Of a stretch of DNA of 64,000 nucleotides, positions 1 through 64,000 are shown one piece after another; position 1 is the stretch's first letter; every line of letters begins with the position of its first letter. The stretch lies in assembly GCA_913052475.1 (NCBI GenBank), contig CAJXEJ010000005.1:1-64000 (forward strand), read 5' to 3'. A program made the translations under genes and the position numbers. The notes beneath the pieces were generated by a model that saw nothing but the letters and a program-made list of their open reading frames with translations, was not told the DNA's origin and ran no database searches. Source of the stretch: an uncultured Dehalococcoidia bacterium. Its GTDB lineage: Bacteria > Chloroflexota > Dehalococcoidia > Lucifugimonadales > Lucifugimonadaceae.

Positions 1-2
1 AG

Positions 3-857
3 CAGGTGATGCTCAGGCTTTCACCGAGCGTCGATCCCCACACTCACTTGCTCACGTCGACCGGGATTCTCGACTCCAAGTTCGGATTTTCGATCGAAAC
101 AGGCGATGGCGAAGCTGCGGTCGAACAGGCGATGGCGAAGGAATCGCTCAATGTCGTGGGACTACATTTTCATCTTGGCTCACCGATTTTCGAGTTGGAG
201 CCGTACTCCGAAGCGATCGATTACGTGTTGAAGTTCGCTGCGGATATGCGCGACAAGTACGGACTCGAGTTGAAGCGGTTTAGTCCCGGTGGTGGATTTG
301 CGATCGGATACATCTCCGACACTCTTCCCCCGGCGATGAGCGACTACGCCAAAGAGATCGCTGTGGCGATTCGCCGAGGTTGCGACACGTACGGTCTCGA
401 CGAACCCGAAATAACGGTCGAACCGGGTCGTGCGATCGTGGGTCGTGCCGGGGTTGCGGTGTACACCGTTGGAGGGATCAAGACCATCCCTAACGTTCGA
501 ACATACGTTAGTGTCGATGGCGGTATGGGCGACAACATTCGACCTGCGCTGTATGACTCGGAGTATGCCGTTGTGCCGGTGGATCGGCCGAACGCAACCC
601 GGAACCAGACCGTTACGGTCGCCGGAAAATTCTGCGAATCAGGCGACGTGTTGGCGTGCGACGTCAACCTTCCTGATCCAGAGACCGGCGAGTTGCTGGC
701 GCTCCCCGCTTCGGGGGCTTACTGCCTGATGATGGCAAGTAACTACAACATGCAGCCACGTCCTGCTGTGGTGATGGTGAACGGCGGCCAGGCCCGTTTG
801 ATCCGGCGACGCGAAACCTACAGCGATCTGCTTGCCTCGAGTCTCGATCTTGGCTGA
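3..857 (+). CDS. lysA: Diaminopimelate decarboxylase, 5' end cut by the window
   Basis: LysA is a PLP enzyme of alanine-racemase fold type that removes CO2 from meso-diaminopimelate to make lysine. The reading frame is open from the first bases, so the N-terminal part with the PLP lysine lies outside the window. About 284 residues are visible, against about 420 in the family. Visible family signatures are VDPHTH followed by a TG and SKFG, the glycine run GGGFAIG, the substrate-binding VEPGRAIVG, the dimer-interface cysteine in CESGD, and the C-terminal GAYCLMMASNYN. It overlaps the start of holB, so the two are probably cotranscribed. Confidence 0.95.
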   Translation, partial: QVMLRLSPSVDPHTHLLTSTGILDSKFGFSIETGDGEAAVEQAMAKESLNVVGLHFHLGSPIFELEPYSEAIDYVLKFAADMRDKYGLELKRFSPGGGFAIGYISDTLPPAMSDYAKEIAVAIRRGCDTYGLDEPEITVEPGRAIVGRAGVAVYTVGGIKTIPNVRTYVSVDGGMGDNIRPALYDSEYAVVPVDRPNATRNQTVTVAGKFCESGDVLACDVNLPDPETGELLALPASGAYCLMMASNYNMQPRPAVVMVNGGQARLIRRRETYSDLLASSLDLG

Positions 858-2010
858 TTACGCGACACCCGCCACCACTCATTCGCCAGTCGTTGGATGG
901 ACGACGTTTGGCCATACGGGTGCGACGCGGCTTCTTTCTAAATCGTTGGAATCGGGTCGGCTTGCGCATGCATATCTGATCACCGGTCCCGACAAGGTTG
1001 GTAAACGAACGCTGGCTCTGGATATTGCCTGCATGGTCAATAGCGAGCCAGTGGTCGACATGTTTGGCGAGGTACCGAATATAGATCTTTCTACCTCGCA
1101 TCAGGCGGAACGAATTCGGAAGGGAATTCACTCCGATGTGAGAGTGATTGATGTCAATACCGAGCTCGACAAAGATTCCAAAAAGTCTTCGGATGGGGAC
1201 GATACCCCTGCGCGCGGGCGCCAGACAATCTCGATCGAACACATCCGCGATTTGATCAAAGAAACGGCGACGATGCCGTTTGAAGGTGAGAAAAAGGTGT
1301 TCATCGTCGATGGAGCCCACCGGATGGTCGAAGCGGCGTTCAACGCGATGCTGAAAACTCTTGAAGAGCCGACCGACGAGGTGTTGATCATTCTCACTGC
1401 TCCAACCGATGAGGCGTTGCCCGATACGGTTGTATCTCGCTGCCAGCGTGTTGATTTGCGACCTGTTGATACGGCAGTGATCGAATCGGAGTTGATCGAG
1501 CGATTTGAAGCCGACGAAGATCAGGCTCGATCGCTTTCTCGGCTTGCCCGTGGATGCCCGGGATGGGCCATCGACGCCATGAACGACTCCACGATTGTCG
1601 ATGCGCACAATCAGGCGGTTTTGCGATTCGCTGAGATCGTTACCGGCAACGTCGAAGAGCGGTTTCGATACGCCCGTCAGACAGCTGGACAGTTCTGGCG
1701 CGACCGAGACGCGGTGCTTGCTGAGATGCAGCGGTGGCTTGAATGGTGGCGAGACGTTGCAATGATGCGATACAAGCTCGATGATCAGGTGACGAATGTC
1801 GAGTGGAACGAACTGTTTTATGATATTGCCGGTCAGTTGAAAGAAACTCAGATTTCGGCAGCTGTGACTGCGATTCAGGATGCGCTGGTTGCGCTTGAGG
1901 CCAACGCTGTGCCGCAGTTGACGCTAGAAGTGTTGATGCTCGATCTACCATGGGCGGATCCGGCAAAAGTGCCTTCTCTCACGTTTGATGCTGCCGAGGA
2001 CGAGGACTAG
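832..2010 (+). CDS. holB: DNA polymerase III delta-prime subunit
   Basis: HolB is the delta-prime subunit of the clamp loader that places the beta clamp on primed DNA. The protein has 392 residues. It begins with the family segment WTTFGHTGA and has a Walker A loop GPDKVGKR near residues 52-59, a Walker B-like IVDGAH, the AFNAMLKTLEEP helix and the SRC motif in VVSRCQR. The usual zinc-binding cysteine cluster after Walker A is missing and is replaced by an acidic, variable stretch. Only TTG starts are available, at 832 or 850. Both overlap the end of lysA and neither has a clear ribosome binding site, so the start is uncertain. The 3' end carries a tandem duplication. Confidence 0.9.
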   Translation: MPRVSILADYATPATTHSPVVGWTTFGHTGATRLLSKSLESGRLAHAYLITGPDKVGKRTLALDIACMVNSEPVVDMFGEVPNIDLSTSHQAERIRKGIHSDVRVIDVNTELDKDSKKSSDGDDTPARGRQTISIEHIRDLIKETATMPFEGEKKVFIVDGAHRMVEAAFNAMLKTLEEPTDEVLIILTAPTDEALPDTVVSRCQRVDLRPVDTAVIESELIERFEADEDQARSLSRLARGCPGWAIDAMNDSTIVDAHNQAVLRFAEIVTGNVEERFRYARQTAGQFWRDRDAVLAEMQRWLEWWRDVAMMRYKLDDQVTNVEWNELFYDIAGQLKETQISAAVTAIQDALVALEANAVPQLTLEVLMLDLPWADPAKVPSLTFDAAEDED

Positions 2011-2058
2011 CGCACTCTCACTTGATGCTGCCGAGGACGAGGACTAGCGCACTCTCAC
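1985..2058 (+). repeat. 37-bp tandem duplication of the holB stop region
   Basis: Two identical head-to-tail 37-base copies, 1985-2021 and 2022-2058, contain the last codons of holB with its TAG stop and the 11 bases after it. Only the first stop is used. The second copy is untranslated and forms the short spacer to the convergent HNH gene. Exact identity suggests a recent slippage event. Confidence 0.95.
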
Positions 2059-2069
2059 TATCGATAGCG

Positions 2070-2648
2070 CTAATAACCGGTGGTTGCGGCGCCGAAGTTC
2101 GCCGCCGGTGGGTTCGACTCCGGCAAAAGCCAGGGCACGAACGGGAGCCATGTTTGCTTCAACGACTCCAGCTTTAGGAACGAGTATGGGTTTGGTCGAG
2201 GCTCGTGGGGTTTGTTACGTAGCCTCATTCCCGCTTCCCGGGGCGTACGGCCCGCCTTACGGTGGTTACACGCCTTGCAGGCGCTCACAACGTTCGTCCA
2301 CGTGTATTCACCCCCTTTGCAGCGGGGGTGGACGTGGTCGATAGTCATATCACGTGGTTTTGCACCGCAGTACTGGCACGAATAGTTGTCGCGAGTAAAG
2401 ATTTCGTTGCGTGACATCTTTCGGCGCTGGAGAGGACGCCTGACCATATATACCAGCCTAATCACGTCGGGTCGGTCAAAAAGATCGTCCACCGTGTGAA
2501 CGTACTCACCGGTATCCTGAACCGATTCTGCTTTGCCTTTACCCACGAGCTTCACCGCTCTACGAATATCGCAGATGTTGAGCGGCTGGTAGTTCTGGTT
2601 GAGAACCAGAACTGGTGCCCTTGTGTTTTTAGTCGTCTGGGCGCTCAT
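2070..2648 (-). CDS. HNH endonuclease family protein
   Basis: This is a 192-residue protein of the small bacterial HNH nuclease family. It opens with the conserved VLNQNYQPLNICDIRRAVKL block. The zinc-stabilised HNH core follows, with YSCQYCG, the catalytic TIDHVHPR, and a second cysteine pair in SACKACNHRKAGRTP. Proteins of this family are common single-copy genes with poorly known roles, probably in DNA repair or restriction. I chose the ATG at 2648. A longer frame from a TTG at 2690 adds 14 unconserved residues. It lies downstream of cvpA on the same strand and converges on holB. Confidence 0.88.
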   Translation of the reverse strand: MSAQTTKNTRAPVLVLNQNYQPLNICDIRRAVKLVGKGKAESVQDTGEYVHTVDDLFDRPDVIRLVYMVRRPLQRRKMSRNEIFTRDNYSCQYCGAKPRDMTIDHVHPRCKGGEYTWTNVVSACKACNHRKAGRTPREAGMRLRNKPHEPRPNPYSFLKLESLKQTWLPFVPWLLPESNPPAANFGAATTGY

Positions 2649-2712
2649 TTGGGTTTCCGTGTGCAGTCTTTCCCTGAGTGACCGCTGCAATAGTAACTCT
2701 ACTTATTGCTGG

Positions 2713-3327
2713 TTAACCGTCTACTTCGCCTATTCGGGTTTCGAGGATATCGAGAGCGACCCCGAAGTCATCGGGTGCAAATTCGATAACAAAGCTACGC
2801 AGGGTAAACAGTGTCGGAACGATCTGTGATCCAACGAGTTCTTCGTCGAGTTTCTCTCGAATACCGGTCTCAACATAGTTTTTGCCGGCGTTCTCGATCA
2901 TCGCTTCAATGCCGGTTGCCGTCTGCCCTGAAGTGCCTTCGGGTATGACGTAGGTGTATCGAGCTGCAACGGTCATAACACCACCGGCGATCAGCACGCC
3001 GGCTACAAGGCCTACGACGATTCCACCGACGCTATCAACCCAATCCACCATGTTGGCGGTGAGGGCCTTCTTGATGATTGAAGATACGATTCGGCTAGCA
3101 AGGAATACGGCTACGAAGATTATTGCATATCCGATTGCTGTTGAAACGGCTTCGCTTTCAACTCCGCGCCAAATCAGAGACAGAACGCGGCCTGCGAACA
3201 GACCACTCAAGAACAGTCCGAAGTAAACGGCTACGGCATTGAGAACCGCATCAATCAGCCCGGTTTTAAATCCCCAAAGGGCGCTTAGCGCAAACGTTAC
3301 GATCAGCACCCAATCTAGAACGTTCAT
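2713..3327 (-). CDS. cvpA: CvpA family membrane protein
   Basis: This 204-residue protein has about four hydrophobic segments and the family opening NVLDWVLIV, followed by GFKTGLIDAVLN and a glycine-rich third segment. It matches the CvpA (colicin V production) family of inner-membrane proteins, which have been linked to envelope homeostasis and toxin export and have no defined enzymatic role. The ATG at 3327 is preceded by GGAG about 12 bases upstream, which favours it over the longer GTG start at 3375. It precedes the HNH gene on the same strand. Confidence 0.82.
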   Translation of the reverse strand: MNVLDWVLIVTFALSALWGFKTGLIDAVLNAVAVYFGLFLSGLFAGRVLSLIWRGVESEAVSTAIGYAIIFVAVFLASRIVSSIIKKALTANMVDWVDSVGGIVVGLVAGVLIAGGVMTVAARYTYVIPEGTSGQTATGIEAMIENAGKNYVETGIREKLDEELVGSQIVPTLFTLRSFVIEFAPDDFGVALDILETRIGEVDG

Positions 3328-3529
3328 TTTCGAGTAACTCCATTTAGGTAGGTTAACGCATCGATTCGCAACCACGATGGTTTCGGCGAATCAATACAGA
3401 AATATTGATAATGCGTACATGTCGGATGATCAGGATTTTAACAGTAGACGTTTACCCTATTTCGAGTTGGTTTAGTGCGGATGTGGTCAAATATGGGTAG
3501 CTGAAGCACTGAATAGGAATGGAGATCGA

Positions 3530-4216
3530 TTGTCAGAGTTAGAGTCTGGACGACCGCCGATTGCGATCGACGGATCAGCCGTTTCGGGTAAATCTTCTGC
3601 TGGCAGAGAGTTTGCTGCGCAGATCGGATATCGATTCCTCGATACCGGGCTTATGTATCGTGCTGCAACTTGGAACGCACTTCGAATCGGTGCTAACGTG
3701 AACGATACTTCAGCCGTTATCGCGGCAACTGAGCAGATGGAATTCACGGTTTCTGAAACAAAGAACAGCGGCAACCAGATGGTAATCGACGGAGAAGACA
3801 TCACCCAACACTTGCACTCGGTGGCGGTCGATGATTCGGTTTCCGCGGTGTCTGCTATTGGGAGAGTTAGGGAAATCATGGTCGCCGAGCAACGCCGTTT
3901 GGCGGGAGAAGGCGAGATCGTGATGGTTGGACGAGATATTGGGACGGTCGTAATCCCCGATGCACCTTTGAAGATTTATCTGACGGCGACGGCCCGAACT
4001 CGTGCAATTCGACGACATCGCGATTTTTTGGCAGAAGGCGCTGAAGTCGACTTTGAAGATATCCTGCGTTCATTGGAGCGCCGGGACAAAATTGATTCCT
4101 CCCGTAAAGAATCTCCGCTGAGACCGGCAGGCGATGCCCGTGTAATTGATACTGAAGATCTTTCGTTCGAGCAGGTTGTAGAGCGACTTGTTGAACTGGC
4201 TAAGGATGTTCTGTAG
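3530..4216 (+). CDS. cmk: Cytidylate kinase
   Basis: Cmk phosphorylates CMP and dCMP with ATP in pyrimidine nucleotide metabolism. The 228-residue protein has the P-loop GSAVSGKSS near residue 15, the LDTGLMYRAAT motif, the GRDIGTVV nucleotide-binding segment, and a lid with RRDKIDSSR and SPLRPAGDA. The start is TTG at 3530, with GGAG at 3521-3524 five bases before it. The next gene, plsC, begins at the base right after the cmk stop, so the pair is translationally coupled, an arrangement seen in many Gram-positive and Chloroflexota genomes. Confidence 0.96.
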   Translation: MSELESGRPPIAIDGSAVSGKSSAGREFAAQIGYRFLDTGLMYRAATWNALRIGANVNDTSAVIAATEQMEFTVSETKNSGNQMVIDGEDITQHLHSVAVDDSVSAVSAIGRVREIMVAEQRRLAGEGEIVMVGRDIGTVVIPDAPLKIYLTATARTRAIRRHRDFLAEGAEVDFEDILRSLERRDKIDSSRKESPLRPAGDARVIDTEDLSFEQVVERLVELAKDVL

Positions 4217-4897
4217 ATGGTCCAGTGGCTGTTCCCGTTCTGCAACGCTGGATTCAAGACGACGCTCAGATGGTTTTCAGATTTCGAAATCGAAGGGCAG
4301 GAGAACATACCCGATTCTGGGCCACTCCTAGTTGCGCCGAACCACCTATCGAATTTGGATCCCGCGATAGTGGCAACGGCACTTCCGCGCCCCCCGGTGT
4401 TTTTGGCGAAGAAGGAACTGTTCAAATACCCGGTCGCTTCGATCCTGATGCGTGGATACGGCGCATTTCCGGTCGATCGGAGACGAGCGGATGTTCGTGC
4501 ACTCAGTTGGATAACCCGCCAGTTATTAAGTGAACACCGAATCGCGATTGTTTTTCCCGAAGGAACCCGAAGCAAATTTGGCGGTCTCCTTCGGGGCCAG
4601 CCTGGTCTTGCGCATATCGCGATCTCAACCGGCGTGCCCGTGATCCCGGTTGCGCTCACTGGTTCGGAAAACTTGCAGAATCCGATCAAGGTATTCAAAC
4701 CCACTGCGACTCTTCGGCTCAAGATCGGTAAGCCGTTCGTGACCGCAGGTGTTGCGGGTAGACCTTCGAGGAAAAAGGCCAACGACGTGACGACAGAAAT
4801 TATGATTCGTATCGCCAAAATGCTTCCAGAAGGGCAACGGGGCGAATATTCTGAGAAGTACGTTAACGAATTTGTCGAAACATCTGAGTACGATTGA
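4217..4897 (+). CDS. plsC: 1-acyl-sn-glycerol-3-phosphate acyltransferase
   Basis: PlsC adds the second acyl chain to lysophosphatidic acid, giving phosphatidic acid for membrane lipids. The 226-residue protein has the catalytic NHLSNLD (NHx4D) motif near residue 42, GAFPVDR, the FPEGTRS substrate motif and the VPVIPVA block. It starts with ATG directly after the cmk stop codon. A short spacer of 33 bases leads to glmS on the same strand, so cmk, plsC and glmS look like one transcript. Confidence 0.94.
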   Translation: MVQWLFPFCNAGFKTTLRWFSDFEIEGQENIPDSGPLLVAPNHLSNLDPAIVATALPRPPVFLAKKELFKYPVASILMRGYGAFPVDRRRADVRALSWITRQLLSEHRIAIVFPEGTRSKFGGLLRGQPGLAHIAISTGVPVIPVALTGSENLQNPIKVFKPTATLRLKIGKPFVTAGVAGRPSRKKANDVTTEIMIRIAKMLPEGQRGEYSEKYVNEFVETSEYD

Positions 4898-4930
4898 TCG
4901 ACCAGTAGCTTCCGTGAGGTGAGTGGTTAA

Positions 4931-6784
4931 GTGTGTGGAATATTTGCATACGCGGGAACTGAAAACGTCGTTCCGCTGTTGATCGAAGGCCTTCGTTCGG
5001 TCGAATACCGCGGATACGATTCGGCCGGCATCTCAGTTATCGACGAAGTTGGCGAGATTCAGACGGTGAAACGTGGTGACCATGGGGCGTCGCTCGGCAA
5101 TCTTGCTTCGGCTCTGGATGGCGACTCGATTTCGGGTGTTGTTGGAATTGGCCACACACGCTGGGCAACTCACGGTGGGGTGAATCACCAGAATTCACAC
5201 CCGCACGCATCTAGCAACGGCTCTGTTTCGATTGCGCACAACGGCATCATCGAGAATTTCCTTGAGCTAAAAGATGAGCTAATGGACTCGGGAATCGTGT
5301 TTCAGTCAGAAACCGATTCGGAAGTGTTGGCACACCTGATCGGAAACGCGGTCACTTCGGGAAGGAGTCTACGTGAGGCAGTTATTGGTGCAGCGAGCAG
5401 GATAAAGGGCAATACCGCCGTGGTCGCCGTTTCTGCATCCGAGCCCGACGTTGCCGTTGGGCTTCGCGTTGGAACCGCCGGTGGAATCGTGGTTGGCAAG
5501 AATGCAGACGCAGCTGTCATGGCATCCGACGTGATCGCCCTCTTGCCGTACACGTCGGAAGTGATTTACCTCGAATCTGGTGAAATTGTTGAGATCGAAC
5601 GTGGCGTGATTCGACTGTTCGATCTGGAAGGATCGTCAATCTCTCGAAAACCGATCGTTACTTCTCAAAACTTCGAAGCGGCGCAAAAAGGTAATCACCC
5701 GCACTTCATGTCGAAAGAGATAGCCGAACAGCCAGATGCGATTCAGGGTGCAATGCGTGGGCGGGCTGCTTTCACGAAGGGAACGCTTTCACTTCCTGAG
5801 TTTTCACTTGCTCAAGGTCAAATCAAAGCGATCGACCGGGTTGTCTTAACAGGAATGGGAACGTCGCTTCACGCTGGGATGTTTGGCGCTTTGGTGATCG
5901 AGTCACTGGCGAGAATTCCTGCAACCGCTGAGAACTCGTCGGAATTGCGATATCGAAATCCGTTGATTGGCCCTAACACCCTCGTCATCGCCGTTACCCA
6001 ATCTGGCGAGACCGCCGATACCCTGGCTGCAATGGAGCACGCGCGAAATGCTGGTGCGCCGCAGGCCGTTGTTCTTGAACTGGAAGGTTCGCAAGCTACC
6101 CGCGTCGCTGATTTCACTCTGCCAATTCGGGCAGGTCAGGAAATAGGAGTTGCCTCAACAAAGACGATGACTGCCAGTATGACGACGCTATTGCAACTGG
6201 CGGTGGTACTCGCCGAGACCAGAGGTGTTATAGGTGGTGAACAGGTCAGAAACATTGTGGGATCGATGGCAGAATTGCCGTCGTTGATTGCAACTACTCT
6301 CAGCCTCAACGGTCAGATTTCCGAACTGGCTGATCGCCTCTCAAAATTTGAGGATCTTCTCTATCTCGGACGAGGCGCACAGCTACCGATCGCCCTTGAG
6401 GGCGCACTCAAAATGAAGGAGCTTGCCTACATTCACGCTGAAGGTTATCCGGCAGGCGAGATGAAGCATGGTGTGAACGCGCTTCTGGGTCCCGACATAG
6501 CAACGGTTGTTGCCACACCACGAAACGACCTTTACGAGAAAATGTTGTCGAACATCAGTGAGGTAAAGGCTCGTGGAGGGGAGGTTGCAGCGATTGCGAC
6601 TGAGGGCGACGACACTGTCGAGAGGCTGGCCGACCACGTAATTCGTGTACCTGATTGCCCGGAACTGCTCCAGCCGTTTATCACGTTGGTTCCGATGCAA
6701 CTTCTCGCCTATCGCACTGCGCTAGCACTTGGACGGGACCCCGACAAACCGCGCAATCTGGCGAAGACCGTCACGGTTGAATAA
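4931..6784 (+). CDS. glmS: Glutamine-fructose-6-phosphate aminotransferase (isomerizing)
   Basis: GlmS makes glucosamine-6-phosphate from fructose-6-phosphate and glutamine, the entry to peptidoglycan amino sugars. The protein is 617 residues, full length for the family. It starts MCGIF, so the catalytic Cys is exposed after Met removal. The glutaminase domain has GHTRWATHG and NGIIENF. Two SIS domains follow, with TGMGTSLHAG, SQSGETADTLAA, ASTKTMT and LGRGAQLPIALEGALKMKEL. The GTG start is preceded by GAGGTGA. No glmS ribozyme fits in the 33-base leader. Confidence 0.97.
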   Translation: MCGIFAYAGTENVVPLLIEGLRSVEYRGYDSAGISVIDEVGEIQTVKRGDHGASLGNLASALDGDSISGVVGIGHTRWATHGGVNHQNSHPHASSNGSVSIAHNGIIENFLELKDELMDSGIVFQSETDSEVLAHLIGNAVTSGRSLREAVIGAASRIKGNTAVVAVSASEPDVAVGLRVGTAGGIVVGKNADAAVMASDVIALLPYTSEVIYLESGEIVEIERGVIRLFDLEGSSISRKPIVTSQNFEAAQKGNHPHFMSKEIAEQPDAIQGAMRGRAAFTKGTLSLPEFSLAQGQIKAIDRVVLTGMGTSLHAGMFGALVIESLARIPATAENSSELRYRNPLIGPNTLVIAVTQSGETADTLAAMEHARNAGAPQAVVLELEGSQATRVADFTLPIRAGQEIGVASTKTMTASMTTLLQLAVVLAETRGVIGGEQVRNIVGSMAELPSLIATTLSLNGQISELADRLSKFEDLLYLGRGAQLPIALEGALKMKELAYIHAEGYPAGEMKHGVNALLGPDIATVVATPRNDLYEKMLSNISEVKARGGEVAAIATEGDDTVERLADHVIRVPDCPELLQPFITLVPMQLLAYRTALALGRDPDKPRNLAKTVTVE

Positions 6785-6889
6785 CCAATTTCGTCATTCG
6801 GCCACTAGACAGCTGGATTGAGGCGTAACATCGTCGCTTCGTACGTAGCATGAATTTCGAGTGCCGAATTTCGAATCGATCATATTCGC

Positions 6890-8161
6890 TTGGCAACCAC
6901 TACAGAACAGCAAAACCCGGTTGGCTTCCGCGAGAAACTGGCTGAGAAGCTCGGTGCGTTAAGTAACGCCAAGTACCGACGATACTGGCTGGGTTCGCTT
7001 GCATCGGTGGGGGCGATCCAGATCGTTACGATGGCGCAAGGTTGGTTGATCGTCGACAAACTTGGCGGTTCGACGGTAGATGTCGGTGTGCTCGGTGGGG
7101 CAACGGCAGTTCCGACGATTCTTGTCAGCCTTTTCGGCGGCGTTCTTGCCGACCGACTCGATCGCCGCATGTTGATCGTGGCGGTTTCGGCTGCTTCAAC
7201 TGGTTTACTTATGCTGCTTGCGATTCTAGATGCCACAAACACTGTGATGATCTGGCATGTCGTCGTGATTGCCTCGGCTCAGGGTCTTGTGATGGGCTTC
7301 GATGGTCCGGTAAGGAGTTCGTACTTTCCGCTCCTGATCGAGCGAAGACATATGGCGAGTGCGGTTGTTCTCGGGACCGTGATGTGGCAATTCAGCCGAC
7401 TGGTTACGCCGATTATCGGCGGTGTACTTATCACTTATGGCGGCACTGAATCTGTTTTCTTTGTTGGTGTTCTCGGCTGGGTAAGCATGCTACTGGTGAT
7501 GATCTCGCTACGAGTAAGTTCACCTCCGTTAGGAACTTCTCGAAACTATGTAGGAGACATCGTCGATGGCGTGAAATTTATATTCTCCAGACGCGATTTT
7601 TTACTCCTGATCGGGCTCACCTACTCGACCCATTTCTTCGGGATGCAGTACCTTCAATTGATGCCGTTCTTCGCCAAACGATTTGGGCGTGACGCTGATG
7701 GTTTCGGGATCATGCTGTCGGCTTTGGGATTGGGTGCGCTAGCAGGCACGTTCACTGTAGGTAAAGTTCGTGCCAACCCTCGGGTTGGTTACTTCATGCT
7801 GGGTGGCACGATTACGTTTACTGTAGCGGTCATATCGTTTGCATTCTCACCATCGTTTTACGTTGCCCTGGCTTTTCTTTTCATCGGCGGACTGTCGAAC
7901 ACGATTTTTTTCGTCGTGGCAATGACTGTGCTGCAGCTGCGAGTACCTGAGCAGATGCGAGGGCGGGTAATGGGCATCTACACCATCACGTTTAGTTTCA
8001 TACCGCTCGGCGGCGTGATGGGTGGCTACGTCGCTTCTATTTACGATGAGCGGGTAGCGGTTGGGATCGGTGCAGCAATCCTCGCTTCGATCTTCCTTTT
8101 CGTGGGTATTACTCAGCCGATGATTCGAAACTTCAATGGCACTAATTTGGAAGAAGTGTGA
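6890..8161 (+). CDS. Major facilitator superfamily transporter
   Basis: This 423-residue protein has about twelve hydrophobic segments and the MFS loop motif GGVLADRLDRR between helices 2 and 3. A second such motif, LRVPEQMRGRVMGIY, lies in the C-terminal half. It resembles the EntS-like MFS_3 exporters. The substrate cannot be read from sequence. The start is a TTG at 6890 with no strong ribosome binding site. Another copy of the same family follows 22 bases after its stop and is broken. Confidence 0.88.
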   Translation: MATTTEQQNPVGFREKLAEKLGALSNAKYRRYWLGSLASVGAIQIVTMAQGWLIVDKLGGSTVDVGVLGGATAVPTILVSLFGGVLADRLDRRMLIVAVSAASTGLLMLLAILDATNTVMIWHVVVIASAQGLVMGFDGPVRSSYFPLLIERRHMASAVVLGTVMWQFSRLVTPIIGGVLITYGGTESVFFVGVLGWVSMLLVMISLRVSSPPLGTSRNYVGDIVDGVKFIFSRRDFLLLIGLTYSTHFFGMQYLQLMPFFAKRFGRDADGFGIMLSALGLGALAGTFTVGKVRANPRVGYFMLGGTITFTVAVISFAFSPSFYVALAFLFIGGLSNTIFFVVAMTVLQLRVPEQMRGRVMGIYTITFSFIPLGGVMGGYVASIYDERVAVGIGAAILASIFLFVGITQPMIRNFNGTNLEEV

Positions 8162-8183
8162 GCGACGTCGAGTCGAGGGCTGA

Positions 8184-9308
8184 ATGTTGCCGGATAGCGA
8201 CACATCGTCGGTAGTTCGAAACGAAGAACGACGTGTAAGCGCTCTATCGTTCAAGTCGTTACAGACCTACTTTGGCGGCACCGTTCTGGCGATGAACGCT
8301 CTTCGACTCGGTGCGGTTGCACAAGGGTTGTTGATATGGGAACTCAGCGGCTCGCTTCTGAGCCTTGGTGGAGTTGCTGAGGCGACTGACATTCCGATGA
8401 TGTTGGTGAACGTATTTGGCGGCGTTCTCGCCGATCGATTTGAAGCGAAATTCCTGCTTAGCGGATCTTCGCTGATTGGCGCTCTGTTGTTCGTGCTTCA
8501 CGGCGTTCTCGATATCACTGACACAGTGCGGGCGTGGCACATATTTGCGATCGCGGTAATCACTGGATTCGTTTCTGGTACCGATCAACCGTCGCGCCAG
8601 ACCTACTTTCCATCGCTTTGCTGGGTTGGTTCGCAATGTTCTCGGCGACGATAGTACTGCCTCGGAGGGGTATTTTTTCGGTTCGGGGGAGGGTGCTTCG
8701 TGATCTAGGCACTGGGATTCGCTCTATAAGGCGACACCGGGTGTTGCTGGTGCCCATGATTATGGCTTTTTCGAACATGCTGATGGTGTTCGGGTGGATC
8801 GGATTATTTCCTGCTTACGTCGAACTGTTTGTGGTGGCAAGAGAGAAGTTTGCTTCATGTTTTCATCGGCGGGCATCGGGGCGTTCAGCGGCATCATGGT
8901 CGCTGGGCGTCTTTCGCCGGGACGACGCCTCGGCTGGGTGATACCCGGGGGGAGCGGCATCGTTTTCTGCGATCATGCTGGTGGTGTCGAACTCGCCTTC
9001 ACTGGCGCTCGGAATGGTGCTGGCTGCGCTGGCTTACTTTTGGAACGGATTTTTCAACATTTCGTCGATAAACGCCGTACAGCTACGTGTTCCAGAGGAC
9101 ATTCTGGTCCGGGTGATGGGCGTATTCGCAATCTCACAGAGCTTCCGGTGTGCTGGGTGGGCTGTGGACGGGCACTATGGCGAGTTTGATGGGCATGCGT
9201 GCGGGAATGATGGTTGGGCCTACGATCATCCTAGTGCTGATCGTCACGATCTTTGTGACGCAACGACAAGTCCGAAACTTGCACGGAGATCCAGCCCGTG
9301 GCGCGTGA
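8184..9308 (+). pseudogene. Decayed second MFS transporter
   Basis: This is a paralogue of the upstream MFS gene that has lost its frame. The first 150 residues, through DQPSRQTYFPSL, read from an ATG at 8184. About 45-50 residues present in the intact copy, from the IERRHMASA region onward, are then missing and the frame changes. The frame changes again near 8855 (into FSSAGIGAFSGIM), near 8960 (into SPSLALGMVLAAL, then VQLRVPEDILVRVMG), and near 9145 (into SGVLGGLWTGTMASLMG). It ends at a TGA at 9306-9308. Four frame shifts plus a deletion make base-calling error an unlikely explanation. Confidence 0.88.
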
Positions 9309-9341
9309 CCAATTTCGGCTTCGCATATAGGCTTGAATTCG

Positions 9342-10457
9342 ATGGACACGATCTCTAGAAATACGAAACCCAACCTCAACGCTGTCAGGGCTCGACTTGA
9401 GCAGCGTGAGGAGTTGTTGTCACCATTCGCTTCGCGTTCCGTCGATTCGGCTCGAGCGAATCCTGAGGAGCCATCGGCGACGCGTACCGAGTTTCAGCGC
9501 GATCGCGACCGTGTCGTTCACACGAACTCGTTTCGACGACTAAAGCACAAGAGTCAGGTGTTCGTTGCTCCGCAGGGTGATCACTTCACGACCAGGCTTA
9601 CTCACGTAATCGAGGTGTCGCAGGTCGGGCGTTCGATTGCGCGAGGGTTGAATCTAAACGAAGATCTTGTCGAAGCGATTGGGCTTGGGCACGATCTGGG
9701 TCACACCCCGTTCGGGCACATCGGTGAAGACGTTTTGAACCAGATGCTTGCGGACGGATTTCATCACAGCCGTCACTCGGTAAGACTGATTACTCAGCTA
9801 GAAAAAGATGGCAAGGGTCTGAACCTCACAGAGCATGTCATCGACGGCATACGAAATCACTCGAAACCGGAGGGACAGTTCCTCTCTCGGTCAGCTGTAG
9901 TGAGTCTTTCTCTTGAAGCCCAGATCGTTCGTATTTCCGATGCGCTGGCGTATCTGGCGCACGACATTCTTGATGCACTTAGGTCAGACTACATCAAGCC
10001 CGAAGATCTACCTGTCGAGGCGGTCGAAGCACTTGGCGAACGGCATTCACAGCGCGTAGATGCTGTCGTGCGGGACGTTGTCGAGTCATCGTGGGACTGC
10101 ACCGGCGAGATCGATGTTGAGGATTCCACTGTAGAAGGCGAAGAGAAGCCGTGGATTCGCATGTCTCCCGAACTTGGAAATATCGTTACCGATCTGCGGG
10201 TGTTTATGTTCGAGCGGTTCTACCACCCGATCAGTGCTTCAGTTGAAGGGCGCAAGGCGGCGGCGATTGTTGGAGTGCTATTCGAGCATTTCAATCGCAA
10301 GCCCGAGTTAATTCCTGCGTGGCTGCGAGAACTCTCAGGATCGACTGACCGAGCGGCAGCCGATTACGTGTGCGGAATGACCGACAACTACGCCCTCATG
10401 ATGGCCGAGCAGGTCAAACCAGGGTTGAGCGATGGTGTGTTTCAGGGTCGGATTTAG
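9342..10457 (+). CDS. dgt: dGTPase-like deoxynucleotide triphosphohydrolase
   Basis: This is a 371-residue HD-domain protein of the Dgt family, which cleaves dNTPs to the deoxynucleoside and triphosphate. It has the family opening RTEFQRDRDRVVHTNSFRRL, then THVIEVSQVGR, the metal-binding LGHDLGHTPFGHIGE, and IVRISDALAYLAHD for the last HD aspartate. I prefer the ATG at 9342 to an in-frame TTG at 9333. It is followed by dnaG and rpoD on the same strand, an order conserved in many Chloroflexota and Actinobacteria. Confidence 0.92.
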   Translation: MDTISRNTKPNLNAVRARLEQREELLSPFASRSVDSARANPEEPSATRTEFQRDRDRVVHTNSFRRLKHKSQVFVAPQGDHFTTRLTHVIEVSQVGRSIARGLNLNEDLVEAIGLGHDLGHTPFGHIGEDVLNQMLADGFHHSRHSVRLITQLEKDGKGLNLTEHVIDGIRNHSKPEGQFLSRSAVVSLSLEAQIVRISDALAYLAHDILDALRSDYIKPEDLPVEAVEALGERHSQRVDAVVRDVVESSWDCTGEIDVEDSTVEGEEKPWIRMSPELGNIVTDLRVFMFERFYHPISASVEGRKAAAIVGVLFEHFNRKPELIPAWLRELSGSTDRAAADYVCGMTDNYALMMAEQVKPGLSDGVFQGRI

Positions 10458-10579
10458 AATTCACCAAAAATTGCCCTTGCTCAGGTATCACTGGGTAAAT
10501 TCAGTCCGTATACTTCTCGGCACAGTTCCGCCTATCCGAATCCGTGTGGAATTTGAACTCCTGTTCTGGTGAATTCGAT

Positions 10580-10591
10580 CTCAAATTTGAG
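10580..10591. promoter_or_regulatory. 12-bp perfect palindrome upstream of dnaG
   Basis: The bases CTCAAATTTGAG form a perfect palindrome 48 bases before the dnaG ATG, in the 180-base gap after dgt. It could be an operator for the dnaG-rpoD transcript. No regulator can be named from sequence. Confidence 0.25.
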
Positions 10592-10618
10592 GTGTGACAT
10601 CACCATTTCGATTTCGTA

Positions 10619-10640
10619 ATCACATCCTTCTGGATGTGAT
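10619..10640 (+). promoter_or_regulatory. Hairpin overlapping the dnaG start codon
   Basis: ATCACATCC and GGATGTGAT form a perfect 9-bp stem around the loop TTCT. The 3' arm includes the only GGA-type ribosome binding sequence and the first two bases of the ATG at 10639. In mRNA this would mask the start and could limit primase translation. The structure is seen directly; its function is inferred. Confidence 0.4.
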
Positions 10641-12489
10641 GAGTTTTAAAGATATGGCGTTAGTCGACGAGGTAAAAAACCGATCCGATATCGTTCAGGT
10701 CATTTCAGATTATGTCGACCTGGATTCTTCGTCGCGCCAACCTAAGGCCCTCTGTCCGTTCCACTCCGAGCGTACGCCATCGTTTGTGATCTACCCCGAG
10801 TCGGGCAGTTGGAGATGTTTTGGCTCCTGTGCCGAGGGTGGCGACGTTATCTCCTTCATGATGAAGCAGGAGAATCTGTCGTTCGTCGAGGCGTTAGAGA
10901 ACCTGGCGAACCGGGCTGGTATCAAGGTCGAGGAGCGTAAGAACGAGCCTCGTAAGAACCCGGTCACGGGACTTATTGAAGCTAACGATATCGCCGCAGA
11001 ATATTTTCTTTCGAGGTTGAAAGCGCCTGTCGGCGAAGAAACCCTTACGTACCTGACCGATAGAGGAATTGATATCGAAACTGCTATTCGCCGTGGACTT
11101 GGTTTAGCGCCTTCTGGAATGGAGACTCTCTTAGGACATCTGCGAACGAGGAATGTTCAGGCTCGTACTGCTCGCGATGCCGGTTTGATCACTCGCAAGG
11201 ACGATGGTTCCTGGCGCGATATGTTTACCGGTCGTCTGACGATCGAGATTCGTGATGTCCGTGACCGAATTATCGGTTTCGGCGCTCGGACACTCGATAG
11301 CTCAGAACCTAAGTATCTCAATACGCCGCAGACAGACGCGTTCGACAAGTCATCGATCCTGTATGGATTGAATTGGGCGGCAGAGTCGATTCGAGCGTCG
11401 AATGAAGCGGTAGTTGTTGAAGGCTATATGGATGTCATAGCGTCGCATGAACACGGCTTCACAAACGTTGTTGCTTCAATGGGAACGGCGGTTACCGGTC
11501 AGCAGTTGGACGTCCTGGCACGACACGCTTCAGCGGGGGGCACCACCGGCAGCATCGTGTTGTGCCTCGACTCCGACGCCGCAGGACAGACCGCTACGAT
11601 GCGATCGTTGGACGGACTGGTCGGCGAGATCAACGCAGGTCGGAATCGTAATGTGGAAATCAAGGTCGCCCGCCCGGATGGCGGAAAAGACCCCGACGAG
11701 GCGATTCGTTCGAACCCAGATAGTTGGAGAGCTTCACTTGGCGACGCCGAGCCATTTCTCGACTATTTGATAGTTGCGAAGTCAAAACTTCATAATCTCG
11801 AATCGGGTCAAGGGATTGCCGATTTCGCAAATAGCGTTGCCAGCCTGATCTACAAGGTCAAGAACGACTACGATCAGGATCGATACTGGTCGGCCACAGC
11901 AAAATTGGCGGGGGTTACCGAGCAACGGCTCAAGTCGATCGTTGATAAGCCTCGGGTCAGGGCACGATCTGGCTCGACGCGGCAGTTTTCTTCTTCAAGA
12001 AAGGGAAGCAGGTCGCAGTTTATTGATACGGGACGAATTTCGTCGGAGCAGGTTACCGAGGTTCTCGATAGTTCGGCAGGTGATCCGCTTGAGGAGCATC
12101 TGCTCTCCCTCATACTGCAGAGAGAGGATTTGCGAGAGCATGCGGTGGCGATGCCTTCGGAGTTTTTGCACGAGTCGGACAATCGCGCTTTGTTTACGGT
12201 GTGGCAATCGTCCTCTACACTTGGCGAGATTTCGTACGAACTTGGTGACGAGTTGACGGAAAAAGCACATCGCCTTGCTGAACGTGAACTTCCTCCGTCG
12301 AATCAAGCTCGGCATGTAGAGGATGTTACTCAGTGCGTAATGCGTTTGAGAGAACGGCACTTTCGACGCATTAAGAAGCTGCAGACCGAGCGACTCAAAG
12401 GGCTGGAAGGTGAGGAAGTACAGGAGCAATTGGAACAATCGCTCCTACCGAACGAGAACCTTCGCAAAGCAATGACAGGGCGGGCATGA
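10639..12489 (+). CDS. dnaG: DNA primase
   Basis: DnaG makes the RNA primers for replication. The protein has 616 residues. The N-terminal CHC2-type zinc ribbon has [11 protein letters not shown] and then [12 protein letters not shown], which carries one residue more between the last two cysteines than the common CFGC form. The Toprim catalytic domain follows, with [16 protein letters not shown] and [11 protein letters not shown]. The C-terminal part is a helicase-interacting region. A GTG at 10594 would give a longer protein, but conservation begins at [14 protein letters not shown]. Its stop overlaps the rpoD start by four bases. Confidence 0.95.
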
Positions 12490-14030
12490 AAATGGCACGA
12501 TCCACCCAGATAACCGATAACGAAGACCAACTTCAGGATATTGGTAATACAGGGGGACTGCTGCTGCCGAATAGCAGCAATAACCTTGATGGAAACGAGA
12601 CCGACGATGACGATACCGGTGATCGTGCGGCCCCTGCCGTGCTCCGGTCTTCGGCTGTGGCAGCAAGTGTTTCCGATTTAGAAACCTGGGGTTCGAAGCA
12701 GTCCGAAGGTATCGCCGCTTTGAACTTCAACCAGATGGTCGAAGATTCCGAGATTTCTGACGATCCAGTGCGCATGTACCTGCGCGAGATCGGCCGTGTT
12801 GGACTACTGACAGCACAAGATGAGCGATTCCTCGCTCGGGGAATGGAAATTTCGCAACGTCTTGCTGATATTCAGGCTGAAATGGCTGCTCAGACAGGGC
12901 GAATGCCCACAGCTGCCGACACAACGCTCGAGCTGCTCACGCGAGTAGGTTCACAGAACGAGGCTGCCGCGGCGATTGCCGGGTTCATTGGACTTCCGAA
13001 GACTGTGACGCTTGGAACGCTACTTGGTATTCCCGAACTCCGTAAGTTGATCGATGGTCCTCACAACGATGATTTGCTGGCGTTCCTTTCGGATGCGTTC
13101 AATTGCGAACTCGAGCAGGCGCAGGATTTGGTGAGGGATCTATCGATTGATTCCGCTCTGGTTGCGCCCGAGACTCTCGATGCGCTCGATGACGATCCGA
13201 AACTGGATTCTCTTGTGAAGAAGGCAGAGACGAAGGCCTATCACGAGCAACTGGTTGTTTACGAATTCCTGCTTGGTGCACATTTCTCGAAGATCGAAGA
13301 TCAGGCCGAGCGATCTGAACGTCATCTTGCCGAAGCAAACCTTCGATTGGTGGTTTCGGTTGCCAAGAAGTACATCGGTCGCGGGATGTCGCTTCTCGAT
13401 TTGATTCAAGAAGGCAATATCGGTCTGATTCGAGCAGTCGAGAAATTCGACTACCGCAAGGGTTACAAGTTCAGCACGTACGCAACGTGGTGGATACGGC
13501 AGGCGATTACTCGATCGATTGCCGACCAGGCACGGACGATTCGTGTTCCTGTTCATATGGTCGAGACGATCAACAAGTTGCTGCGAGTAAGCCGACGTCT
13601 TGTTCAGGAGTTTGGGCGTGAGCCGACTTCTGAGGAGATCGGTCGAGAGATGGAGATGCCAGCGGATCGCGTTCGAGAGATTCTCAAAATCTCTCAGGAG
13701 CCGATTTCACTCGAAACTTCGATCGGTGAGGGAGAAGATTCTTCGCTAGGTGACTTTATTCCCGACAACAACACGCAAGCACCTTCCGATGCTGCGACGT
13801 ATCAGCTGCTGAAAGAGCAGGTTGACGACGTACTCGATTCGATTAGCCAGCGTGAGCGCCGAGTTCTGCAGCTGCGGTTTGGCCTGGAAGACGGCCGGAG
13901 CCGCACGTTAGAAGAGGTTGGGCGTGAGTTTGGCGTCACTCGTGAGCGCATTCGCCAGATCGAGGCGAAAGCACTGCGAAAACTACGTCACCCGACTCGA
14001 TCAAAGAAGCTTCGAGACTTTCTCGAGTAA
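12486..14030 (+). CDS. rpoD: Primary RNA polymerase sigma factor (sigma-70)
   Basis: This is the housekeeping sigma factor, 514 residues. Region 1.2 is visible as [12 protein letters not shown], followed by a long non-conserved spacer of roughly 150 residues. Region 2 has [18 protein letters not shown] and [13 protein letters not shown], region 3 has RVPVHMVE, and region 4.2 has the helix-turn-helix [19 protein letters not shown]. The ATG overlaps the dnaG stop in ATGA, so translation is coupled. The first 90 residues are acidic and unconserved. Confidence 0.97.
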
Positions 14031-14293
14031 ACCGTTCGTTCTCGTTCAAGCAATGCCGGCATTAGTCCAATAAATTTGTGTGATTTGGTGATCACCTGGG
14101 CGATCATCTGATGGGCAGGAGCGTACTCGCGTGGCAGCCAAATATCCCCTAAATAATAAAGTAAATACTTACTAAGAGAACACTAAATAATATTGCTATG
14201 CGGATCGTCTCACTGTTAAGATGAAGTGGCTGGCATCGAGTGATTTCGACTGAAATCGCTCACGCTGTCAGGGCGTTTCGCTCTAGATCAAAC

Positions 14294-14626
14294 ATGACAA
14301 CTACTGTGACAATCACCGAAATCAAAGACGTTGTATTAATCGTCTTTTTGTTGTTTTCGTTCGTCCTGCTGATGTTTGCTTCGATAATTTCCCTGCGACT
14401 GTACCTCAGGGTGAGCCGCTTCATGGACCGGATCGAGCATGTTGCCGAGAGATTCGAAGAAACGTTTGGGCGAGTTGCTGTTGCAAGGCGAGCCATGGAA
14501 GACGCCGCTTCAGCGCTTCGACCAGTCGCCAAAGGACTTGGGCTAATCGGAATGTTTCAGGGCGTAGGCCGTCTGTTTGGCGGGAGTGGGTCGGATACGG
14601 AAGATCCAGACGCAGAAGAAAGCTAA
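14294..14626 (+). CDS. Small single-pass membrane protein
   Basis: The 110-residue protein has one strong membrane segment near residues 12-35 (VVLIVFLLFSFVLLMFASII). An amphipathic, charged region that may form a coiled coil follows, and the tail is acidic. It resembles DUF948-like or YtxH-associated small envelope proteins in shape only. The ATG at 14294 is preferred; a GTG at 14240 is possible. A gap of 75 bases leads to the YtxH-domain gene, and the pair probably acts together at the envelope. The function is not known. Confidence 0.6.
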   Translation: MTTTVTITEIKDVVLIVFLLFSFVLLMFASIISLRLYLRVSRFMDRIEHVAERFEETFGRVAVARRAMEDAASALRPVAKGLGLIGMFQGVGRLFGGSGSDTEDPDAEES

Positions 14627-14701
14627 ATCACGGTATCGGTGCTTATCGAAGATGATTGTTGGAATTGAGTCTCCAGCAGCACCTGGACCTAGAGGTAAGA
14701 A

Positions 14702-14983
14702 ATGGCTGAGAAAGATGGCGGTGGAGGGGGATTCCTTCTCGGACTGCTAATGGGCGGTATCGGTGGCTTTGTCGCCGGAATGATTTTTGCTCCCAAATCG
14801 GGCGAAGAGACTCGTGCGTTCATTCTCGATCAGAGCCGCGAATGGCGGGACAAGGCCGATGAGCTTACTTCCGCCACTCGCGAGCGCATGGCGACTGCCG
14901 CAAGTGAGGGACGTCGTGCAGCGTCTCAGATGCGAGACGACGACGGCTTTGACGATCTCGATCTGGACGACGAAGACCTCTAG
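14702..14983 (+). CDS. YtxH domain-containing protein
   Basis: This 93-residue protein starts with a glycine-rich hydrophobic segment (FLLGLLMGGIGGFVAGMIFA) followed directly by APKSGEETR, the YtxH family signature. A helical, basic-acidic region then ends in a run of aspartates. The family is small and membrane-anchored, and is associated with stress responses in Firmicutes. GAGGTAAGAA just before the ATG is a strong ribosome binding site. Confidence 0.82.
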   Translation: MAEKDGGGGGFLLGLLMGGIGGFVAGMIFAPKSGEETRAFILDQSREWRDKADELTSATRERMATAASEGRRAASQMRDDDGFDDLDLDDEDL

Positions 14984-15029
14984 GTCGACGCGAGATCAGC
15001 CAGTATGAACTGTTCTCGGCGAATCACGC

Positions 15030-15872
15030 CTACCTGACCGCTAATCCTTGTGCTCTCGGGTAGGTGCCGAAGACCTTGAATGTTGACGTGTGCTTTATCA
15101 GTTCTGAGATCGCCGCTTTAACGTGCGGATCATCGATCTGGCCTTCGAAATCAAGCAAGAAGATGTAGTTACCCATCCCTCTTCCTGTGGGACGGGACTC
15201 GATTTTCAGCAGGTTGATTTCTCGGTCGGCGAACGGGCTGAGTGCCCCGAAAACGAGACCGGGTGCATCAGGCTTATCGAAATCGAATGCGATCGATGTC
15301 TTGTCGCTCCCTGCCGGGGCATCGCCATTTGAACTCAGAACGACAAAACGCGTCACATTGCTCTGACGATCCTGAATTCCCTGAGCAAGAATCGGCATTC
15401 CAGCAAGTTCGGCCGATCTGCGCGGCCCGATTGCAGCTGTTCGATCGTCCCCTTGCTTGAGATCAGTCACAGCCAGTGCGGTGCTGGTTGTTGGGATCTG
15501 CTCGGCAAACCTCAGTTCAGTGGAAAGGAAGCCTCGGCACTGCGTGAGCGCCTCCTGCTTCGACATCACTACTCGTATGTCGCCAAGCTGGACACCTGGG
15601 CGGGTGATCAGACAGTGATCGATAGGAAGAAGAATCTCGCCGACGATGTGGGTGTTTCTTGAGTTGATCAGGAAGTCGACAACCTCGATGACTGTGCCAC
15701 CGAGAGAGTTTTCGATAGGAACAACCGCTTCGTCGACCTTGCCTTCTTCGAGCGCAGCAGTCACCAGTCCGAGAGATGCGAACGAAGTTCGCTCATCTTC
15801 CGGGGCGTAAAAGAAGCACGCCTCATCGGAGTAAGTGCCTTCAGGACCGAGAAATGCGACTGTTTTTGGCAT
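15030..15872 (-). CDS. pheA: Prephenate dehydratase
   Basis: PheA turns prephenate into phenylpyruvate, the committed step to phenylalanine. The 280-residue protein has the opening VAFLGPEGTYSDEA, the ENSLGGTV loop and the catalytic NVTRFVVL. The C-terminal ACT domain follows with GLVFGALSPFA and the feedback motif ESRP. The ATG at 15872 has GAGGT six bases upstream and is preferred to an in-frame start at 15902. It starts two bases after the upstream TrkA-domain gene stops, so it belongs to that operon. It is a monofunctional enzyme without a chorismate mutase domain. Confidence 0.95.
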   Translation of the reverse strand: MPKTVAFLGPEGTYSDEACFFYAPEDERTSFASLGLVTAALEEGKVDEAVVPIENSLGGTVIEVVDFLINSRNTHIVGEILLPIDHCLITRPGVQLGDIRVVMSKQEALTQCRGFLSTELRFAEQIPTTSTALAVTDLKQGDDRTAAIGPRRSAELAGMPILAQGIQDRQSNVTRFVVLSSNGDAPAGSDKTSIAFDFDKPDAPGLVFGALSPFADREINLLKIESRPTGRGMGNYIFLLDFEGQIDDPHVKAAISELIKHTSTFKVFGTYPRAQGLAVR

Positions 15873-15874
15873 GG

Positions 15875-16540
15875 TTACCTCAGTTCGGTTAGGAGTTCCC
15901 ACAATTCAGTGGTTGAGTTTGTAGGCGACAGAGCGATAATTTCGTCTTCAGCCTCGATAAGCGCGTCAGCGTCAGGAGTTTTTGAGTGACCATCTGCTGT
16001 GATAATCAATACGATTTTAGTTCCGTACGGGAGTCTGAGCCCAGAGATCGTATGCCCAACGGCAGTTCCCGCCGCCGGAAGCTTGATAGCGACCAGCTCC
16101 TGCGTACGATCGGCAATTGGCATAAGCCTAATTAGCGGGTGCGCAGGAAGCGCGGTTGCGAGATTCGATAGCACAAGATCGGTGGCGCTTACGACGAGAT
16201 CTACACCGGTGAGATCGAACAATTCAGCATTTTCAGGCGAGTGCGCAACTGCAATAGTTCGAGGGACATCGAAATTGCTCTTCGCCAACTGGCATGCCGC
16301 GAGATTGTCTTCGTCGGAGTTGGTTGTGGCGATGATTGCTCCAGCCCGTGCTGCCCCGGCGTGCTCAAGGGCACGTACCGAAGTGGCATCGCCGATGGTT
16401 GCGATCATTCCGAGTTCACGCTGAAGATGTGCAACGGTATCGGGATTATTGTCTAGTACGAACACTTCGTGCCCCTCATTGATGAGAGACGATGCGAGTG
16501 GTGCTCCGACTTTTCCGCCGCCGACAATTACTAGATACAA
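15875..16540 (-). CDS. TrkA-type potassium channel regulatory protein (RCK N and C domains)
   Basis: The 221-residue protein has an N-terminal Rossmann RCK (TrkA-N) domain with the nucleotide loop GGGKVG at residues 7-12 and LDNNPD at the end of strand 2. A TrkA-C domain with GHTISGLRLPYG follows. Such proteins bind NAD(H), ATP or c-di-AMP and gate potassium channels of the Trk/Ktr type. It lies five bases after the next TrkA-N gene and two bases before pheA, all on the minus strand. No channel subunit is visible nearby. Confidence 0.85.
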   Translation of the reverse strand: MYLVIVGGGKVGAPLASSLINEGHEVFVLDNNPDTVAHLQRELGMIATIGDATSVRALEHAGAARAGAIIATTNSDEDNLAACQLAKSNFDVPRTIAVAHSPENAELFDLTGVDLVVSATDLVLSNLATALPAHPLIRLMPIADRTQELVAIKLPAAGTAVGHTISGLRLPYGTKIVLIITADGHSKTPDADALIEAEDEIIALSPTNSTTELWELLTELR

Positions 16541-16545
16541 GCTCT

Positions 16546-16965
16546 CTAGCTCTCCTCTGTTGTCAGCGTTTTCACAAGTTCATCGCTGGCGAGTGCGGTT
16601 TTGTTGATCGTGGTGATGCCGAGCGAATCGTAGAGCGTTCTCGCGCCCTCGTCCTTGACGGCCGTCATCACTTCATCAATTCGGAAAATGGTTTTTGCTC
16701 GTTGGGCGGCCAGACCGTTCAGCGAGTCTTTGCCGGTAGCTGCGATAAATACATCGGCATTGGAGATTCCGGCCTCAATCATTGCCGCCCCGGTCGTTCC
16801 ATCGTGGTGGATTATCGTTATAACACCAGAATCGACGCGCCCGCGTGGAAGCAGAGAGGCCGCTTTCGGGTTCTTTTCGATCACAGTGATCCTGTGACCG
16901 AGATCGCTAAATTTTCGAGCGAGTGATGAGCCTAGATTCCCGGCTCCCACGATTATCATGTTCAT
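16546..16965 (-). CDS. Single-domain TrkA-N (RCK) protein
   Basis: This is a 139-residue protein made only of a TrkA-N Rossmann domain, with GAGNLGSS at residues 7-14, VIEKNPKA after strand 2 and FIAATGKDSLNGLAAQ. It lacks the TrkA-C ligand domain, so it may pair with the neighbouring two-domain TrkA protein to form a hetero-oligomeric gating ring. It is tightly spaced with that gene. Confidence 0.82.
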   Translation of the reverse strand: MNMIIVGAGNLGSSLARKFSDLGHRITVIEKNPKAASLLPRGRVDSGVITIIHHDGTTGAAMIEAGISNADVFIAATGKDSLNGLAAQRAKTIFRIDEVMTAVKDEGARTLYDSLGITTINKTALASDELVKTLTTEES

Positions 16966-17025
16966 ATTTTGGGGCTGTGAGTCCTGAATCGTGTGTGCTT
17001 GGTTAGGATTCGTTATATCAGCTTG

Positions 17026-17493
17026 TCAGGCTCGACCGTTTCCTGCTGTTCGAGCCACCGGTCTCGCTGCGTTGCTGTGTTCACGCCACAAAATTACATC
17101 ACATGGCGCATGTTCGAGTATGTATGGAATGTCGCTCCCGAGTGAAAAAGAGCCGTAATCGGTGAGATACGGAGTTCCGATGACGATCGCATCTGCATCG
17201 CGGACGACCGCTTCATGCACAACCGCAGGGCCGATGTCGCGAGCCTGAAGTAGCTGAGAGTCGATATCGCTTCGAGGAAGGCGAGCTAAGCGTTCTGATC
17301 GATGTAGAACCTGTTCACCACGCGCAATCTGTTCTTCGATTTCTGCATCCAGCGGGAGCGAGCGTTCAACCTTGATGACGTAGATCACAAAAAGACGACC
17401 GCGGTCGTTTCGGACGATATCGGCTGCCTGAGAAACGGTGTTTATATCTGATGGATCGTCGGCGACGACTGCGATGACTCGGTTGAAAGGCAT
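17026..17493 (-). CDS. Universal stress protein (UspA family)
   Basis: This is a 155-residue UspA-fold protein. It begins NRVIAVVADDP and has a central AVVRDADAIVIGTPYL. The usual ATP-binding GxxGS pattern is partly kept as FSLGSDIPYILEHAPCDVIL. USPs bind nucleotides and often sit with transporters. Here it lies between TrkA-type regulators, which suggests a role in sensing energy or osmotic state for potassium transport. That link is inferred from position only. Confidence 0.82.
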   Translation of the reverse strand: MPFNRVIAVVADDPSDINTVSQAADIVRNDRGRLFVIYVIKVERSLPLDAEIEEQIARGEQVLHRSERLARLPRSDIDSQLLQARDIGPAVVHEAVVRDADAIVIGTPYLTDYGSFSLGSDIPYILEHAPCDVILWREHSNAARPVARTAGNGRA

Positions 17494-17566
17494 ATGTGTT
17501 ATTTACCTTCTCTCAACTATTTCCCCTGAATGGGTTCAGACAGCTTGCTGTTCGTATGCTCTGGAG

Positions 17567-18229
17567 CTAGTTAGTGATTTTGCTGACGAATTCGTCTCGA
17601 CCTGCAACGACGAGTACGTCCCCGGAACGAAGTCGTTCCTCGGAATCGGGACTTAGCGTGATGTTGTCACCTCGTTTGAGCGCAACGATGGCTATTCCGT
17701 ACTTGTCACGAGCACTTGCGAATCCGGCTTCATCCAGCGTCATGTTGGTGAAGCGATCGGGAACCTGAAGGCGACTGACGCCGAAAGCTTCGGCCAGTTC
17801 CATATATTCCTCAACGTCGGGATTGAACAGACTGTGGGCCAATCGGCTGCCCATCTCTTCCTCAGCATGAATGACACGGTGGCAACCGAGTCGCCGTAGA
17901 GTGTTGCCGTGCAGAGCGCTGTGGGCACGAGCAACGATAAACGGCAGGTTCATTGTTTGGAATAGAACGCTAACCATAATGCTGGCTTCGATGTTGGCAC
18001 CGATGCCGACAATACCGATGTCGAAATTGTGAACTCCGAGTTCACGCAGAACGGCTTCTTGTGTGGCGTCGCCGGCGACTGGGTATGTCACCTCACCCAT
18101 GAGAATCTGGACACGCTCTTCATCGATATCGATTGCCATCACGTCGTGCCCGAGCTGGTAAAGCGTACGAGCGACGTTACCGCCGAATCGACCTAGCCCA
18201 ACTACTACGACTTGCTGCTTTGTTTTCAT
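17567..18229 (-). CDS. KtrA/TrkA-type potassium uptake regulator
   Basis: This 220-residue protein has the RCK nucleotide loop GLGRFG at residues 11-16, IDIDEERV with the acidic end of strand 2, and GDATQE. A TrkA-C domain with LRSGDVLVVAGRDE closes the protein. The layout fits KtrA, the cytosolic gating ring of KtrAB potassium channels. It is the third TrkA-N protein in a 2.7-kb block, yet no ktrB or trkH gene is in the window. I chose the ATG at 18229 because the 13 residues upstream are unconserved. Confidence 0.85.
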   Translation of the reverse strand: MKTKQQVVVVGLGRFGGNVARTLYQLGHDVMAIDIDEERVQILMGEVTYPVAGDATQEAVLRELGVHNFDIGIVGIGANIEASIMVSVLFQTMNLPFIVARAHSALHGNTLRRLGCHRVIHAEEEMGSRLAHSLFNPDVEEYMELAEAFGVSRLQVPDRFTNMTLDEAGFASARDKYGIAIVALKRGDNITLSPDSEERLRSGDVLVVAGRDEFVSKITN

Positions 18230-18551
18230 ACGGTACCGAGGATTCGGATCCTCTCCCTCACAGTTCAATTACACGTAAGCGTTACACGGAACCAATATCC
18301 GGTAACGGCCAACTGCAAACACTCGCTTATTCTACCCGCAGCGCGTTACGCGATCATGCAGAAAACAGCACGCGAAAGTACGAATTAATAGTTTGTGTCG
18401 ATCGGGTGTTGAACTCAAAACGCGAATACACCCATGAAATATCTTGGTTTACTCATTTTTTGGGCTTGCGGACGTAGTGAGTGTTCGACACAGTTGCACT
18501 TAGGCTTAAGGGCCCAGAAACTGAGCAGGCGATTTAGCAAAAGGAACTACG
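18230..18551. other. Divergent intergenic region before the MTHFR gene
   Basis: These 322 bases separate the minus-strand TrkA gene from the plus-strand MTHFR gene. I see no credible coding frame. I looked for a cobalamin or SAM riboswitch, because the next genes are B12/C1-related, and could not recognise one. The region must hold promoters for both directions. Confidence 0.5.
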
Positions 18552-20156
18552 TTGGAACCGGACGGGGCGAATTCTCAAAACCTGCGGGGCATGCTTGAAG
18601 ATAGCGATCGATTTCTAACTGCGGTCGAGATTGAAACTTCGCGTGGACTGCTAATGGCAGAGGCTTCAAGGAAGACTGCTGAATTGGCAAAAACCCTTTC
18701 CGAGTTCGATCGGGTTGATTTCGTATCGTTGACCGACAATCCCGGTGGCAATCCGCACATTCGGCCCGAAGTGTTGGGACAGGACCTGCTTTTCCGTGGT
18801 CGAGATGTTGTGATAAACATGTCGTGCAAAGACTACAACCGGAACGGTGTAGAGAGTCGACTCTGGGCGCTCGGTAGCCAGGGATTTTCGAATGTTTTGG
18901 CACTTTCTGGTGACTATCCGATTGGCGGTTTTCAGGGACAGGCGCAGCCAGTGTTCGACATCGACTCTGTTGGCCTGCTCGAGCTGATGCGACAGATGAA
19001 CGAGGGACTTTCGAACCAGATGTGGGGCTCGGTTGATCGAGAAGACCGTTTGGAGAAAACCAACTTCTTTGCCGGTTGTGCGGTAAGTCCATTCAAAAAG
19101 CTTGAAGGTGAGTTGATGACTCAATACTTCAAGCTGGCACTCAAAGTGCGCACGGGCGCTAAGTTCGCTATCACGCAGATCGGCTACGACTCCCGCAAGG
19201 CATCCGAGCTATTTCAGTACGTTAAGACGAACAACATCGACGTTCCGCTTATCGGGTCGGTGTTTATTCTCACCGCACCTGCAGGTCGATTTTTCAACCG
19301 ATGGGGAGTCCCGGGAGTTTGGGTTTCCGACGCTCTTCGTGACGAAGGAAATAGGCAGGCCAAATCGAAAGATCGAGGACGAGCCTTCTTCTCAGAACTG
19401 GCAGCAAAACAGATAGCAATCCTCAAAGGCATTGGCTATCGAGGTGCATATATCTCGGGTAGACCGCAACTTAAGCGAATCCAGAGCATCTTGTGCATGG
19501 CGGAATCGTTTGGAGAGAACGACTGGAAAGATTTCGCCAAAGAGATCAATTTCGCGCAACCAGGCGAGTTCTATCACTACGGGCAGGGCGACAACGCCGG
19601 TTTAAGTTCGAACGAAGTCAGCAAATCGTATCTGGTTTCGAAATCTAAACCTAAAAGAGCAAAATCGCGCTTTACGGTTCCACTTCAGTACCGAATAGGT
19701 AAGGTCGCTCACGACCTCGTGCTGGCGGAAGGCGCACCGGGATTTAACCCTGCCAGAGCGATTTATGGTCAGCTTGAAAAGAGTAAGAAGCTTTCGGGCT
19801 TTGCCCACATGCTCGAACAGGCATCGAAGGTTCCGGTGTACCACTGCCGAGACTGTGGCGATTGTTCGCTTCCCGACATTGCGTATCTGTGTCCCGAGTC
19901 CCAGTGCGTAAAAAGCCAACGGAACGGTCCGTGTGGCGGAACCAAGGCTGGCAAGTGCGAGATTCTGGACCAGGAGTGTATTTGGATACGTGCTTACGAT
20001 CGACTGAAGCCGTTTGGCGATGAGACGAAAATGCTCCAGCGTCCTGTCGTATTTCGTGATGCGTCGCTGCGACATACGTCTGCATGGGCGAACACTTTTC
20101 TAGCACGGGATCATCACGCAAGGCAGAAGGCGGTTGATACCGACGGTGGGGCATAA
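18552..20156 (+). CDS. Methylenetetrahydrofolate reductase with cysteine-rich MetV-like C-terminal domain
   Basis: The first 300 residues form a methylenetetrahydrofolate reductase (MetF) barrel, with FLTAVEIETSRG, the SLTDNPGGNPHIRPE segment, ALSGDYPIGGFQGQ and KFAITQIGYDS. The C-terminal 120 residues carry a cysteine cluster (YHCRDCGDC, YLCPESQC, NGPCGG, KCEILDQEC). This pattern is known from MetV/MTHFR_C proteins, which pair with MetF in acetogens and bind metal. Here both are one 534-residue chain. The TTG start is preceded by AAGGA. The next gene is a corrinoid methyltransferase, so the product probably interconverts methylene- and methyl-tetrahydrofolate. Confidence 0.88.
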   Translation: MEPDGANSQNLRGMLEDSDRFLTAVEIETSRGLLMAEASRKTAELAKTLSEFDRVDFVSLTDNPGGNPHIRPEVLGQDLLFRGRDVVINMSCKDYNRNGVESRLWALGSQGFSNVLALSGDYPIGGFQGQAQPVFDIDSVGLLELMRQMNEGLSNQMWGSVDREDRLEKTNFFAGCAVSPFKKLEGELMTQYFKLALKVRTGAKFAITQIGYDSRKASELFQYVKTNNIDVPLIGSVFILTAPAGRFFNRWGVPGVWVSDALRDEGNRQAKSKDRGRAFFSELAAKQIAILKGIGYRGAYISGRPQLKRIQSILCMAESFGENDWKDFAKEINFAQPGEFYHYGQGDNAGLSSNEVSKSYLVSKSKPKRAKSRFTVPLQYRIGKVAHDLVLAEGAPGFNPARAIYGQLEKSKKLSGFAHMLEQASKVPVYHCRDCGDCSLPDIAYLCPESQCVKSQRNGPCGGTKAGKCEILDQECIWIRAYDRLKPFGDETKMLQRPVVFRDASLRHTSAWANTFLARDHHARQKAVDTDGGA

Positions 20157-20237
20157 TCAGTACCCGCTAAATCGACTTTCTACGTTCGAAAAACCGGCAT
20201 GACAGTTCAGTTGTGACCACATCAGTAAGTGAGAGAA

Positions 20238-21275
20238 ATGTCAACAGTAATCGATAGTCCCGAACAGTTCACCATAATCGGTGAGAATATCCACGCAACC
20301 CGTATTGTGAAACGTGGTGGAATTCGCGGTCATGTTTTTGAAGCCGGTACCGAAGCCGTTAAATACAAAGTTGACGGTGTACAGCGTTACGTTCATGTTC
20401 CCGCCCATTTCACCACTACTCAGCCGTACGAGCAGGGCAACCTCAAGCACTTCCAGATAGCTATCTGGATGGGTGCGAACGGTGATGCCGACGAAGCGTC
20501 AGAGGGTCGGGCGTATATTCAGTACGAGGTGAATCGGCAGATCAAAGCCGGGGCGACATATCTCGACCTGAACGTCGACGAATCTTCGTACCTACTCGAC
20601 GAGCAGAAGGCGTCGATGGAGTGGCTGGTGAAGTTTATCGAGTCAGTCTCGTCCGTACCACCGAGCATCGATTCATCCAATCTAGAGATCATCGAAGTTG
20701 GGTTGAGCACGTACAGTGGCACTCAGGGACGCCCGATGCTCAATTCGATCGCACTCGAACGACCTGAGGCAATTGAACTGGCGATGAAGTACGACGCTCG
20801 AGCCGTTGTTATGGCGTCGAACGAAACCGGCATGCCCGCCGATGCCGACGAGCGAATCGAGAACATCGGCCGCATAGTCGAAATGGCGCTCAGTAAGGGT
20901 ATGGCGAAGGTTGATCTGTTCGTTGATCCACTGGTGTTCCCGATTTCGGTCGATTCGAACTACGGAAACCACGTGTTCGACGCTATGAAGAGCACGCGGG
21001 CAGAGTTCGGTGACGAAATTCACATCGCAGGTGGCATGAGCAACGTGTCGTTTGGCATTCCGAAGCGTCGACTTGTTAACGACGTGTTCCTGTACCTCGC
21101 TATACAGGCGGGTGCGGATGCTGGAATTGTTGACCCGATGACGACATCTGCCGAACGCTCGCTGAACATCGATCTTGAATCCGGACCGGTGAAACTGGCA
21201 CTGGATCTGCTTCAAGGTAACGATGATTTTGCGATGAACTACCTCACAGCCTTCCGAGCTGGCGAACTGGGTTAG
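20238..21275 (+). CDS. Methyltetrahydrofolate:corrinoid methyltransferase (pterin-binding)
   Basis: This 345-residue pterin-binding TIM barrel is related to AcsE/MtgA-type methyltransferases and the folate domain of MetH. Visible motifs are TIIGENIHAT, ATYLDLNVDE, PSIDSSNLEIIEVGL, PMLNSIALER and the late barrel segment GGMSNVSFGIPKRR. It moves a methyl group between methyl-tetrahydrofolate and a corrinoid protein. No corrinoid protein is adjacent. The ATG at 20238 follows GAGAG; a GTG at 20229 is possible. It lies 81 bases after the MTHFR gene, and the two should work in one C1 pathway. Confidence 0.9.
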   Translation: MSTVIDSPEQFTIIGENIHATRIVKRGGIRGHVFEAGTEAVKYKVDGVQRYVHVPAHFTTTQPYEQGNLKHFQIAIWMGANGDADEASEGRAYIQYEVNRQIKAGATYLDLNVDESSYLLDEQKASMEWLVKFIESVSSVPPSIDSSNLEIIEVGLSTYSGTQGRPMLNSIALERPEAIELAMKYDARAVVMASNETGMPADADERIENIGRIVEMALSKGMAKVDLFVDPLVFPISVDSNYGNHVFDAMKSTRAEFGDEIHIAGGMSNVSFGIPKRRLVNDVFLYLAIQAGADAGIVDPMTTSAERSLNIDLESGPVKLALDLLQGNDDFAMNYLTAFRAGELG

Positions 21276-21471
21276 CGTTCCAACGAGTTCCGACCGCTGG
21301 GGAGGAACCCGGTGCGGTGGAAGCTTGCTTGGTTGGTGAATTCGTTCCTGTATTTGAACGAACGTGCCATGCAGAGCCACCCCTCCCCAAAATCCCGTTT
21401 GCCACTCAGGATATGAGAACGGGTGCCTGTTTAGGTGGAATTCCGTTTGATGCACTGATTGCGTCGATGGT
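21276..21471. other. Structured non-coding spacer before the YihY gene
   Basis: TGGGGAGG near 21299 pairs with CCTCCCCA near 21382-21389. Nested inside is the stem TTCGTTC (21341-21347) with GAACGAA (21356-21362). A further CCCGTT/AACGGG pair lies at about 21394-21423. The layout could be a folded RNA or a decayed mobile repeat. A loosely similar stretch lies after the YihY gene. Confidence 0.35.
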
Positions 21472-22539
21472 GTGGGTGTAGGCACAATAGTTGGCCTGAT
21501 GCTCAGCGCGTTCGTATTCATAATCAGATTTATTGCCAGTAATTTCAACGAGTTTCTAGCCAAGAACGGGCCGTACATGTCTGCGGCCATTGCGTACTAC
21601 GCCTTCTTTTCGCTGTTTCCGCTATCCCTTGCCCTGATCGCAGTGTTCTCGTTTGTCCTTGGCATCGAGGGATTCGAAGAGCAATTGATCACTGGTCTAC
21701 GTGAACAGATTCCTGTTCTGGCCGAAGCCGACGACGCATTTCTCAGTAACTTCTTCGAGAGTATTTCGGCAGGTCGAACCGCTGGTGGTGTAGTCGCCAT
21801 AATCGGTTTGTTCTGGGTATCGCAGCAGGTGTTCAGCGCGATTCGCAAGAGCATCAACGTTATCTGGGGCATCAACAAACCCCGACCGTTCCTCACCGAA
21901 CGACTTATGGACATCGCTCTGATGTTTGGCGCAACCACGTTGCTGTTCGGATCGTTCTTCATCACTGCTGTAATCACGTTTTTTCAGGATCTCTCGGCTA
22001 TCTGGTTGCCAGATGCTCCTATCAGCGATCCCGTCCTGTGGCAGCAACTCGCCCTCTTCGTTCCGTTGATCCTCACGTTCGCCGTGTTCCTCACGCTCTA
22101 CTGGTGGCTGCCAAACACGAAGTTGCGGTTCAACGAAGTTTGGCCAACAGCTCTAGCTGGTGCGGCCGCGTTCGAAATCTCAAAGGCGGTCTTCGTTTTC
22201 TACCTGCGAAACATGAGCGGTGTGGCGACTTCGATCTACGGTGGTGTTAGCGCCATCATCGTGCTGATGATTTTCGTCTACGTATCAGCGATCATTTTGC
22301 TTGTGGGTGCGATGCTTACTTCTCGATACGCCTTCTATTTGGCGGAAGCCGAGCAGAAGAAGCGAAATCGTTCGTTGTCACGCAGCCTCGAGCGAATACG
22401 AGGTACTTCGTCGTTACCTGGTATGCCTAATCCAGTTCCCGCAGGTGCGCAGGATCCTGAATTTTCCGAAGGACCAGGTGCAGTGAGGGGTTCTGGGTCA
22501 CCCCGAGATGACGAAATCGAACGTGACGAGCGGGTGTAG
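21472..22539 (+). CDS. YihY/BrkB family inner membrane protein
   Basis: This 355-residue protein has about six membrane segments and the YihY/BrkB family pattern. That pattern includes AAIAYYAFFSLFPLSLALIA early, FWVSQQVFSAIRKSINVIW, LYWWLPNTKLRFNEVWPTALAGA, and a late SIYGGVSAIIVLMIFVYVSAIILLVGA. The last 70 residues are hydrophilic and charged, beyond the usual family end. The family was once annotated as RNase BN; its real function is unknown, with transport or envelope roles suggested. The start is a GTG at 21472; a later ATG at 21499 is possible. Confidence 0.88.
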   Translation: MGVGTIVGLMLSAFVFIIRFIASNFNEFLAKNGPYMSAAIAYYAFFSLFPLSLALIAVFSFVLGIEGFEEQLITGLREQIPVLAEADDAFLSNFFESISAGRTAGGVVAIIGLFWVSQQVFSAIRKSINVIWGINKPRPFLTERLMDIALMFGATTLLFGSFFITAVITFFQDLSAIWLPDAPISDPVLWQQLALFVPLILTFAVFLTLYWWLPNTKLRFNEVWPTALAGAAAFEISKAVFVFYLRNMSGVATSIYGGVSAIIVLMIFVYVSAIILLVGAMLTSRYAFYLAEAEQKKRNRSLSRSLERIRGTSSLPGMPNPVPAGAQDPEFSEGPGAVRGSGSPRDDEIERDERV

Positions 22540-22783
22540 AGCGAACACCTAGCTTGGCGCAGATTCCCGTATTGCCTTGATCGACGTTGCTGCTGGGTGA
22601 TTTGCGGACGTTTTTTTCCGCGTTCTGACAGGAGTGGAGGAAGCGTGCGGGTAGGCGTGTGCGTTCGCAAGAGTGGCGTTTCGTTTGGGCGATCGTTCTT
22701 GCGATGAGAGAGCGTGCCAGAGTCGGAAACCACCCCACCCAAGGCCCCTAGGCTGCCGCTCGGGAAACGTTGCTGGCAGCGGG
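22540..22783. other. Non-coding spacer between YihY and the oxidoreductase gene
   Basis: This stretch separates two convergent genes. CGCAAGA (22666-22672) and TCTTGCG (22697-22703) form an inverted repeat, and GCGGA with a T-run then TCCGC occurs near 22600. Part of it resembles the spacer upstream of YihY (GGAGGAA, a GTGCCA-containing stretch, then a C-rich run). No gene is seen. Confidence 0.35.
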
Positions 22784-23761
22784 TTAGGCGATCTCGACCA
22801 CGATCTTGCCTTTTACGTGGCGGGTTTGTAGCAGAGTAAGTCCTTTTGAGATTTGATCGAGAGTGATTGTTTGCTCGATCATGGGATCGATCTTCTTTGC
22901 GGCGACGAGAGCGATCATTTCTTCTGCCATTCGCGCAAGATCCATTTGCGCAACCCGATTAGTCGATGTGTGAGCGCCACCGTAGGCGATGTTGTGGATC
23001 GACTTTGCACCTGAGAACGTCGTGTCGGTAGTGGTTGGCATCCCGGCAACACATGCGATTCCGCCCCGGAATTTCAGAACCTCAATGCCCTCGTTAGCAG
23101 TGTTCACATCGACAGCACCTAAAACGCGATCGACGCCGCAGCCATTCGTGATTTCCATGATCTGTTCAACGACATTTTCGGTGTTGTAGTCGATTGCGTG
23201 GTCAGCACCGAGCGACTTCACGAACTCGTGATTCTGCGCAGAGGCGGTCGTGATAACTGTCGCACCGATATTAGTGCATATTTGCACGCCAAAGCCGCCT
23301 ACACCGCCAGCACCGCCCTGCATCCATACGGTGTGCTCGGGTTGGACATCGAGTCGGCGAACAACCGCTTCGTATGCCGTTAGACCGGCACACGGTATTG
23401 CCGCTGCTTCTGCATACGAAACGTTATTGGGAATTCTGGCGGTGGTGTGGGCAGTTGTGATTGCGTACTCGGCGAACCCGCCTGCTTTTGTGAGATCGCC
23501 GTGGTAGAAGACACGGTCGCCGGTTTGCCATTGAGCCACACCGGCTCCAACGGCATCCACGACGCCAGCCACATCGAGTCCAAGCACGTGCGGCCATGCC
23601 CAGTTGTTGTTACCTCGACCGGCGAGCTTGTAATCGACCGGATTGAGGCTGACCGCGTGGACTTTCACACGGATTTCGTCGGGACCGGGTTCGGGCAACG
23701 GAAGTTCACCAACGCGTAAATCACTAACAGGTCCAGGCTTGTCGAGGAGGAGTGCTTTCAT
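22784..23761 (-). CDS. NADPH:quinone reductase-like zinc-independent alcohol dehydrogenase
   Basis: This 325-residue MDR-superfamily protein is of the quinone-oxidoreductase type. It has the catalytic-domain GroES fold (VKVHAVSLNPVDYKL, HVLGLDVAGVVDAVG, GDRVFYHG) and a Rossmann domain with GGAGGVGGFGVQ near residue 148. The C-terminus HVKGKIVVEI is typical of the family. The zinc-binding cysteines of true alcohol dehydrogenases are absent. I chose the ATG at 23761, because the 22 residues before it are unconserved. It probably reduces quinones or enones; the substrate is unknown. Confidence 0.88.
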   Translation of the reverse strand: MKALLLDKPGPVSDLRVGELPLPEPGPDEIRVKVHAVSLNPVDYKLAGRGNNNWAWPHVLGLDVAGVVDAVGAGVAQWQTGDRVFYHGDLTKAGGFAEYAITTAHTTARIPNNVSYAEAAAIPCAGLTAYEAVVRRLDVQPEHTVWMQGGAGGVGGFGVQICTNIGATVITTASAQNHEFVKSLGADHAIDYNTENVVEQIMEITNGCGVDRVLGAVDVNTANEGIEVLKFRGGIACVAGMPTTTDTTFSGAKSIHNIAYGGAHTSTNRVAQMDLARMAEEMIALVAAKKIDPMIEQTITLDQISKGLTLLQTRHVKGKIVVEIA

Positions 23762-23852
23762 GGGTGGGCTTTCTTGAAGTTGCTTTTTCTGGGCGGATGG
23801 GCGATTGAACCCAGCCCTTGGCTCCATCCCTTGAAAAGAGGGAGGACATATT

Positions 23853-26800
23853 TTATGCCTTCTCCAACGCCACGGTCACTTTGGTGTCGTCGTCTAATGT
23901 GAGCGTTTCCGTTGCGGTTACTGCTAGTGCGTCGTCGCTGAGCACGGCTCCGAGATCGACGTTTTCGGCAAGGGTTTCCTCGGCGATGTAGTCGGCGTGG
24001 GTCATGAGTGCGCCGGTTACGTTTTCGGAACACGAGATCCAGAGATTGATGCGATCTGAGATTTCGAGTCCCGACGATTTCCGCAGGCTCTGAATCACTC
24101 GTACCACTTCTCGCGCTGTGCCTTCAGCTTTGAGCTCTTCCGAAACCTCAGTCAGCACCGCTCCGGCGTATCCGGCGTCGGTAGCGACTGCGTAGTTATC
24201 GTGCGCTACTCGTTCGACTAGAACTTCATCGGGTTCGAGCTCGAATCCACCGACAGAAATCGTTTCACCGGCTTCAGAAGCACGAGCGATTTCGTTGGCG
24301 TCAGCGTCTTGCAGAACGTTTCTGATGTCGTCCATTTGCTTTCCGTATTTCGGTCCGAGCAACCTGAGGTTGGGTTTGATTTCGAATCCGAGCAAGCCAC
24401 CGATTTCTGAGGCGTCACGAACCGTCTTTACGTTTAGTTCTTCCATGAGGATCGGCTCGATCTTGGCGAGAGCGGAGTGCTCCCAGTCGTGTCGTACTTC
24501 CGCAACGAACTCTCCGAGAGGTTGGCGTACTTTCAGGCGAGATTGCGCACGGGCAGAACGACCGAGAGAAGCAAGTCGAATAGCGAGTCGAGTCTGGTTC
24601 ATCACATCTTCGTCGATGAGCGATGTGTTCGCTTTCGGCCATGATGTGAGATGAACCGAGTCGGGGGCGTCATCAACTCGATCAGCAACAAGGTTGCGAT
24701 AGATGATGTCGGCAACAAAGGGAGTGAACGGTGCCAGCAGTCGAGACAGCGTCGTGAGGCACGTGTACAGCGTCGAATAGGCTGCGTTCTTATCCTTGTC
24801 GCCCTCCGTCTTCCAGAAGCGTCGACGTGATCGCCTGACGTACCAGTTCGAGAGGTCTTCAACGAACTGTTCGACTCCTCCGGCGGCGTACGGAAGATGC
24901 CAGTTTTCGAGGTTGTCGGTCATCTTGGCCGTGAGCTGGTTTAGCTCGGAGAGAATCCAGCGGTCGAGTTCAGAAAAACCCTCATCGGCGGGGAATTCCC
25001 ACAATTCGAGGGCGTTTTGCTCGCCATCTTCCGTGAACCCAAACGATGAAGGAACCGAGCAATTTTCGGGAGTCCATCCATCCAGATTGGCATATGTCGT
25101 GAAGAACGAGTAAATGTTCCAGAGCGGGATCACGAACTGACGACGAACCTCATCACCGGATTTGAACCCGAAGTTGATGTTTGATGCCGGGTTGTGACGG
25201 CTGAATGTCCAACGCATCACATCGACGCCCATCTTGTCGGCAGCGTCTTCGAACCAGATAGCATTGCCTTTAGACTTATGCATCTCCTCGCCGTTTTCGT
25301 CACGCATGAGCGCATACGAAAAAACCTGCTTTGCAGGCATCGAATCTTCAAGCACAGCTGCCATGACGATCATCGAGTAGAACCAGTTGCGGAACTGACC
25401 CGGGAAGCTTTCGGACATCCAGTCGGCAGGGAACCACTCTTTCCAATATTCGCGATCGGTGTTGTATTTGAGAGTCGAAAAACTGACGATTCCGGCATCG
25501 AGCCATGCGTTGCCGACGTCCTGAATTCGATCGACTGTTTCTCCGCACTCTGAGCAGGCGATTTTGACGCCATCAACCCATGGTCGGTGCGGTGAGGCTC
25601 CGCTGGTTTCGAACTCTTCCCATCCTTCGACTGCCCGTTCTTGCAATTCTTCCTTGGATCCGATCACATCAAAATGCCCGCAGTCGCAGGCGTAGATCGG
25701 TAAAGCGAGACCATAGTAGCGCTTCTTCGAGATCATCCAGTCGTGCATGTTTTTGAGCCAGTCGAGTTCACGTGCCTTTCCGAATTCCGGATACCAGCTC
25801 ATTTCATTCGTGGCTTTCACCATTTTCGGGCGAATTTCGTCCATGCCGATGAACCATTCGTCGACCAACCGGAATACGAGTTCGGTGCTGCAACGCCAAC
25901 AGACGGGGTACCGGTGGGTGTACTTGTTCACCCGAACCAGCAGACCTTTTTCTTGGAGTGAAGCGAAGACCATGTCTTTTACATCGGCTGCAGCCTTGCC
26001 GGTCAGTTCACCAAACCCTTCTTTATAGACACCGTTTTGGTCGAGGGGTGCGATCGGCGTGAGGCCGTTTTCGTTCCCGAGTTGGAAGTCTTCGGCACCT
26101 GCTCCGGGAGCTGTGTGGACGATTCCGGTTCCCTCGTCTTCGCCGACTTCACCCCACGAAAGTACGCGGTGCTGGTCTTTGGTTGCCGCCTGAGCGGGGA
26201 GTTCGTCGAACGGTCCTTGGTATTTGAGTCCGACCAGTTCTGAACCCTTCACTTCGCCAAGTACTTTCGCATCGTCGGTTAGGACGTGATCGCGCTTCAG
26301 TGTTTCGACAAGTGATTTGCTGAAGTAGAAGATCGAGCCGCGGTCTTCTACTTTTGCGTAGGTGTATTCGGAATTCACGGCCGCAGCCACGTTTGCGGCG
26401 AGGGTCCACGGCGTCGTGGTCCAGACAAGAAGGTTTTCGCCTTCGTGCCCTTCATCGATCAAAGGGAATTTTAAATACGGGCTTTCGTGGGTGATTTCCT
26501 GGTAGCCCTCGGTGACGATTTCGTGTTGCGAAAGCCCGGTTCCGCAGCGAGGACACCACGGCATGACGTCTCGACCTTTGTAAATCCAGCCTTTGTCGGC
26601 GCAGGTCTTGAGGAAGTGCCAGATGGTGTAGTTATTTTCGTCGGACTTGGTGTGGTACGAGTTCTCCCAGTCCATGAAGTAGCCGAGGCGCTTGGACTGT
26701 TCCGAGATTCGATCTGCGAAACGATCTACACGTTTACGGCATTCTTCGACGAACTTGCCGACACCGAACGCTTCGATGTCGCGTTTCGACTTGAAGCCCA

Positions 26801-27134
26801 TCTCCTTCTCGACTTCGACTTCGATCCAGAGTCCCTGCCCGTCAAATCCGTTCTGGAAACGCTGGCGGTAGCCCTGCATGTTGCGGAATCGGAGGAATAG
26901 ATCCTTGTACGTGCGGCCCCATGCATGGTGCACGCCCATGGCGTTGTTCGCGGTGATAGGCCCGTCGATGAATGAGAATTTCTTCTCTTTGTCATCATTC
27001 AATTTCCGGTAGCGGGCGGGAATATCGTTGTCTTCCCACCACTTGAGGATTGCTTCCTCGTTGGCTACGAAATCGACTTTAGGATTTACCGAATCAAAGT
27101 GGCTCGCCACGTTTCTGTCGTCCTTTTCGCGCAT
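23853..27134 (-). CDS. ileS: Isoleucyl-tRNA synthetase
   Basis: IleS charges tRNA-Ile. The protein has about 1093 residues. The class I HIGH motif appears as GVHHAWGR and the KMSKS motif as MHKSKGN. The editing domain has LLVWTTTPWTLAANVA. The anticodon-binding domain and a C-terminal part with KVRQPLGE follow. Zinc cysteines appear as CPRCG and CWRC. Length and motifs fit the eukaryote-like type 2 (mupirocin-resistant) IleS class more than the 930-residue E. coli type. A GTG at 27149 could add five residues. Expression is controlled by the T-box leader upstream. Confidence 0.95.
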   Translation of the reverse strand: MREKDDRNVASHFDSVNPKVDFVANEEAILKWWEDNDIPARYRKLNDDKEKKFSFIDGPITANNAMGVHHAWGRTYKDLFLRFRNMQGYRQRFQNGFDGQGLWIEVEVEKEMGFKSKRDIEAFGVGKFVEECRKRVDRFADRISEQSKRLGYFMDWENSYHTKSDENNYTIWHFLKTCADKGWIYKGRDVMPWCPRCGTGLSQHEIVTEGYQEITHESPYLKFPLIDEGHEGENLLVWTTTPWTLAANVAAAVNSEYTYAKVEDRGSIFYFSKSLVETLKRDHVLTDDAKVLGEVKGSELVGLKYQGPFDELPAQAATKDQHRVLSWGEVGEDEGTGIVHTAPGAGAEDFQLGNENGLTPIAPLDQNGVYKEGFGELTGKAAADVKDMVFASLQEKGLLVRVNKYTHRYPVCWRCSTELVFRLVDEWFIGMDEIRPKMVKATNEMSWYPEFGKARELDWLKNMHDWMISKKRYYGLALPIYACDCGHFDVIGSKEELQERAVEGWEEFETSGASPHRPWVDGVKIACSECGETVDRIQDVGNAWLDAGIVSFSTLKYNTDREYWKEWFPADWMSESFPGQFRNWFYSMIVMAAVLEDSMPAKQVFSYALMRDENGEEMHKSKGNAIWFEDAADKMGVDVMRWTFSRHNPASNINFGFKSGDEVRRQFVIPLWNIYSFFTTYANLDGWTPENCSVPSSFGFTEDGEQNALELWEFPADEGFSELDRWILSELNQLTAKMTDNLENWHLPYAAGGVEQFVEDLSNWYVRRSRRRFWKTEGDKDKNAAYSTLYTCLTTLSRLLAPFTPFVADIIYRNLVADRVDDAPDSVHLTSWPKANTSLIDEDVMNQTRLAIRLASLGRSARAQSRLKVRQPLGEFVAEVRHDWEHSALAKIEPILMEELNVKTVRDASEIGGLLGFEIKPNLRLLGPKYGKQMDDIRNVLQDADANEIARASEAGETISVGGFELEPDEVLVERVAHDNYAVATDAGYAGAVLTEVSEELKAEGTAREVVRVIQSLRKSSGLEISDRINLWISCSENVTGALMTHADYIAEETLAENVDLGAVLSDDALAVTATETLTLDDDTKVTVALEKA

Positions 27135-27174
27135 CCGGATTTGATGCACTTTTGAGATAAAATTCTCGTTGGCG

Positions 27175-27472
27175 AGTTAAAAAAACAAAACCCACCCCTC
27201 ATGGATCAGGGACGGGCGTTTTGAGACAAAACGGTACCGCGGTACCACCCTAGTTTCCCGACTAGCTAGCTAGTTTTAAATATTTTGGGACACTCAGTTG
27301 AACCGGTGTAACGTCCGGTGGGACGGTTCAGCCTACTCGCCAGCTTCGCCCTGGTGTTCGATGAACAGTTCGGGAGTGATGATCGATTCCAGCCCCATGC
27401 CCGCTTTCACCGTACCGGGCTCGCTTGAAGGGGTTGACGGATTCGATCGTGTCTCCGTCGTTACCTGTAACG
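27175..27472 (-). ncRNA. T-box riboswitch leader of ileS
   Basis: On the minus strand the leader contains the T-box core AGGGTGGTACCGCG (27238-27251), which base-pairs with the free 3' end of uncharged tRNA. Upstream lies a stem I-like region with a distal arm CCCGGTACGGTGAAAGCGGGC, then GGAATCGATCATCACTCC. Two adjacent ATC triplets at 27378-27383 provide the isoleucine specifier. A terminator follows the core. When tRNA-Ile is uncharged the antiterminator should form and ileS be read through. The exact 5' end is estimated. Confidence 0.85.
27178..27223 (-). terminator. T-box-controlled intrinsic terminator
   Basis: On the minus strand a GC-rich imperfect stem (AAAACGCCCGTCCCT against AGGGGTGGGTTTT) is followed by a T-run, 40 bases before the ileS start. 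Its 5' arm directly follows the T-box core, as expected for a transcriptional class T-box. Confidence 0.7.
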
Positions 27473-27478
27473 AGGTTA

Positions 27479-27484
27479 AGTATA
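27479..27484 (-). promoter_or_regulatory. Possible -10 element of the ileS leader
   Basis: TATACT on the minus strand lies just upstream of the leader and would place the transcript start near 27472. No good -35 hexamer is seen 16-18 bases before it. Confidence 0.3.
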
Positions 27485-27544
27485 GGTGCTGAAGGATTTT
27501 GGCGCAGTAGTTGGTTTTGCGAGAGGGTTTTAGTGTGCGGACTC

Positions 27545-27600
27545 ACGCGTCCCTAGCGGAGTCATCGGAGTCAAGGGATCTGGGGAAGGGGGCGCGCTAG
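27545..27600 (+). repeat. Dispersed repeat family A, copy 1
   Basis: The copy begins ACGCGTCCC, has GCGGAGTCATCGGA and AGGGATCTGG, and ends GGGGGCGCGCTA. Related copies lie at 27945-27993 (inverted), 32519-32575 and 46071-46103 (inverted). It forms the left border of the GIY-YIG remnant. Confidence 0.7.
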
Positions 27601-27630
27601 TTTGGACTTTAGCTCCTAGTTATCTATCTT

Positions 27631-27927
27631 CTGCACATTCCCAAATGGAATCATCGCCGCCTGCAAGGTCGCCAGTTTCAAAGGTGTGCTCTGCACAGGA
27701 TTCACAGTCGATTTGCGAAATCGTATCGAGCAACATCTGCAATGGAGCGAGGCGATTTCAGTGCTAAATATCGAACCACCAAACTGGTCAGGTGTGAGGT
27801 AGCTGATTCAATCGAAGTTGCTCGGGATCCTGAGCCTCAGATCAAAAGCTGGCATCCATCAAAGAAGGCGTGGCGGATCGAGCGGGAGAACCCGTATTGG
27901 GAGGATATTTCGTGGAAAGTCGGTTGA
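27631..27927 (+). pseudogene. Frameshifted GIY-YIG nuclease (UPF0213-like)
   Basis: Two frames together rebuild a short GIY-YIG nuclease. The first frame reads FKGVLCTGFTVDLRNRIEQHLQ, matching the family's VLYTGVTNDLxRRxxEH. The second, from 27742, reads FSAKYRTTKLVR, then EPQIKSWHPSKKAWRIERENP and YWEDIS, matching the conserved C-terminus. The shift lies near 27740. The N-terminal GIY strand is not recognisable and the YIG tyrosine is a cysteine. It sits between inverted copies of repeat family A. Confidence 0.75.
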
Positions 27928-27944
27928 TCCAGATCGTTCGGTCA

Positions 27945-27993
27945 TAGCGCGCCCCCGCCCTAGGTCCTTCGGCTCCGCTCTGCACAGGACGCG
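27945..27993 (-). repeat. Dispersed repeat family A, copy 2 (inverted)
   Basis: TAGCGCGCCCCC at 27945-27956 is the exact reverse complement of 27588-27599. The copy ends with GGACGCG. Copies 1 and 2 face each other around the GIY-YIG remnant. Confidence 0.65.
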
Positions 27994-27999
27994 ATAGTT

Positions 28000-28995
28000 C
28001 TAGCCGAGTTCGAAGTTGGCTAGTTGCTGGTATTCGGTGTCGTCTTTGTCGTTGAGGAAGCTGCGGTAGAGGGTGATTGCGTTGACGAGGACTGATTGTC
28101 CGGTGGTGTGCAGCGGTGCGTGCTGCCACGAAACGCCAATGTCTTCTGCGAATCGACCACGAATACCCGGACGAGTGCGGCCAACGGTGATGTGTGCTTT
28201 GAAATCGCGGTCGTCCTCATCGAGCCCGAGAGCGACCATGCCGCCTTCGACTCTTCCCTGGAGTTGCTCGAGGCGACGTAGCTCACCACTGACTCCGACC
28301 CAGCAGATTCGTGGATCTCGGAAAGACGGGAAGCAGCCAGTGCGCCCGATCTTGATCGTGAACTTTCCAGTCGACTCGGCCGTTCGTTCGAGAGCTTTCT
28401 TGATATCGTGAACCTGGTCGGCTGGCGTATCGCCGAGGAATTTTAATGTGAGGTGCATCGCTTCTTCCTCGATCCAGCGTACGCGTTCGAATTCTCGAGG
28501 TCGGAAACTTTTTGCGAGATCGGCGAAATCGCGTTTTAGCTTTCGCGGGATTTCAATTGCTATGAAAAGTCGATGCGTATTCTCGGGAACCTCAGGGAAC
28601 CCGGATTGTTCCTCTTGGTCATCGTCTTCTGAGTTGGGAGCGACGTAGAGTTTGGGCTCTGACGCGACGTATTTCGCTTCAGATTGCCGTGTGAAACCAG
28701 TGGCAGAACCGCTCCTGCCACCGTAGTAAGTTTCTTCGCCGCGACTCGGATCACGATCAGGAACTTCCGTAGGCACGAATTCTGATGGTGCTTCACTTGC
28801 AGCCCCTTTTTCGTCGGTGGGTGATCCGGTAGCGGCGTCCACTTCCTCGGCCACCGGCGTTTCTTCGGGTTCAGGCCCGGTCGTATCTTTTGGCTTGGTA
28901 GCGTCAGGCTTTTTTTCAGCCTCGCCACCTAGCCAAGGATCACGATCGTTCGATTTCGTCACACGTGCGTCCTCTGAAACAATATTGCCGATCAA
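28000..28995 (-). CDS. thpR: RNA 2',3'-cyclic phosphodiesterase (2H family) with long acidic N-terminus
   Basis: The C-terminal 190 residues form a 2H phosphoesterase of the ThpR/LigT type. They start HRLFIAIEIP and carry the two catalytic motifs HLTLKFLG (His181) and HITVGRTR (His268). ThpR opens 2',3'-cyclic phosphates on RNA. The first 140 residues are rich in Glu, Asp, Pro, Ser and Thr, look disordered, and are absent from typical 180-residue ThpR proteins. The extension is continuous with no better internal start: codons near 28576 would begin the domain, but no clear Met lies there. It lies alone between repeats and a divergent gene. Confidence 0.87.
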   Translation of the reverse strand: MIGNIVSEDARVTKSNDRDPWLGGEAEKKPDATKPKDTTGPEPEETPVAEEVDAATGSPTDEKGAASEAPSEFVPTEVPDRDPSRGEETYYGGRSGSATGFTRQSEAKYVASEPKLYVAPNSEDDDQEEQSGFPEVPENTHRLFIAIEIPRKLKRDFADLAKSFRPREFERVRWIEEEAMHLTLKFLGDTPADQVHDIKKALERTAESTGKFTIKIGRTGCFPSFRDPRICWVGVSGELRRLEQLQGRVEGGMVALGLDEDDRDFKAHITVGRTRPGIRGRFAEDIGVSWQHAPLHTTGQSVLVNAITLYRSFLNDKDDTEYQQLANFELG

Positions 28996-29203
28996 GGTTT
29001 CGGTTCTATCAACGATACATTCGGATTCTGCTCCGTAGGTGTCCTAAGTGTTAAGCGTTGCTCACCGAAACGAATACGGCCTCGCCATTTGGTGCGGGGA
29101 ACAGCGCGGCTATAATCTCCGGCGTAATTTAATCCATGTTCGAAATAGACGGGCGTTGGTGAACTGGCGTATCCGCCAATCCAACCAATGCTGGAGAAAT
29201 CTC

Positions 29204-30196
29204 GTGGCACTATTGCTGAACCGATCTGAAGTAATGAAGCTGCTCCCAATGTCGAAGGCGATCGACGTAGTTGAGGCTGCGTTCGGCGAACTTGCATCGG
29301 GCACGGCAGAAATGCCCGACCGCACCGTGTTTATCGACCCTGATGTTGGCGGATGGATCGCTTACATGCCTGCCTATCTGAAGTCGGGCGGAGCACTGGG
29401 AATCAAGGCAGTGACGGTGTACAAGGAGAATCCCTCCAAGTTCGATTTGCCGACCACTGTTGGCACGATTCTCGTTCAGGACAACCAGACGGGTGAAGTG
29501 GTGGCTGTGATGGACGGTGGTTTCCTAACTGCTGCCCGGACGGGTGCGGTTAGTGGAGTTGCGACCCGACATCTTGCTCGAAAAGACGCCAAAATTGGCG
29601 GTATTTTTGGCACGGGTGTGCAGGCTCGACAGCAGGTTGTCGGGATGGCTGCCGCACGTGATCTCGACACGATTCTGGCGTTTTCACTTGATCCAGATGA
29701 CGCACGAAAAGAGTTTGCAGATTCATTGACCACCGCTACGGGTGTGGATGTTCGTCTGACTGGAAGTGGCGAAGAGCTTTGCCGTGAATCGGATGTTGTT
29801 GCGTTGGCAACAACCGCGGCGAATCCAATCGTTCAGGCTGACTGGTGGAAGCCCGGTGCTCACATCAACGCAATCGGTTCTCATGCGCCTGGCGTTCGTG
29901 AACTCGATACCGCCACAATTCAGCGAGCCAAGCTAGTTGCTGATCAGAAGCAGGCGTGCTTAAACGAGGCTGGCGATATCCAGATCCCGATCGGAGAAGG
30001 CGCCTACTCGGCCGACGATATTCATGGTGATCTTGGTGCTGTTGTGAACGGCACGCTGGTGGGCCGTGAGAACGACGAGGAGATCACACTGTTCAAGAGT
30101 GTCGGTCTGGCGATTCAGGATATTTCGTGCGCTTCACTCGTCTACGATCAGGCAAAGTCAAAAGGTGTAGGACTCGAGTTCAACTTCAGCGGGTGA
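29204..30196 (+). CDS. Ornithine cyclodeaminase / mu-crystallin family protein
   Basis: This 330-residue NAD(P)-dependent protein belongs to the ornithine cyclodeaminase, alanine dehydrogenase and ketimine reductase family. It begins VALLLNRSEV, has the substrate-side DGGFLTAARTGAVSGVAT, the Rossmann loop GIFGTGVQAR, and GSHAPGVRELD. The start is GTG at 29204 with GGAG at 29193, which matches where homologues begin. The substrate cannot be decided; neither ornithine nor alanine specificity is proven by sequence. Confidence 0.88.
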   Translation: MALLLNRSEVMKLLPMSKAIDVVEAAFGELASGTAEMPDRTVFIDPDVGGWIAYMPAYLKSGGALGIKAVTVYKENPSKFDLPTTVGTILVQDNQTGEVVAVMDGGFLTAARTGAVSGVATRHLARKDAKIGGIFGTGVQARQQVVGMAAARDLDTILAFSLDPDDARKEFADSLTTATGVDVRLTGSGEELCRESDVVALATTAANPIVQADWWKPGAHINAIGSHAPGVRELDTATIQRAKLVADQKQACLNEAGDIQIPIGEGAYSADDIHGDLGAVVNGTLVGRENDEEITLFKSVGLAIQDISCASLVYDQAKSKGVGLEFNFSG

Positions 30197-30249
30197 TAAG
30201 TCACTTTTTACCAAGTCGTCAATGTCGGCAAGATTGACTGTTTGATCTA

Positions 30250-31188
30250 TTAAACAATCACCCGCTCTAGAATTGCGTCGATTTCTCGTTGGGTGTGTTG
30301 GTCGGGTTTGGCGGCTGGCTCTTTAACTCGGGCTGATTCGATCAGTCCTCGTTCTTTGAGGATTTGCTTGTGGAATCCGATTGCCAATTCAGGTGCCTGG
30401 CTGACCAGATGGCATAAAGGTGCGATTCGGAGATTGAAAAGATCGGTCGCTCCCGCAGAATCGCCGTTTCGGAATAGCTTGAATATCTCAACGAACTCAA
30501 CAGGTGTTGAGCTGAATGGCATAGTTCCCGTGCTGCCTCTTGCCAATTCTTCCATCAAGAACGTTGCGCCGCCACCACCAAGTACGTCGATCTTACCTTG
30601 CAACGCGGTTACGGTTGCTGCGATCCGAGGAGGGGTTGGCGGTGTTTCCATCTTGCAGGCGACGATGCCGGGGCAACCTTCCACCATGTCGGCGACCATC
30701 TGCGGAGATACTTGTGCGAACTCGACGTCTTGAAGAGCCACCGACACATTCACAGATTTTTCTATGTCGCGAAAATACTGTCGAGTGGTTTCTGGATTCC
30801 CTCGTGCCATTCCTGAGCCCGGTGGAGTGAGCATAACTGCATCCGCTCCCAGTTCTTGGGCTCGCTCGCTATAGAAAATAGCGAGTTCGGTGCCGATGGC
30901 TCCGGTGTTCATGACCACAGGCACCCGAGCGTTTGTCTGGTCGACAACCGTTTCTAGCAGTAAATCCCGCTCAGATTCGTTGTACGATTGAACTTCGCTC
31001 GCAAGAGCGATACCGACTCCGTCGACACCTGCATCGATGTTGTAGTCGACCACTTTCCGCAAGCTTTCGGTGTCGATCCTTCCATTTGAATCGAACGGAG
31101 TTTGAAGGATTGGTATGACGCCAGTGATCTTTTTGTATGCCAAATTACTCTCGGATTTCACTACTACCGGGATTTTCCAATGCGGCAT
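30250..31188 (-). CDS. Dihydrodipicolinate synthase family aldolase, not a typical DapA
   Basis: This 312-residue TIM-barrel protein has the DapA/NAL family frame. It begins GVIPILQTPFDSNGRIDTESL, has DGVGIALASEV in place of the GTTGE loop, VVMNTGA, and the Schiff-base lysine in VACKMET. The PYY segment that supplies the catalytic tyrosine of DapA is replaced by TPPGSGMARGN. A lyase or aldolase for a sugar acid or other keto acid is therefore more likely than lysine synthesis. The ATG at 31188 is one of several possible starts. An eroded VOC fragment lies upstream. Confidence 0.82.
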   Translation of the reverse strand: MPHWKIPVVVKSESNLAYKKITGVIPILQTPFDSNGRIDTESLRKVVDYNIDAGVDGVGIALASEVQSYNESERDLLLETVVDQTNARVPVVMNTGAIGTELAIFYSERAQELGADAVMLTPPGSGMARGNPETTRQYFRDIEKSVNVSVALQDVEFAQVSPQMVADMVEGCPGIVACKMETPPTPPRIAATVTALQGKIDVLGGGGATFLMEELARGSTGTMPFSSTPVEFVEIFKLFRNGDSAGATDLFNLRIAPLCHLVSQAPELAIGFHKQILKERGLIESARVKEPAAKPDQHTQREIDAILERVIV

Positions 31189-31230
31189 TATGCACCCGAT
31201 CCGGCAAAATATCCGTTTATTCACCTTGAA

Positions 31231-31362
31231 CTATTGCGAAATGCAGAACTCGTTGCCTTCGGGATCGGTCATCACCACCCACTGCCGTCCTTCGAGCGCA
31301 TCAGGATGACATTTCTCAATGATCATCAGCGCCAACAACGGCGGCGCAATCTCACCAATCCA
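31231..31362 (-). pseudogene. C-terminal fragment of a VOC (glyoxalase-like) protein
   Basis: The minus strand reads LEGRQWVVMTDPEGNEFCIS followed by Gln and a TAG stop (31231-31233). This is the classic end of glyoxalase-like VOC proteins, including the metal-site glutamate in EGNEF. Upstream, a short stretch (ALMIIEKCHPDA) stays in frame but no start or N-terminal half is found, and the sequence merges into an inverted repeat. It is a truncated remnant. Confidence 0.75.
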
Positions 31363-31395
31363 TTAATGTCATCCTGATGCACTCGAAGGACGGCA
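31283..31395. repeat. 31-bp inverted repeat (dispersed repeat family C)
   Basis: The arms are 31283-31313 and 31365-31395, reverse complements with a single mismatch, separated by 51 bases. They contain CCGTCCTTCGAG and CAGGATGACATT. The left arm overlaps the VOC fragment. A related sequence lies at 32664-32703. The unit resembles the CCTTCGA...CAGGATGACA palindromes scattered through many bacterial genomes. Confidence 0.85.
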
Positions 31396-31436
31396 GGTCA
31401 GGATTCAACGACTGCATATCCAACATTTCGCCGTTC

Positions 31437-32336
31437 CTAAGCTGTTAGCACTTCGGGCCCATTCGGTCCTAGCCAGATCGAGTGTTCTTTCCAGCCGACG
31501 TGATGTCCAATGATCTCAACCAATGGCGGGTATTCGCGGAGTACACCCTGCTTAACCAACTCTTTGAGCGTCCGCTCGAACGGCTTTCTCGGCAGATCGT
31601 TGAAGTAGCGTCGAGCAATCGGCAAACCCTTCCATGATTCGATTGCATCGAGCGAGTCGGAGTCGATCTTGTTTGAGGGTTTGGGGCTGTGGGCGAGCAT
31701 GAACACTTCGGGCTTTCCGTTGTCCTTGATATAGCCTCGCCCTGATGTCACAAACGGCTCGATCGCGAAGATCGAACCGGCTTCAAGCGAGCCTTTCAGC
31801 CCGATACGTGCGTTTGGAATCTGCGGGGTGTCATGGAGGGTATAGTGACCCAATCCGTGCCCGGTTAAGTTCATTATTGGTCGAAATCCAGCGGTGTTGA
31901 TGACTTGCTCGACCCTCTCGCCGATGTCCTCTACATCTACATTGGGTGCACACATGTCGATTACCGCGTCTAGCGCGTCTGAAGCGGCTTGGATCATTCC
32001 CGACCAGCGTTGATCTTCCGATAGATCGGCCGAAACTCCGGTATCGACAATCAACCCATCAATATGTGCCCCAACATCGATCTTTACGAGGTCGTTTTCT
32101 TCGAACACGGTCTCATCAGATGGTGATGAGCAGTAGTGAGCCGCTACGGTATTGCGACTGGTCTGCGCCGGGAATGATGGCAATGCTCCGGCGTCCCGGA
32201 TCATCGTTTCCATACCTTCTTGTAGATCGCGCAGTAAAAAGCCGGGCTTGATCGTCTCGGCAGCCCAGTTTCGAGCTTTTGAGGCGATTCTCCCGGCTTC
32301 GCGTAGCGTTTCGAGTTCGGCCGGAGTTGGAATCAT
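31437..32336 (-). CDS. map: Methionine aminopeptidase, type II (archaeal/eukaryotic-like)
   Basis: This 299-residue pita-bread peptidase removes initiator methionine. The metal ligands are visible: Asp87 in KIDVG, Asp98 in VDTG (spacing 11 as in MetAP2), the His in GHGLGHYTLH, Glu in FAIEPF, and a last Glu in WKEHS. Between the last two ligands lies an insert of about 60 residues (YFNDLPRKPFERTLKELVKQ), the helical insertion that marks type II enzymes. Most bacteria have type I. It may be the cell's main or a second MetAP. Confidence 0.9.
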   Translation of the reverse strand: MIPTPAELETLREAGRIASKARNWAAETIKPGFLLRDLQEGMETMIRDAGALPSFPAQTSRNTVAAHYCSSPSDETVFEENDLVKIDVGAHIDGLIVDTGVSADLSEDQRWSGMIQAASDALDAVIDMCAPNVDVEDIGERVEQVINTAGFRPIMNLTGHGLGHYTLHDTPQIPNARIGLKGSLEAGSIFAIEPFVTSGRGYIKDNGKPEVFMLAHSPKPSNKIDSDSLDAIESWKGLPIARRYFNDLPRKPFERTLKELVKQGVLREYPPLVEIIGHHVGWKEHSIWLGPNGPEVLTA

Positions 32337-32518
32337 GCTGTCGGTATCAAGTGCAGGCGGGATCGTCGCTGGGATGAGTGTCGGATGTTCAACCGTTCGT
32401 AACGGCAGCGGGGCAGTCCCCTGATCGCACGATTACATCCGGGTGGAGTGCGAAGTGCGTGTTGAGGCGGAATGGTACTCGTTTGCCACAAGTGGCGCTC
32501 GTCGCGTTATCGATAGAG

Positions 32519-32575
32519 CACGCGTCCCGAGTGGAGTCATTGGACAGAGGGATCTGGTGCGGAGTCGCACGCTCC
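32519..32575 (+). repeat. Dispersed repeat family A, copy 3
   Basis: ACGCGTCCC is followed by GAGTGGAGTCATTGGA, AGGGATCTGGTG and a GGAGTCGCACGCTCC end. It aligns with copy 1 at 27545 over most of its length. Confidence 0.65.
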
Positions 32576-32611
32576 GATCAGCACAACTTTCACTGCAAGG
32601 GGAGAGAGAGC

Positions 32612-32703
32612 CTGAAATGAATTCAGGATGACAGGACGCACAAGTAGGCGAGTGATTTCGATCTCGCCTTTCCTGCGATCCTTCGAGTGCCCAGGATGGC
32701 ACT
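32612..32703. repeat. Repeat family C sequences
   Basis: CCTGAAATGAATTCAGG (with GATGACAGG after it) forms a short palindrome. Then CGATCCTTCGAGTGCCCAGG followed by ATGGCA matches the arms of the inverted repeat at 31283-31395. Translated, the first part gives the CHPEFISGS string typical of false proteins called from this repeat type. Confidence 0.6.
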
Positions 32704-32727
32704 ACCGGAAGTCCGTTCGTCAGAACC

Positions 32728-32838
32728 CTAGCGACCTTTGCGCGCAGTGTGCAGCGAGTCGTTTTCGATACCGAGCCCGTGAACGGATTCGATCGCTTTC
32801 CGGATTCCGGAGAGGGTGACTTTGAAGATGTTGATCAT
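32728..32838 (-). CDS. Possible 36-residue small protein
   Basis: An ATG at 32838 opens MINIFKVTLSGIRKAIESVH and runs to a TAG at 32728. The composition looks protein-like, with basic and hydrophobic residues in helix spacing and a C-terminal TARKGR. There is no good ribosome binding site, and it lies downstream of a terminator, so it would need its own promoter. I do not recognise it. It may be the remnant of a longer gene. Confidence 0.3.
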   Translation of the reverse strand: MINIFKVTLSGIRKAIESVHGLGIENDSLHTARKGR

Positions 32839-32894
32839 AGTATTTGTTCTGGTAGTTGTGTACTGGTGGGTGGGTGGATTTTGAAGCAACAAAA

Positions 32895-32918
32895 AACCCC
32901 TGCTTTGCGACAGGGGTT
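32895..32918 (-). terminator. Intrinsic terminator for minus-strand transcription
   Basis: AACCCCTG and CAGGGGTT form a perfect 8-bp stem around the loop CTTTGCGA. The A-run at 32891-32896 gives a T-run on the minus strand. It most likely ends the amidohydrolase transcript. Confidence 0.8.
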
Positions 32919-33182
32919 CTAATTTCTTTACGTTGCGACTTGTTTATTTAGTCAACAAGTACAACACGCACGACTAAGAACCCCTGTGGGTATACAGGTA
33001 CATATACAGGTACAAACCTGCTGCGAGTTCGTAGTTGTTGTGCGGATTTCGCTGCTCATATCAAGGTTCAATATACGCCTGCTAGTAAGTTCGAGGCAAA
33101 TTCCGGCATTTGTCATCTGTGTAGTAATCGTGCGTGGCGCCACCAGTTTGTAGTTCAACTGGCATGTTTCTGGCCACCGCAG
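32919..33182. other. Intergenic stretch with a 12-bp tandem repeat
   Basis: TATACAGGTACA occurs twice in tandem at 32991-33014. GAACCCCTGTGGG at about 32978 echoes the terminator arm. No gene or tRNA is recognised. It is probably the 3' untranslated region of the amidohydrolase gene. Confidence 0.5.
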
Positions 33183-34082
33183 CTAGATTTTCAGGATAGT
33201 GGCGGCGTTCACGCCCTGAACAAGTTGAGATTGTTCGTTGGTAAGACCAGATTCGCCGAATTCAGTGAGAGCACGTTGTTGAGCAACGAGTGGAAAATCG
33301 CTTGCGAAGAGGATTTTTTCGGCTCCAACGGCTTTTGCTGCGACATCGAACACCTCTGGTTGATATAGAAACGGGAATGCGGCTGAGTCGAAGTAGACAT
33401 TCTTAAGAGCCGACCTCACCTCCGGCATGAGACCGTAGAAAGGTAGCCCCCCTCCGAAATGGCTGAATATAAAAATGTTGTTTGGAAAGGCGTTGGCAAT
33501 CGCCATGAGCAGATCGGGCGTGACCGTCCCTTTTCCGGGATAGCCGTGGCCGACGGGCTCCGAAGCGTGCATGAGAATCGGCATTTCCAACTCACGTGCA
33601 GCATCGAGTGCCGGTGCCAGTGCTGTGAGGTCGGCATTGAGAATTCCCTGAGTATCAGGATGAAGTTCGCCAATTCCTTTCGCTCCTGCGTCGTGACATC
33701 GCCTGACCTCGGCGACGGCATATTCACCCCAGAGCGGATTCACACTGCAAAACGCGATGAGTCGATCGGGATGTGATTGCGCAGCAGCGATATTGTAGTC
33801 GTTGGACTCCCTCGCCACTTCGGGATCGGTCCAGCCAAAACCAGCGCATACCGATTTATCGATATCTGCTGAATCCATCGATGCCATGAGGTCGTCTATC
33901 TGGGCGAATTTGGCTTTTGGAACGGCGAACAGGCTTCTGAATGTTGAATCGGTACGGGCGACAGCTCCTCGGTTCGTTGCAAACGATTCGGGAAGAATGT
34001 GCGTACACGTATCGATCGTGAGTTGTGACTGCGCCTGATTCAAATTGGATTCGACTGACTGTGGTGGATTGAATTCGACCAA
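33183..34082 (-). CDS. Amidohydrolase 2 family TIM-barrel protein with an altered first metal motif
   Basis: This 299-residue protein is of the amidohydrolase-related (ACMSD-like) family. The later metal and catalytic residues are present: His in MHASEPVGH, His in FSHFGGG and Asp in FASDFPL. The N-terminal motif, normally DxHxHxxP, reads DTCTHILPE, so Cys26 replaces the first histidine. Known members hydrolyse or decarboxylate small ring or carboxylic compounds. The change may alter metal binding or mean loss of activity. A terminator lies 265 bases downstream. Confidence 0.83.
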   Translation of the reverse strand: MVEFNPPQSVESNLNQAQSQLTIDTCTHILPESFATNRGAVARTDSTFRSLFAVPKAKFAQIDDLMASMDSADIDKSVCAGFGWTDPEVARESNDYNIAAAQSHPDRLIAFCSVNPLWGEYAVAEVRRCHDAGAKGIGELHPDTQGILNADLTALAPALDAARELEMPILMHASEPVGHGYPGKGTVTPDLLMAIANAFPNNIFIFSHFGGGLPFYGLMPEVRSALKNVYFDSAAFPFLYQPEVFDVAAKAVGAEKILFASDFPLVAQQRALTEFGESGLTNEQSQLVQGVNAATILKI

Positions 34083-34200
34083 CGATACACTGTCTATGTG
34101 CTGCGAACCTGTGGAATGTGACTACGATTAGTTATCTGGCACTGCGGATGTTCGACGGCAGCGCGTTTCGGCGACGTAATCATGAGAGTGAAAATTACCG

Positions 34201-35343
34201 ATGGTTTCGATGATTAGAGATGATGGGCGAGTTCTGACTCAACTCGACATTCCACACGCCGAACCCAAAATGGGCAAGGTTGCGGTTATCTACACCACGC
34301 CCGAGACCGTAATCGACGATTACGCCCGGTTGCTGGACCTAGCCGACTACCAGACCGCACTCACGCCCGATATCGACACGTTCCTGAAAGTGAACATTTC
34401 GTGGCAGCACTACTACCCCGCGTGTTCATCGACCCCCTGGCAGATCGACGGTGTGGTGCAGAAGCTGCAATCCGATGGATTCGACAAGCTGACGGCGGCA
34501 CACAACGGCACTGTCGTGGTCAATCCGGTCGAGGGGCGCGAGAAGAACAAGCACAAGGTCGTCGAAGATAGGTTGGGCCTCGATCACATTACGCTCGACG
34601 TACCACCGGTGACGTGGATTCCATACAAGCCCACGGCCAAGATGCTGGTGCTGGACGATGTCTACAAAGATGGCCTCTATATTCCGGAGGTGTTCCCGGG
34701 TACGAATATTGTTCAACTGCCCACGGTGAAGACTCACGTGTTCACAACGATGACAGGTGCGCTCAAAAATGCCTTTGGTGGATTGTTACACCGATACCGT
34801 CACTGGACTCATTCGGTAATTCACGAAACCCTAGTCGATTTGTTGCAGATCCAGAAAGAAATTCACTCGGGCTTGTTCGCTGTGATGGACGGGACGTTCG
34901 CTGGTGACGGTCCAGGTCCGCGAGCGATGCGTATCCATAACAAGAACGTGATTCTTGCTTCTGCCGATCAGGTGGCTGTCGATGCCGTAGCTGCGAAAAT
35001 GATGGGTCTCGATCCAATGTTGATTCCGATGATTCGAATTGGTCACGAGATGGGATTGGGAGTTGGCAAACCTGAGGAAATCGAAGTTGTTGGCGATGAT
35101 ATCGCTGATGTGAACTGGAATTTTGCCGGCAACGAAAATACTCTGGCTTCACGTGGCCAAAAATTGATCTATCATGGCCCGCTGAAGCCGCTTGAAGGCA
35201 TGCTTCTTCGGTCGCCAATCGCTCCATGGGCTTACTGGGCATCGAACGTATACCACAACAAGTTCTGGTTACCTATGATCGGCCGCAAACGGGTCAACGA
35301 AGCGATGAAAACGCCCTGGGGCAAACTCTTCGAGTCTTATTAA
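34201..35343 (+). CDS. DUF362 domain protein
   Basis: This 380-residue protein has the DUF362 core. It contains NIVQLPTVKTHVFTTMTGAL, then KNAFGG, VMDGTFAGDGPGP, and a segment SADQVAVDAVAAKMMGLDP. The family is widespread in anaerobes and Chloroflexota, and some members carry ferredoxin domains; none is seen here and there is no cysteine cluster. The reaction is unknown. An ATG at 34210 is an alternative start. It is transcribed divergently from the amidohydrolase. Confidence 0.82.
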   Translation: MVSMIRDDGRVLTQLDIPHAEPKMGKVAVIYTTPETVIDDYARLLDLADYQTALTPDIDTFLKVNISWQHYYPACSSTPWQIDGVVQKLQSDGFDKLTAAHNGTVVVNPVEGREKNKHKVVEDRLGLDHITLDVPPVTWIPYKPTAKMLVLDDVYKDGLYIPEVFPGTNIVQLPTVKTHVFTTMTGALKNAFGGLLHRYRHWTHSVIHETLVDLLQIQKEIHSGLFAVMDGTFAGDGPGPRAMRIHNKNVILASADQVAVDAVAAKMMGLDPMLIPMIRIGHEMGLGVGKPEEIEVVGDDIADVNWNFAGNENTLASRGQKLIYHGPLKPLEGMLLRSPIAPWAYWASNVYHNKFWLPMIGRKRVNEAMKTPWGKLFESY

Positions 35344-35392
35344 GACGTTTTCTTGGTATTGTCGGCTTGAATGGTCAATTCCGACTATCGAG

Positions 35393-35429
35393 TCCCTTTT
35401 CCTGGGGGGAGAAGGCTAGGATGAGGGAG
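35393..35429 (+). repeat. Dispersed repeat family B, copy 1
   Basis: TCCCTTTTCCTGGGGGGAGA followed by AGGCTAGGATGAGGGA is a member of the CCCTCTCCCT...AGGGAGAGGG...AGGGTGAGGG palindromic repeat. Other copies lie near 52555, 54561, 54651, 57993 and 58082. Confidence 0.6.
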
Positions 35430-35439
35430 AATTTTCTAA

Positions 35440-36055
35440 ATGACGCATCCGAAAGTTCTGATGTATGGCGGTTCGCCTATGGTCGGGAAGTCGTCGATTG
35501 CGCGTTCGATTGCAGCCCGCATTAGCTGCGGTGCATTTAGACGGATGACATTGGCCTAGCGATCAAATCGGTAACTACCGCCGACACCCACCCGCGTTCG
35601 CACGCAATGGACGAAATCGACTACCGGGATTACTAAATCACTCGCTCGGTGGATGATCTTCTCGCCGATGGCATGGGAATGCACGAGGAGATATGGCCGG
35701 GATCGAAGCTGGGACCAGGGCACATGCTGACTGGAGCTTTCCGATCGTCTACGAAGGCTGGGCGATGTAGACGAAACGAGTTGCCGAGTTTATGGGCGAA
35801 ATCGACAGAGTGTCGGTTGTCTGGCTGGCTGCGAGTGACGAATTGCTTGAAGAGCGAGTTCGGGGTGTTGAACGTTTCTATGCCTGTGCTTCCGATCAAG
35901 AAATGATGATCGCCAAATATCTGCCACGAAATATCGAGTACAACCGACTGATGATGGAGGCGATAAAAAGGTTGGGCCTTCAGTACCTTGAGGTCGTTTC
36001 CTTACACTCACCTGAACATACCGCGAACGATTGCTTTGCAATGCTTGAAAGATAA
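35440..36055 (+). pseudogene. Decayed P-loop kinase
   Basis: From an ATG at 35440 the frame reads a Walker A motif, MYGGSPMVGKSSIARSIAAR, and then breaks near 35540. The next frame reads DDIGLAIKSVTTADTHPRSH and MDEIDYRDY, then a TAA at 35634-35636, then ITRSVDDLLADGMGMHEEIW. The last frame, from about 35792, reads VSVVWLAASDELLEERVRG through RNIEYNRLMMEAIKRL. The whole resembles 2-phosphoglycerate-kinase-like or other small-molecule kinases. At least two shifts and one stop make it nonfunctional. Confidence 0.75.
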
Positions 36056-36057
36056 TC

Positions 36058-37068
36058 ATGCGACTAGGATTTAACTTCACCAACGAGACAAATAAAGGTG
36101 ATACACCGCTCGAAGAGCTACTCACGTTCTCGGCCCAGTACGGTGCTACGGACATCGTTTTGCAGTCTTATACCGGGAAGGCAGCGCACGAACGTTTCGC
36201 TGTCGTTCCCGGAGATGCGAATTGGGAACTGTACGATCTCGTAGCTTTGCGGAAGCGAGTCGAATCGCATGGTCTCCACCTGGAAGCGCTCGAAAACGTC
36301 CCGAGTGCGTTCTACGATCAAATCATGCTCGGTGGTCCGAAGCGCGATGAGCAGATCGAGAACATGATTTACACGATTCGGAACATCGCACGTGCTGGCA
36401 TTCCGATCTTCGGCTACAACTGGATGCCTTCGGGAGTTTGGCGTAACTCGGAAAATGCACCGCATAGAGCGGGCACACGGGTAACAGCCTACGACCATTC
36501 TCGGCATGTCGATGAACCGCTGACCCACGGGCGTGTGTATACCGAAGAGGAGATGTGGGAGAACCTCGAATACTGGATCAGGATCATCACGCCAGTCGCC
36601 GAAGAAGAGGGTATTCGAATTGGGATTCATCCCGCTGATCCGCCAGTCGATTCTGTTGGCGGTGTTCCGCGACTGTTGAACAGCTTCGCCGCCTACAAGC
36701 GACTGACTGAGATTGTCGATTCGCCATCGAACGCCATCGAATTCTGTCAGGGAACGATCTCTGAGATGGCTGATGCAGCGGGTGAAGGTATCTACGACAT
36801 GATTCGCTATTTCGGCGAACGAAAGAAGATTCTGTACGTTCATTTCAGGAACGTTTCGAATGCAGGTGAGCCGTTTGTCGAGGAGTTTATCAACACTGGA
36901 CACGTCGACATGGTGCGGGCGTTGAAGATCTATAAAGAGATTGGATTCGACGGAGTTTTGGTAAATGACCATGTGCCCATAACGACCGGTGATACGGCTT
37001 GGGGGCATCAGGGCCGAGCGTACGCCAACGGCTATATCCAGGCGCTGCTAGACGTGTTCGACGATTAA
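36058..37068 (+). CDS. Mannonate dehydratase family protein (UxuA-like)
   Basis: This 336-residue TIM-barrel enzyme belongs to the UxuA family, which dehydrates D-mannonate to 2-keto-3-deoxygluconate in hexuronate breakdown. Family segments are GYNWMPSGVWRNS, RIGIHPADPPVDSVGGVPRL, IEFCQGTISEM and LYVHFRNV, which bring the metal-binding His and Cys residues. It is shorter than the roughly 360-390 residues of classical UxuA, so a related substrate is possible. It starts two bases after the decayed kinase ends. Confidence 0.87.
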   Translation: MRLGFNFTNETNKGDTPLEELLTFSAQYGATDIVLQSYTGKAAHERFAVVPGDANWELYDLVALRKRVESHGLHLEALENVPSAFYDQIMLGGPKRDEQIENMIYTIRNIARAGIPIFGYNWMPSGVWRNSENAPHRAGTRVTAYDHSRHVDEPLTHGRVYTEEEMWENLEYWIRIITPVAEEEGIRIGIHPADPPVDSVGGVPRLLNSFAAYKRLTEIVDSPSNAIEFCQGTISEMADAAGEGIYDMIRYFGERKKILYVHFRNVSNAGEPFVEEFINTGHVDMVRALKIYKEIGFDGVLVNDHVPITTGDTAWGHQGRAYANGYIQALLDVFDD

Positions 37069-37439
37069 AGTCTCATGTTCTCAGTGGTTACTTTTGCTTA
37101 GGCGCTGAACTTGAGTACGGCTTTATGATGTTTCAGCCATGTTTGTCGCCAGCCTTAATAACGTCACTGCCCAGTACGGGATGCAACAAGGTCTCGATTC
37201 GCTTGGTCTTGATGGCAAGGAAGGCCAGCTGTTCGGAACGTTGTCGTGGAGAAAAGAACGTGCTTTCGCAGGCAAGAGCGTTGCTGAACGAAAGCGTGGG
37301 CGAGTCGAGCGCGCTGAATAGCCTGCTGTCGCTCGCAGATGGCGAATCGCTCGTCGCAGGTCCATCCAGCAAGGTCGGGAAGGCGATGTTTTCTTCTTAG
37401 ATCAACGTTGGCTGACGCGAAATATGTCGTTGCCGAACC
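37069..37439. other. Intergenic region without recognisable gene
   Basis: Three overlapping short frames run through this stretch but none has a recognisable domain, ribosome binding site or consistent codon pattern. Given the decayed genes nearby it may be an old remnant, but I cannot identify it. Confidence 0.4.
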
Positions 37440-37772
37440 CTACGCCCCGGACGATGGCGGTGGCCCTTCGTCCTGACCTTCGTGGAGAGTGGCGTTGTCG
37501 TGGGTGAATACGCCGAGATCGCGGCCCTGATGCACATGAACCACGAGGTCTTCTCGTTCGATTCCAACTGCGTCGGTTAGGTCTTCGTCGACCATCGACA
37601 TCAGTTCCTGAATCGTCTCCTGGGTTTGGGATTCGGAAACTACCATCGTTCCGTGAACCAAACCGGGTACGAAGTGAAGATCGAGTCGACCAATCGGCTT
37701 TCCGTCTTCCAAAATCGTGTAACACTCGCCTGTGGGTGTGCGGACCTCTCGTTCAAAGTAGAACTGCGCCAT
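37440..37772 (-). CDS. Small acidic conserved hypothetical protein
   Basis: This 110-residue protein has a clean beta-rich start (AQFYFEREVRTPTGECYTIL, EDGKPIGRLDLHF), a middle helix QETIQELMSMVDEDLTDAVG, and an acidic proline-rich tail. No known catalytic motif is visible. It lies 18 bases after proA on the same strand and is probably the last gene of the proB-proA operon. I do not recognise the family. Confidence 0.6.
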   Translation of the reverse strand: MAQFYFEREVRTPTGECYTILEDGKPIGRLDLHFVPGLVHGTMVVSESQTQETIQELMSMVDEDLTDAVGIEREDLVVHVHQGRDLGVFTHDNATLHEGQDEGPPPSSGA

Positions 37773-37790
37773 GGTGAATACCGCCTGCCG

Positions 37791-39068
37791 TTATTTTCGC
37801 ACTTGGCCGTGCCCGCGGACCTTCCACTTGTAGGTGGTGATCTCCTTGAGTCCCATCGGGCCCCGGGCATGGAGTTTGTTGGTTGAGACAGCCACTTCAG
37901 CGCCGAGCCCGAACTGGGCACCGTCGTTGAAGTAGGTCGAAGTGTTTGCAAATACAGCACCAGAGTCGACTTCGTTCAAGAAGTGTTCGACTACTGCGGA
38001 ATCTTCCGCAATAATCGCCTCGGAGTGCTTTGATCCGAATTCGGCGATGTGGTCCATCGCTTCGTCCATCGAATCGACGATTTTCACCGACGCAACCAAC
38101 GAAAGGAACTCGGTGCCGAAATCGTTGGATTGGGCAGGTACGACCTTACCGCCATCGGCGAGGGCATCGAGAATGCTCATGGCGCGCCCGTCCGCTCGGA
38201 GTTCAACTTCGTGAACACCGAATTCTGTCGCCAGTTTTGGCAGGAATTCTCGGGCGATGCTCTGGTGAACCAACACTGTGTCGAGAGCGTTGCATACTGT
38301 CGGCCGTTCGGTTTTGGCGTTCACGACGATGTTGACTGCATCTTCGATGTTCGCCGTAACGTCGACATACGTATGGCAGACGCCAACGCCACCGGTGATC
38401 GCTGGCATACGTGCGTTCTGACCCACGAAGTTGACCAGCTCGGCACTCCCACGCGGAATCATCAGGTCGATGACATCGTCCATTTCAAGCATCTCTTTTA
38501 CGAGTGCACGATCGGTCGTTTCGACGAACTGCACGGCGTCACGCGGAATACCTGCATTCTCAATCGCATTCTTCACGATTCCAGCGAGAACGGTGTTGGT
38601 GAGGATGCATTCCTTGCCACCACGCAGAACCACGCCATTGCCCGCTTTGAGGGTTAGTGTTGCGATATCGATGGTGACGTTGGGTCGGCTTTCGTAGATC
38701 ACACCAATTACGCCGAGCGGCACACGAATACGTTCAAGATCGAGTCCGTTCGGCAGCACCCGCTTTTCGAGAATCTCGCCGATCGGATCTTCGAGCGCCG
38801 CGATATCGCGTGCTGCATCTGCCATTGCCTTTACACGGGCATTGTTGAGCGTCATTCGCTCGAGCAGTTGGAAATCGATGTTGTCGCGCTTGGCTGCTTC
38901 GAGGTCCTGCTCGTTCGTCCGCAGAATCGACTCTCGGCTTGCTTCGATTGCTTCGGCGATGGCGATGAGTGCGGCATTTTTGACCTCGGTGGAAGTCGCG
39001 GCCAACCGACGAGAAGCCGTATTTGCAGCTTTCGCCTGATCGTGGAGTGTTGGTGTCGTGAGTGTCAT
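37791..39068 (-). CDS. proA: Gamma-glutamyl phosphate reductase
   Basis: ProA reduces glutamyl-5-phosphate to the semialdehyde with NADPH, the second step of proline synthesis. The 425-residue protein has GVIGVIYESRPNVT, LRGGKECILTN, the catalytic cysteine in TERPTVCNALD, and AVFANTSTYFNDGAQFGLGA near the C-terminus. It starts 11 bases after the proB stop, so the two are an operon. Confidence 0.97.
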   Translation of the reverse strand: MTLTTPTLHDQAKAANTASRRLAATSTEVKNAALIAIAEAIEASRESILRTNEQDLEAAKRDNIDFQLLERMTLNNARVKAMADAARDIAALEDPIGEILEKRVLPNGLDLERIRVPLGVIGVIYESRPNVTIDIATLTLKAGNGVVLRGGKECILTNTVLAGIVKNAIENAGIPRDAVQFVETTDRALVKEMLEMDDVIDLMIPRGSAELVNFVGQNARMPAITGGVGVCHTYVDVTANIEDAVNIVVNAKTERPTVCNALDTVLVHQSIAREFLPKLATEFGVHEVELRADGRAMSILDALADGGKVVPAQSNDFGTEFLSLVASVKIVDSMDEAMDHIAEFGSKHSEAIIAEDSAVVEHFLNEVDSGAVFANTSTYFNDGAQFGLGAEVAVSTNKLHARGPMGLKEITTYKWKVRGHGQVRK

Positions 39069-39079
39069 CGTGTCGGTGT

Positions 39080-40225
39080 CTACGGCAACGCCATGTTGTT
39101 GCGGTGGATTACCTCGGCACCGTAGTAGTGGCCGAGTAGATCGGGGAGTGCCTTTGAGTTTTCGCCTTTGATTAGATCAACATCGCTGGATGGGTACGAT
39201 GCGAGTCCCCATCCGATGGTTGTTCCATCGATTTCTGTAACTTCAATGATATCGCCTCGCTCGAACGGGCCGGAAACCGAGACGATCCCAATCGGCAAGA
39301 GGCTGTTGCCTCTGCTCTTGATGGCATTTGCAGCACCGGCGTCGACAGCAACGCTGCCGCGATGTTCGGTTCGGCCGGTGAGTATCCAGCGTTTTCGGCT
39401 TTCACGGTGGGACACACTCGATACGAAACGTGTGCCGATCTGCTCGCCATTGCAGATCGTTTCGATCACTCCGGCGATTCTTCCCGAGGCGATGACCATG
39501 GGAATACCTGAATCCATGGCAAGGCGCGCGGCGTCGAGTTTGCTCGCCATCCCACCCCTACTTCGTCGATCGTGCGGACCGCGGGCGGCTTTTTCTATGG
39601 TGTCGTCAATTTTGTCCACTGTAGATATGAGTTCGGAATTCGGATCGATGTGGGGATCTGTTACGTGCAGACCGTCCATGTCACCAAGAAGTATCAGCAA
39701 ATCAGCGTCGACCGTGTTTGCGACCATCGCAGAGAGGCGATCGTTGTCGCCGTAGACCTCGCCAGCCAGTTCTTCGACCGCTACCACATCGTTTTCATTG
39801 AGGATCGGTACCGCACCGATCGACAGAAGTGCATCGAGGGTGTTGCGGACATTCAGATAGCGCGATCGGCTTTGTAGATCGCCACGAGAAATGAGCGCCT
39901 GGGCAACTTCGACATTGTGTTCTGCGAACAGTTGCTCAAAAGTCATCATCAGCTGCGGCTGACCGAGGGCTGCAAGTGCTTGGCGATATGCAACCGTTCC
40001 TCGCTGAAGCTTGTCTTTACCCGAGGTACGGGAGAGCGAATCTCTTCCTGCTGCCACGGCACCAGAGGTCACGATTAGCACTTCTATGCCCGAAGCTTTT
40101 ACCGCTGCGACTTGCGTGAAGATATCGCCGATAGTTTCGAGATCAAGCGAATCCTTTCCACTGGTAAGTAGGTTGGTACCGAGCTTTACGACGATTCGTT
40201 TTGGTTGCTTGTTGTTTTTCGCCAT
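39080..40225 (-). CDS. proB: Glutamate 5-kinase with PUA domain
   Basis: ProB phosphorylates glutamate at the gamma-carboxyl, the first and feedback-controlled step of proline synthesis. The 381-residue protein has IVVKLGTNLLTSG, VTSGAVAAGRDSL, PILNENDVVAVEEL, FGDNDRL-like YGDNDRLSAMVA, and LLGDMDGLH. A C-terminal PUA domain (RGNSLLPIGIVSVSGPFERG) follows. It is divergent from mfd. Confidence 0.97.
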   Translation of the reverse strand: MAKNNKQPKRIVVKLGTNLLTSGKDSLDLETIGDIFTQVAAVKASGIEVLIVTSGAVAAGRDSLSRTSGKDKLQRGTVAYRQALAALGQPQLMMTFEQLFAEHNVEVAQALISRGDLQSRSRYLNVRNTLDALLSIGAVPILNENDVVAVEELAGEVYGDNDRLSAMVANTVDADLLILLGDMDGLHVTDPHIDPNSELISTVDKIDDTIEKAARGPHDRRSRGGMASKLDAARLAMDSGIPMVIASGRIAGVIETICNGEQIGTRFVSSVSHRESRKRWILTGRTEHRGSVAVDAGAANAIKSRGNSLLPIGIVSVSGPFERGDIIEVTEIDGTTIGWGLASYPSSDVDLIKGENSKALPDLLGHYYGAEVIHRNNMALP

Positions 40226-40462
40226 CGTGCCGTTGTTCGTTGTAAGACTTGTCGGAGCGAAGCTATCCAGAGAATATAGTTCGCCGTTTTATTGTGAAGC
40301 AATATGCTGCACAGTCACCACAATCGGTAGTGGTTATTTTGTAACGTTGCGGCCTCTCAGTGCTAGCATAGAACTACACTAAGGCCACCGGATTTTGTCC
40401 GATGGTCCTTTTCCTGTGTGGGAGAGGTGTTGGATACGGTTCCTAACCACGTTAGCGCGAAA

Positions 40463-40475
40463 CCCGAATTTCGGG
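40463..40475. promoter_or_regulatory. 13-bp palindrome before mfd
   Basis: CCCGAATTTCGGG is a near-perfect dyad 15 bases upstream of the mfd ATG, in the divergent proB-mfd spacer. It may be an operator or a leader hairpin. No regulator can be named. Confidence 0.25.
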
Positions 40476-40490
40476 TGTACGGAAAACTGA

Positions 40491-43400
40491 ATGAGCCTAT
40501 CGGGGTTGCTCCCGCTGCTGGGTGAAACCGAGCAGTTTGCGGCGCTACTAAATAGCCTCCGTGCTCCAAGAGCACAGGCGGCAGTGATAGCACCAGATCC
40601 TGCCACCGAATGTACGGTGGCGGCCCTTTGGCGCGAGTCAGGCGCGCCAGTTTTCGTTTTGACCCCGAATCCTGAGAGTGCTCGAAAGTTACACGATCGC
40701 CTGTTTACGTGGCTTGGCGACGACGCTCCGGTTTTCCATTTCTCGGAGTCGGAAGACATACCTTTTGAGCGATATGTTCCAGACCGTGGAGCGAGTCACA
40801 ACCGCCTCCGTGCTCTTGCAGCTTTACGTGGTGAAGTGAAGGGCGTGAATCAGCCATTGGTGATTGCTTCGGTGAACGCCGCTGCACAATCGACTCTCGA
40901 ACGGCCTGTGTTCGATTCATCGACGCACGCATTGAGCGTTCGTACCCGGATTAACCTTGAAACACAGATTCGGCAGTGGGTTGAAATGGGTTACGGGCAC
41001 GAGCCAACAGTCGAGATCCCAGGCACTTTCTCACGCCGTGGCGGAATCCTCGATATATTCCCGGTTTCTCGTGACAAACCAGTTCGGATTGAACTGTTCG
41101 ACGATGAAGTTGAGAGCATCAGGTACTTTGATCCTGAAACGCAACGTTCGGCTGGCAAATTTCGCAGAGTCACGATACCTCCAGCACTTGAAACCCTACC
41201 TCGGCTTGCTGATGAAGATCAGGTTCAAGAGCTTCTCGGCAAGATGGACCTGATCGGCACCTCTGAAGAGGCGCAACGTCGAATTCCATCGGAACTCAGC
41301 CGTGCGCTTGAGGGCGAGGTGCTCGATGAGATTTCGTTCTACGCAGGATTCTTCAACCTGGGCAATATTTTTGACTACCTACCTGCCGAGAGCCTTATGA
41401 TTGTGCTGCGTCCCGGTGCTATCGAAGAGACCGCACGTTCGCAGGATCGCCGCATGGTGCAACTTCGTGCGATGAAAGAGAAGCGCGGGGATGTTCCGAT
41501 CGGGTTTGCGCAACCCCACATCGATTGGGGATTTATTGCAGATGCGATGCATGCGCGTCCCAAGAGCGTGACTTTGTCGCCATGGGGCGTTGATGCCGAG
41601 GAGCTCCCTGGTGGAGCGCTGCCACTTCCGCTTCAACTTCCTACTCTAGTCAGCGGTGGCGTTGAAACTGCACTCGGAGTCATCCGCAAGGGTATTCCCG
41701 AGAAAAAACGCACGGTGGTGATTACCAACCACGCTCAGCGGTTCCACGAACTTGCCGAAGAGAACGGTGTGCGGACCAGTCTGCTGAAGACGATTGACAA
41801 CGCCCCGGAACCTGGCGAAATCCACGTTGTTAGCGGTCATTTGCTCACAGGATTCTCGATCGATGCTTCCGATGGCACCCAGGTGTCGATCCTCAGTGAT
41901 GCTGAAGTATTCGGTATTCAAAAAGAGCGACATCGGGTTCGCAAACGCCCCATTCGAAAAGGACCGACACTCGAACAACTCAAGCCCGGATCGTATGTGG
42001 TTCACGTTGAGCACGGCGTAGCCAAATTCATCGGAACTCAGGTCATGGGATCGGGGGGTCAGGAGTATCTGGTTCTCGAATACGCCGAAAATGACAAACT
42101 CTACGTGCCGACCGAGCATCTCGATCGCATCCAGCTCTATCACGGCACCGCCGATTCAGCTCCGAAACTCACCCGGTTGGGCACGCAGGAATGGAGCAAG
42201 GCGAGAGTTCGTGCCAAGAAGGCGACTGAGCAACTCGCCGGCGAACTGATAGCACTATATGCATCGAGGCAAATGGCGACTGGATTCGCGGCGACTGCTG
42301 ATACACCGTGGCAGGATTCGCTTGAGGCCAGCTTCCCGTACGAGGAAACGCCCGACCAACTGACCACGATCGAAGCTGTAAAAGCCGATATGGAATCGGC
42401 GCAACCGATGGACCGGCTCGTTTGCGGTGACGTCGGCTACGGAAAGACTGAGATCGCCCTGAGGGCGGCGTTCAAGACTGTGCAGTCGGGTCGCCAAGTA
42501 GCAATTCTCGTTCCAACCACTGTTCTTGCCCAGCAGCATCTTGAAACGTTTGCGGAACGGCTGAAGCCGTTCCCAGCTTCGGTCGATATGCTTTCGAGGT
42601 TTCGAACGGATCGTCAGCTGAAAGAAACGATCACCAGGGTTGCAAACGGTAGCGCAGATATTGTTATCGGAACGCACCGATTGCTTCAAAAAGACGTTCG
42701 ATTCAAAGATCTCGGGCTGGTGATCATTGATGAAGAGCACAAGTTCGGTGTGTCGCACAAAGAACGCTTGAAACGATTGCGTACGCAGGTCGATGTGATG
42801 ACCTTGAGCGCAACACCGATCCCTCGCACGTTGCACATGTCGCTGGCCGGTGTTCGTGACATGAGCACTATCGAGACACCACCCGAAGAGCGGCTACCGA
42901 TCAAGACATATGTTTCCGAAGAGAGCGACGACCTTACGCGTGAAGCGATCTTGCGTGAACTCGATCGTGGTGGGCAGGTCTTCTATCTTCATAACCGTGT
43001 GAAAGACATCGAACTCGTTGGGAACAAGCTACAGAAACTGGTACCCGAAGCGAATGTCCAAATCGGTCATGGGCAGATGCCTGAAGATGAGCTCGAAAAG
43101 GTAATGGCGGCTTTCGATCGTGGGGAGTTCAACGTTCTTCTTTGCACCACGATCATCGAGTCGGGTATCGATCTTCCCAATGTCAACACTTTGATTGTTG
43201 ATCGTGCCGATATGTTCGGCCTTTCACAGCTGTACCAGTTGCGGGGCCGTATTGGTCGAGGGGCAAACCGGGCTTATGCGTACCTGATGGTTCCTCGTGC
43301 GAAGGCACTCACCGAGCAAGCCGAGCAGCGACTCAACACGATTCTGGCCGCCACGGAACTTGGCGCAGGATTCCAGATCGCACTCCGTGACCTAGAAATC

Positions 43401-44063
43401 CGTGGAATTGGGAACTTGCTTGGTGCAGATCAGTCGGGCCAGATTTCAGCGATTGGATTCGATCTCTACACCAAGCTTCTCGCCGAAGCTGTTCGTCAAC
43501 TAAAAGAAGCTGAGAACAGCGACGGGCCTGTCGAACCGGCGGTCCCTGAGTTCTCGACGGTGAGAGTTGATATTGGTATCGATGCTCGAATTCCCGATAG
43601 CTACATCGAGGATCTCGCTCAGAGACTGTCGATATATCATCGGTTAGCGCGAATTCAGACGGAATCGGAAATCGACGGTATCGACGAAGAAATACGCGAC
43701 CGATTCGGGCCGATGCCCACCCACGTCACACTGTTGATGAAGACCACACGCATGCGGGTGATGGCCGAAATCGCGGGCATCGAACTCATCAGCGCTAGGG
43801 AAACTCGCGCAACGATGTCGCTTAAGCAGTCAACCGGTGGGGCTCGTGAGCTACTTCAGAAGCAGCTTGGTTTGGGTGTTGATGTTGGGCATATGCAGAT
43901 TCGAGTCGATCTCGATCGTGAAGATCCAGAATGGATCGATGAATTGATGGCAGTGATGGAGCAGCTAAAAATGTTCCAGGACCGAATGCTCCAGATGATG
44001 GAACTGGCGATGTCAGGATCAGCGCCAACCGATATCTCCGGAGCCTCAGACGTAGCCGGGTAA
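40491..44063 (+). CDS. mfd: Transcription-repair coupling factor
   Basis: Mfd removes RNA polymerase stalled at DNA lesions and recruits UvrA. The 1190-residue protein has the UvrB-homology part (FSRRGGILDIFPV), the RNA-polymerase-binding CarD-like domain (LKPGSYVVHVEHGVAKFIGT), and a RecG-like translocase. The translocase has Walker A GDVGYGKTEIAL, the DEEH box IIDEEHKFGV, TATPIPRTLHMS-like LSATPIPRTL and QLRGRIGRG. A TRCF C-terminal domain follows. It is full length and intact. GGA lies eight bases before the ATG. Confidence 0.97.
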   Translation: MSLSGLLPLLGETEQFAALLNSLRAPRAQAAVIAPDPATECTVAALWRESGAPVFVLTPNPESARKLHDRLFTWLGDDAPVFHFSESEDIPFERYVPDRGASHNRLRALAALRGEVKGVNQPLVIASVNAAAQSTLERPVFDSSTHALSVRTRINLETQIRQWVEMGYGHEPTVEIPGTFSRRGGILDIFPVSRDKPVRIELFDDEVESIRYFDPETQRSAGKFRRVTIPPALETLPRLADEDQVQELLGKMDLIGTSEEAQRRIPSELSRALEGEVLDEISFYAGFFNLGNIFDYLPAESLMIVLRPGAIEETARSQDRRMVQLRAMKEKRGDVPIGFAQPHIDWGFIADAMHARPKSVTLSPWGVDAEELPGGALPLPLQLPTLVSGGVETALGVIRKGIPEKKRTVVITNHAQRFHELAEENGVRTSLLKTIDNAPEPGEIHVVSGHLLTGFSIDASDGTQVSILSDAEVFGIQKERHRVRKRPIRKGPTLEQLKPGSYVVHVEHGVAKFIGTQVMGSGGQEYLVLEYAENDKLYVPTEHLDRIQLYHGTADSAPKLTRLGTQEWSKARVRAKKATEQLAGELIALYASRQMATGFAATADTPWQDSLEASFPYEETPDQLTTIEAVKADMESAQPMDRLVCGDVGYGKTEIALRAAFKTVQSGRQVAILVPTTVLAQQHLETFAERLKPFPASVDMLSRFRTDRQLKETITRVANGSADIVIGTHRLLQKDVRFKDLGLVIIDEEHKFGVSHKERLKRLRTQVDVMTLSATPIPRTLHMSLAGVRDMSTIETPPEERLPIKTYVSEESDDLTREAILRELDRGGQVFYLHNRVKDIELVGNKLQKLVPEANVQIGHGQMPEDELEKVMAAFDRGEFNVLLCTTIIESGIDLPNVNTLIVDRADMFGLSQLYQLRGRIGRGANRAYAYLMVPRAKALTEQAEQRLNTILAATELGAGFQIALRDLEIRGIGNLLGADQSGQISAIGFDLYTKLLAEAVRQLKEAENSDGPVEPAVPEFSTVRVDIGIDARIPDSYIEDLAQRLSIYHRLARIQTESEIDGIDEEIRDRFGPMPTHVTLLMKTTRMRVMAEIAGIELISARETRATMSLKQSTGGARELLQKQLGLGVDVGHMQIRVDLDREDPEWIDELMAVMEQLKMFQDRMLQMMELAMSGSAPTDISGASDVAG

Positions 44064-44084
44064 CAACTCGCTCCTTACCTTGTC

Positions 44085-44901
44085 ATGCACCCTGCGAGCG
44101 TGACGGTAGGCGATTACTACTCCCACCAAAACGAAGCAGAACGATTAACAAACTGGTACGGTCTTCTCAAACTTTATCGAACGCGAGAGTTGTTGACGCG
44201 GTTTCTCCTTGAACCACCGGTTAAAGTTCTAGATGTCGGTGGTGCAGCCGGTATCCACAGTTTTTTCTGGCTGATCGTGGGTATCAAGTCCATCTGATTA
44301 ATCCTGTCCACAAGCACATTGACCAAGCCCGGACGAAATCAGATCAGCCGGATTCTTCCAGCCTCGCCCGCGCTGAGATCGGTGATGCCCAGTATCTAGA
44401 TATCCCTGATTCATCTATCGATGCCGTACTGTTTTTTTGGGCCCGCTACACCATCTCACTGAAAGAAATGATAGCGAGCAGGCTTTGCGCGAAGCCGAAT
44501 GAGTGCTCAGGCAGGCAGGCAAGCTTTTTGCCGCTGCAATTTCCCGATTTATGTCCGTTTTGTACGGAGTTGAGTCTGGATATTCGAAAAGCGATGAGGA
44601 TGTGACAATTCACGATGCCAGTCTTCCCGAGGGAAACTTCGTGAATCAGGGAGAGAAACCGGGATGGTTTACTTCGGCGCACCTACACCGGTCGAAGAAC
44701 TTCAGAGCGAAGTCGAAACTGCGGGTTTCAAGTGTAAGAACTGCTCTCCGTCGAAGGTCCGTATAGCTTGATGAGCCTTCAGCCGACTGGATGGATAATC
44801 CTGAACTGCGAGAAAGACCGCTTGAAATTATTCGCACGCTTGAGACCGAACCCACGCTTCTCGCTGCCACCGGTCACCTGATGGCAGTCACCACGAAATG
44901 A
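44085..44901 (+). pseudogene. Decayed SAM-dependent methyltransferase
   Basis: The first frame reads YYSHQNEAERL and VKVLDVGGAAGIHSFF, the SAM-binding motif I, and ends at 44297. The following pieces lie in other frames: HLINPVHKHIDQA, IGDAQYLDIPDSSIDAVLFF, GKLFAAAISRFMSVLYGV, GWFTSAHLHR, and ETEPTLLAATGHLMAV before a TGA at 44899-44901. Together they rebuild a class I methyltransferase of about 270 residues. Several frame shifts have destroyed it. Confidence 0.85.
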
Positions 44902-45006
44902 TGACCTAAAGGCGAGCCCCAAATTCGTCTCAGTGATATTGGATTATTGTGCGTGGTGTACTCTTCGCCATGAGATCATTCGTTCACGATTCAAAGTGGA
45001 GTCAGC

Positions 45007-45900
45007 ATGGGCGCAAAGAAGCCGTTAACACCTGAAGTTACGATCATTGGCTGTGGGACGCCGACACCGTTACCTGGCCGATTTGGTTCCGCTTATGTCG
45101 TTCAGGCTGGCGATGAAAAGCTGTTGTTCGACTGCGGCCCTGCGACGACATGGAAGCTGGCGCGAAACGGTATTTCAACCACCGATATCAACGACGTTTT
45201 CTTTACCCACCATCACTTCGATCATGACGCCGACTTCCCGACCTTCATCTTGACTCGATGGGATCAGATGATCCCGCGTGACAAAACCCTAAACGTGTAC
45301 GGCCCTAGATTGACTGAAGAGTTCACCAACGGAATTCTTGATGAAAACACGGGATTGTTTGCTCACGACTGGATCGCCCGGGTAAATCATCCGGCCTCGC
45401 AGATAACGTTCCAGGACCGTGGGGGTGAACTTCCACGAAGCAAACCAGATGTGAACCCCCTCAATATGGGACCGGGGCTGATAAAGTCGGGTTCGAGTTG
45501 GGAAGTCACCGCTGCGCCTGCCGATCATGTGCAGCCATACCTCGATTCATTGGCGTATCGAATCGACACACCTGATGGCTCGGTGGTGCTTACTGGTGAC
45601 ACGGCTCCATGCGACACGGTGACCGATCTTGCTCGTGGTGCTGATGTTCTGATGATGATGTGCTGGGAATCGCACGACCGGATGTACGGCAACGAACATG
45701 CCGATGCTTCTTCGTCGATTCTGGGCGCTGCCGAGACAGCGGCCGAAGCAGGTGTAAAGCAGCTCGTGATGGTCCACATCGGTGCGCGACTTACGACCGC
45801 CGAGATGAAGGGACCTCGAGATATTGAAGCGAAACAGGCGTGGAATGGCACGCTGATCTGGGGCGATGAGGGGATGAAGGTCCCGTGGCCTGAAGGGTAG
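45007..45900 (+). CDS. Metallo-beta-lactamase fold hydrolase (RNase Z-like)
   Basis: This 297-residue MBL-fold protein has the zinc motif FTHHHFDHDADF near residue 67. A further His lies in APADHVQPY, Asp in LTGDTAPCD, and a final His in VMVHIGAR. The opening VTIIGCGTPTPLPGRFGSAY is that of RNase Z/arylsulfatase-like members. It could process tRNA 3' ends or hydrolyse a small ester; the absence of an exosite arm favours a metabolic hydrolase. GGAG precedes the ATG. Confidence 0.85.
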   Translation: MGAKKPLTPEVTIIGCGTPTPLPGRFGSAYVVQAGDEKLLFDCGPATTWKLARNGISTTDINDVFFTHHHFDHDADFPTFILTRWDQMIPRDKTLNVYGPRLTEEFTNGILDENTGLFAHDWIARVNHPASQITFQDRGGELPRSKPDVNPLNMGPGLIKSGSSWEVTAAPADHVQPYLDSLAYRIDTPDGSVVLTGDTAPCDTVTDLARGADVLMMMCWESHDRMYGNEHADASSSILGAAETAAEAGVKQLVMVHIGARLTTAEMKGPRDIEAKQAWNGTLIWGDEGMKVPWPEG

Positions 45901-46070
45901 GAGCCGAATCTCGTTATCGTGGCCCCGATCAAAGCGGATGGACCTGGCCAGTGCGTTGAAAATCCGCTAAGTTCGCCGTTTACGTTCAATGTGACCGGTT
46001 GAGTTTCGCAATATTCCATGAACATTCGATCCCTGCATGACGACGCGGGTCGTGCAGAACCTCCCAGCCG

Positions 46071-46103
46071 CCGGATCCCTCGGAATGCCGCTTGGGACGC
46101 GTG
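46071..46103 (-). repeat. Dispersed repeat family A, copy 4 (inverted)
   Basis: On the minus strand it reads ACGCGTCCC, AAGCGGCATTCCG, AGGGATCCGG, which aligns with copy 1 at 27545. It lies in the spacer before the CocE gene. Confidence 0.55.
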
Positions 46104-46145
46104 AGGGCAACGTCGGTAGCCAATCAGTCGTTACTATGCGCAACC

Positions 46146-47885
46146 ATGACCACATCCGACAAAAAATATCCGAACTTAAGCCCGCTCGAAGTCGTTACCG
46201 AAAGCAACTTTGAGATGACGACTCGTGACGGCGTGGTACTACGCGCCGATGTCTATCATCCAGCCGACAACGGAAAATACCCGACACTTGTGTGTCGCAC
46301 TCCGTACCAGAAGTTGACACCTCGCTATATCGAGATTGCTACCGATCTCGCGGCGCGTGGCTACTGCGTTGTGGTGCAGGATTTCCGGGGGCGTTACACC
46401 TCTGACGGCGATTACGAGTGGATGTGGCGGGAGCGCACCGAAACGCACGACACGCCCGATGGCTACGACACGATCGAGTGGGCTGCAAAGCTCGAATGGA
46501 GCGATGGTCGGGTCGGTACCTGGGGACATTCGAACGCCAGTTGGGCGATCTGGATGATGCTCGACTCGCAGCCGCCGAGCCTAGCATCCACTCTCGCCAG
46601 TGGAATTTCGCAGAACATCCTCGATATCAACTTCGGAATTTTCGAAACGGGTCGTCGTCTTGAGTGGGCTTACATGATGGCAGCCGACATGCGGCGTCGC
46701 GCCGAGCTTACCGACGGTGCAACGACTCCCGCTGAAGCCTCGAAGCGTTGGGATGAAGTTGAACGTGGCAAGTACATGTGGTGGTTGCCGCTTAGTGAGA
46801 TTCCCGGCAAAGTGTTTTTTGGACTCGATCCCCAGCTGCAGGCGTACCACCGAGAGCAGAACGGCGAGTTCCAGCATTTCGGTGATATCCATCCGAAGAT
46901 TCAGACTCCGGTTTATCAGATCACCGGTTGGTGGGACAGATTGATAGGAACTATCGATCACTACGAAGGGCTAATTACCAACGGACCCGAACACTTGCGA
47001 GACAAACACCGACTGATTATCGGGCCGTGGGGGCACGACGCGACTCAGTACATCGGGAAGATCGGTCCGGTCGACTACGGTCCTGACGCCGCGACGACTT
47101 ACGCCGATCTGATCGCACGTTGGTACGACTTTGACTTGAAAGGCGTCGACAACCGGTTGGCTGAAGAGGCACCGGTGCAGATGTGGGTGTTAGGTGAGGA
47201 TAAGTGGCGTGGTGAGAACGAGTGGCCGTTGGCACGAACTGAGTACACAGAGTTCTATCTGCACTCTCAGGGTGGTGCAAACACTGTTGGCGGTGACGGT
47301 TCCTTGTCGCTCGAAAAACCAACTTCAGACGAAAACGAAACTGACGAATACATCTACGATCCACGTGATCCCGTCATGAGCCTGATGCGTGCCGATTCAC
47401 AGGCGGCTCCGGTCGATCAATCGCCCCACGACCACCGTCAGGACATACTCGTCTACGACTTCCCGGTGTTCGATTTGGCGCTGGAGGTTATCGGTCCTGT
47501 TTCGCTCAAACTCTGGGGCAAAACCGACGGTGTTGATACCGACTGGGCGGCCAAGCTGTCAGTTGTATATGAAGATGGTCTGGCGGTGAACCTCACTTAC
47601 GGAATCATGCGCGCTCAATACCGGAATGGCTACGAAAATCCAACTCTGCTCGAACCGGATGAGATAGCTGAGTACACAGTTAAACTGAATCCGATCGGCT
47701 GTATGTTCAAGCCGGGGCAGCGGTTACGATTGTCGATTTCGAGTTCGGATTTTCCGAATTTCGATCGCAACCACAACACTGGTAAAGACTACTGGTCGGA
47801 CGCTAAATTACGGGTTGCTCATCAGACGATTTTCCACTCGTCGGCGAGGCCGTCACACCTCGTGTTGCCGGTGATACCGCAGTAG
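46146..47885 (+). CDS. CocE/NonD family hydrolase
   Basis: This 579-residue protein is of the CocE/X-Pro dipeptidyl-peptidase S15 type. The alpha/beta-hydrolase part has MTTRDGVVLRADVYHP, VVVQDFRGRYTSDGDY and the nucleophile elbow GTWGHSNASW, then YQITGWWD and LIIGPWGHD, which carries the catalytic His. The C-terminal jelly-roll domain ends with RLRLSISSSDFPNFDRN. The elbow GHSNA departs from GxSxxG but keeps the serine. It probably cleaves esters or amides. The ATG at 46146 is preferred to a longer frame from 46092. Confidence 0.87.
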   Translation: MTTSDKKYPNLSPLEVVTESNFEMTTRDGVVLRADVYHPADNGKYPTLVCRTPYQKLTPRYIEIATDLAARGYCVVVQDFRGRYTSDGDYEWMWRERTETHDTPDGYDTIEWAAKLEWSDGRVGTWGHSNASWAIWMMLDSQPPSLASTLASGISQNILDINFGIFETGRRLEWAYMMAADMRRRAELTDGATTPAEASKRWDEVERGKYMWWLPLSEIPGKVFFGLDPQLQAYHREQNGEFQHFGDIHPKIQTPVYQITGWWDRLIGTIDHYEGLITNGPEHLRDKHRLIIGPWGHDATQYIGKIGPVDYGPDAATTYADLIARWYDFDLKGVDNRLAEEAPVQMWVLGEDKWRGENEWPLARTEYTEFYLHSQGGANTVGGDGSLSLEKPTSDENETDEYIYDPRDPVMSLMRADSQAAPVDQSPHDHRQDILVYDFPVFDLALEVIGPVSLKLWGKTDGVDTDWAAKLSVVYEDGLAVNLTYGIMRAQYRNGYENPTLLEPDEIAEYTVKLNPIGCMFKPGQRLRLSISSSDFPNFDRNHNTGKDYWSDAKLRVAHQTIFHSSARPSHLVLPVIPQ

Positions 47886-48270
47886 CCAGGCGTTTTGTTC
47901 AAGCGGCAAAACTACGCGGAGAGTCGATCCGGTTGTATTACCTGATTCAACTGTGGTGTTGCCGCCGTGCAGTCGGACGATTGTTCTTGCCACGTGCGGG
48001 ACAAGACCAGAGCGGGAACGCTTTTTGCTGAATCGGCTTCGATTCGATAGAACGGATCGAATACGGTTTCGGCTTGTTCGGGCGCAATTCCAGTTCCCTA
48101 GTCAATGGCATCGATTTGCATCCGTCATTGAGCAATTCCATGATCATCGACCCTTGCGGTGAGAATTTGCTGGCGTTCAAAATCAGGTTGTTCAGCACCT
48201 GAGTCATTCGTGAGTGATCAAGATTCATTCGAAGCTTTGCCACATCGACTGTCGTTTGCCGCTACTCATT
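47884..48270 (-). pseudogene. Remnant of a sensor histidine kinase
   Basis: On the minus strand one frame reads MTQVLNNLILNASKFSPQGS, the N box of a histidine-kinase ATPase domain. Another frame gives APEQAETVFDPFYRIEADS, the F box. A third gives VARTIVRLHGGNTTVES and GSTLRVVLPLEQ, the end of the domain. The G boxes are damaged and no dimerisation or sensor part is found upstream. It is the eroded 3' third of a kinase gene. Confidence 0.82.
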
Positions 48271-48510
48271 GCCGTAAATCTCGCTTTGCTTAGCGCAACT
48301 GATCACAAATCCTTGGATGATCAACAGCGCTGTACACCAGTGTGGGCGCGCATATCAACTTCGGATATTTCGGCATATCGTAATAACGTATAAACAGGCA
48401 CATGCAAATCAAAATAGTTCTACCGCATCAATCTTGTTTTACGGCTTGAAGTCGAGTTAGTCTGGCAAAATTAGTGGTTGCGCAATCTCAGGAGATCAAT
48501 ACCCGAATCC

Positions 48511-49074
48511 ATGGCACAGCAGTCGGTTTATTTTCAACAGGTGAAATCCTCTGGGCGCATGTTTGCGTTTCTTGGCTTGATGCTCGGAGTCACGGCAGGT
48601 GCTCTGACCGGAGTGGCGGTGAAGGGGCTTATCGACGAGCCAGTCGTTTCCGGCGGCGGTGCGCTTGCGTTTTACCTTGCCTTCGGTATCAGTTCGCTCA
48701 TGACGATGTTTGTGATGCTCAACTACCTGACGATGAGCCTGCGTGTTTCTGGTGAGGAGTTCGATATTCGTTTGGGAATGAAATCGGCGGTGATTGCGGT
48801 TGCCGATATCGAGGTGGTTCGTGTCGCTGAGCCTTTGTCGAGAATGACCCGGACTGCCTCCCAAGCACGACCCGACAGGCAGAGTATTTCGAAACTGTGG
48901 AGTGTTCTGGGCGTCAAGACTGGAATTGAGATTGTTATCAAGCAGGGCGTCTCAGCCTCCGAAACGTGGTTTGTAGCCTCGACGGATGCGGAAACCTTGC
49001 ACGAGAAGCTAAGCGCGGTGATTTCTTCGCCCAAGGTTGATTCGGAGCAAGTGGAACCGTCCGCCGAGGGGTAA
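48511..49074 (+). CDS. Membrane protein with two N-terminal helices and a PH-like tail
   Basis: This 187-residue protein has two membrane segments (FAFLGLMLGVTAGALTGVAV and ALAFYLAFGISSLMTMFVML). A soluble beta-rich part with VSGEEFDIRLGMKSAVIAV and IEIVIKQG follows and may be a bacterial PH-like domain. The tail is acidic. I do not recognise a named family. The ATG at 48511 is preferred to an upstream start at 48478. Confidence 0.6.
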   Translation: MAQQSVYFQQVKSSGRMFAFLGLMLGVTAGALTGVAVKGLIDEPVVSGGGALAFYLAFGISSLMTMFVMLNYLTMSLRVSGEEFDIRLGMKSAVIAVADIEVVRVAEPLSRMTRTASQARPDRQSISKLWSVLGVKTGIEIVIKQGVSASETWFVASTDAETLHEKLSAVISSPKVDSEQVEPSAEG

Positions 49075-49081
49075 TTCGGGA

Positions 49082-50125
49082 TTATCCGTCGCTGGAAAGG
49101 TATCGCCCTGTCTCTTCGTTGAGGGCTTCGAATTCGTCGGGTGCAAGTTGCCATTGCATTGATGATGCGTTGTCGGTTGCTTGCATCACCGACTTTGCTC
49201 CGGGGATCGGCAGCGTATTTTTATAAAGCAGCCAGTTCAACGCTACTTGAGATACCGAAGCGTTGTGCGCACTCGAAATATCGTTCATTAGCGATATCAA
49301 CGGTGGTAGTAACTTCAATCGTTTTCTCGCCCAGCGCCATTTTCTCAGCAGTGGCGGTGGGTTGTCAGTTCGGTATTTTCCTGTCAGCAAACCTTCCGAG
49401 AGGGGACCGTATGCGATCACTGATACGCCCAAATCTTTGCAGGTTTCCAGCACACCATTCGATTCGATCTTGCGATTCAGCAGGCTGAAACTGACCTGAT
49501 TCGATGCCAGAATGATGCCTCGCCGATCGAGCATTTCGTGAGCCCGTTTTGTCTGATCTGCCGAAAAATTCGAAACCCCTACTGCTTCGATGAGTCCGTC
49601 TTGTGCGGCATCGGCGAGGGCATCTACCCAGTATTCGAAACTACGAGGGCGAAGCGGGAAGTGGATTTGGTAGAGATCGATCGAGTCGGCGTTGAGTCGT
49701 CGTAGGCTTGCCTTGACCGCTTGTTTGAGTGATGATCGGTGCCAGCGCCACGGGTACGGAAAGAATTTCGTGGCAACAAACGGCGTTGTTGAAGGCGCAT
49801 TGCGAGTTGCGTCAATTCCGTTGACTAGCCCACCAATTATTCGTTCAGATTGCCCCCGACCGTAGATTTCGGCGGTATCGAACCAGTTGATGCCGTGTTC
49901 GGTGCTCGCTGAATAAGCGCCAGCGATATCAACGTCAGTGTAGGAGCGTCCGTATCCCCAATAGAACGCACCACCCCATTGCCAGGTTCCGGTTCCAATC
50001 GGGCTAACTTGAAGATCGGTCTTTCCGAGCGGGACGAGATGACCGGGCGCATTTTGTGGCTGTTTAGTTGCGGCTACTTCTTTATTCACTGGTTCAAGGT
50101 TACGGCCTCTAGGCCGAATCGGCAT
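49082..50125 (-). CDS. Aldo/keto reductase
   Basis: This 347-residue NADPH-dependent barrel reductase has the catalytic Asp and Tyr in WFDTAEIYGRGQSE, the Lys in FVATKF, and the His in YQIHFP. VGVSNFSADQ and SVIAYGPLSEGLLTGKY form the cofactor pocket. It acts on carbonyl or sugar substrates that cannot be specified. It converges on the small membrane protein gene and is divergent from the sulfatase. Confidence 0.9.
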   Translation of the reverse strand: MPIRPRGRNLEPVNKEVAATKQPQNAPGHLVPLGKTDLQVSPIGTGTWQWGGAFYWGYGRSYTDVDIAGAYSASTEHGINWFDTAEIYGRGQSERIIGGLVNGIDATRNAPSTTPFVATKFFPYPWRWHRSSLKQAVKASLRRLNADSIDLYQIHFPLRPRSFEYWVDALADAAQDGLIEAVGVSNFSADQTKRAHEMLDRRGIILASNQVSFSLLNRKIESNGVLETCKDLGVSVIAYGPLSEGLLTGKYRTDNPPPLLRKWRWARKRLKLLPPLISLMNDISSAHNASVSQVALNWLLYKNTLPIPGAKSVMQATDNASSMQWQLAPDEFEALNEETGRYLSSDG

Positions 50126-50238
50126 TGATACCGGTTCGATAGTGGCTTAGTCTTCCGACAGATTCTTACGCATCCAACGTGATGTTCTAACCCGCAACCT
50201 TTGGTTCATCGTAGAAGCACACATGCTGGAGAGAAAAA

Positions 50239-51735
50239 TTGTCAGCAGATAAACAGCGACCCAATATCGTTTTCTTGTTTCCAGATCAGTTCCGTGCCGA
50301 TTTCGCCGGTTGCAACGGTGCTGATTGGCTGCAAACCCCAAATATCGATTCGATAGCCGAAAACGGCGTGCGGTACACGAATTCGTTCTCAGCTTCGCCT
50401 ATCTGTGTGCCTGCGAGAACTGCGTTGCTAACCGGTATGAACGCGATGCGAAACGGCGTGACAGGCAACCTCCACAACTTGCGTGCTGACTGGCGAGATG
50501 CGGGTCTTCGCACATGGCCAGAAATCCTTGGCGAAAACGGTTACTACACTGCCGGTATCGGCAAGATGCACTTCTATCCCTGGGACGAGCGACGTGGGTT
50601 CCAGTACCGGGTGATTTGCGAGGACAAGCGGTGGCTTGAGGTGAGGGATGATTACTACCACTACCTGCGTCGTCACGGTCTACGCAAGCTGCACGGAAAT
50701 GAGATGGACGGCTACCACGAGAACAAAGGTGCGGTGATTCACGACATCCCGTGGGAGCACTCGTGGGATCGGTATGTTGGCTCAGAAGCGGTGAAATTTA
50801 TCGACGCATACGGTTCAGGGCAGCCGTTCGCCATGATGGTCGGATTCCCTGGCCCGCATTGCCCGTACGATCCCGACGAACGGTTCTTGGAAGGCATTGA
50901 CGAATCGAAACTTCCCGAAGCAGCACCGGAAGTTCCGGGGCACACTCCGCAACTTCGACAGGGCAATGTAGATGGTAACAAGCGTCCGTGGAACGGTGTC
51001 GATTACACCGAGTTTCCTGATGACACGAAGCATACTGTGAGAAAGCACTATTCAGGACTCGTCCAGCAGATCGATTTCGAGGTCGGGGCGATACTGGACG
51101 CACTTCGCAAGAAAGGTCTACTCGAGAATACCTATGTGATTCTTTCGTCAGACCACGGCGACTACCTTGGCGATCACAACCTGATCGGAAAAGCGTCGTT
51201 CTACGAATCGGCTATTCGCGTGCCGATGGTGGCGATGGGGCCTGGGATCGAAGCCGGTCAGGTGCAGGACGCAAACGTCGAACTACGAGACGTTACTGCG
51301 ACGATGCTGAGTTGGGCAGGAGTTGAGCAGCCGGGCTGGTACGACGCACAACCGCTGCCGGGTGAAGGCATGCCGGGCGATGCGGGTCGAGAGAACATTT
51401 TTGGACTGCTCGGTGATGGCTGGATGAACTTCGATGGTCGCTACAAGCTGCACAAATACCGCACTGGCGAGATGCTGTTGTTCGACATGCTGAACGATCC
51501 GCAGGAACAGGTGAATCTTTACGACAACCCAGAGTTCGCTGATATCGTGCGTCGATTGGAAACGGAACTTACGCAGGAATTGATGGCATCGATCGACGGA
51601 TCGATGGATGATCGACTGGCCCAGAACGGCGACATGTCGCAGGATCCATCTTTCGGCTACGAAAGCTGGACGAGACCGTGGCCGAACGTGCCACGAACGA
51701 GTGCGCCTATTTACGAAAAGCCAACGAAGGCATAA
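50239..51735 (+). CDS. Sulfatase (type I, formylglycine-dependent)
   Basis: This 498-residue protein is of the alkaline-phosphatase superfamily. It has NIVFLFPDQFRADFAGC, and the formylglycine-forming motif appears as CVPARTALLTG (Cys-x-Pro-Ala-Arg). Later metal ligands are in LSSDHGDYLGDHNLIGK. The active site needs conversion of the Cys by a formylglycine-generating enzyme not seen here. No signal peptide is visible, so it probably acts in the cytoplasm. The TTG start follows GGAGAG. Confidence 0.92.
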   Translation: MSADKQRPNIVFLFPDQFRADFAGCNGADWLQTPNIDSIAENGVRYTNSFSASPICVPARTALLTGMNAMRNGVTGNLHNLRADWRDAGLRTWPEILGENGYYTAGIGKMHFYPWDERRGFQYRVICEDKRWLEVRDDYYHYLRRHGLRKLHGNEMDGYHENKGAVIHDIPWEHSWDRYVGSEAVKFIDAYGSGQPFAMMVGFPGPHCPYDPDERFLEGIDESKLPEAAPEVPGHTPQLRQGNVDGNKRPWNGVDYTEFPDDTKHTVRKHYSGLVQQIDFEVGAILDALRKKGLLENTYVILSSDHGDYLGDHNLIGKASFYESAIRVPMVAMGPGIEAGQVQDANVELRDVTATMLSWAGVEQPGWYDAQPLPGEGMPGDAGRENIFGLLGDGWMNFDGRYKLHKYRTGEMLLFDMLNDPQEQVNLYDNPEFADIVRRLETELTQELMASIDGSMDDRLAQNGDMSQDPSFGYESWTRPWPNVPRTSAPIYEKPTKA

Positions 51736-51961
51736 GGCTATAACACTGAAGTCTATCGGGCTTGCTCTAGCGGTTGTGATTATCTAACTCGGTGATCACA
51801 ACCGCTAGAGCCCTCCACTTCGCTTTGCTACGGTCGGGAATTCGATTGTTTTCGGCGATTCGGTCATCACTGAGGCAGACGTGAGTTCGCCGTTCGGTCG
51901 CGATCACTGAGTGGTGGCATATACTGTCGGAATAATCTGAGTTGTTTTCAGGGAGTCTCTT

Positions 51962-52540
51962 ATGACTGGTCGGGATCGTCGACGTAGTAGATACGGGATT
52001 GTTGTTGTATTTGCTCTGCTCATTGTTGCTCTCGCTGCGTGTGGTGGTAGCAGTGACAACGTTGAGAACTTCGTCCAAGTTCGAGAAGCTCCGGCCGATT
52101 ACACGATCGATGATCTGAAAGCGTTCGGTCTGAAGGCGTCCAAGCACTACGATGTTGAAGGTCTTCCTGACGGTCTCGATGCTTGGAAAGGTTTCTGGGG
52201 ACTGGATCCGTACGATCGCCATGACTACGAGATTCGCTTTTACACTTCGCACGATCTCGCTGTTTCGAGCGGGAAGCAGTTGGCAATCGACGCGACTGGA
52301 GCCGAATTCGAGGCAAAGCGTGACAGTCAGGTCTGGACTGAAGGCGTGAAGGATCGCTGGCAGGCCCGGGGTGTCACTGACGTTTCGAGTGGTGGTTCAA
52401 GGCAAGCGCCTGGACCGACCTATCAGGATTGGGCGATCGTCGGAAATATGGTGATTCTCTGCGATGGTCTCGATTCCGAGCAGGCGCTAAAACGGTGCGC
52501 CTCGCTAATCGACAATTTCTTACCGGGTGACGAGGGGTAG
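51962..52540 (+). CDS. Predicted lipoprotein of unknown function
   Basis: This 192-residue protein has a basic N-terminus, a hydrophobic signal (GIVVVFALLIVALAAC) and a lipobox cysteine at residue 27 followed by GGS. The mature part is acidic, has about 165 residues and two further cysteines near the end, and shows no known domain. GGGAG lies upstream of the ATG. It should be anchored at the outer face of the cytoplasmic membrane. Confidence 0.75.
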   Translation: MTGRDRRRSRYGIVVVFALLIVALAACGGSSDNVENFVQVREAPADYTIDDLKAFGLKASKHYDVEGLPDGLDAWKGFWGLDPYDRHDYEIRFYTSHDLAVSSGKQLAIDATGAEFEAKRDSQVWTEGVKDRWQARGVTDVSSGGSRQAPGPTYQDWAIVGNMVILCDGLDSEQALKRCASLIDNFLPGDEG

Positions 52541-52554
52541 CGCACCTGCCTTAC

Positions 52555-52588
52555 TCCCTCTCCCCTGAAGGGAGAGAGGATCAGTGAG
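52555..52588 (+). repeat. Dispersed repeat family B, copy 2
   Basis: TCCCTCTCCCCTGAAGGGAG followed by AGAGGATCAGTGAG forms a hairpin in the gap between the convergent lipoprotein and VKOR genes. Confidence 0.6.
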
Positions 52589-52595
52589 CATTCAC

Positions 52596-53081
52596 CTAGC
52601 GTCGGCGAATCGCCAGCCAGAGTGAGCCTTCTTTTCGCGCCACTACTACCAGCGCTACAGCCACGATGACCACCAGTACGGCAGACGTTACGCAGTATTG
52701 GCAGACGGCTTTGATGATGAAGAGTTCGACAGTTGTCAGGTAGATCGAGGCGAGCACACCGACACCGGCGACTCCAGCCACAATTCGTCGTCCTCGTAGA
52801 TCGTCTACAGGTGATTGATAGGCGTGGAGCGCACCGAGCATGATCAGAGCGTATGTCGCCATGCCGAACGCCGAGACAGGGATGCCGAGAATCTTCGACC
52901 ATCCGCTGCCAAGCACGGTGTTACAGCCGCTGAGACTACAGTCAACTTCAGTGTGTGAGAGTGCGTTCGAAGTCAGATAGGTCGTAACGGCAAGCCCGGC
53001 GAGTCCAAGCAGGGCGATGAACAGCCACAGCTTTGACGGTCGATCAATGACGACGGCTGACTCGAATTCCTGACCCGTCAC
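52596..53081 (-). CDS. Vitamin K epoxide reductase (VKOR) family protein
   Basis: This 161-residue membrane protein has about four to five helices. The loop cysteines are Cys48 and Cys53 (DCSLSGCNTVLGS), the conserved serine is in IPVSAFG, and the quinone-site CxxC is CQYC at residues 127-130. Bacterial VKOR reoxidises DsbA-like proteins and passes electrons to quinone, replacing DsbB. It starts three bases after the stop of the DsbA-like gene, so the pair is one disulfide-forming unit. Confidence 0.93.
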   Translation of the reverse strand: MTGQEFESAVVIDRPSKLWLFIALLGLAGLAVTTYLTSNALSHTEVDCSLSGCNTVLGSGWSKILGIPVSAFGMATYALIMLGALHAYQSPVDDLRGRRIVAGVAGVGVLASIYLTTVELFIIKAVCQYCVTSAVLVVIVAVALVVVARKEGSLWLAIRRR

Positions 53082-53084
53082 ACG

Positions 53085-53789
53085 CTAACCGCCTACTTCG
53101 TTCAGAGCCTCTTCGATTCGAACCCGATAGTAGCCATAGTCCCGAAGTCCGCCAATGTTCACGCCGTTCAGGAAGAACGTCGGCGTCGAGTTAACTCCGG
53201 CATCAATGGCTGCATCTCGGTCGGCCTGAACTTTGGGGAGGTACTTATTAGTGCTCATGCAGTCATCGAACTGATCCATAGAGAGTCCTGTCATCTCGGC
53301 GAAGATGCGGAGATTCTCGTCAGAGTAGCCGCCTTCGTTCTCGCCGTTCCAGTTCACGAAAACGGTTTCTTCGTACTCGTGGAATCGTTCTTGCTCGGCG
53401 GCACATTCGGATGCTTCAGCCGCTCGCCACGACTCATCTCCGATAAACGGGAAGTGCCTGAAAAGAATGTTGACGCGCCCGGTGTCTACGTACTCACGAA
53501 TCATCAGTTGCCCTGGCCCGAGGGCAAATCTTGCACAGACAGGTCACTGAAAGTCCCCGAATTCAACGAGGGTTACCGGGGCGTTAGGGTCGCCGATGAG
53601 CGAGCCGCCCGAAACGATCGCCTCTTCCTCGAGAGTGCCACCGTCGTTTGACGGAGAAAAGGCAACGAATGCAACGATTACGACAGCGATAACAACGACT
53701 GCCGCTCCGCCCCACATCATCCAGTTTTTCTGGCCTGTACCGGAGGAGTTGCTCGACTTGTTTTGTCGACGTTCTTGTCTTGAGGTCAA
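53085..53789 (-). CDS. DsbA-like thiol oxidoreductase with in-frame TGA at the redox cysteine (probable selenoprotein)
   Basis: The frame runs from an ATG at 53789 to 53085 (234 residues) with one internal TGA at 53544-53546, codon 82. A membrane anchor lies near residues 23-45. The thioredoxin-fold domain reads LVEFGDFQ, then the TGA, then PVCARFALGPGQL. Homologues have CPVC here, so the TGA stands for the nucleophilic Cys. The rest is intact, including NILFRHFPFIGDES and the cis-Pro loop NSTPTFFLNG. A SECIS-like hairpin follows. If read as selenocysteine the motif is UPVC. The alternative is a nonsense mutation, leaving an 81-residue membrane stub. VKOR follows directly. Confidence 0.75.
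53508..53527 (-). promoter_or_regulatory. Candidate bacterial SECIS element
   Basis: On the minus strand TTGCCCT and AGGGCAA make a perfect 7-bp stem with the loop CGGGCC. The stem begins 17 bases and the loop 24 bases after the TGA, with G at the second loop position. This fits the known bacterial SECIS rules (loop 16-37 bases from UGA, G in the first two loop bases). Confidence 0.6.
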
Positions 53790-53848
53790 TGGTGATCTCT
53801 GTGGTTAGTTAGGTGTCGGTGGTAGAGGACTACGTAAAAGATAGCAGG

Positions 53849-54514
53849 CTAAGTTTTACGACCGGTGAATATCACGTGACGTATTCCGCCTTTTCCTTTG
53901 TGCGCCTGGATGCGATGTCGCTCGGCACGAAAACCGTTGTGTCGCATTCGTGCAGGGAATGATGGCTCGTCATCTGCCGACCATATAGCGACGTGACCAC
54001 CGTTTTTCAGTGCTTTCCTAATCGCTTGTAAGCCGCTGTCGGTGTACAGCCAGGCGTTGCGCTCGTCGACCAGAGGCGACGGGCCGTTGTCGATATCGAG
54101 CATGATGGAGTCGTATTCGTTGTGGGCATTGCGTATCACTTTAGAAACGTCGTCCTGCGCGAGTTCGGTTCGGGGGTCTTTTAGCGGATGATCGGCGAAA
54201 GGTCCGAGCGGGCCCCGGTTCCATTCGATCACTTCCGGGACGAGTTCGACCTGGACGACTTTGCCGTCTTTCGGGAGCAGATCGAGAGTGGATCTCAGGG
54301 TGTAGCCGAGGCCGAGTCCGCCGATCATCACTTTCGCACCGGGTTTGAGTTTTTTACAGACGACTCGGGCAAGCTCGACTTCCGAGTGGTGCATGCGGGT
54401 CGACATTAGGGGTAGATAGTCGGCCTTGATGATGTATTCGCCGTCATGTTCAACGAGTTCAAGCCGCGTGCCATCCGGCGACACCGCTTCACCGGCTGTA
54501 ATCCAAGGTTTCAT
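53849..54514 (-). CDS. Spermidine synthase-like methyltransferase-fold protein
   Basis: This 221-residue Rossmann protein is of the spermidine-synthase-like group. It has SEVELARVVCKKLKPG, a nucleotide loop MIGGLGLGYTLRSTL, the acidic VQVELVPEVIEWNRGPLG and YDSIMLDIDNGPSPL. It lacks the N-terminal tetramerisation domain and clear putrescine-binding residues, so the substrate may differ. I chose the ATG at 54514; the longer open frame upstream passes through repeat family B and is not protein-like. Confidence 0.8.
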   Translation of the reverse strand: MKPWITAGEAVSPDGTRLELVEHDGEYIIKADYLPLMSTRMHHSEVELARVVCKKLKPGAKVMIGGLGLGYTLRSTLDLLPKDGKVVQVELVPEVIEWNRGPLGPFADHPLKDPRTELAQDDVSKVIRNAHNEYDSIMLDIDNGPSPLVDERNAWLYTDSGLQAIRKALKNGGHVAIWSADDEPSFPARMRHNGFRAERHRIQAHKGKGGIRHVIFTGRKT

Positions 54515-54560
54515 GGGATTAAGTTTAGTGGCTGTAAGTGGTGGTTGGGCAGCGTCGTGT

Positions 54561-54596
54561 CCTCCCTCCCTGAGCAGGGAGGTAGTTAGAGGGTGG
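54561..54596. repeat. Dispersed repeat family B, copy 3
   Basis: CCTCCCTCCCTGAGCAGGGA followed by GGTAGTTAGAGGGTGG contains the hairpin CTCCCTGAGCAGGGAG. Confidence 0.6.
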
Positions 54597-54650
54597 ATTG
54601 GATGCAGTACTGGGTGGTCGTTGTTGCCGTCACTCGATCTCAACCACACC

Positions 54651-54680
54651 CCGGCCCTCTCCCTACTTAGGGAAAGGGGA
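54651..54680. repeat. Dispersed repeat family B, copy 4
   Basis: CCGGCCCTCTCCCTACTTAG followed by GGAAAGGGGAAAG contains a CCCT...AGGG hairpin 90 bases from copy 3. The two copies fill the gap before the MlrC gene. Confidence 0.5.
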
Positions 54681-54749
54681 AAGCGGCAGCGCGTCTCCGC
54701 ACCATGACGCTCGGTAGTCTGATGACTGCGTTCCGGACGCGTGATTCGC

Positions 54750-56318
54750 CTACTCCGGGTAGACGGGTTCCTCAAACGGATAGAGCGGAACCCGGCGGCG
54801 TTTGTATTCGAACGTGTCGAGATCGGCAGATGTGACTCCGGGGCTGTTCACGATGATGATTTCTGCTGCGATCGGCAGGTACGCCGGAAGGGGTGAATTC
54901 ACACCTTTCGCCACGATGATCTTGTAGTCCTCGAGCTTGATGCCCATCGAGTACATCTGTTCGCGTGCGGTGTTCCCATTCCGCTTCGAAACCAGCACGA
55001 TTGTGATGCCGTCGACCGTGTTGAAGCGAACACGTTTGCCATCGTCGTAGAAACGAAATCCTCCGTGCGTGGGTCGAGTTTCTTCGTAGGGACCATCGTC
55101 GATCAGTTCCACAGTTCCTACCACGTGAATTGGTTCACCATGCATGTCATCTGTATGACCGCCAACATCGAGAGCTAATTCGGCACCGACTCCAGCTGCC
55201 ACGCATGCCTCGACCGCCTCAGGGTCGTAGAGACTCTGCAGGTAACCATCGACGCCCATTTCTTTAGCGACTTTTAGGATATGGGTTGAATCTGCCGAGG
55301 ATCCCCCACCGATGTTGTCACCAACGTCCATGAGCACGATTGGTCCCAGATGCGAGTGTTCGGACGGTTCGGCTTCGGCAAGTGCTGAACCATCGTCTGG
55401 GACGAAGTTTTCAGCGCCGTAGGGTTTTGGACCGACGTACCTCGCTTGCGCCTGAGTGAGTGCTTCTTCGATGCTTGCGACCGGCCGATTGAGATCGACT
55501 CTCTTCGTCCATGCAATTGCTGCCATATCTCTCGCCGTTTTCTCGGCAAGCCCGGCGTCGCCGTCGGTGATCGCAATCCACGACATGCCCATCTCGTCAA
55601 CGTCGGAGTACGGATAACCTTCGGAAATTGAGGTGTCGAGTACGCCAGCTATTTCGTTTGCCTCGACACACTCGTCGACAAGACCCTTCATCGGCTCCTG
55701 TCCTGTGAACTGCTTGACGATGTTGACCAGCATCGGTGGCATTTCGATGAATTGCACCGGGTTAATTTCGCCGGTAACTGTTCGGTAAATGAGTTCGGCA
55801 GTCTTGCGTCCACGGACCTTCGTATCTAGATGAGGACAGGTTCTCCAAACGATGCAGACGTCGGTATTGGCAACGGTGGCTTTCGAAATATTTGCGTGCA
55901 TGTCGAGGGTTGCGCCTACGGGTACGTCAGGGCCAACAATCTCTCTGACTGCTCGCGTGAACTCGCCGTCCATATCGGGAAATTCTTCGGAAACCGCGGC
56001 ACCGTGCAGGGCGAGAAGCACTCCGTCCCACGGACCCTGATTACGAAGCATGTCGAGCATTTCGGAGGAGACCCGGTCGTAGGCGTCCTTGGTTATTGTG
56101 CCGATCGGACCTGTTTTAGCGTACATCAGCGGGACGGCTTCGAATCCCAGTTCTTCGGCCCCCTGAAGGTAGCCGGAGATCGTGTAATCGGACTCGGCGT
56201 ACTCGTCGACCATGTCCTGACCACGGAGTAAGTGTGCTTTTTCGAATTCTTCGTAGGTTGCGGGTACACGCGAGAACGTGTTGGTCTCATGTGAAATGCC
56301 GAGAATTGCGAATCTCAT
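54750..56318 (-). CDS. M81 family metallopeptidase (MlrC-like)
   Basis: This 522-residue protein has the two-part MlrC layout. It begins RFAILGISHETNTFSRVP and has LLALHGAAVSEEFPDMDGE, TLDMHANIS and RTCPHLDTKVRG, with His and Asp residues that bind zinc. The C-terminal domain has VLMDVGDNIGGGSSADSTH and NSPGVTSADLD. MlrC hydrolyses linearised microcystin in sphingomonads, but the family is broad, and here a general amide or peptide role in organic-matter breakdown is likely. AGAGAGAGAAAA lies before the ATG. Confidence 0.9.
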   Translation of the reverse strand: MRFAILGISHETNTFSRVPATYEEFEKAHLLRGQDMVDEYAESDYTISGYLQGAEELGFEAVPLMYAKTGPIGTITKDAYDRVSSEMLDMLRNQGPWDGVLLALHGAAVSEEFPDMDGEFTRAVREIVGPDVPVGATLDMHANISKATVANTDVCIVWRTCPHLDTKVRGRKTAELIYRTVTGEINPVQFIEMPPMLVNIVKQFTGQEPMKGLVDECVEANEIAGVLDTSISEGYPYSDVDEMGMSWIAITDGDAGLAEKTARDMAAIAWTKRVDLNRPVASIEEALTQAQARYVGPKPYGAENFVPDDGSALAEAEPSEHSHLGPIVLMDVGDNIGGGSSADSTHILKVAKEMGVDGYLQSLYDPEAVEACVAAGVGAELALDVGGHTDDMHGEPIHVVGTVELIDDGPYEETRPTHGGFRFYDDGKRVRFNTVDGITIVLVSKRNGNTAREQMYSMGIKLEDYKIIVAKGVNSPLPAYLPIAAEIIIVNSPGVTSADLDTFEYKRRRVPLYPFEEPVYPE

Positions 56319-56344
56319 TTTTCTCTCTCTGATAAATCGTGGTC

Positions 56345-56660
56345 AGTCAGCGATCTTCGTTCCGAGAGTCTTCCCGGTAGCTAATCGTCTGCCGATCGAG
56401 ATAATACCTCGACTCACATGGGTTTGAACCCGACTGTGAGGGCAGTTCTTATCGAAGGAATGTTCGAGGCAGAAGTTCCGTAGTACGGGAGTTTGCCTTC
56501 TTCGAGGATCGCTTCGGCTACTGCCAACGTAAGTGCGGGAGCGATTCCGCATCTCTGGTGTTCGGGTGTGACGTCGGTCCCGAGTTGTCACATGAATGGC
56601 CACTCGGTAGATGCGCCGCAGACGCCGACGATCTCGCCTTCTCGTTCGGCTCTTGTCCTC
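56345..56660 (-). pseudogene. Broken GNAT acetyltransferase (C-terminal half)
   Basis: The minus strand reads EREGEIVGVCGASTEWPFM, a TGA at 56587-56589, then QLGTDVTPEHQRCGIAPALT and LPYYGTSASNIPSIRTALTV, then GFKPM. This matches GNAT proteins with a W-QLG-DV-P-RG-GIA pattern and the YGTS-SN-AS-R-A end. The stop replaces a tryptophan codon. A frame change follows GFKPM. No N-terminal half is found. Confidence 0.8.
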
Positions 56661-56887
56661 TAATTAGAACACCACGATAGTTAAATAAAATCAAGTAAAG
56701 TATTGAATATCTTAAGTATTGGGGTGGTTTCCGGTTCAAAACTAGGTTCTTCTGCACGGAGAAAGCCAGTGGCGTTCCACTTAGATTCAGCCTGGCTCTG
56801 TAAAGGGTTGCCGCTGCAAGTTACCTGAAGAACAGGCAGTTTTCTGGTGCCAACTCAGTGATCTGCTAACGAAAAAGGATTCGCCTG

Positions 56888-57973
56888 ATGCTCGAACGTT
56901 TTAAGGTTCCCGAACGAGACCGTGTTTACGTTGCTGAAGCGCATGTTCGAGCGGCGACGGAAGGCATCTTTCGACATAGCGGTATCTCGCCCGAGGAGGC
57001 CGCAAGTTCGACCGATGTGCTGATCAAAAACGACCTCCGCGGAGTGGAATCGCACGGTGTGTCGAACGGTCTACGCCGATATGTTGCAGAATACAGCGCG
57101 AACAAGCTGAATCCAACACCCGAGTTCAAAATCGAGCGTGAAACCAAGACGACAATGACGGTCGATGCAGATGGTGCGCTCGGAATTCACGTCGGCCCAT
57201 GGGCTATGCAGCAGGCGATCGACAAGGCGAAAGAATTTGGAATGGCGGCAGTGGCAGTCAAGAATTCAGGTCACCTTGCAGGGTGTGGCTACTACGCAAT
57301 GATGGCAGCCGAACAGGGAATGATCGGTCACTGCATGACGGCTGGTGGATCGCATCAGACGGTTCCGCCGTTTGGCTCGAAACCGGTCATGGGCACCAAT
57401 CCGATCGCATGGGCAGCTCCTGCGCGAAACATGCCTCCGTTCCTGTTTGACGTTGCAACAACTCAGGTCGCCAATAACAAAATTGGACTGGCTCGCCGCA
57501 TCGGTGCCGACCTCGAGGGTGGTTGGATTACTGACCTTGATGGCGAGCCGATTCTCGATCAGATTCAACCACCAGATACCGGCGACTATTACCTGCTGCA
57601 CATTGGCGGAACTCGTGAGAACGGGTCGCACAAGGGCTTCGGCCTCGCGCTAATGAACGAGATTATCTGTAACGAGTTGTCTGGTTACGGTCCGGGTCCG
57701 GTCCATGGCACTCCTGGCGGTCACTTCTTCCAGGCGTACGACATCGAGGCGTTTACCGATATAGAAAAATTCAAAGACGACATGGACGATCTGCTCAAGC
57801 ACATTGCAGAAGTACCACCAACGAAGGAGTTCGATCGGGTTCTGTACGCCGGATTGATGGAGGACGAAGATGAGAAGAAGCGCCTAAAAGACGGCATTCC
57901 GTATCACCGTGAAGTTGTCGAATGGTTCGAATCGTACTGTGCCGAAGCAGGCATCGAGTGCAACTTGCGCTAG
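56888..57973 (+). CDS. LDH2/malate dehydrogenase family NAD(P)-dependent oxidoreductase
   Basis: This 361-residue protein belongs to the LDH2 family, distinct from Rossmann lactate dehydrogenases. It has the substrate loop LRGVESHGVSNGLRRYV, VKNSGHLAGCGYYAMMAAEQ, MGTNPIAWAAPA and FLFDVATTQVANNKI, then NGSHKGFGLALMNEII. Members reduce or oxidise 2-hydroxy acids such as malate, sulfolactate or ureidoglycolate. The C-terminus is extended by a helical acidic segment. AAGGA lies nine bases before the ATG. The LDH2 family is notably expanded in SAR202. Confidence 0.9.
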   Translation: MLERFKVPERDRVYVAEAHVRAATEGIFRHSGISPEEAASSTDVLIKNDLRGVESHGVSNGLRRYVAEYSANKLNPTPEFKIERETKTTMTVDADGALGIHVGPWAMQQAIDKAKEFGMAAVAVKNSGHLAGCGYYAMMAAEQGMIGHCMTAGGSHQTVPPFGSKPVMGTNPIAWAAPARNMPPFLFDVATTQVANNKIGLARRIGADLEGGWITDLDGEPILDQIQPPDTGDYYLLHIGGTRENGSHKGFGLALMNEIICNELSGYGPGPVHGTPGGHFFQAYDIEAFTDIEKFKDDMDDLLKHIAEVPPTKEFDRVLYAGLMEDEDEKKRLKDGIPYHREVVEWFESYCAEAGIECNLR

Positions 57974-57992
57974 AAAAATCCGGGTGTTCTTA

Positions 57993-58099
57993 TTCCTTCT
58001 CGTTCAGGGAGAAGGTTAGGTTGAGGGGGTATGCCATCGGTGAACGGCTTTAACTTTTACCCCCAGCACTGTCACCATCATTCCCCCCTCACCCTTCGA
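57993..58099. repeat. Dispersed repeat family B, copies 5 and 6
   Basis: TCCTTCTCGTTCAGGGAGAA followed by GGTTAGGTTGAGGGGGT lies at 57993-58030. CCCCCCTCACCCTTCGA, the reverse complement of the repeat end, lies at 58084-58099. The two face each other across about 50 bases between convergent genes. Confidence 0.6.
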
Positions 58100-58162
58100 T
58101 TAAATCAGGACATGCAAAACCCTTTCTCTGATAGTGAGGGCTTTTAATGAACGGCGCAGATG

Positions 58163-59050
58163 CTACCCAACCGGCATTGTTCGTTTGGAGTGCGTTCGGC
58201 CTACTTCGGCAGTGTCGGAGCGGTGACCGGCTACGATTCGCACACCCTCGTCGATCTTGTCGGCGATATTGTCGGGTGTGCAGCCATCGAGGAACGCTAG
58301 CCCGTTCGCTTTGCACGCATTTTTTACGCGTTCACGCGCTTCGACCATACGGGAATTAGTCTGTTTTTCCGGATCACGCCAGAGCCCCATGGACATGGAT
58401 AGATCGCCAGGTCCCCATTCAGCGAATCCGAGCCCGGGTACTGCAAGCGTCTGCTCGCAATTGGTTAGGGCGCGCACTGTTTCGATCTTCACACCAAGCA
58501 ACAGCTCACCGTCGGGATTGAGGGGCCATGGATCGGCCTTGTCGACGTACGCTTCTGGATGGACACCCCAAACTGGGGCAGATGTTGGCTGAGAACCCAC
58601 ACCACGTGTGCCATGTTCGAGCCCGTAGCCAACGCCCGTCATATTGATCGGGTAGCGGCATGATTCGATAAAGGCTCGAACAGCGTCGGGTGTTTCTGCC
58701 TGGCACAACAGGATTCCATGGACACCCCGCGCGAGGATCATTCGGAATTGCCATGCGTTGAAGCGGATGATTTCTTCAGAAGATCCCTCAACTGGCGCTT
58801 CGACGATGACCGGTGGTGTGCGGTGTCCGCTGTTGGTCGGGCCTCCATCGATCAGGCCGTTCATGTAGTTGTCGAGGCCGGTCATGTCGAACGCACCGTG
58901 CTCCATGCCTACGTTGATGTAGTCGGCCCACGTGTGTGCGTCTTTGAGGCCCTGTTCGTAAGTGAGAACGTGACCGGTGTGTCCACCGTCGTAGTAGATC
59001 GGTTGATCCCGCTCAAGTAGTTCGATAGCTCGGTTGATTCGCTTTGCCAT
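58163..59050 (-). CDS. HpcH/HpaI aldolase family protein
   Basis: This 295-residue protein has the 2-keto-3-deoxy-glucarate/HpcH aldolase barrel pattern. It contains NVGMEHGAFDM, PVIVEAPVEGSSEE and ILARGVHGILLCQAETPDAV. The metal-site glutamate is in LLGVKIETVRAL, and a late VPGLGFAEWGPGDLSMSMG completes the site. Family enzymes split 2-keto-4-hydroxy acids into pyruvate and an aldehyde. The ATG at 59050 is preferred to the longer frame at 59104. A palindrome lies about 90 bases upstream. Confidence 0.87.
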   Translation of the reverse strand: MAKRINRAIELLERDQPIYYDGGHTGHVLTYEQGLKDAHTWADYINVGMEHGAFDMTGLDNYMNGLIDGGPTNSGHRTPPVIVEAPVEGSSEEIIRFNAWQFRMILARGVHGILLCQAETPDAVRAFIESCRYPINMTGVGYGLEHGTRGVGSQPTSAPVWGVHPEAYVDKADPWPLNPDGELLLGVKIETVRALTNCEQTLAVPGLGFAEWGPGDLSMSMGLWRDPEKQTNSRMVEARERVKNACKANGLAFLDGCTPDNIADKIDEGVRIVAGHRSDTAEVGRTHSKRTMPVG

Positions 59051-59139
59051 GGTGGTTTTTCCTGCGTGGTGGTGTGGAAGGTCGGATTGCGGCGAATCGT
59101 ACATGTTTTTAGGAATTTCCAGCGCGAGTTTTACTTTAG

Positions 59140-59158
59140 TACTGAATCTGGTTCAGTA
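59140..59158. promoter_or_regulatory. Candidate operator upstream of the HpcH aldolase gene
   Basis: TACTGAA and TTCAGTA form a perfect 7-bp dyad with a 5-base spacer in the gap between the TPP enzyme and the aldolase gene. Position and shape fit a dimeric repressor site, for example of the GntR type. No regulator gene is adjacent. Confidence 0.35.
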
Positions 59159-59244
59159 TCACGGTTTATCTCTTTAGTGTTCATCGGTTCTTCCGGAAAC
59201 ATTCGTGTTTCGATCGAGATTTGCACTCAGTTCTCATGAAGGAT

Positions 59245-61047
59245 TCACGTAGGTGGTGGCTCGATCTCTTTTCGTGCCTGTTCGTATTTGGCGCGGCGAT
59301 CTTCGAGATAGGTTGGGATCGGTACGTCCCACCAGCCAACTACCGTGCTGCCCGAGTTCGGGAAGTCGCGAGCGACTTTTACTTCGACAAGTGACGGACC
59401 GTCGTGTGCTAGCGCGCGGTCGACGGCTGCCTGAATATCATCGGGTTGTTCGACCGATTCTGAATACAATCCAAAGCCTCTGGCGATCGTTACGAAGTCG
59501 GGTGATTTTTTAGCGTCCCAGTCGATGCCAATGGCGCGATCTTCGCCGAATTCGGCCATTTGGAGATCACGGATCGAGTACCAGCCGTAGTTGTTGAGAA
59601 GCACGATTACTACGTTGATCCCATACTCCTTTGCAGTCGCCATTTCCTGCATTGTCATCATGAAATCGCCGTCACCGATAACGGCTACTACCTGCCTGTC
59701 GGGATCTGCCAGTTTTGCGCCCAACGCTGCGGGGTACGACCAGCCCATGGTCGAAAAACCACCGGATGTGAGATTCGTTTTCGGCTCGTAGAATGGGAAC
59801 TCCAGCAGGCATGCCTGAGCGTGACCCGACGACGTGACGACAATCGCGTCTCGATCGAGCACTTCTCGTAGTTCCTTGTAGAACCTCGGGACTGTTGAAG
59901 GAACGGCATTTGATTCACGAAGCTCTGCTGTTTCGTCCAGCCACGTTTGGCGAAGCTGCTGAATCTCTGGGAAATAGTCGCTCGATTCGTAGTTTGGCGA
60001 ATGTTCTTGTTTAGTGAGCCCTGCGTTGATAGCCGAGATGACATGTGCGGCGTCGCCTTGAATTCCGAGTTCTAGCTCGTAGTTTTTACCGAGCTCTCGG
60101 GAGTCGATATCGATCTGGATGAGACTTGTTGATTCGGACGCGAACGTAGTTCCAGCACGGAACGATGATGCCACCTGATCGGTGAATCGAGTTCCGACCG
60201 CCAGAATCACATCTGCTGTGGTTGTCAGGGCGTTTCCGATCGAGGTGCCCTTCGTACCGAGGTGCCAGCCGTACAGAGGATGGTCTTCCGGGAAGCATCC
60301 CTTTCCTTGAAGGGTTGTTACGACGGCTGCACCGACACGTTCTGCGAGTTCGATTAGGGGGGCCTCGGCATTGGCGAGGGTTACACCTCCGCCAGCGACA
60401 AGTACCGGTCGTTTTGCGTTTGCTAGTAGCTTCACCGCTTCGTCGATCCTTGCGAGAGCGTCCGAAGACAGATCCTCAGCATCGCCAACATTCGTTCGTT
60501 CGGCAGTTGGCACATCATCTGATTCAGCCTGAACGTCCATCGGAAGGCTGATGAACGTCGGGCCGGGTCGACCCGTTGTCATCTCTCGGAATGCGCTGGC
60601 GAGGTCATCAAATAGCGCTTTCTGTGAACGGGGTCGGTAGCTGGCTTTCACCAACGGTTCGAGTACTGAAGGAATATCGGCGGGTCGTTTTCGTTCGAGT
60701 TCCTGTAGAACACCTCGACCCTCCATATAAGTGTGAGTTTCGCCCGACATGACGAGTGCTGCAGTGGAGTCGACATAACTGGCTCCGAGACCGATGGCGG
60801 TATTCAGGGCGCCGGGGCCAATCGACGTAAACACAGCCAATGGCTGACCGGAAACACGGTAGTAGCCGTCGGCGAGATGCACCGCGCTCTGTTCGTGTCG
60901 AACCTGGAGAATCTTAATCTGATCTTGAACCGTACGAAAAGCATCGAGCATTGCCACGATACCGTGTCCGGGAATCCCGACCAGGTATGGCACTCGTTCA
61001 GCAAGTAGTCGATCTCGAACTATTTCACCACCGGTTCGTTTAGTCAC
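59245..61047 (-). CDS. Thiamine pyrophosphate-dependent enzyme (acetolactate synthase-like)
   Basis: This 600-residue protein has the three domains of the acetolactate synthase/benzoylformate decarboxylase family. The Pyr domain has VGIPGHG and the catalytic Glu in QVRHEQSAVHLADGYYR. The central domain has PVLVAGGGVTLANAE. The PP domain has GGFSTMGWSYPAALGAKLAD and the TPP-magnesium motif GDGDFMMTMQE...LLNN. The catalytic role (carboligation or decarboxylation of a 2-keto acid) cannot be fixed. It is upstream of the aldolase on the same strand, so both may act in one keto-acid pathway. Confidence 0.9.
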   Translation of the reverse strand: MTKRTGGEIVRDRLLAERVPYLVGIPGHGIVAMLDAFRTVQDQIKILQVRHEQSAVHLADGYYRVSGQPLAVFTSIGPGALNTAIGLGASYVDSTAALVMSGETHTYMEGRGVLQELERKRPADIPSVLEPLVKASYRPRSQKALFDDLASAFREMTTGRPGPTFISLPMDVQAESDDVPTAERTNVGDAEDLSSDALARIDEAVKLLANAKRPVLVAGGGVTLANAEAPLIELAERVGAAVVTTLQGKGCFPEDHPLYGWHLGTKGTSIGNALTTTADVILAVGTRFTDQVASSFRAGTTFASESTSLIQIDIDSRELGKNYELELGIQGDAAHVISAINAGLTKQEHSPNYESSDYFPEIQQLRQTWLDETAELRESNAVPSTVPRFYKELREVLDRDAIVVTSSGHAQACLLEFPFYEPKTNLTSGGFSTMGWSYPAALGAKLADPDRQVVAVIGDGDFMMTMQEMATAKEYGINVVIVLLNNYGWYSIRDLQMAEFGEDRAIGIDWDAKKSPDFVTIARGFGLYSESVEQPDDIQAAVDRALAHDGPSLVEVKVARDFPNSGSTVVGWWDVPIPTYLEDRRAKYEQARKEIEPPPT

Positions 61048-61176
61048 TTGAAGCGATCCTCATCCAATATTTATATCCGGTCATTGCTTGAACACGGTTC
61101 CGGCATTCACTCCGAATGGAGTGCCCCGGTACACTGTGAGCAGTGTGAAACGCAATCGTACCGGCAATTAGGGCTG

Positions 61177-61605
61177 ATGGTTTTGGCGAAACGATCAATA
61201 AATAGATTTACCCGAAGGGCAATGGCCTTCGCTTTGAATCTCGTCCCAATTGTGATGGTGATAGGACTGCTGACGCCTGTAGTAGGTCCGGCGGTTGACC
61301 ACCACTATGTCGATCGCTCCCCCGCACACGATCATGTGTTCGTTGGTGAAGAGACGAATCTCCACGATCACTCGCTATCGTTGGCAAGCCACGATCACTC
61401 GGCTGGCGAAGCCACGGGTGATGGAATTTCAATTGCCAGCACCTCCGCATCTTCGGCTCACGGCCCTCTGACATTAGATGGCGCCACACTCGAGTCGTCG
61501 ATCCCTAACTACAACCACCACATGATCGCGATACAGGTCGGAGAGCCCTCTTTCCCCGATGAAGAAGCGATCTCACCTCCCGATAGACCTCCCCACCGCG
61601 CCTAA
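61177..61605 (+). CDS. Secreted or anchored histidine-rich protein
   Basis: This protein of about 142 residues has a basic N-terminus and one hydrophobic segment (FALNLVPIVMVIGLLTPVVG). A region with HH and three HDH triplets (PAHDHVF, LHDHSL, SHDHSA) follows, suited to binding copper or zinc. A late NYNHHM adds more. It is 66 bases upstream of a cupredoxin-like gene and probably shares its transcript. The ATG at 61177 is the best start; the frame is open from 61048 but those residues are not protein-like. No known family is recognised. Confidence 0.6.
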   Translation: MVLAKRSINRFTRRAMAFALNLVPIVMVIGLLTPVVGPAVDHHYVDRSPAHDHVFVGEETNLHDHSLSLASHDHSAGEATGDGISIASTSASSAHGPLTLDGATLESSIPNYNHHMIAIQVGEPSFPDEEAISPPDRPPHRA

Positions 61606-61671
61606 TTGCGCAACTATTTAGGTTTATTCGAACTGGTCTATTGATGATCAGTTCAAAGTCGGGAGCTACAA

Positions 61672-62718
61672 GTGTCTCTACATAAATGGCGTACACGCGC
61701 CGTACTTTTTCTTACTGTTCTATTCGCTGTACTCGGCACGCGCACAGCACTCGCCCATGAGGGCCGGGATGTTGGTGACTACAACTTCGTTGTGGGATTC
61801 ATCAACGAACCTGCCGTCGAGGGAATGCTCAACGGCGTTTCACTAAGAGTGACTTCCATGAATGAGGAGGATCACGATCATGACGCCGGCATGGACATGG
61901 GCGACGACATGGCTATGGATGACGGTGTGGCGATGGGAATCGACCTCGTTTCACATGGCGGAGTATTCGTAGATGAAGTCGCCTCCGGTGCGCACTACGA
62001 GTTCACGTTCGACCATAACTTCGAGGATTTGAACGTACCGTTCCACGCACACCCGCTCGAAACTCAAGGTTCGATCGTGATCGGTGCCAGCAATCCAGCG
62101 GCCGATGAGGTTGTGGTCGAAATTCACGCAAACGGATTCAAGCCTGCAATGCTAATGATCAAGACTGGAACCACCGTGAAGTTCGAGAATCACATGAGCG
62201 AACCAACTGTTGTAATGAGCGGGCCTCTTGGCGAAGTCGAGGCTCCGGAGGGTGAAACGCCGAAAAACGTGGTTTTGGGTATTACAACTCTTCAGGTTGA
62301 AGTTACACATGTAGCTTCATCTGTATCTCAGGTGATGGACCTTGTCGAATCTTTCGGCAATCCCGGTAGCTACAAGGCTGAGTTCATTCCAACATCACCA
62401 GGTCCTTACAACTTCCGGTTCTTTGGTGAGATCGATGGACAGGCTGTTGACGAGAGTTTTGAATCGAGCAATACGACCTTCGACGAAGTAACACCTGCAA
62501 CGGAGATACAGTTCCCAGTCCAACTCGCTGCTCCTCGGGAGACCGAGAACGCAGCACGTGGTGCGCTGGATGCCGCCAACGAAGCAGGAACTGAAGCAAC
62601 CGATGCCACTAGCTCGGCATCCACAGCCACTTTGCTAGGTACTGTTGCGCTGATTCTTGGTGTGCTAGGGCTTGTGCTAGGCGGACTGGCGTTTCAACGC
62701 TCAGGCAAGAAGGCGTAA
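61672..62718 (+). CDS. Membrane-anchored cupredoxin-like copper protein
   Basis: This 348-residue protein has a signal peptide (AVLFLTVLFAVLGTRTALA) and a mature start HEGRDVGDYNFVVGF. A Met/His/Asp-rich loop (EEDHDHDAGMDMGDDMAMDD) follows. A cupredoxin-like part has VVEIHANGFKPAMLMIKTGT and VKFENHM. It ends with a C-terminal membrane helix (LGTVALILGVLGLVLGGLAF) and a basic tail. The start region resembles proteins found next to CopC/CopD. The GTG start follows GGGAG. It likely binds and passes on copper outside the cell. Confidence 0.78.
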   Translation: MSLHKWRTRAVLFLTVLFAVLGTRTALAHEGRDVGDYNFVVGFINEPAVEGMLNGVSLRVTSMNEEDHDHDAGMDMGDDMAMDDGVAMGIDLVSHGGVFVDEVASGAHYEFTFDHNFEDLNVPFHAHPLETQGSIVIGASNPAADEVVVEIHANGFKPAMLMIKTGTTVKFENHMSEPTVVMSGPLGEVEAPEGETPKNVVLGITTLQVEVTHVASSVSQVMDLVESFGNPGSYKAEFIPTSPGPYNFRFFGEIDGQAVDESFESSNTTFDEVTPATEIQFPVQLAAPRETENAARGALDAANEAGTEATDATSSASTATLLGTVALILGVLGLVLGGLAFQRSGKKA

Positions 62719-62748
62719 CTAGTGTTTGGTGCACTTTAGGAGAGAACG

Positions 62749-62943
62749 ATGAAACCGATCCCGTTCGATGCGACATATCTGCCCCTGCTCCACGGAGTGG
62801 GTGGCGCATATGACGAATTGATTATTTTCGGTGGGATCGGTCTCATTTTGGTTGTACTAGGATACCTTTCGTGGAAGGCGAGCAACGGCAAAGAGCAAAG
62901 GCGTCAGAAGCGGAAGGCCAGAAGGGTCGGGCGAAAACGTTGA
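62749..62943 (+). CDS. Small single-pass membrane protein of the copper operon
   Basis: This 64-residue protein has one helix (LIIFGGIGLILVVLGYLSW) and a very basic tail (KEQRRQKRKARRVGRKR). AGGAGAG precedes the ATG. Its stop overlaps the start of the copCD gene, so it is translated in step with it. The function is unknown; it may help assemble the copper transporter. Confidence 0.7.
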   Translation: MKPIPFDATYLPLLHGVGGAYDELIIFGGIGLILVVLGYLSWKASNGKEQRRQKRKARRVGRKR

Positions 62944-64000
62944 TTCAGACTTTGAATCACAACTCGATTCGAACCCGGTTCCTCTTTGGGCTGGTTGTAC
63001 TCGCGTCGATGTTCGCGCTCGTCGCTCTTCCGGCAGAATCGGTCGACGCACACGCGAACCAGATCAACTCGATCCCGGCTCCCAAGAGCGAGCTTGAAAC
63101 TTCTCCTGATCGGATAATTGTCTGGTACAGCGAGCCAATCGAAGAGTCATTCAGTGTAATTACTGTGTTGAACTCGGCAGCCGAACGAGTTGATCTTGAC
63201 GACTCGGCACGTGATCCGTCTGAACCGTCGGCAATGTCGGTCGGGTTACCTCCGCTTGAAAACGGAACCTATACCGTCGTGTGGAAGAACCTATCGGCTG
63301 TCGACGGTCACAAGGTGATCGGCTCGTTCGTATTTGCTGTTGGCGAGCCGCTATCGGCCGGCGCGCAGCTCGCCGCTGTTGAGCAACCCCTGCTTCAGAC
63401 CGTTGCCGATCCGTGGCTTCGCTGGCTCGTTTTTCTGGCAGCTGCGATCGTTATCGGCGGGCTTGTATTTGAACTCGTGATCGGTATTCCAGTTATCTAT
63501 GGCGATTCTGCCAAAGACAGCTGGCAATATGCTGGAGTTGCTGTGTCGGCCGTATGGTCGAGAATCGCGGGTGTAGCGCTAGTCGTGTTGACGCTTGCCA
63601 TGCTGGGTCAGTTGCTCCAGCAGACGGCTGTTCTTTTTGAGAACTCGGCGTTCGCTCCTGATATAGAAGTGCTTCGTTCTGTCGCCCTAGAGAGTGCCTG
63701 GGGGCGCCTGTGGACGTATCGGCTGATCGCGGTGGTCGGCATTGGAGTTCTATTTCTCGTTGCCAAGCGGATGAGTGTGCCGGTCGAGGTTTACGACGAC
63801 GAAGATGCTGACGAGGAGCCAGAAATTGAAGGCTCTCTAGTTGGTGATTCGGTGGTTGCTCAGGCAGCGGCTGTTCTCGGTTTGGTGTTCCTCGGATTGA
63901 TCGCTACAAGTAGCCACAACGCGGCTTCTCCATCAGAGATAAAAACCTTCGCAATGGTCACAGATTTTGCTCATCTGGTGGCATCGATGGTCTGGCTGGG
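62940..64000 (+). CDS. CopC-CopD fusion copper transport protein, 3' end cut by the window
   Basis: The frame opens with TTG at 62940, overlapping the previous stop in TTGA, and runs off the end after 353 residues. A signal (GLVVLASMFALVALPAESVDA) leads to a CopC domain starting HANQINSIPAPKSEL, with DRIIVWYSEPIEESF and the end motif DGHKVIGSFVFAVG. Several membrane helices of CopD type follow (LRWLVFLAAAIVIGGLVFEL, then others, with SHNAAS and DFAHLVASMVWLG). CopCD/YcnJ proteins take up copper across the membrane. It is the last visible gene of the copper operon. Confidence 0.9.
   Translation, partial: MIQTLNHNSIRTRFLFGLVVLASMFALVALPAESVDAHANQINSIPAPKSELETSPDRIIVWYSEPIEESFSVITVLNSAAERVDLDDSARDPSEPSAMSVGLPPLENGTYTVVWKNLSAVDGHKVIGSFVFAVGEPLSAGAQLAAVEQPLLQTVADPWLRWLVFLAAAIVIGGLVFELVIGIPVIYGDSAKDSWQYAGVAVSAVWSRIAGVALVVLTLAMLGQLLQQTAVLFENSAFAPDIEVLRSVALESAWGRLWTYRLIAVVGIGVLFLVAKRMSVPVEVYDDEDADEEPEIEGSLVGDSVVAQAAAVLGLVFLGLIATSSHNAASPSEIKTFAMVTDFAHLVASMVWL

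Follow-up and report, generated by a model that had tools for sequence, protein, structure and literature searches.

A conserved in-frame UGA in a DsbA/BdbD-type gene beside VKOR points to a selenoprotein in an uncultured Dehalococcoidia bacterium

In the window, i.e. the whole stretch of 64,000 nucleotides analysed here from an uncultured Dehalococcoidia bacterium, an open frame on the minus strand (53085..53789) runs from a TTG start at 53789 to a TAG stop at 53087-53085, and comprises 234 codons plus the stop with one in-frame TGA. The earlier note had given the coordinates of this feature correctly, while leaving its strand unstated, and it had described the frame as broken by a TGA alone; the same stop is found here, at 53546-53544 on the minus strand (codon 82, 53544..53546). 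Reading through it gives EFGDFQ-U-PVCARF with the redox motif UPVC, and the TGA thereby stands where a CxxC motif of the DsbA/BdbD type has its first Cys, as had been claimed. The frame is a candidate gene for a selenoprotein of 234 amino acids with a DsbA/BdbD-type thioredoxin fold and a single predicted membrane pass, in which the UGA would specify selenocysteine (Sec) and the TGT codon at 53535..53537 the resolving Cys85. A Ser-Thr-Pro segment in the region S201-T202-P203 (53178..53186, minus) is expected to form the cis-Pro loop. On the same strand, 3 nt after the stop, starts a gene for a protein of 161 amino acids from the vitamin K epoxide reductase (VKOR) family (52596..53081; Pfam VKOR, 81.1 bits), the presumed redox partner.

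The translation matches Pfam Thioredoxin_4 (PF13462) with 108.5 bits (5e-31) and DSBA (PF01323) with 44.5 bits (2e-11), over the gathering score and in combination with UxxC, which is how a DsbA-like/Thioredoxin_4 selenoprotein is recognised. Homologues are present in 53 of the 149 genomes searched, a search of viral contigs yielded no relative, and the best sequence match of their family profile is BdbD from Bacillus subtilis (1.6e-37), followed by the corynebacterial, Wolbachia and staphylococcal DsbA. In the AlphaFold2 model, where the pLDDT of the domain is mostly >90 (block means 92-98), residue 82 opens the first helix of the thioredoxin domain, and the top structures retrieved with Foldseek are DsbA and BdbD (for BdbD, TM 0.85 by target length). 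The invariant columns of the family include U82 (aligned as Cys in the profile), C85, T202 and P203, although the invariance of C85 fails in the raw DNA of one congener, G004, which has TGA there. A helix at residues 27-44 (53658..53711, minus), modelled with low confidence, matches a hydrophobic run of the translation and suggests an N-terminal membrane anchor. The translation has no Cys within the N-terminal 81 residues, and hence no lipobox Cys.

All 14 loci found in the genus, that of the window genome included, have the TGA at precisely this codon, and apart from G004 they contain no other in-frame stop. In five of the 18 other genomes of the genus that were searched, all of them drafts, no match to the gene was found, and in G001, a draft genome with the TGA form, the tRNA-Sec went undetected in a second search as well; draft incompleteness is the likely cause of both. 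Outside the genus, within its family, order and class, the redox codon is TGA or TGC/TGT, the Cys homologues lining up with the UGA; in a regular-expression survey, 58 loci yielded 31 distinct TGA sites. Other classes of Chloroflexota also contain family members with Sec (TGA), namely in a Caldilineae MAG (L112) and an Anaerolineae MAG (L119), with a different sequence after the TGA. The coding sequence is conserved on both sides of the in-frame UGA. A pseudogene, made by a recent nonsense mutation or by an assembly error at the Cys codon, is hardly credible: a single TGC/TGT-to-TGA change in a MAG would be enough to produce it in one genome, but a random nonsense mutation, already called unlikely in the earlier note, is refuted by a TGA common to 14 species-level genomes with proteins about 60-77% identical, a pseudogene is excluded because purifying selection past the TGA is strong (pN 0.11-0.20 vs pS 0.63-0.87), and the hairpin following the TGA is both frozen at synonymous sites and covarying.

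This hairpin (53508..53527, minus; TTGCCCT-CGGGCC-AGGGCAA when read from 53527 to 53508) starts at the 17th nucleotide after the TGA. Its stem, UUGCCCU/AGGGCAA, has seven perfect pairs, and its loop, CGGGCC, begins 23 nt past the TGA and consists of 6 nt with G as the second base; the energy of the segment is about -10 kcal/mol. The published rules for bacterial SECIS (bSECIS) elements, a loop of 3-9 nt with a G in its first two positions, a distance of 16-37 nt from the UGA and an MFE <= -7.5 kcal/mol (PMC13188914), are thus obeyed by the SECIS-like hairpin that had been noticed at this place. As proof of a hairpin, the folding energy was dropped in favour of conservation tests, since it is unexceptional with respect to shuffles (z = 0.52). 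Among the 14 genus members, the hairpin codons 89-95 are the most frozen stretch of the gene, with a synonymous identity of 100% vs a gene mean of 0.498, and pS equals 0 over these codons in every comparison. When 22 TGA forms are compared, 99.4% of cells are paired and three of the seven pairs have undergone compensatory change on both sides, such changes being seen across genera; slid controls pair at <=54%, and neither these nor shuffles match the hairpin. Its conservation is far beyond chance. A search of the whole window with Rfam returned nothing at the gathering score, and hence no support for the hairpin. With a SECIS model, the only strong match in the organism's own genome is the family hairpin (E 1.2e-9), and because the model finds no other strong site even though selD has its own TGA, it is specific to the DsbA-like family.

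The element varies between lineages. In L185 the stem is CTTCCT/AGGAAG with an unchanged loop, and in genus g11 another stem is built around CGGGA; the Sec homologues of this genus (L184, L188-L192) show the stem GGCACCG/CGGTTGCC with a similar, CGGG-type loop. The homologues in genus g6, a sister genus with small genomes, have Cys (TGC), and despite nearly the same residues in this region (TLGPG) they use other codons and have lost the hairpin. No selA was found in g6, no selB at the threshold applied, no selD above the cut-off and no tRNA-Sec hit that scored like the true ones: this genus has lost the Sec machinery, so that here Cys relatives with TGC and without hairpin coincide with a genome without Sec genes. 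Two loci of family f22 with the Cys form, L042 and L044, still show a hairpin past their Cys codon (in L042, TTCGCTCGGGAGAGCGAA), and their genomes hold tRNA-Sec; possibly, this hairpin is a fossil SECIS left after a change from Sec to Cys.

The draft genome to which the window belongs (2.13 Mb, 86 contigs, 90.6% complete) contains tRNA-Sec with anticodon UCA (67.7 bits), selA (504 bits), selB (290 bits, running off a contig end) and selD (365.8 bits, with its own in-frame TGA). All four Sec genes that the earlier note had proposed to look for are therefore present, selB incompletely, and selA and a full-length selB were found in other genus members. One could still suppose that UGA has been reassigned throughout the genome, for instance to Trp, or that translation terminates normally and the second half starts separately, as UGA is a rare stop here (one of the 12 neighbouring genes checked) and the second half contains an ATG at codon 96. 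However, UGA ends the gene at 59245 in the window, as it does the homologue in G004, distant homologues have Cys and not Trp at the TGA position, and a start at codon 96 would lose the redox motif, which makes either variant very improbable. The conserved UGA, the SECIS element, the Sec machinery, the fold and the adjacent VKOR are established by sequence and comparison, and from these I infer the presence of Sec in the protein: UGA codon 82 is almost certainly decoded as selenocysteine, with a probability of about 95%, in line with the UPVC selenoprotein that had been proposed from the TGA and hairpin. This decoding would follow the standard bacterial mechanism: the hairpin, as a bSECIS within the gene itself, would recruit the SelB-GTP-Sec-tRNA(UCA) complex, by which the UGA would be read as Sec.

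On inspection, most other frames in the window that are joined by a TGA look like chance or antisense frames. In one frame on the minus strand, 16552-17502, Usp (universal stress protein) and TrkA_N domains are found with a TGA between them, most likely as two tandem ordinary genes. On the plus strand, an open frame of about 278 codons at 8522-9355 is interrupted by one TGA at 8939-8941; it has no Pfam match and is probably due to chance.

If the gene encodes a selenoprotein, its neighbourhood gives an indication of function. VKOR adjoins it downstream at every one of the 14 genus loci and at most distant loci, and this conserved adjacency, together with homology, makes a VKOR-recycled, membrane-anchored extracytoplasmic thiol oxidase the likely role. 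The product would be a DsbA/BdbD-type thioredoxin fold, anchored in the membrane and probably facing outward, with Sec82 as the nucleophile and Cys85 as the resolving residue. VKOR would use quinone to oxidise this pair to a selenylsulfide, and the oxidised protein would hand the oxidation on to the thiols of secreted or membrane proteins. Topology, substrates and the direction of electron flow, which would pass from substrate thiols via Sec82/Cys85 and VKOR to quinone, I infer from homology and gene order. Alternatively, the selenoprotein could act mainly as an extracytoplasmic reductase, as a DsbG-like isomerase or as a thiol peroxidase. The closest named family, NF041057, is placed as DsbG-like in the review literature, some distant Sec homologues are found in lipoproteins or fused to YceI, and beside one partial Sec locus, L036, no adjoining VKOR match was seen. 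I nevertheless consider such a role unlikely, as VKOR lies directly downstream at all 14 loci of the genus and at most others, sequence and fold are closest to the monomeric DsbA/BdbD oxidases, and the protein shows no dimerisation domain of the DsbC/DsbG type. In L181 (G148 C4) and L182 (G104 C11), the Sec DsbA-type domain is fused behind YceI, apparently in lipoproteins.

The congener G004 (L020/L187, C46:156201-156890) departs from the pattern in having TGA at both redox positions, resulting in UPVU, which among 250 genomes of the order occurs nowhere else with this type of SECIS. Only 14 nt separate the second UGA from the loop, a shorter distance than usual, and the VKOR gene downstream is frameshifted by an out-of-frame deletion. 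Because the second UGA is too near the loop and VKOR is frameshifted, decay or an error in the sequence is here just as probable as a diselenide enzyme.

Selenoproteins with UxxC in a DsbA-like fold first came to light in the Sargasso Sea survey (PMC1088965), and a 2026 review lists both DsbG-like NF041057 and DsbA-like PF01323 with UxxC (PMC13188914; also PMC9312934). With NF041057, the Rcas_1661 family of thioredoxin-like (seleno)lipoproteins, the window protein has the Thioredoxin_4 fold, UxxC (for that family on the authority of the review, PMC13188914) and membrane association in common, and it aligns over residues 59-225 (E 1.3e-36). I reject membership, however, since the score of 126.5 bits stays below the curated cut-off of 190, which by the curators' rule makes it a non-member, and since NF041057 has a lipoprotein signal whereas the window protein has an N-terminal transmembrane anchor and no lipobox Cys. 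A homologue from an uncultured Roseiflexus (L145) has Cys and gives no sequence confirmation of the Sec position of Rcas_1661. The Sargasso DsbA-like selenoprotein (form 1, PF01323) has in common with the window protein PF01323, for which the latter exceeds the gathering score, and UxxC with a bSECIS directly after the UGA; it was assigned in the survey to COG2761, whereas the window protein scores better with Thioredoxin_4 (PF13462), and the available part of the survey leaves a VKOR neighbour unmentioned, which the window protein has (PMC1088965).

In the solved structures of B. subtilis BdbD and the actinobacterial DsbA/TsdA, the CxxC opens the first helix and a cis-Pro is present, as in the window protein, but Cys takes the place of Sec. 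BdbD is recycled by its partner, the DsbB-type BdbC, in contrast to the VKOR found next to the window gene. In mycobacterial and cyanobacterial VKOR systems, VKOR is coupled with an extracytoplasmic DsbA-type protein. The coupling of the genes is alike in these pairs and in the window, but the window partner has Sec, while to my knowledge the described partners use Cys. The gene therefore fits the wider Thioredoxin_4/DSBA kind of UxxC protein, in which DsbA- and DsbG-like proteins with Sec have already been catalogued, and the adjacent VKOR is a useful addition to these known selenoproteins.

Automatic annotation probably sees a short open reading frame and an unrelated fragment at this locus, in which case the enzyme would go unnoticed throughout a whole clade of Chloroflexota. 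For the class of Sec-containing DsbA/DsbG proteins, which is largely uncharacterised according to the 2026 review, the VKOR neighbour suggests both a partner and a direction. Sec in an oxidising relay bears on the question why Sec replaces Cys, and the sister genus with the Cys form and without Sec genes offers a natural comparison. More tentatively, and with some doubt, the pathway from VKOR to DsbA, as the main one for making disulfides outside the cytoplasm, may in some Chloroflexota proceed via a selenylsulfide and, within the lineage of G004, via a diselenide (UPVU); if so, selenium would have a place in the envelope's dedicated relay for oxidising thiols.
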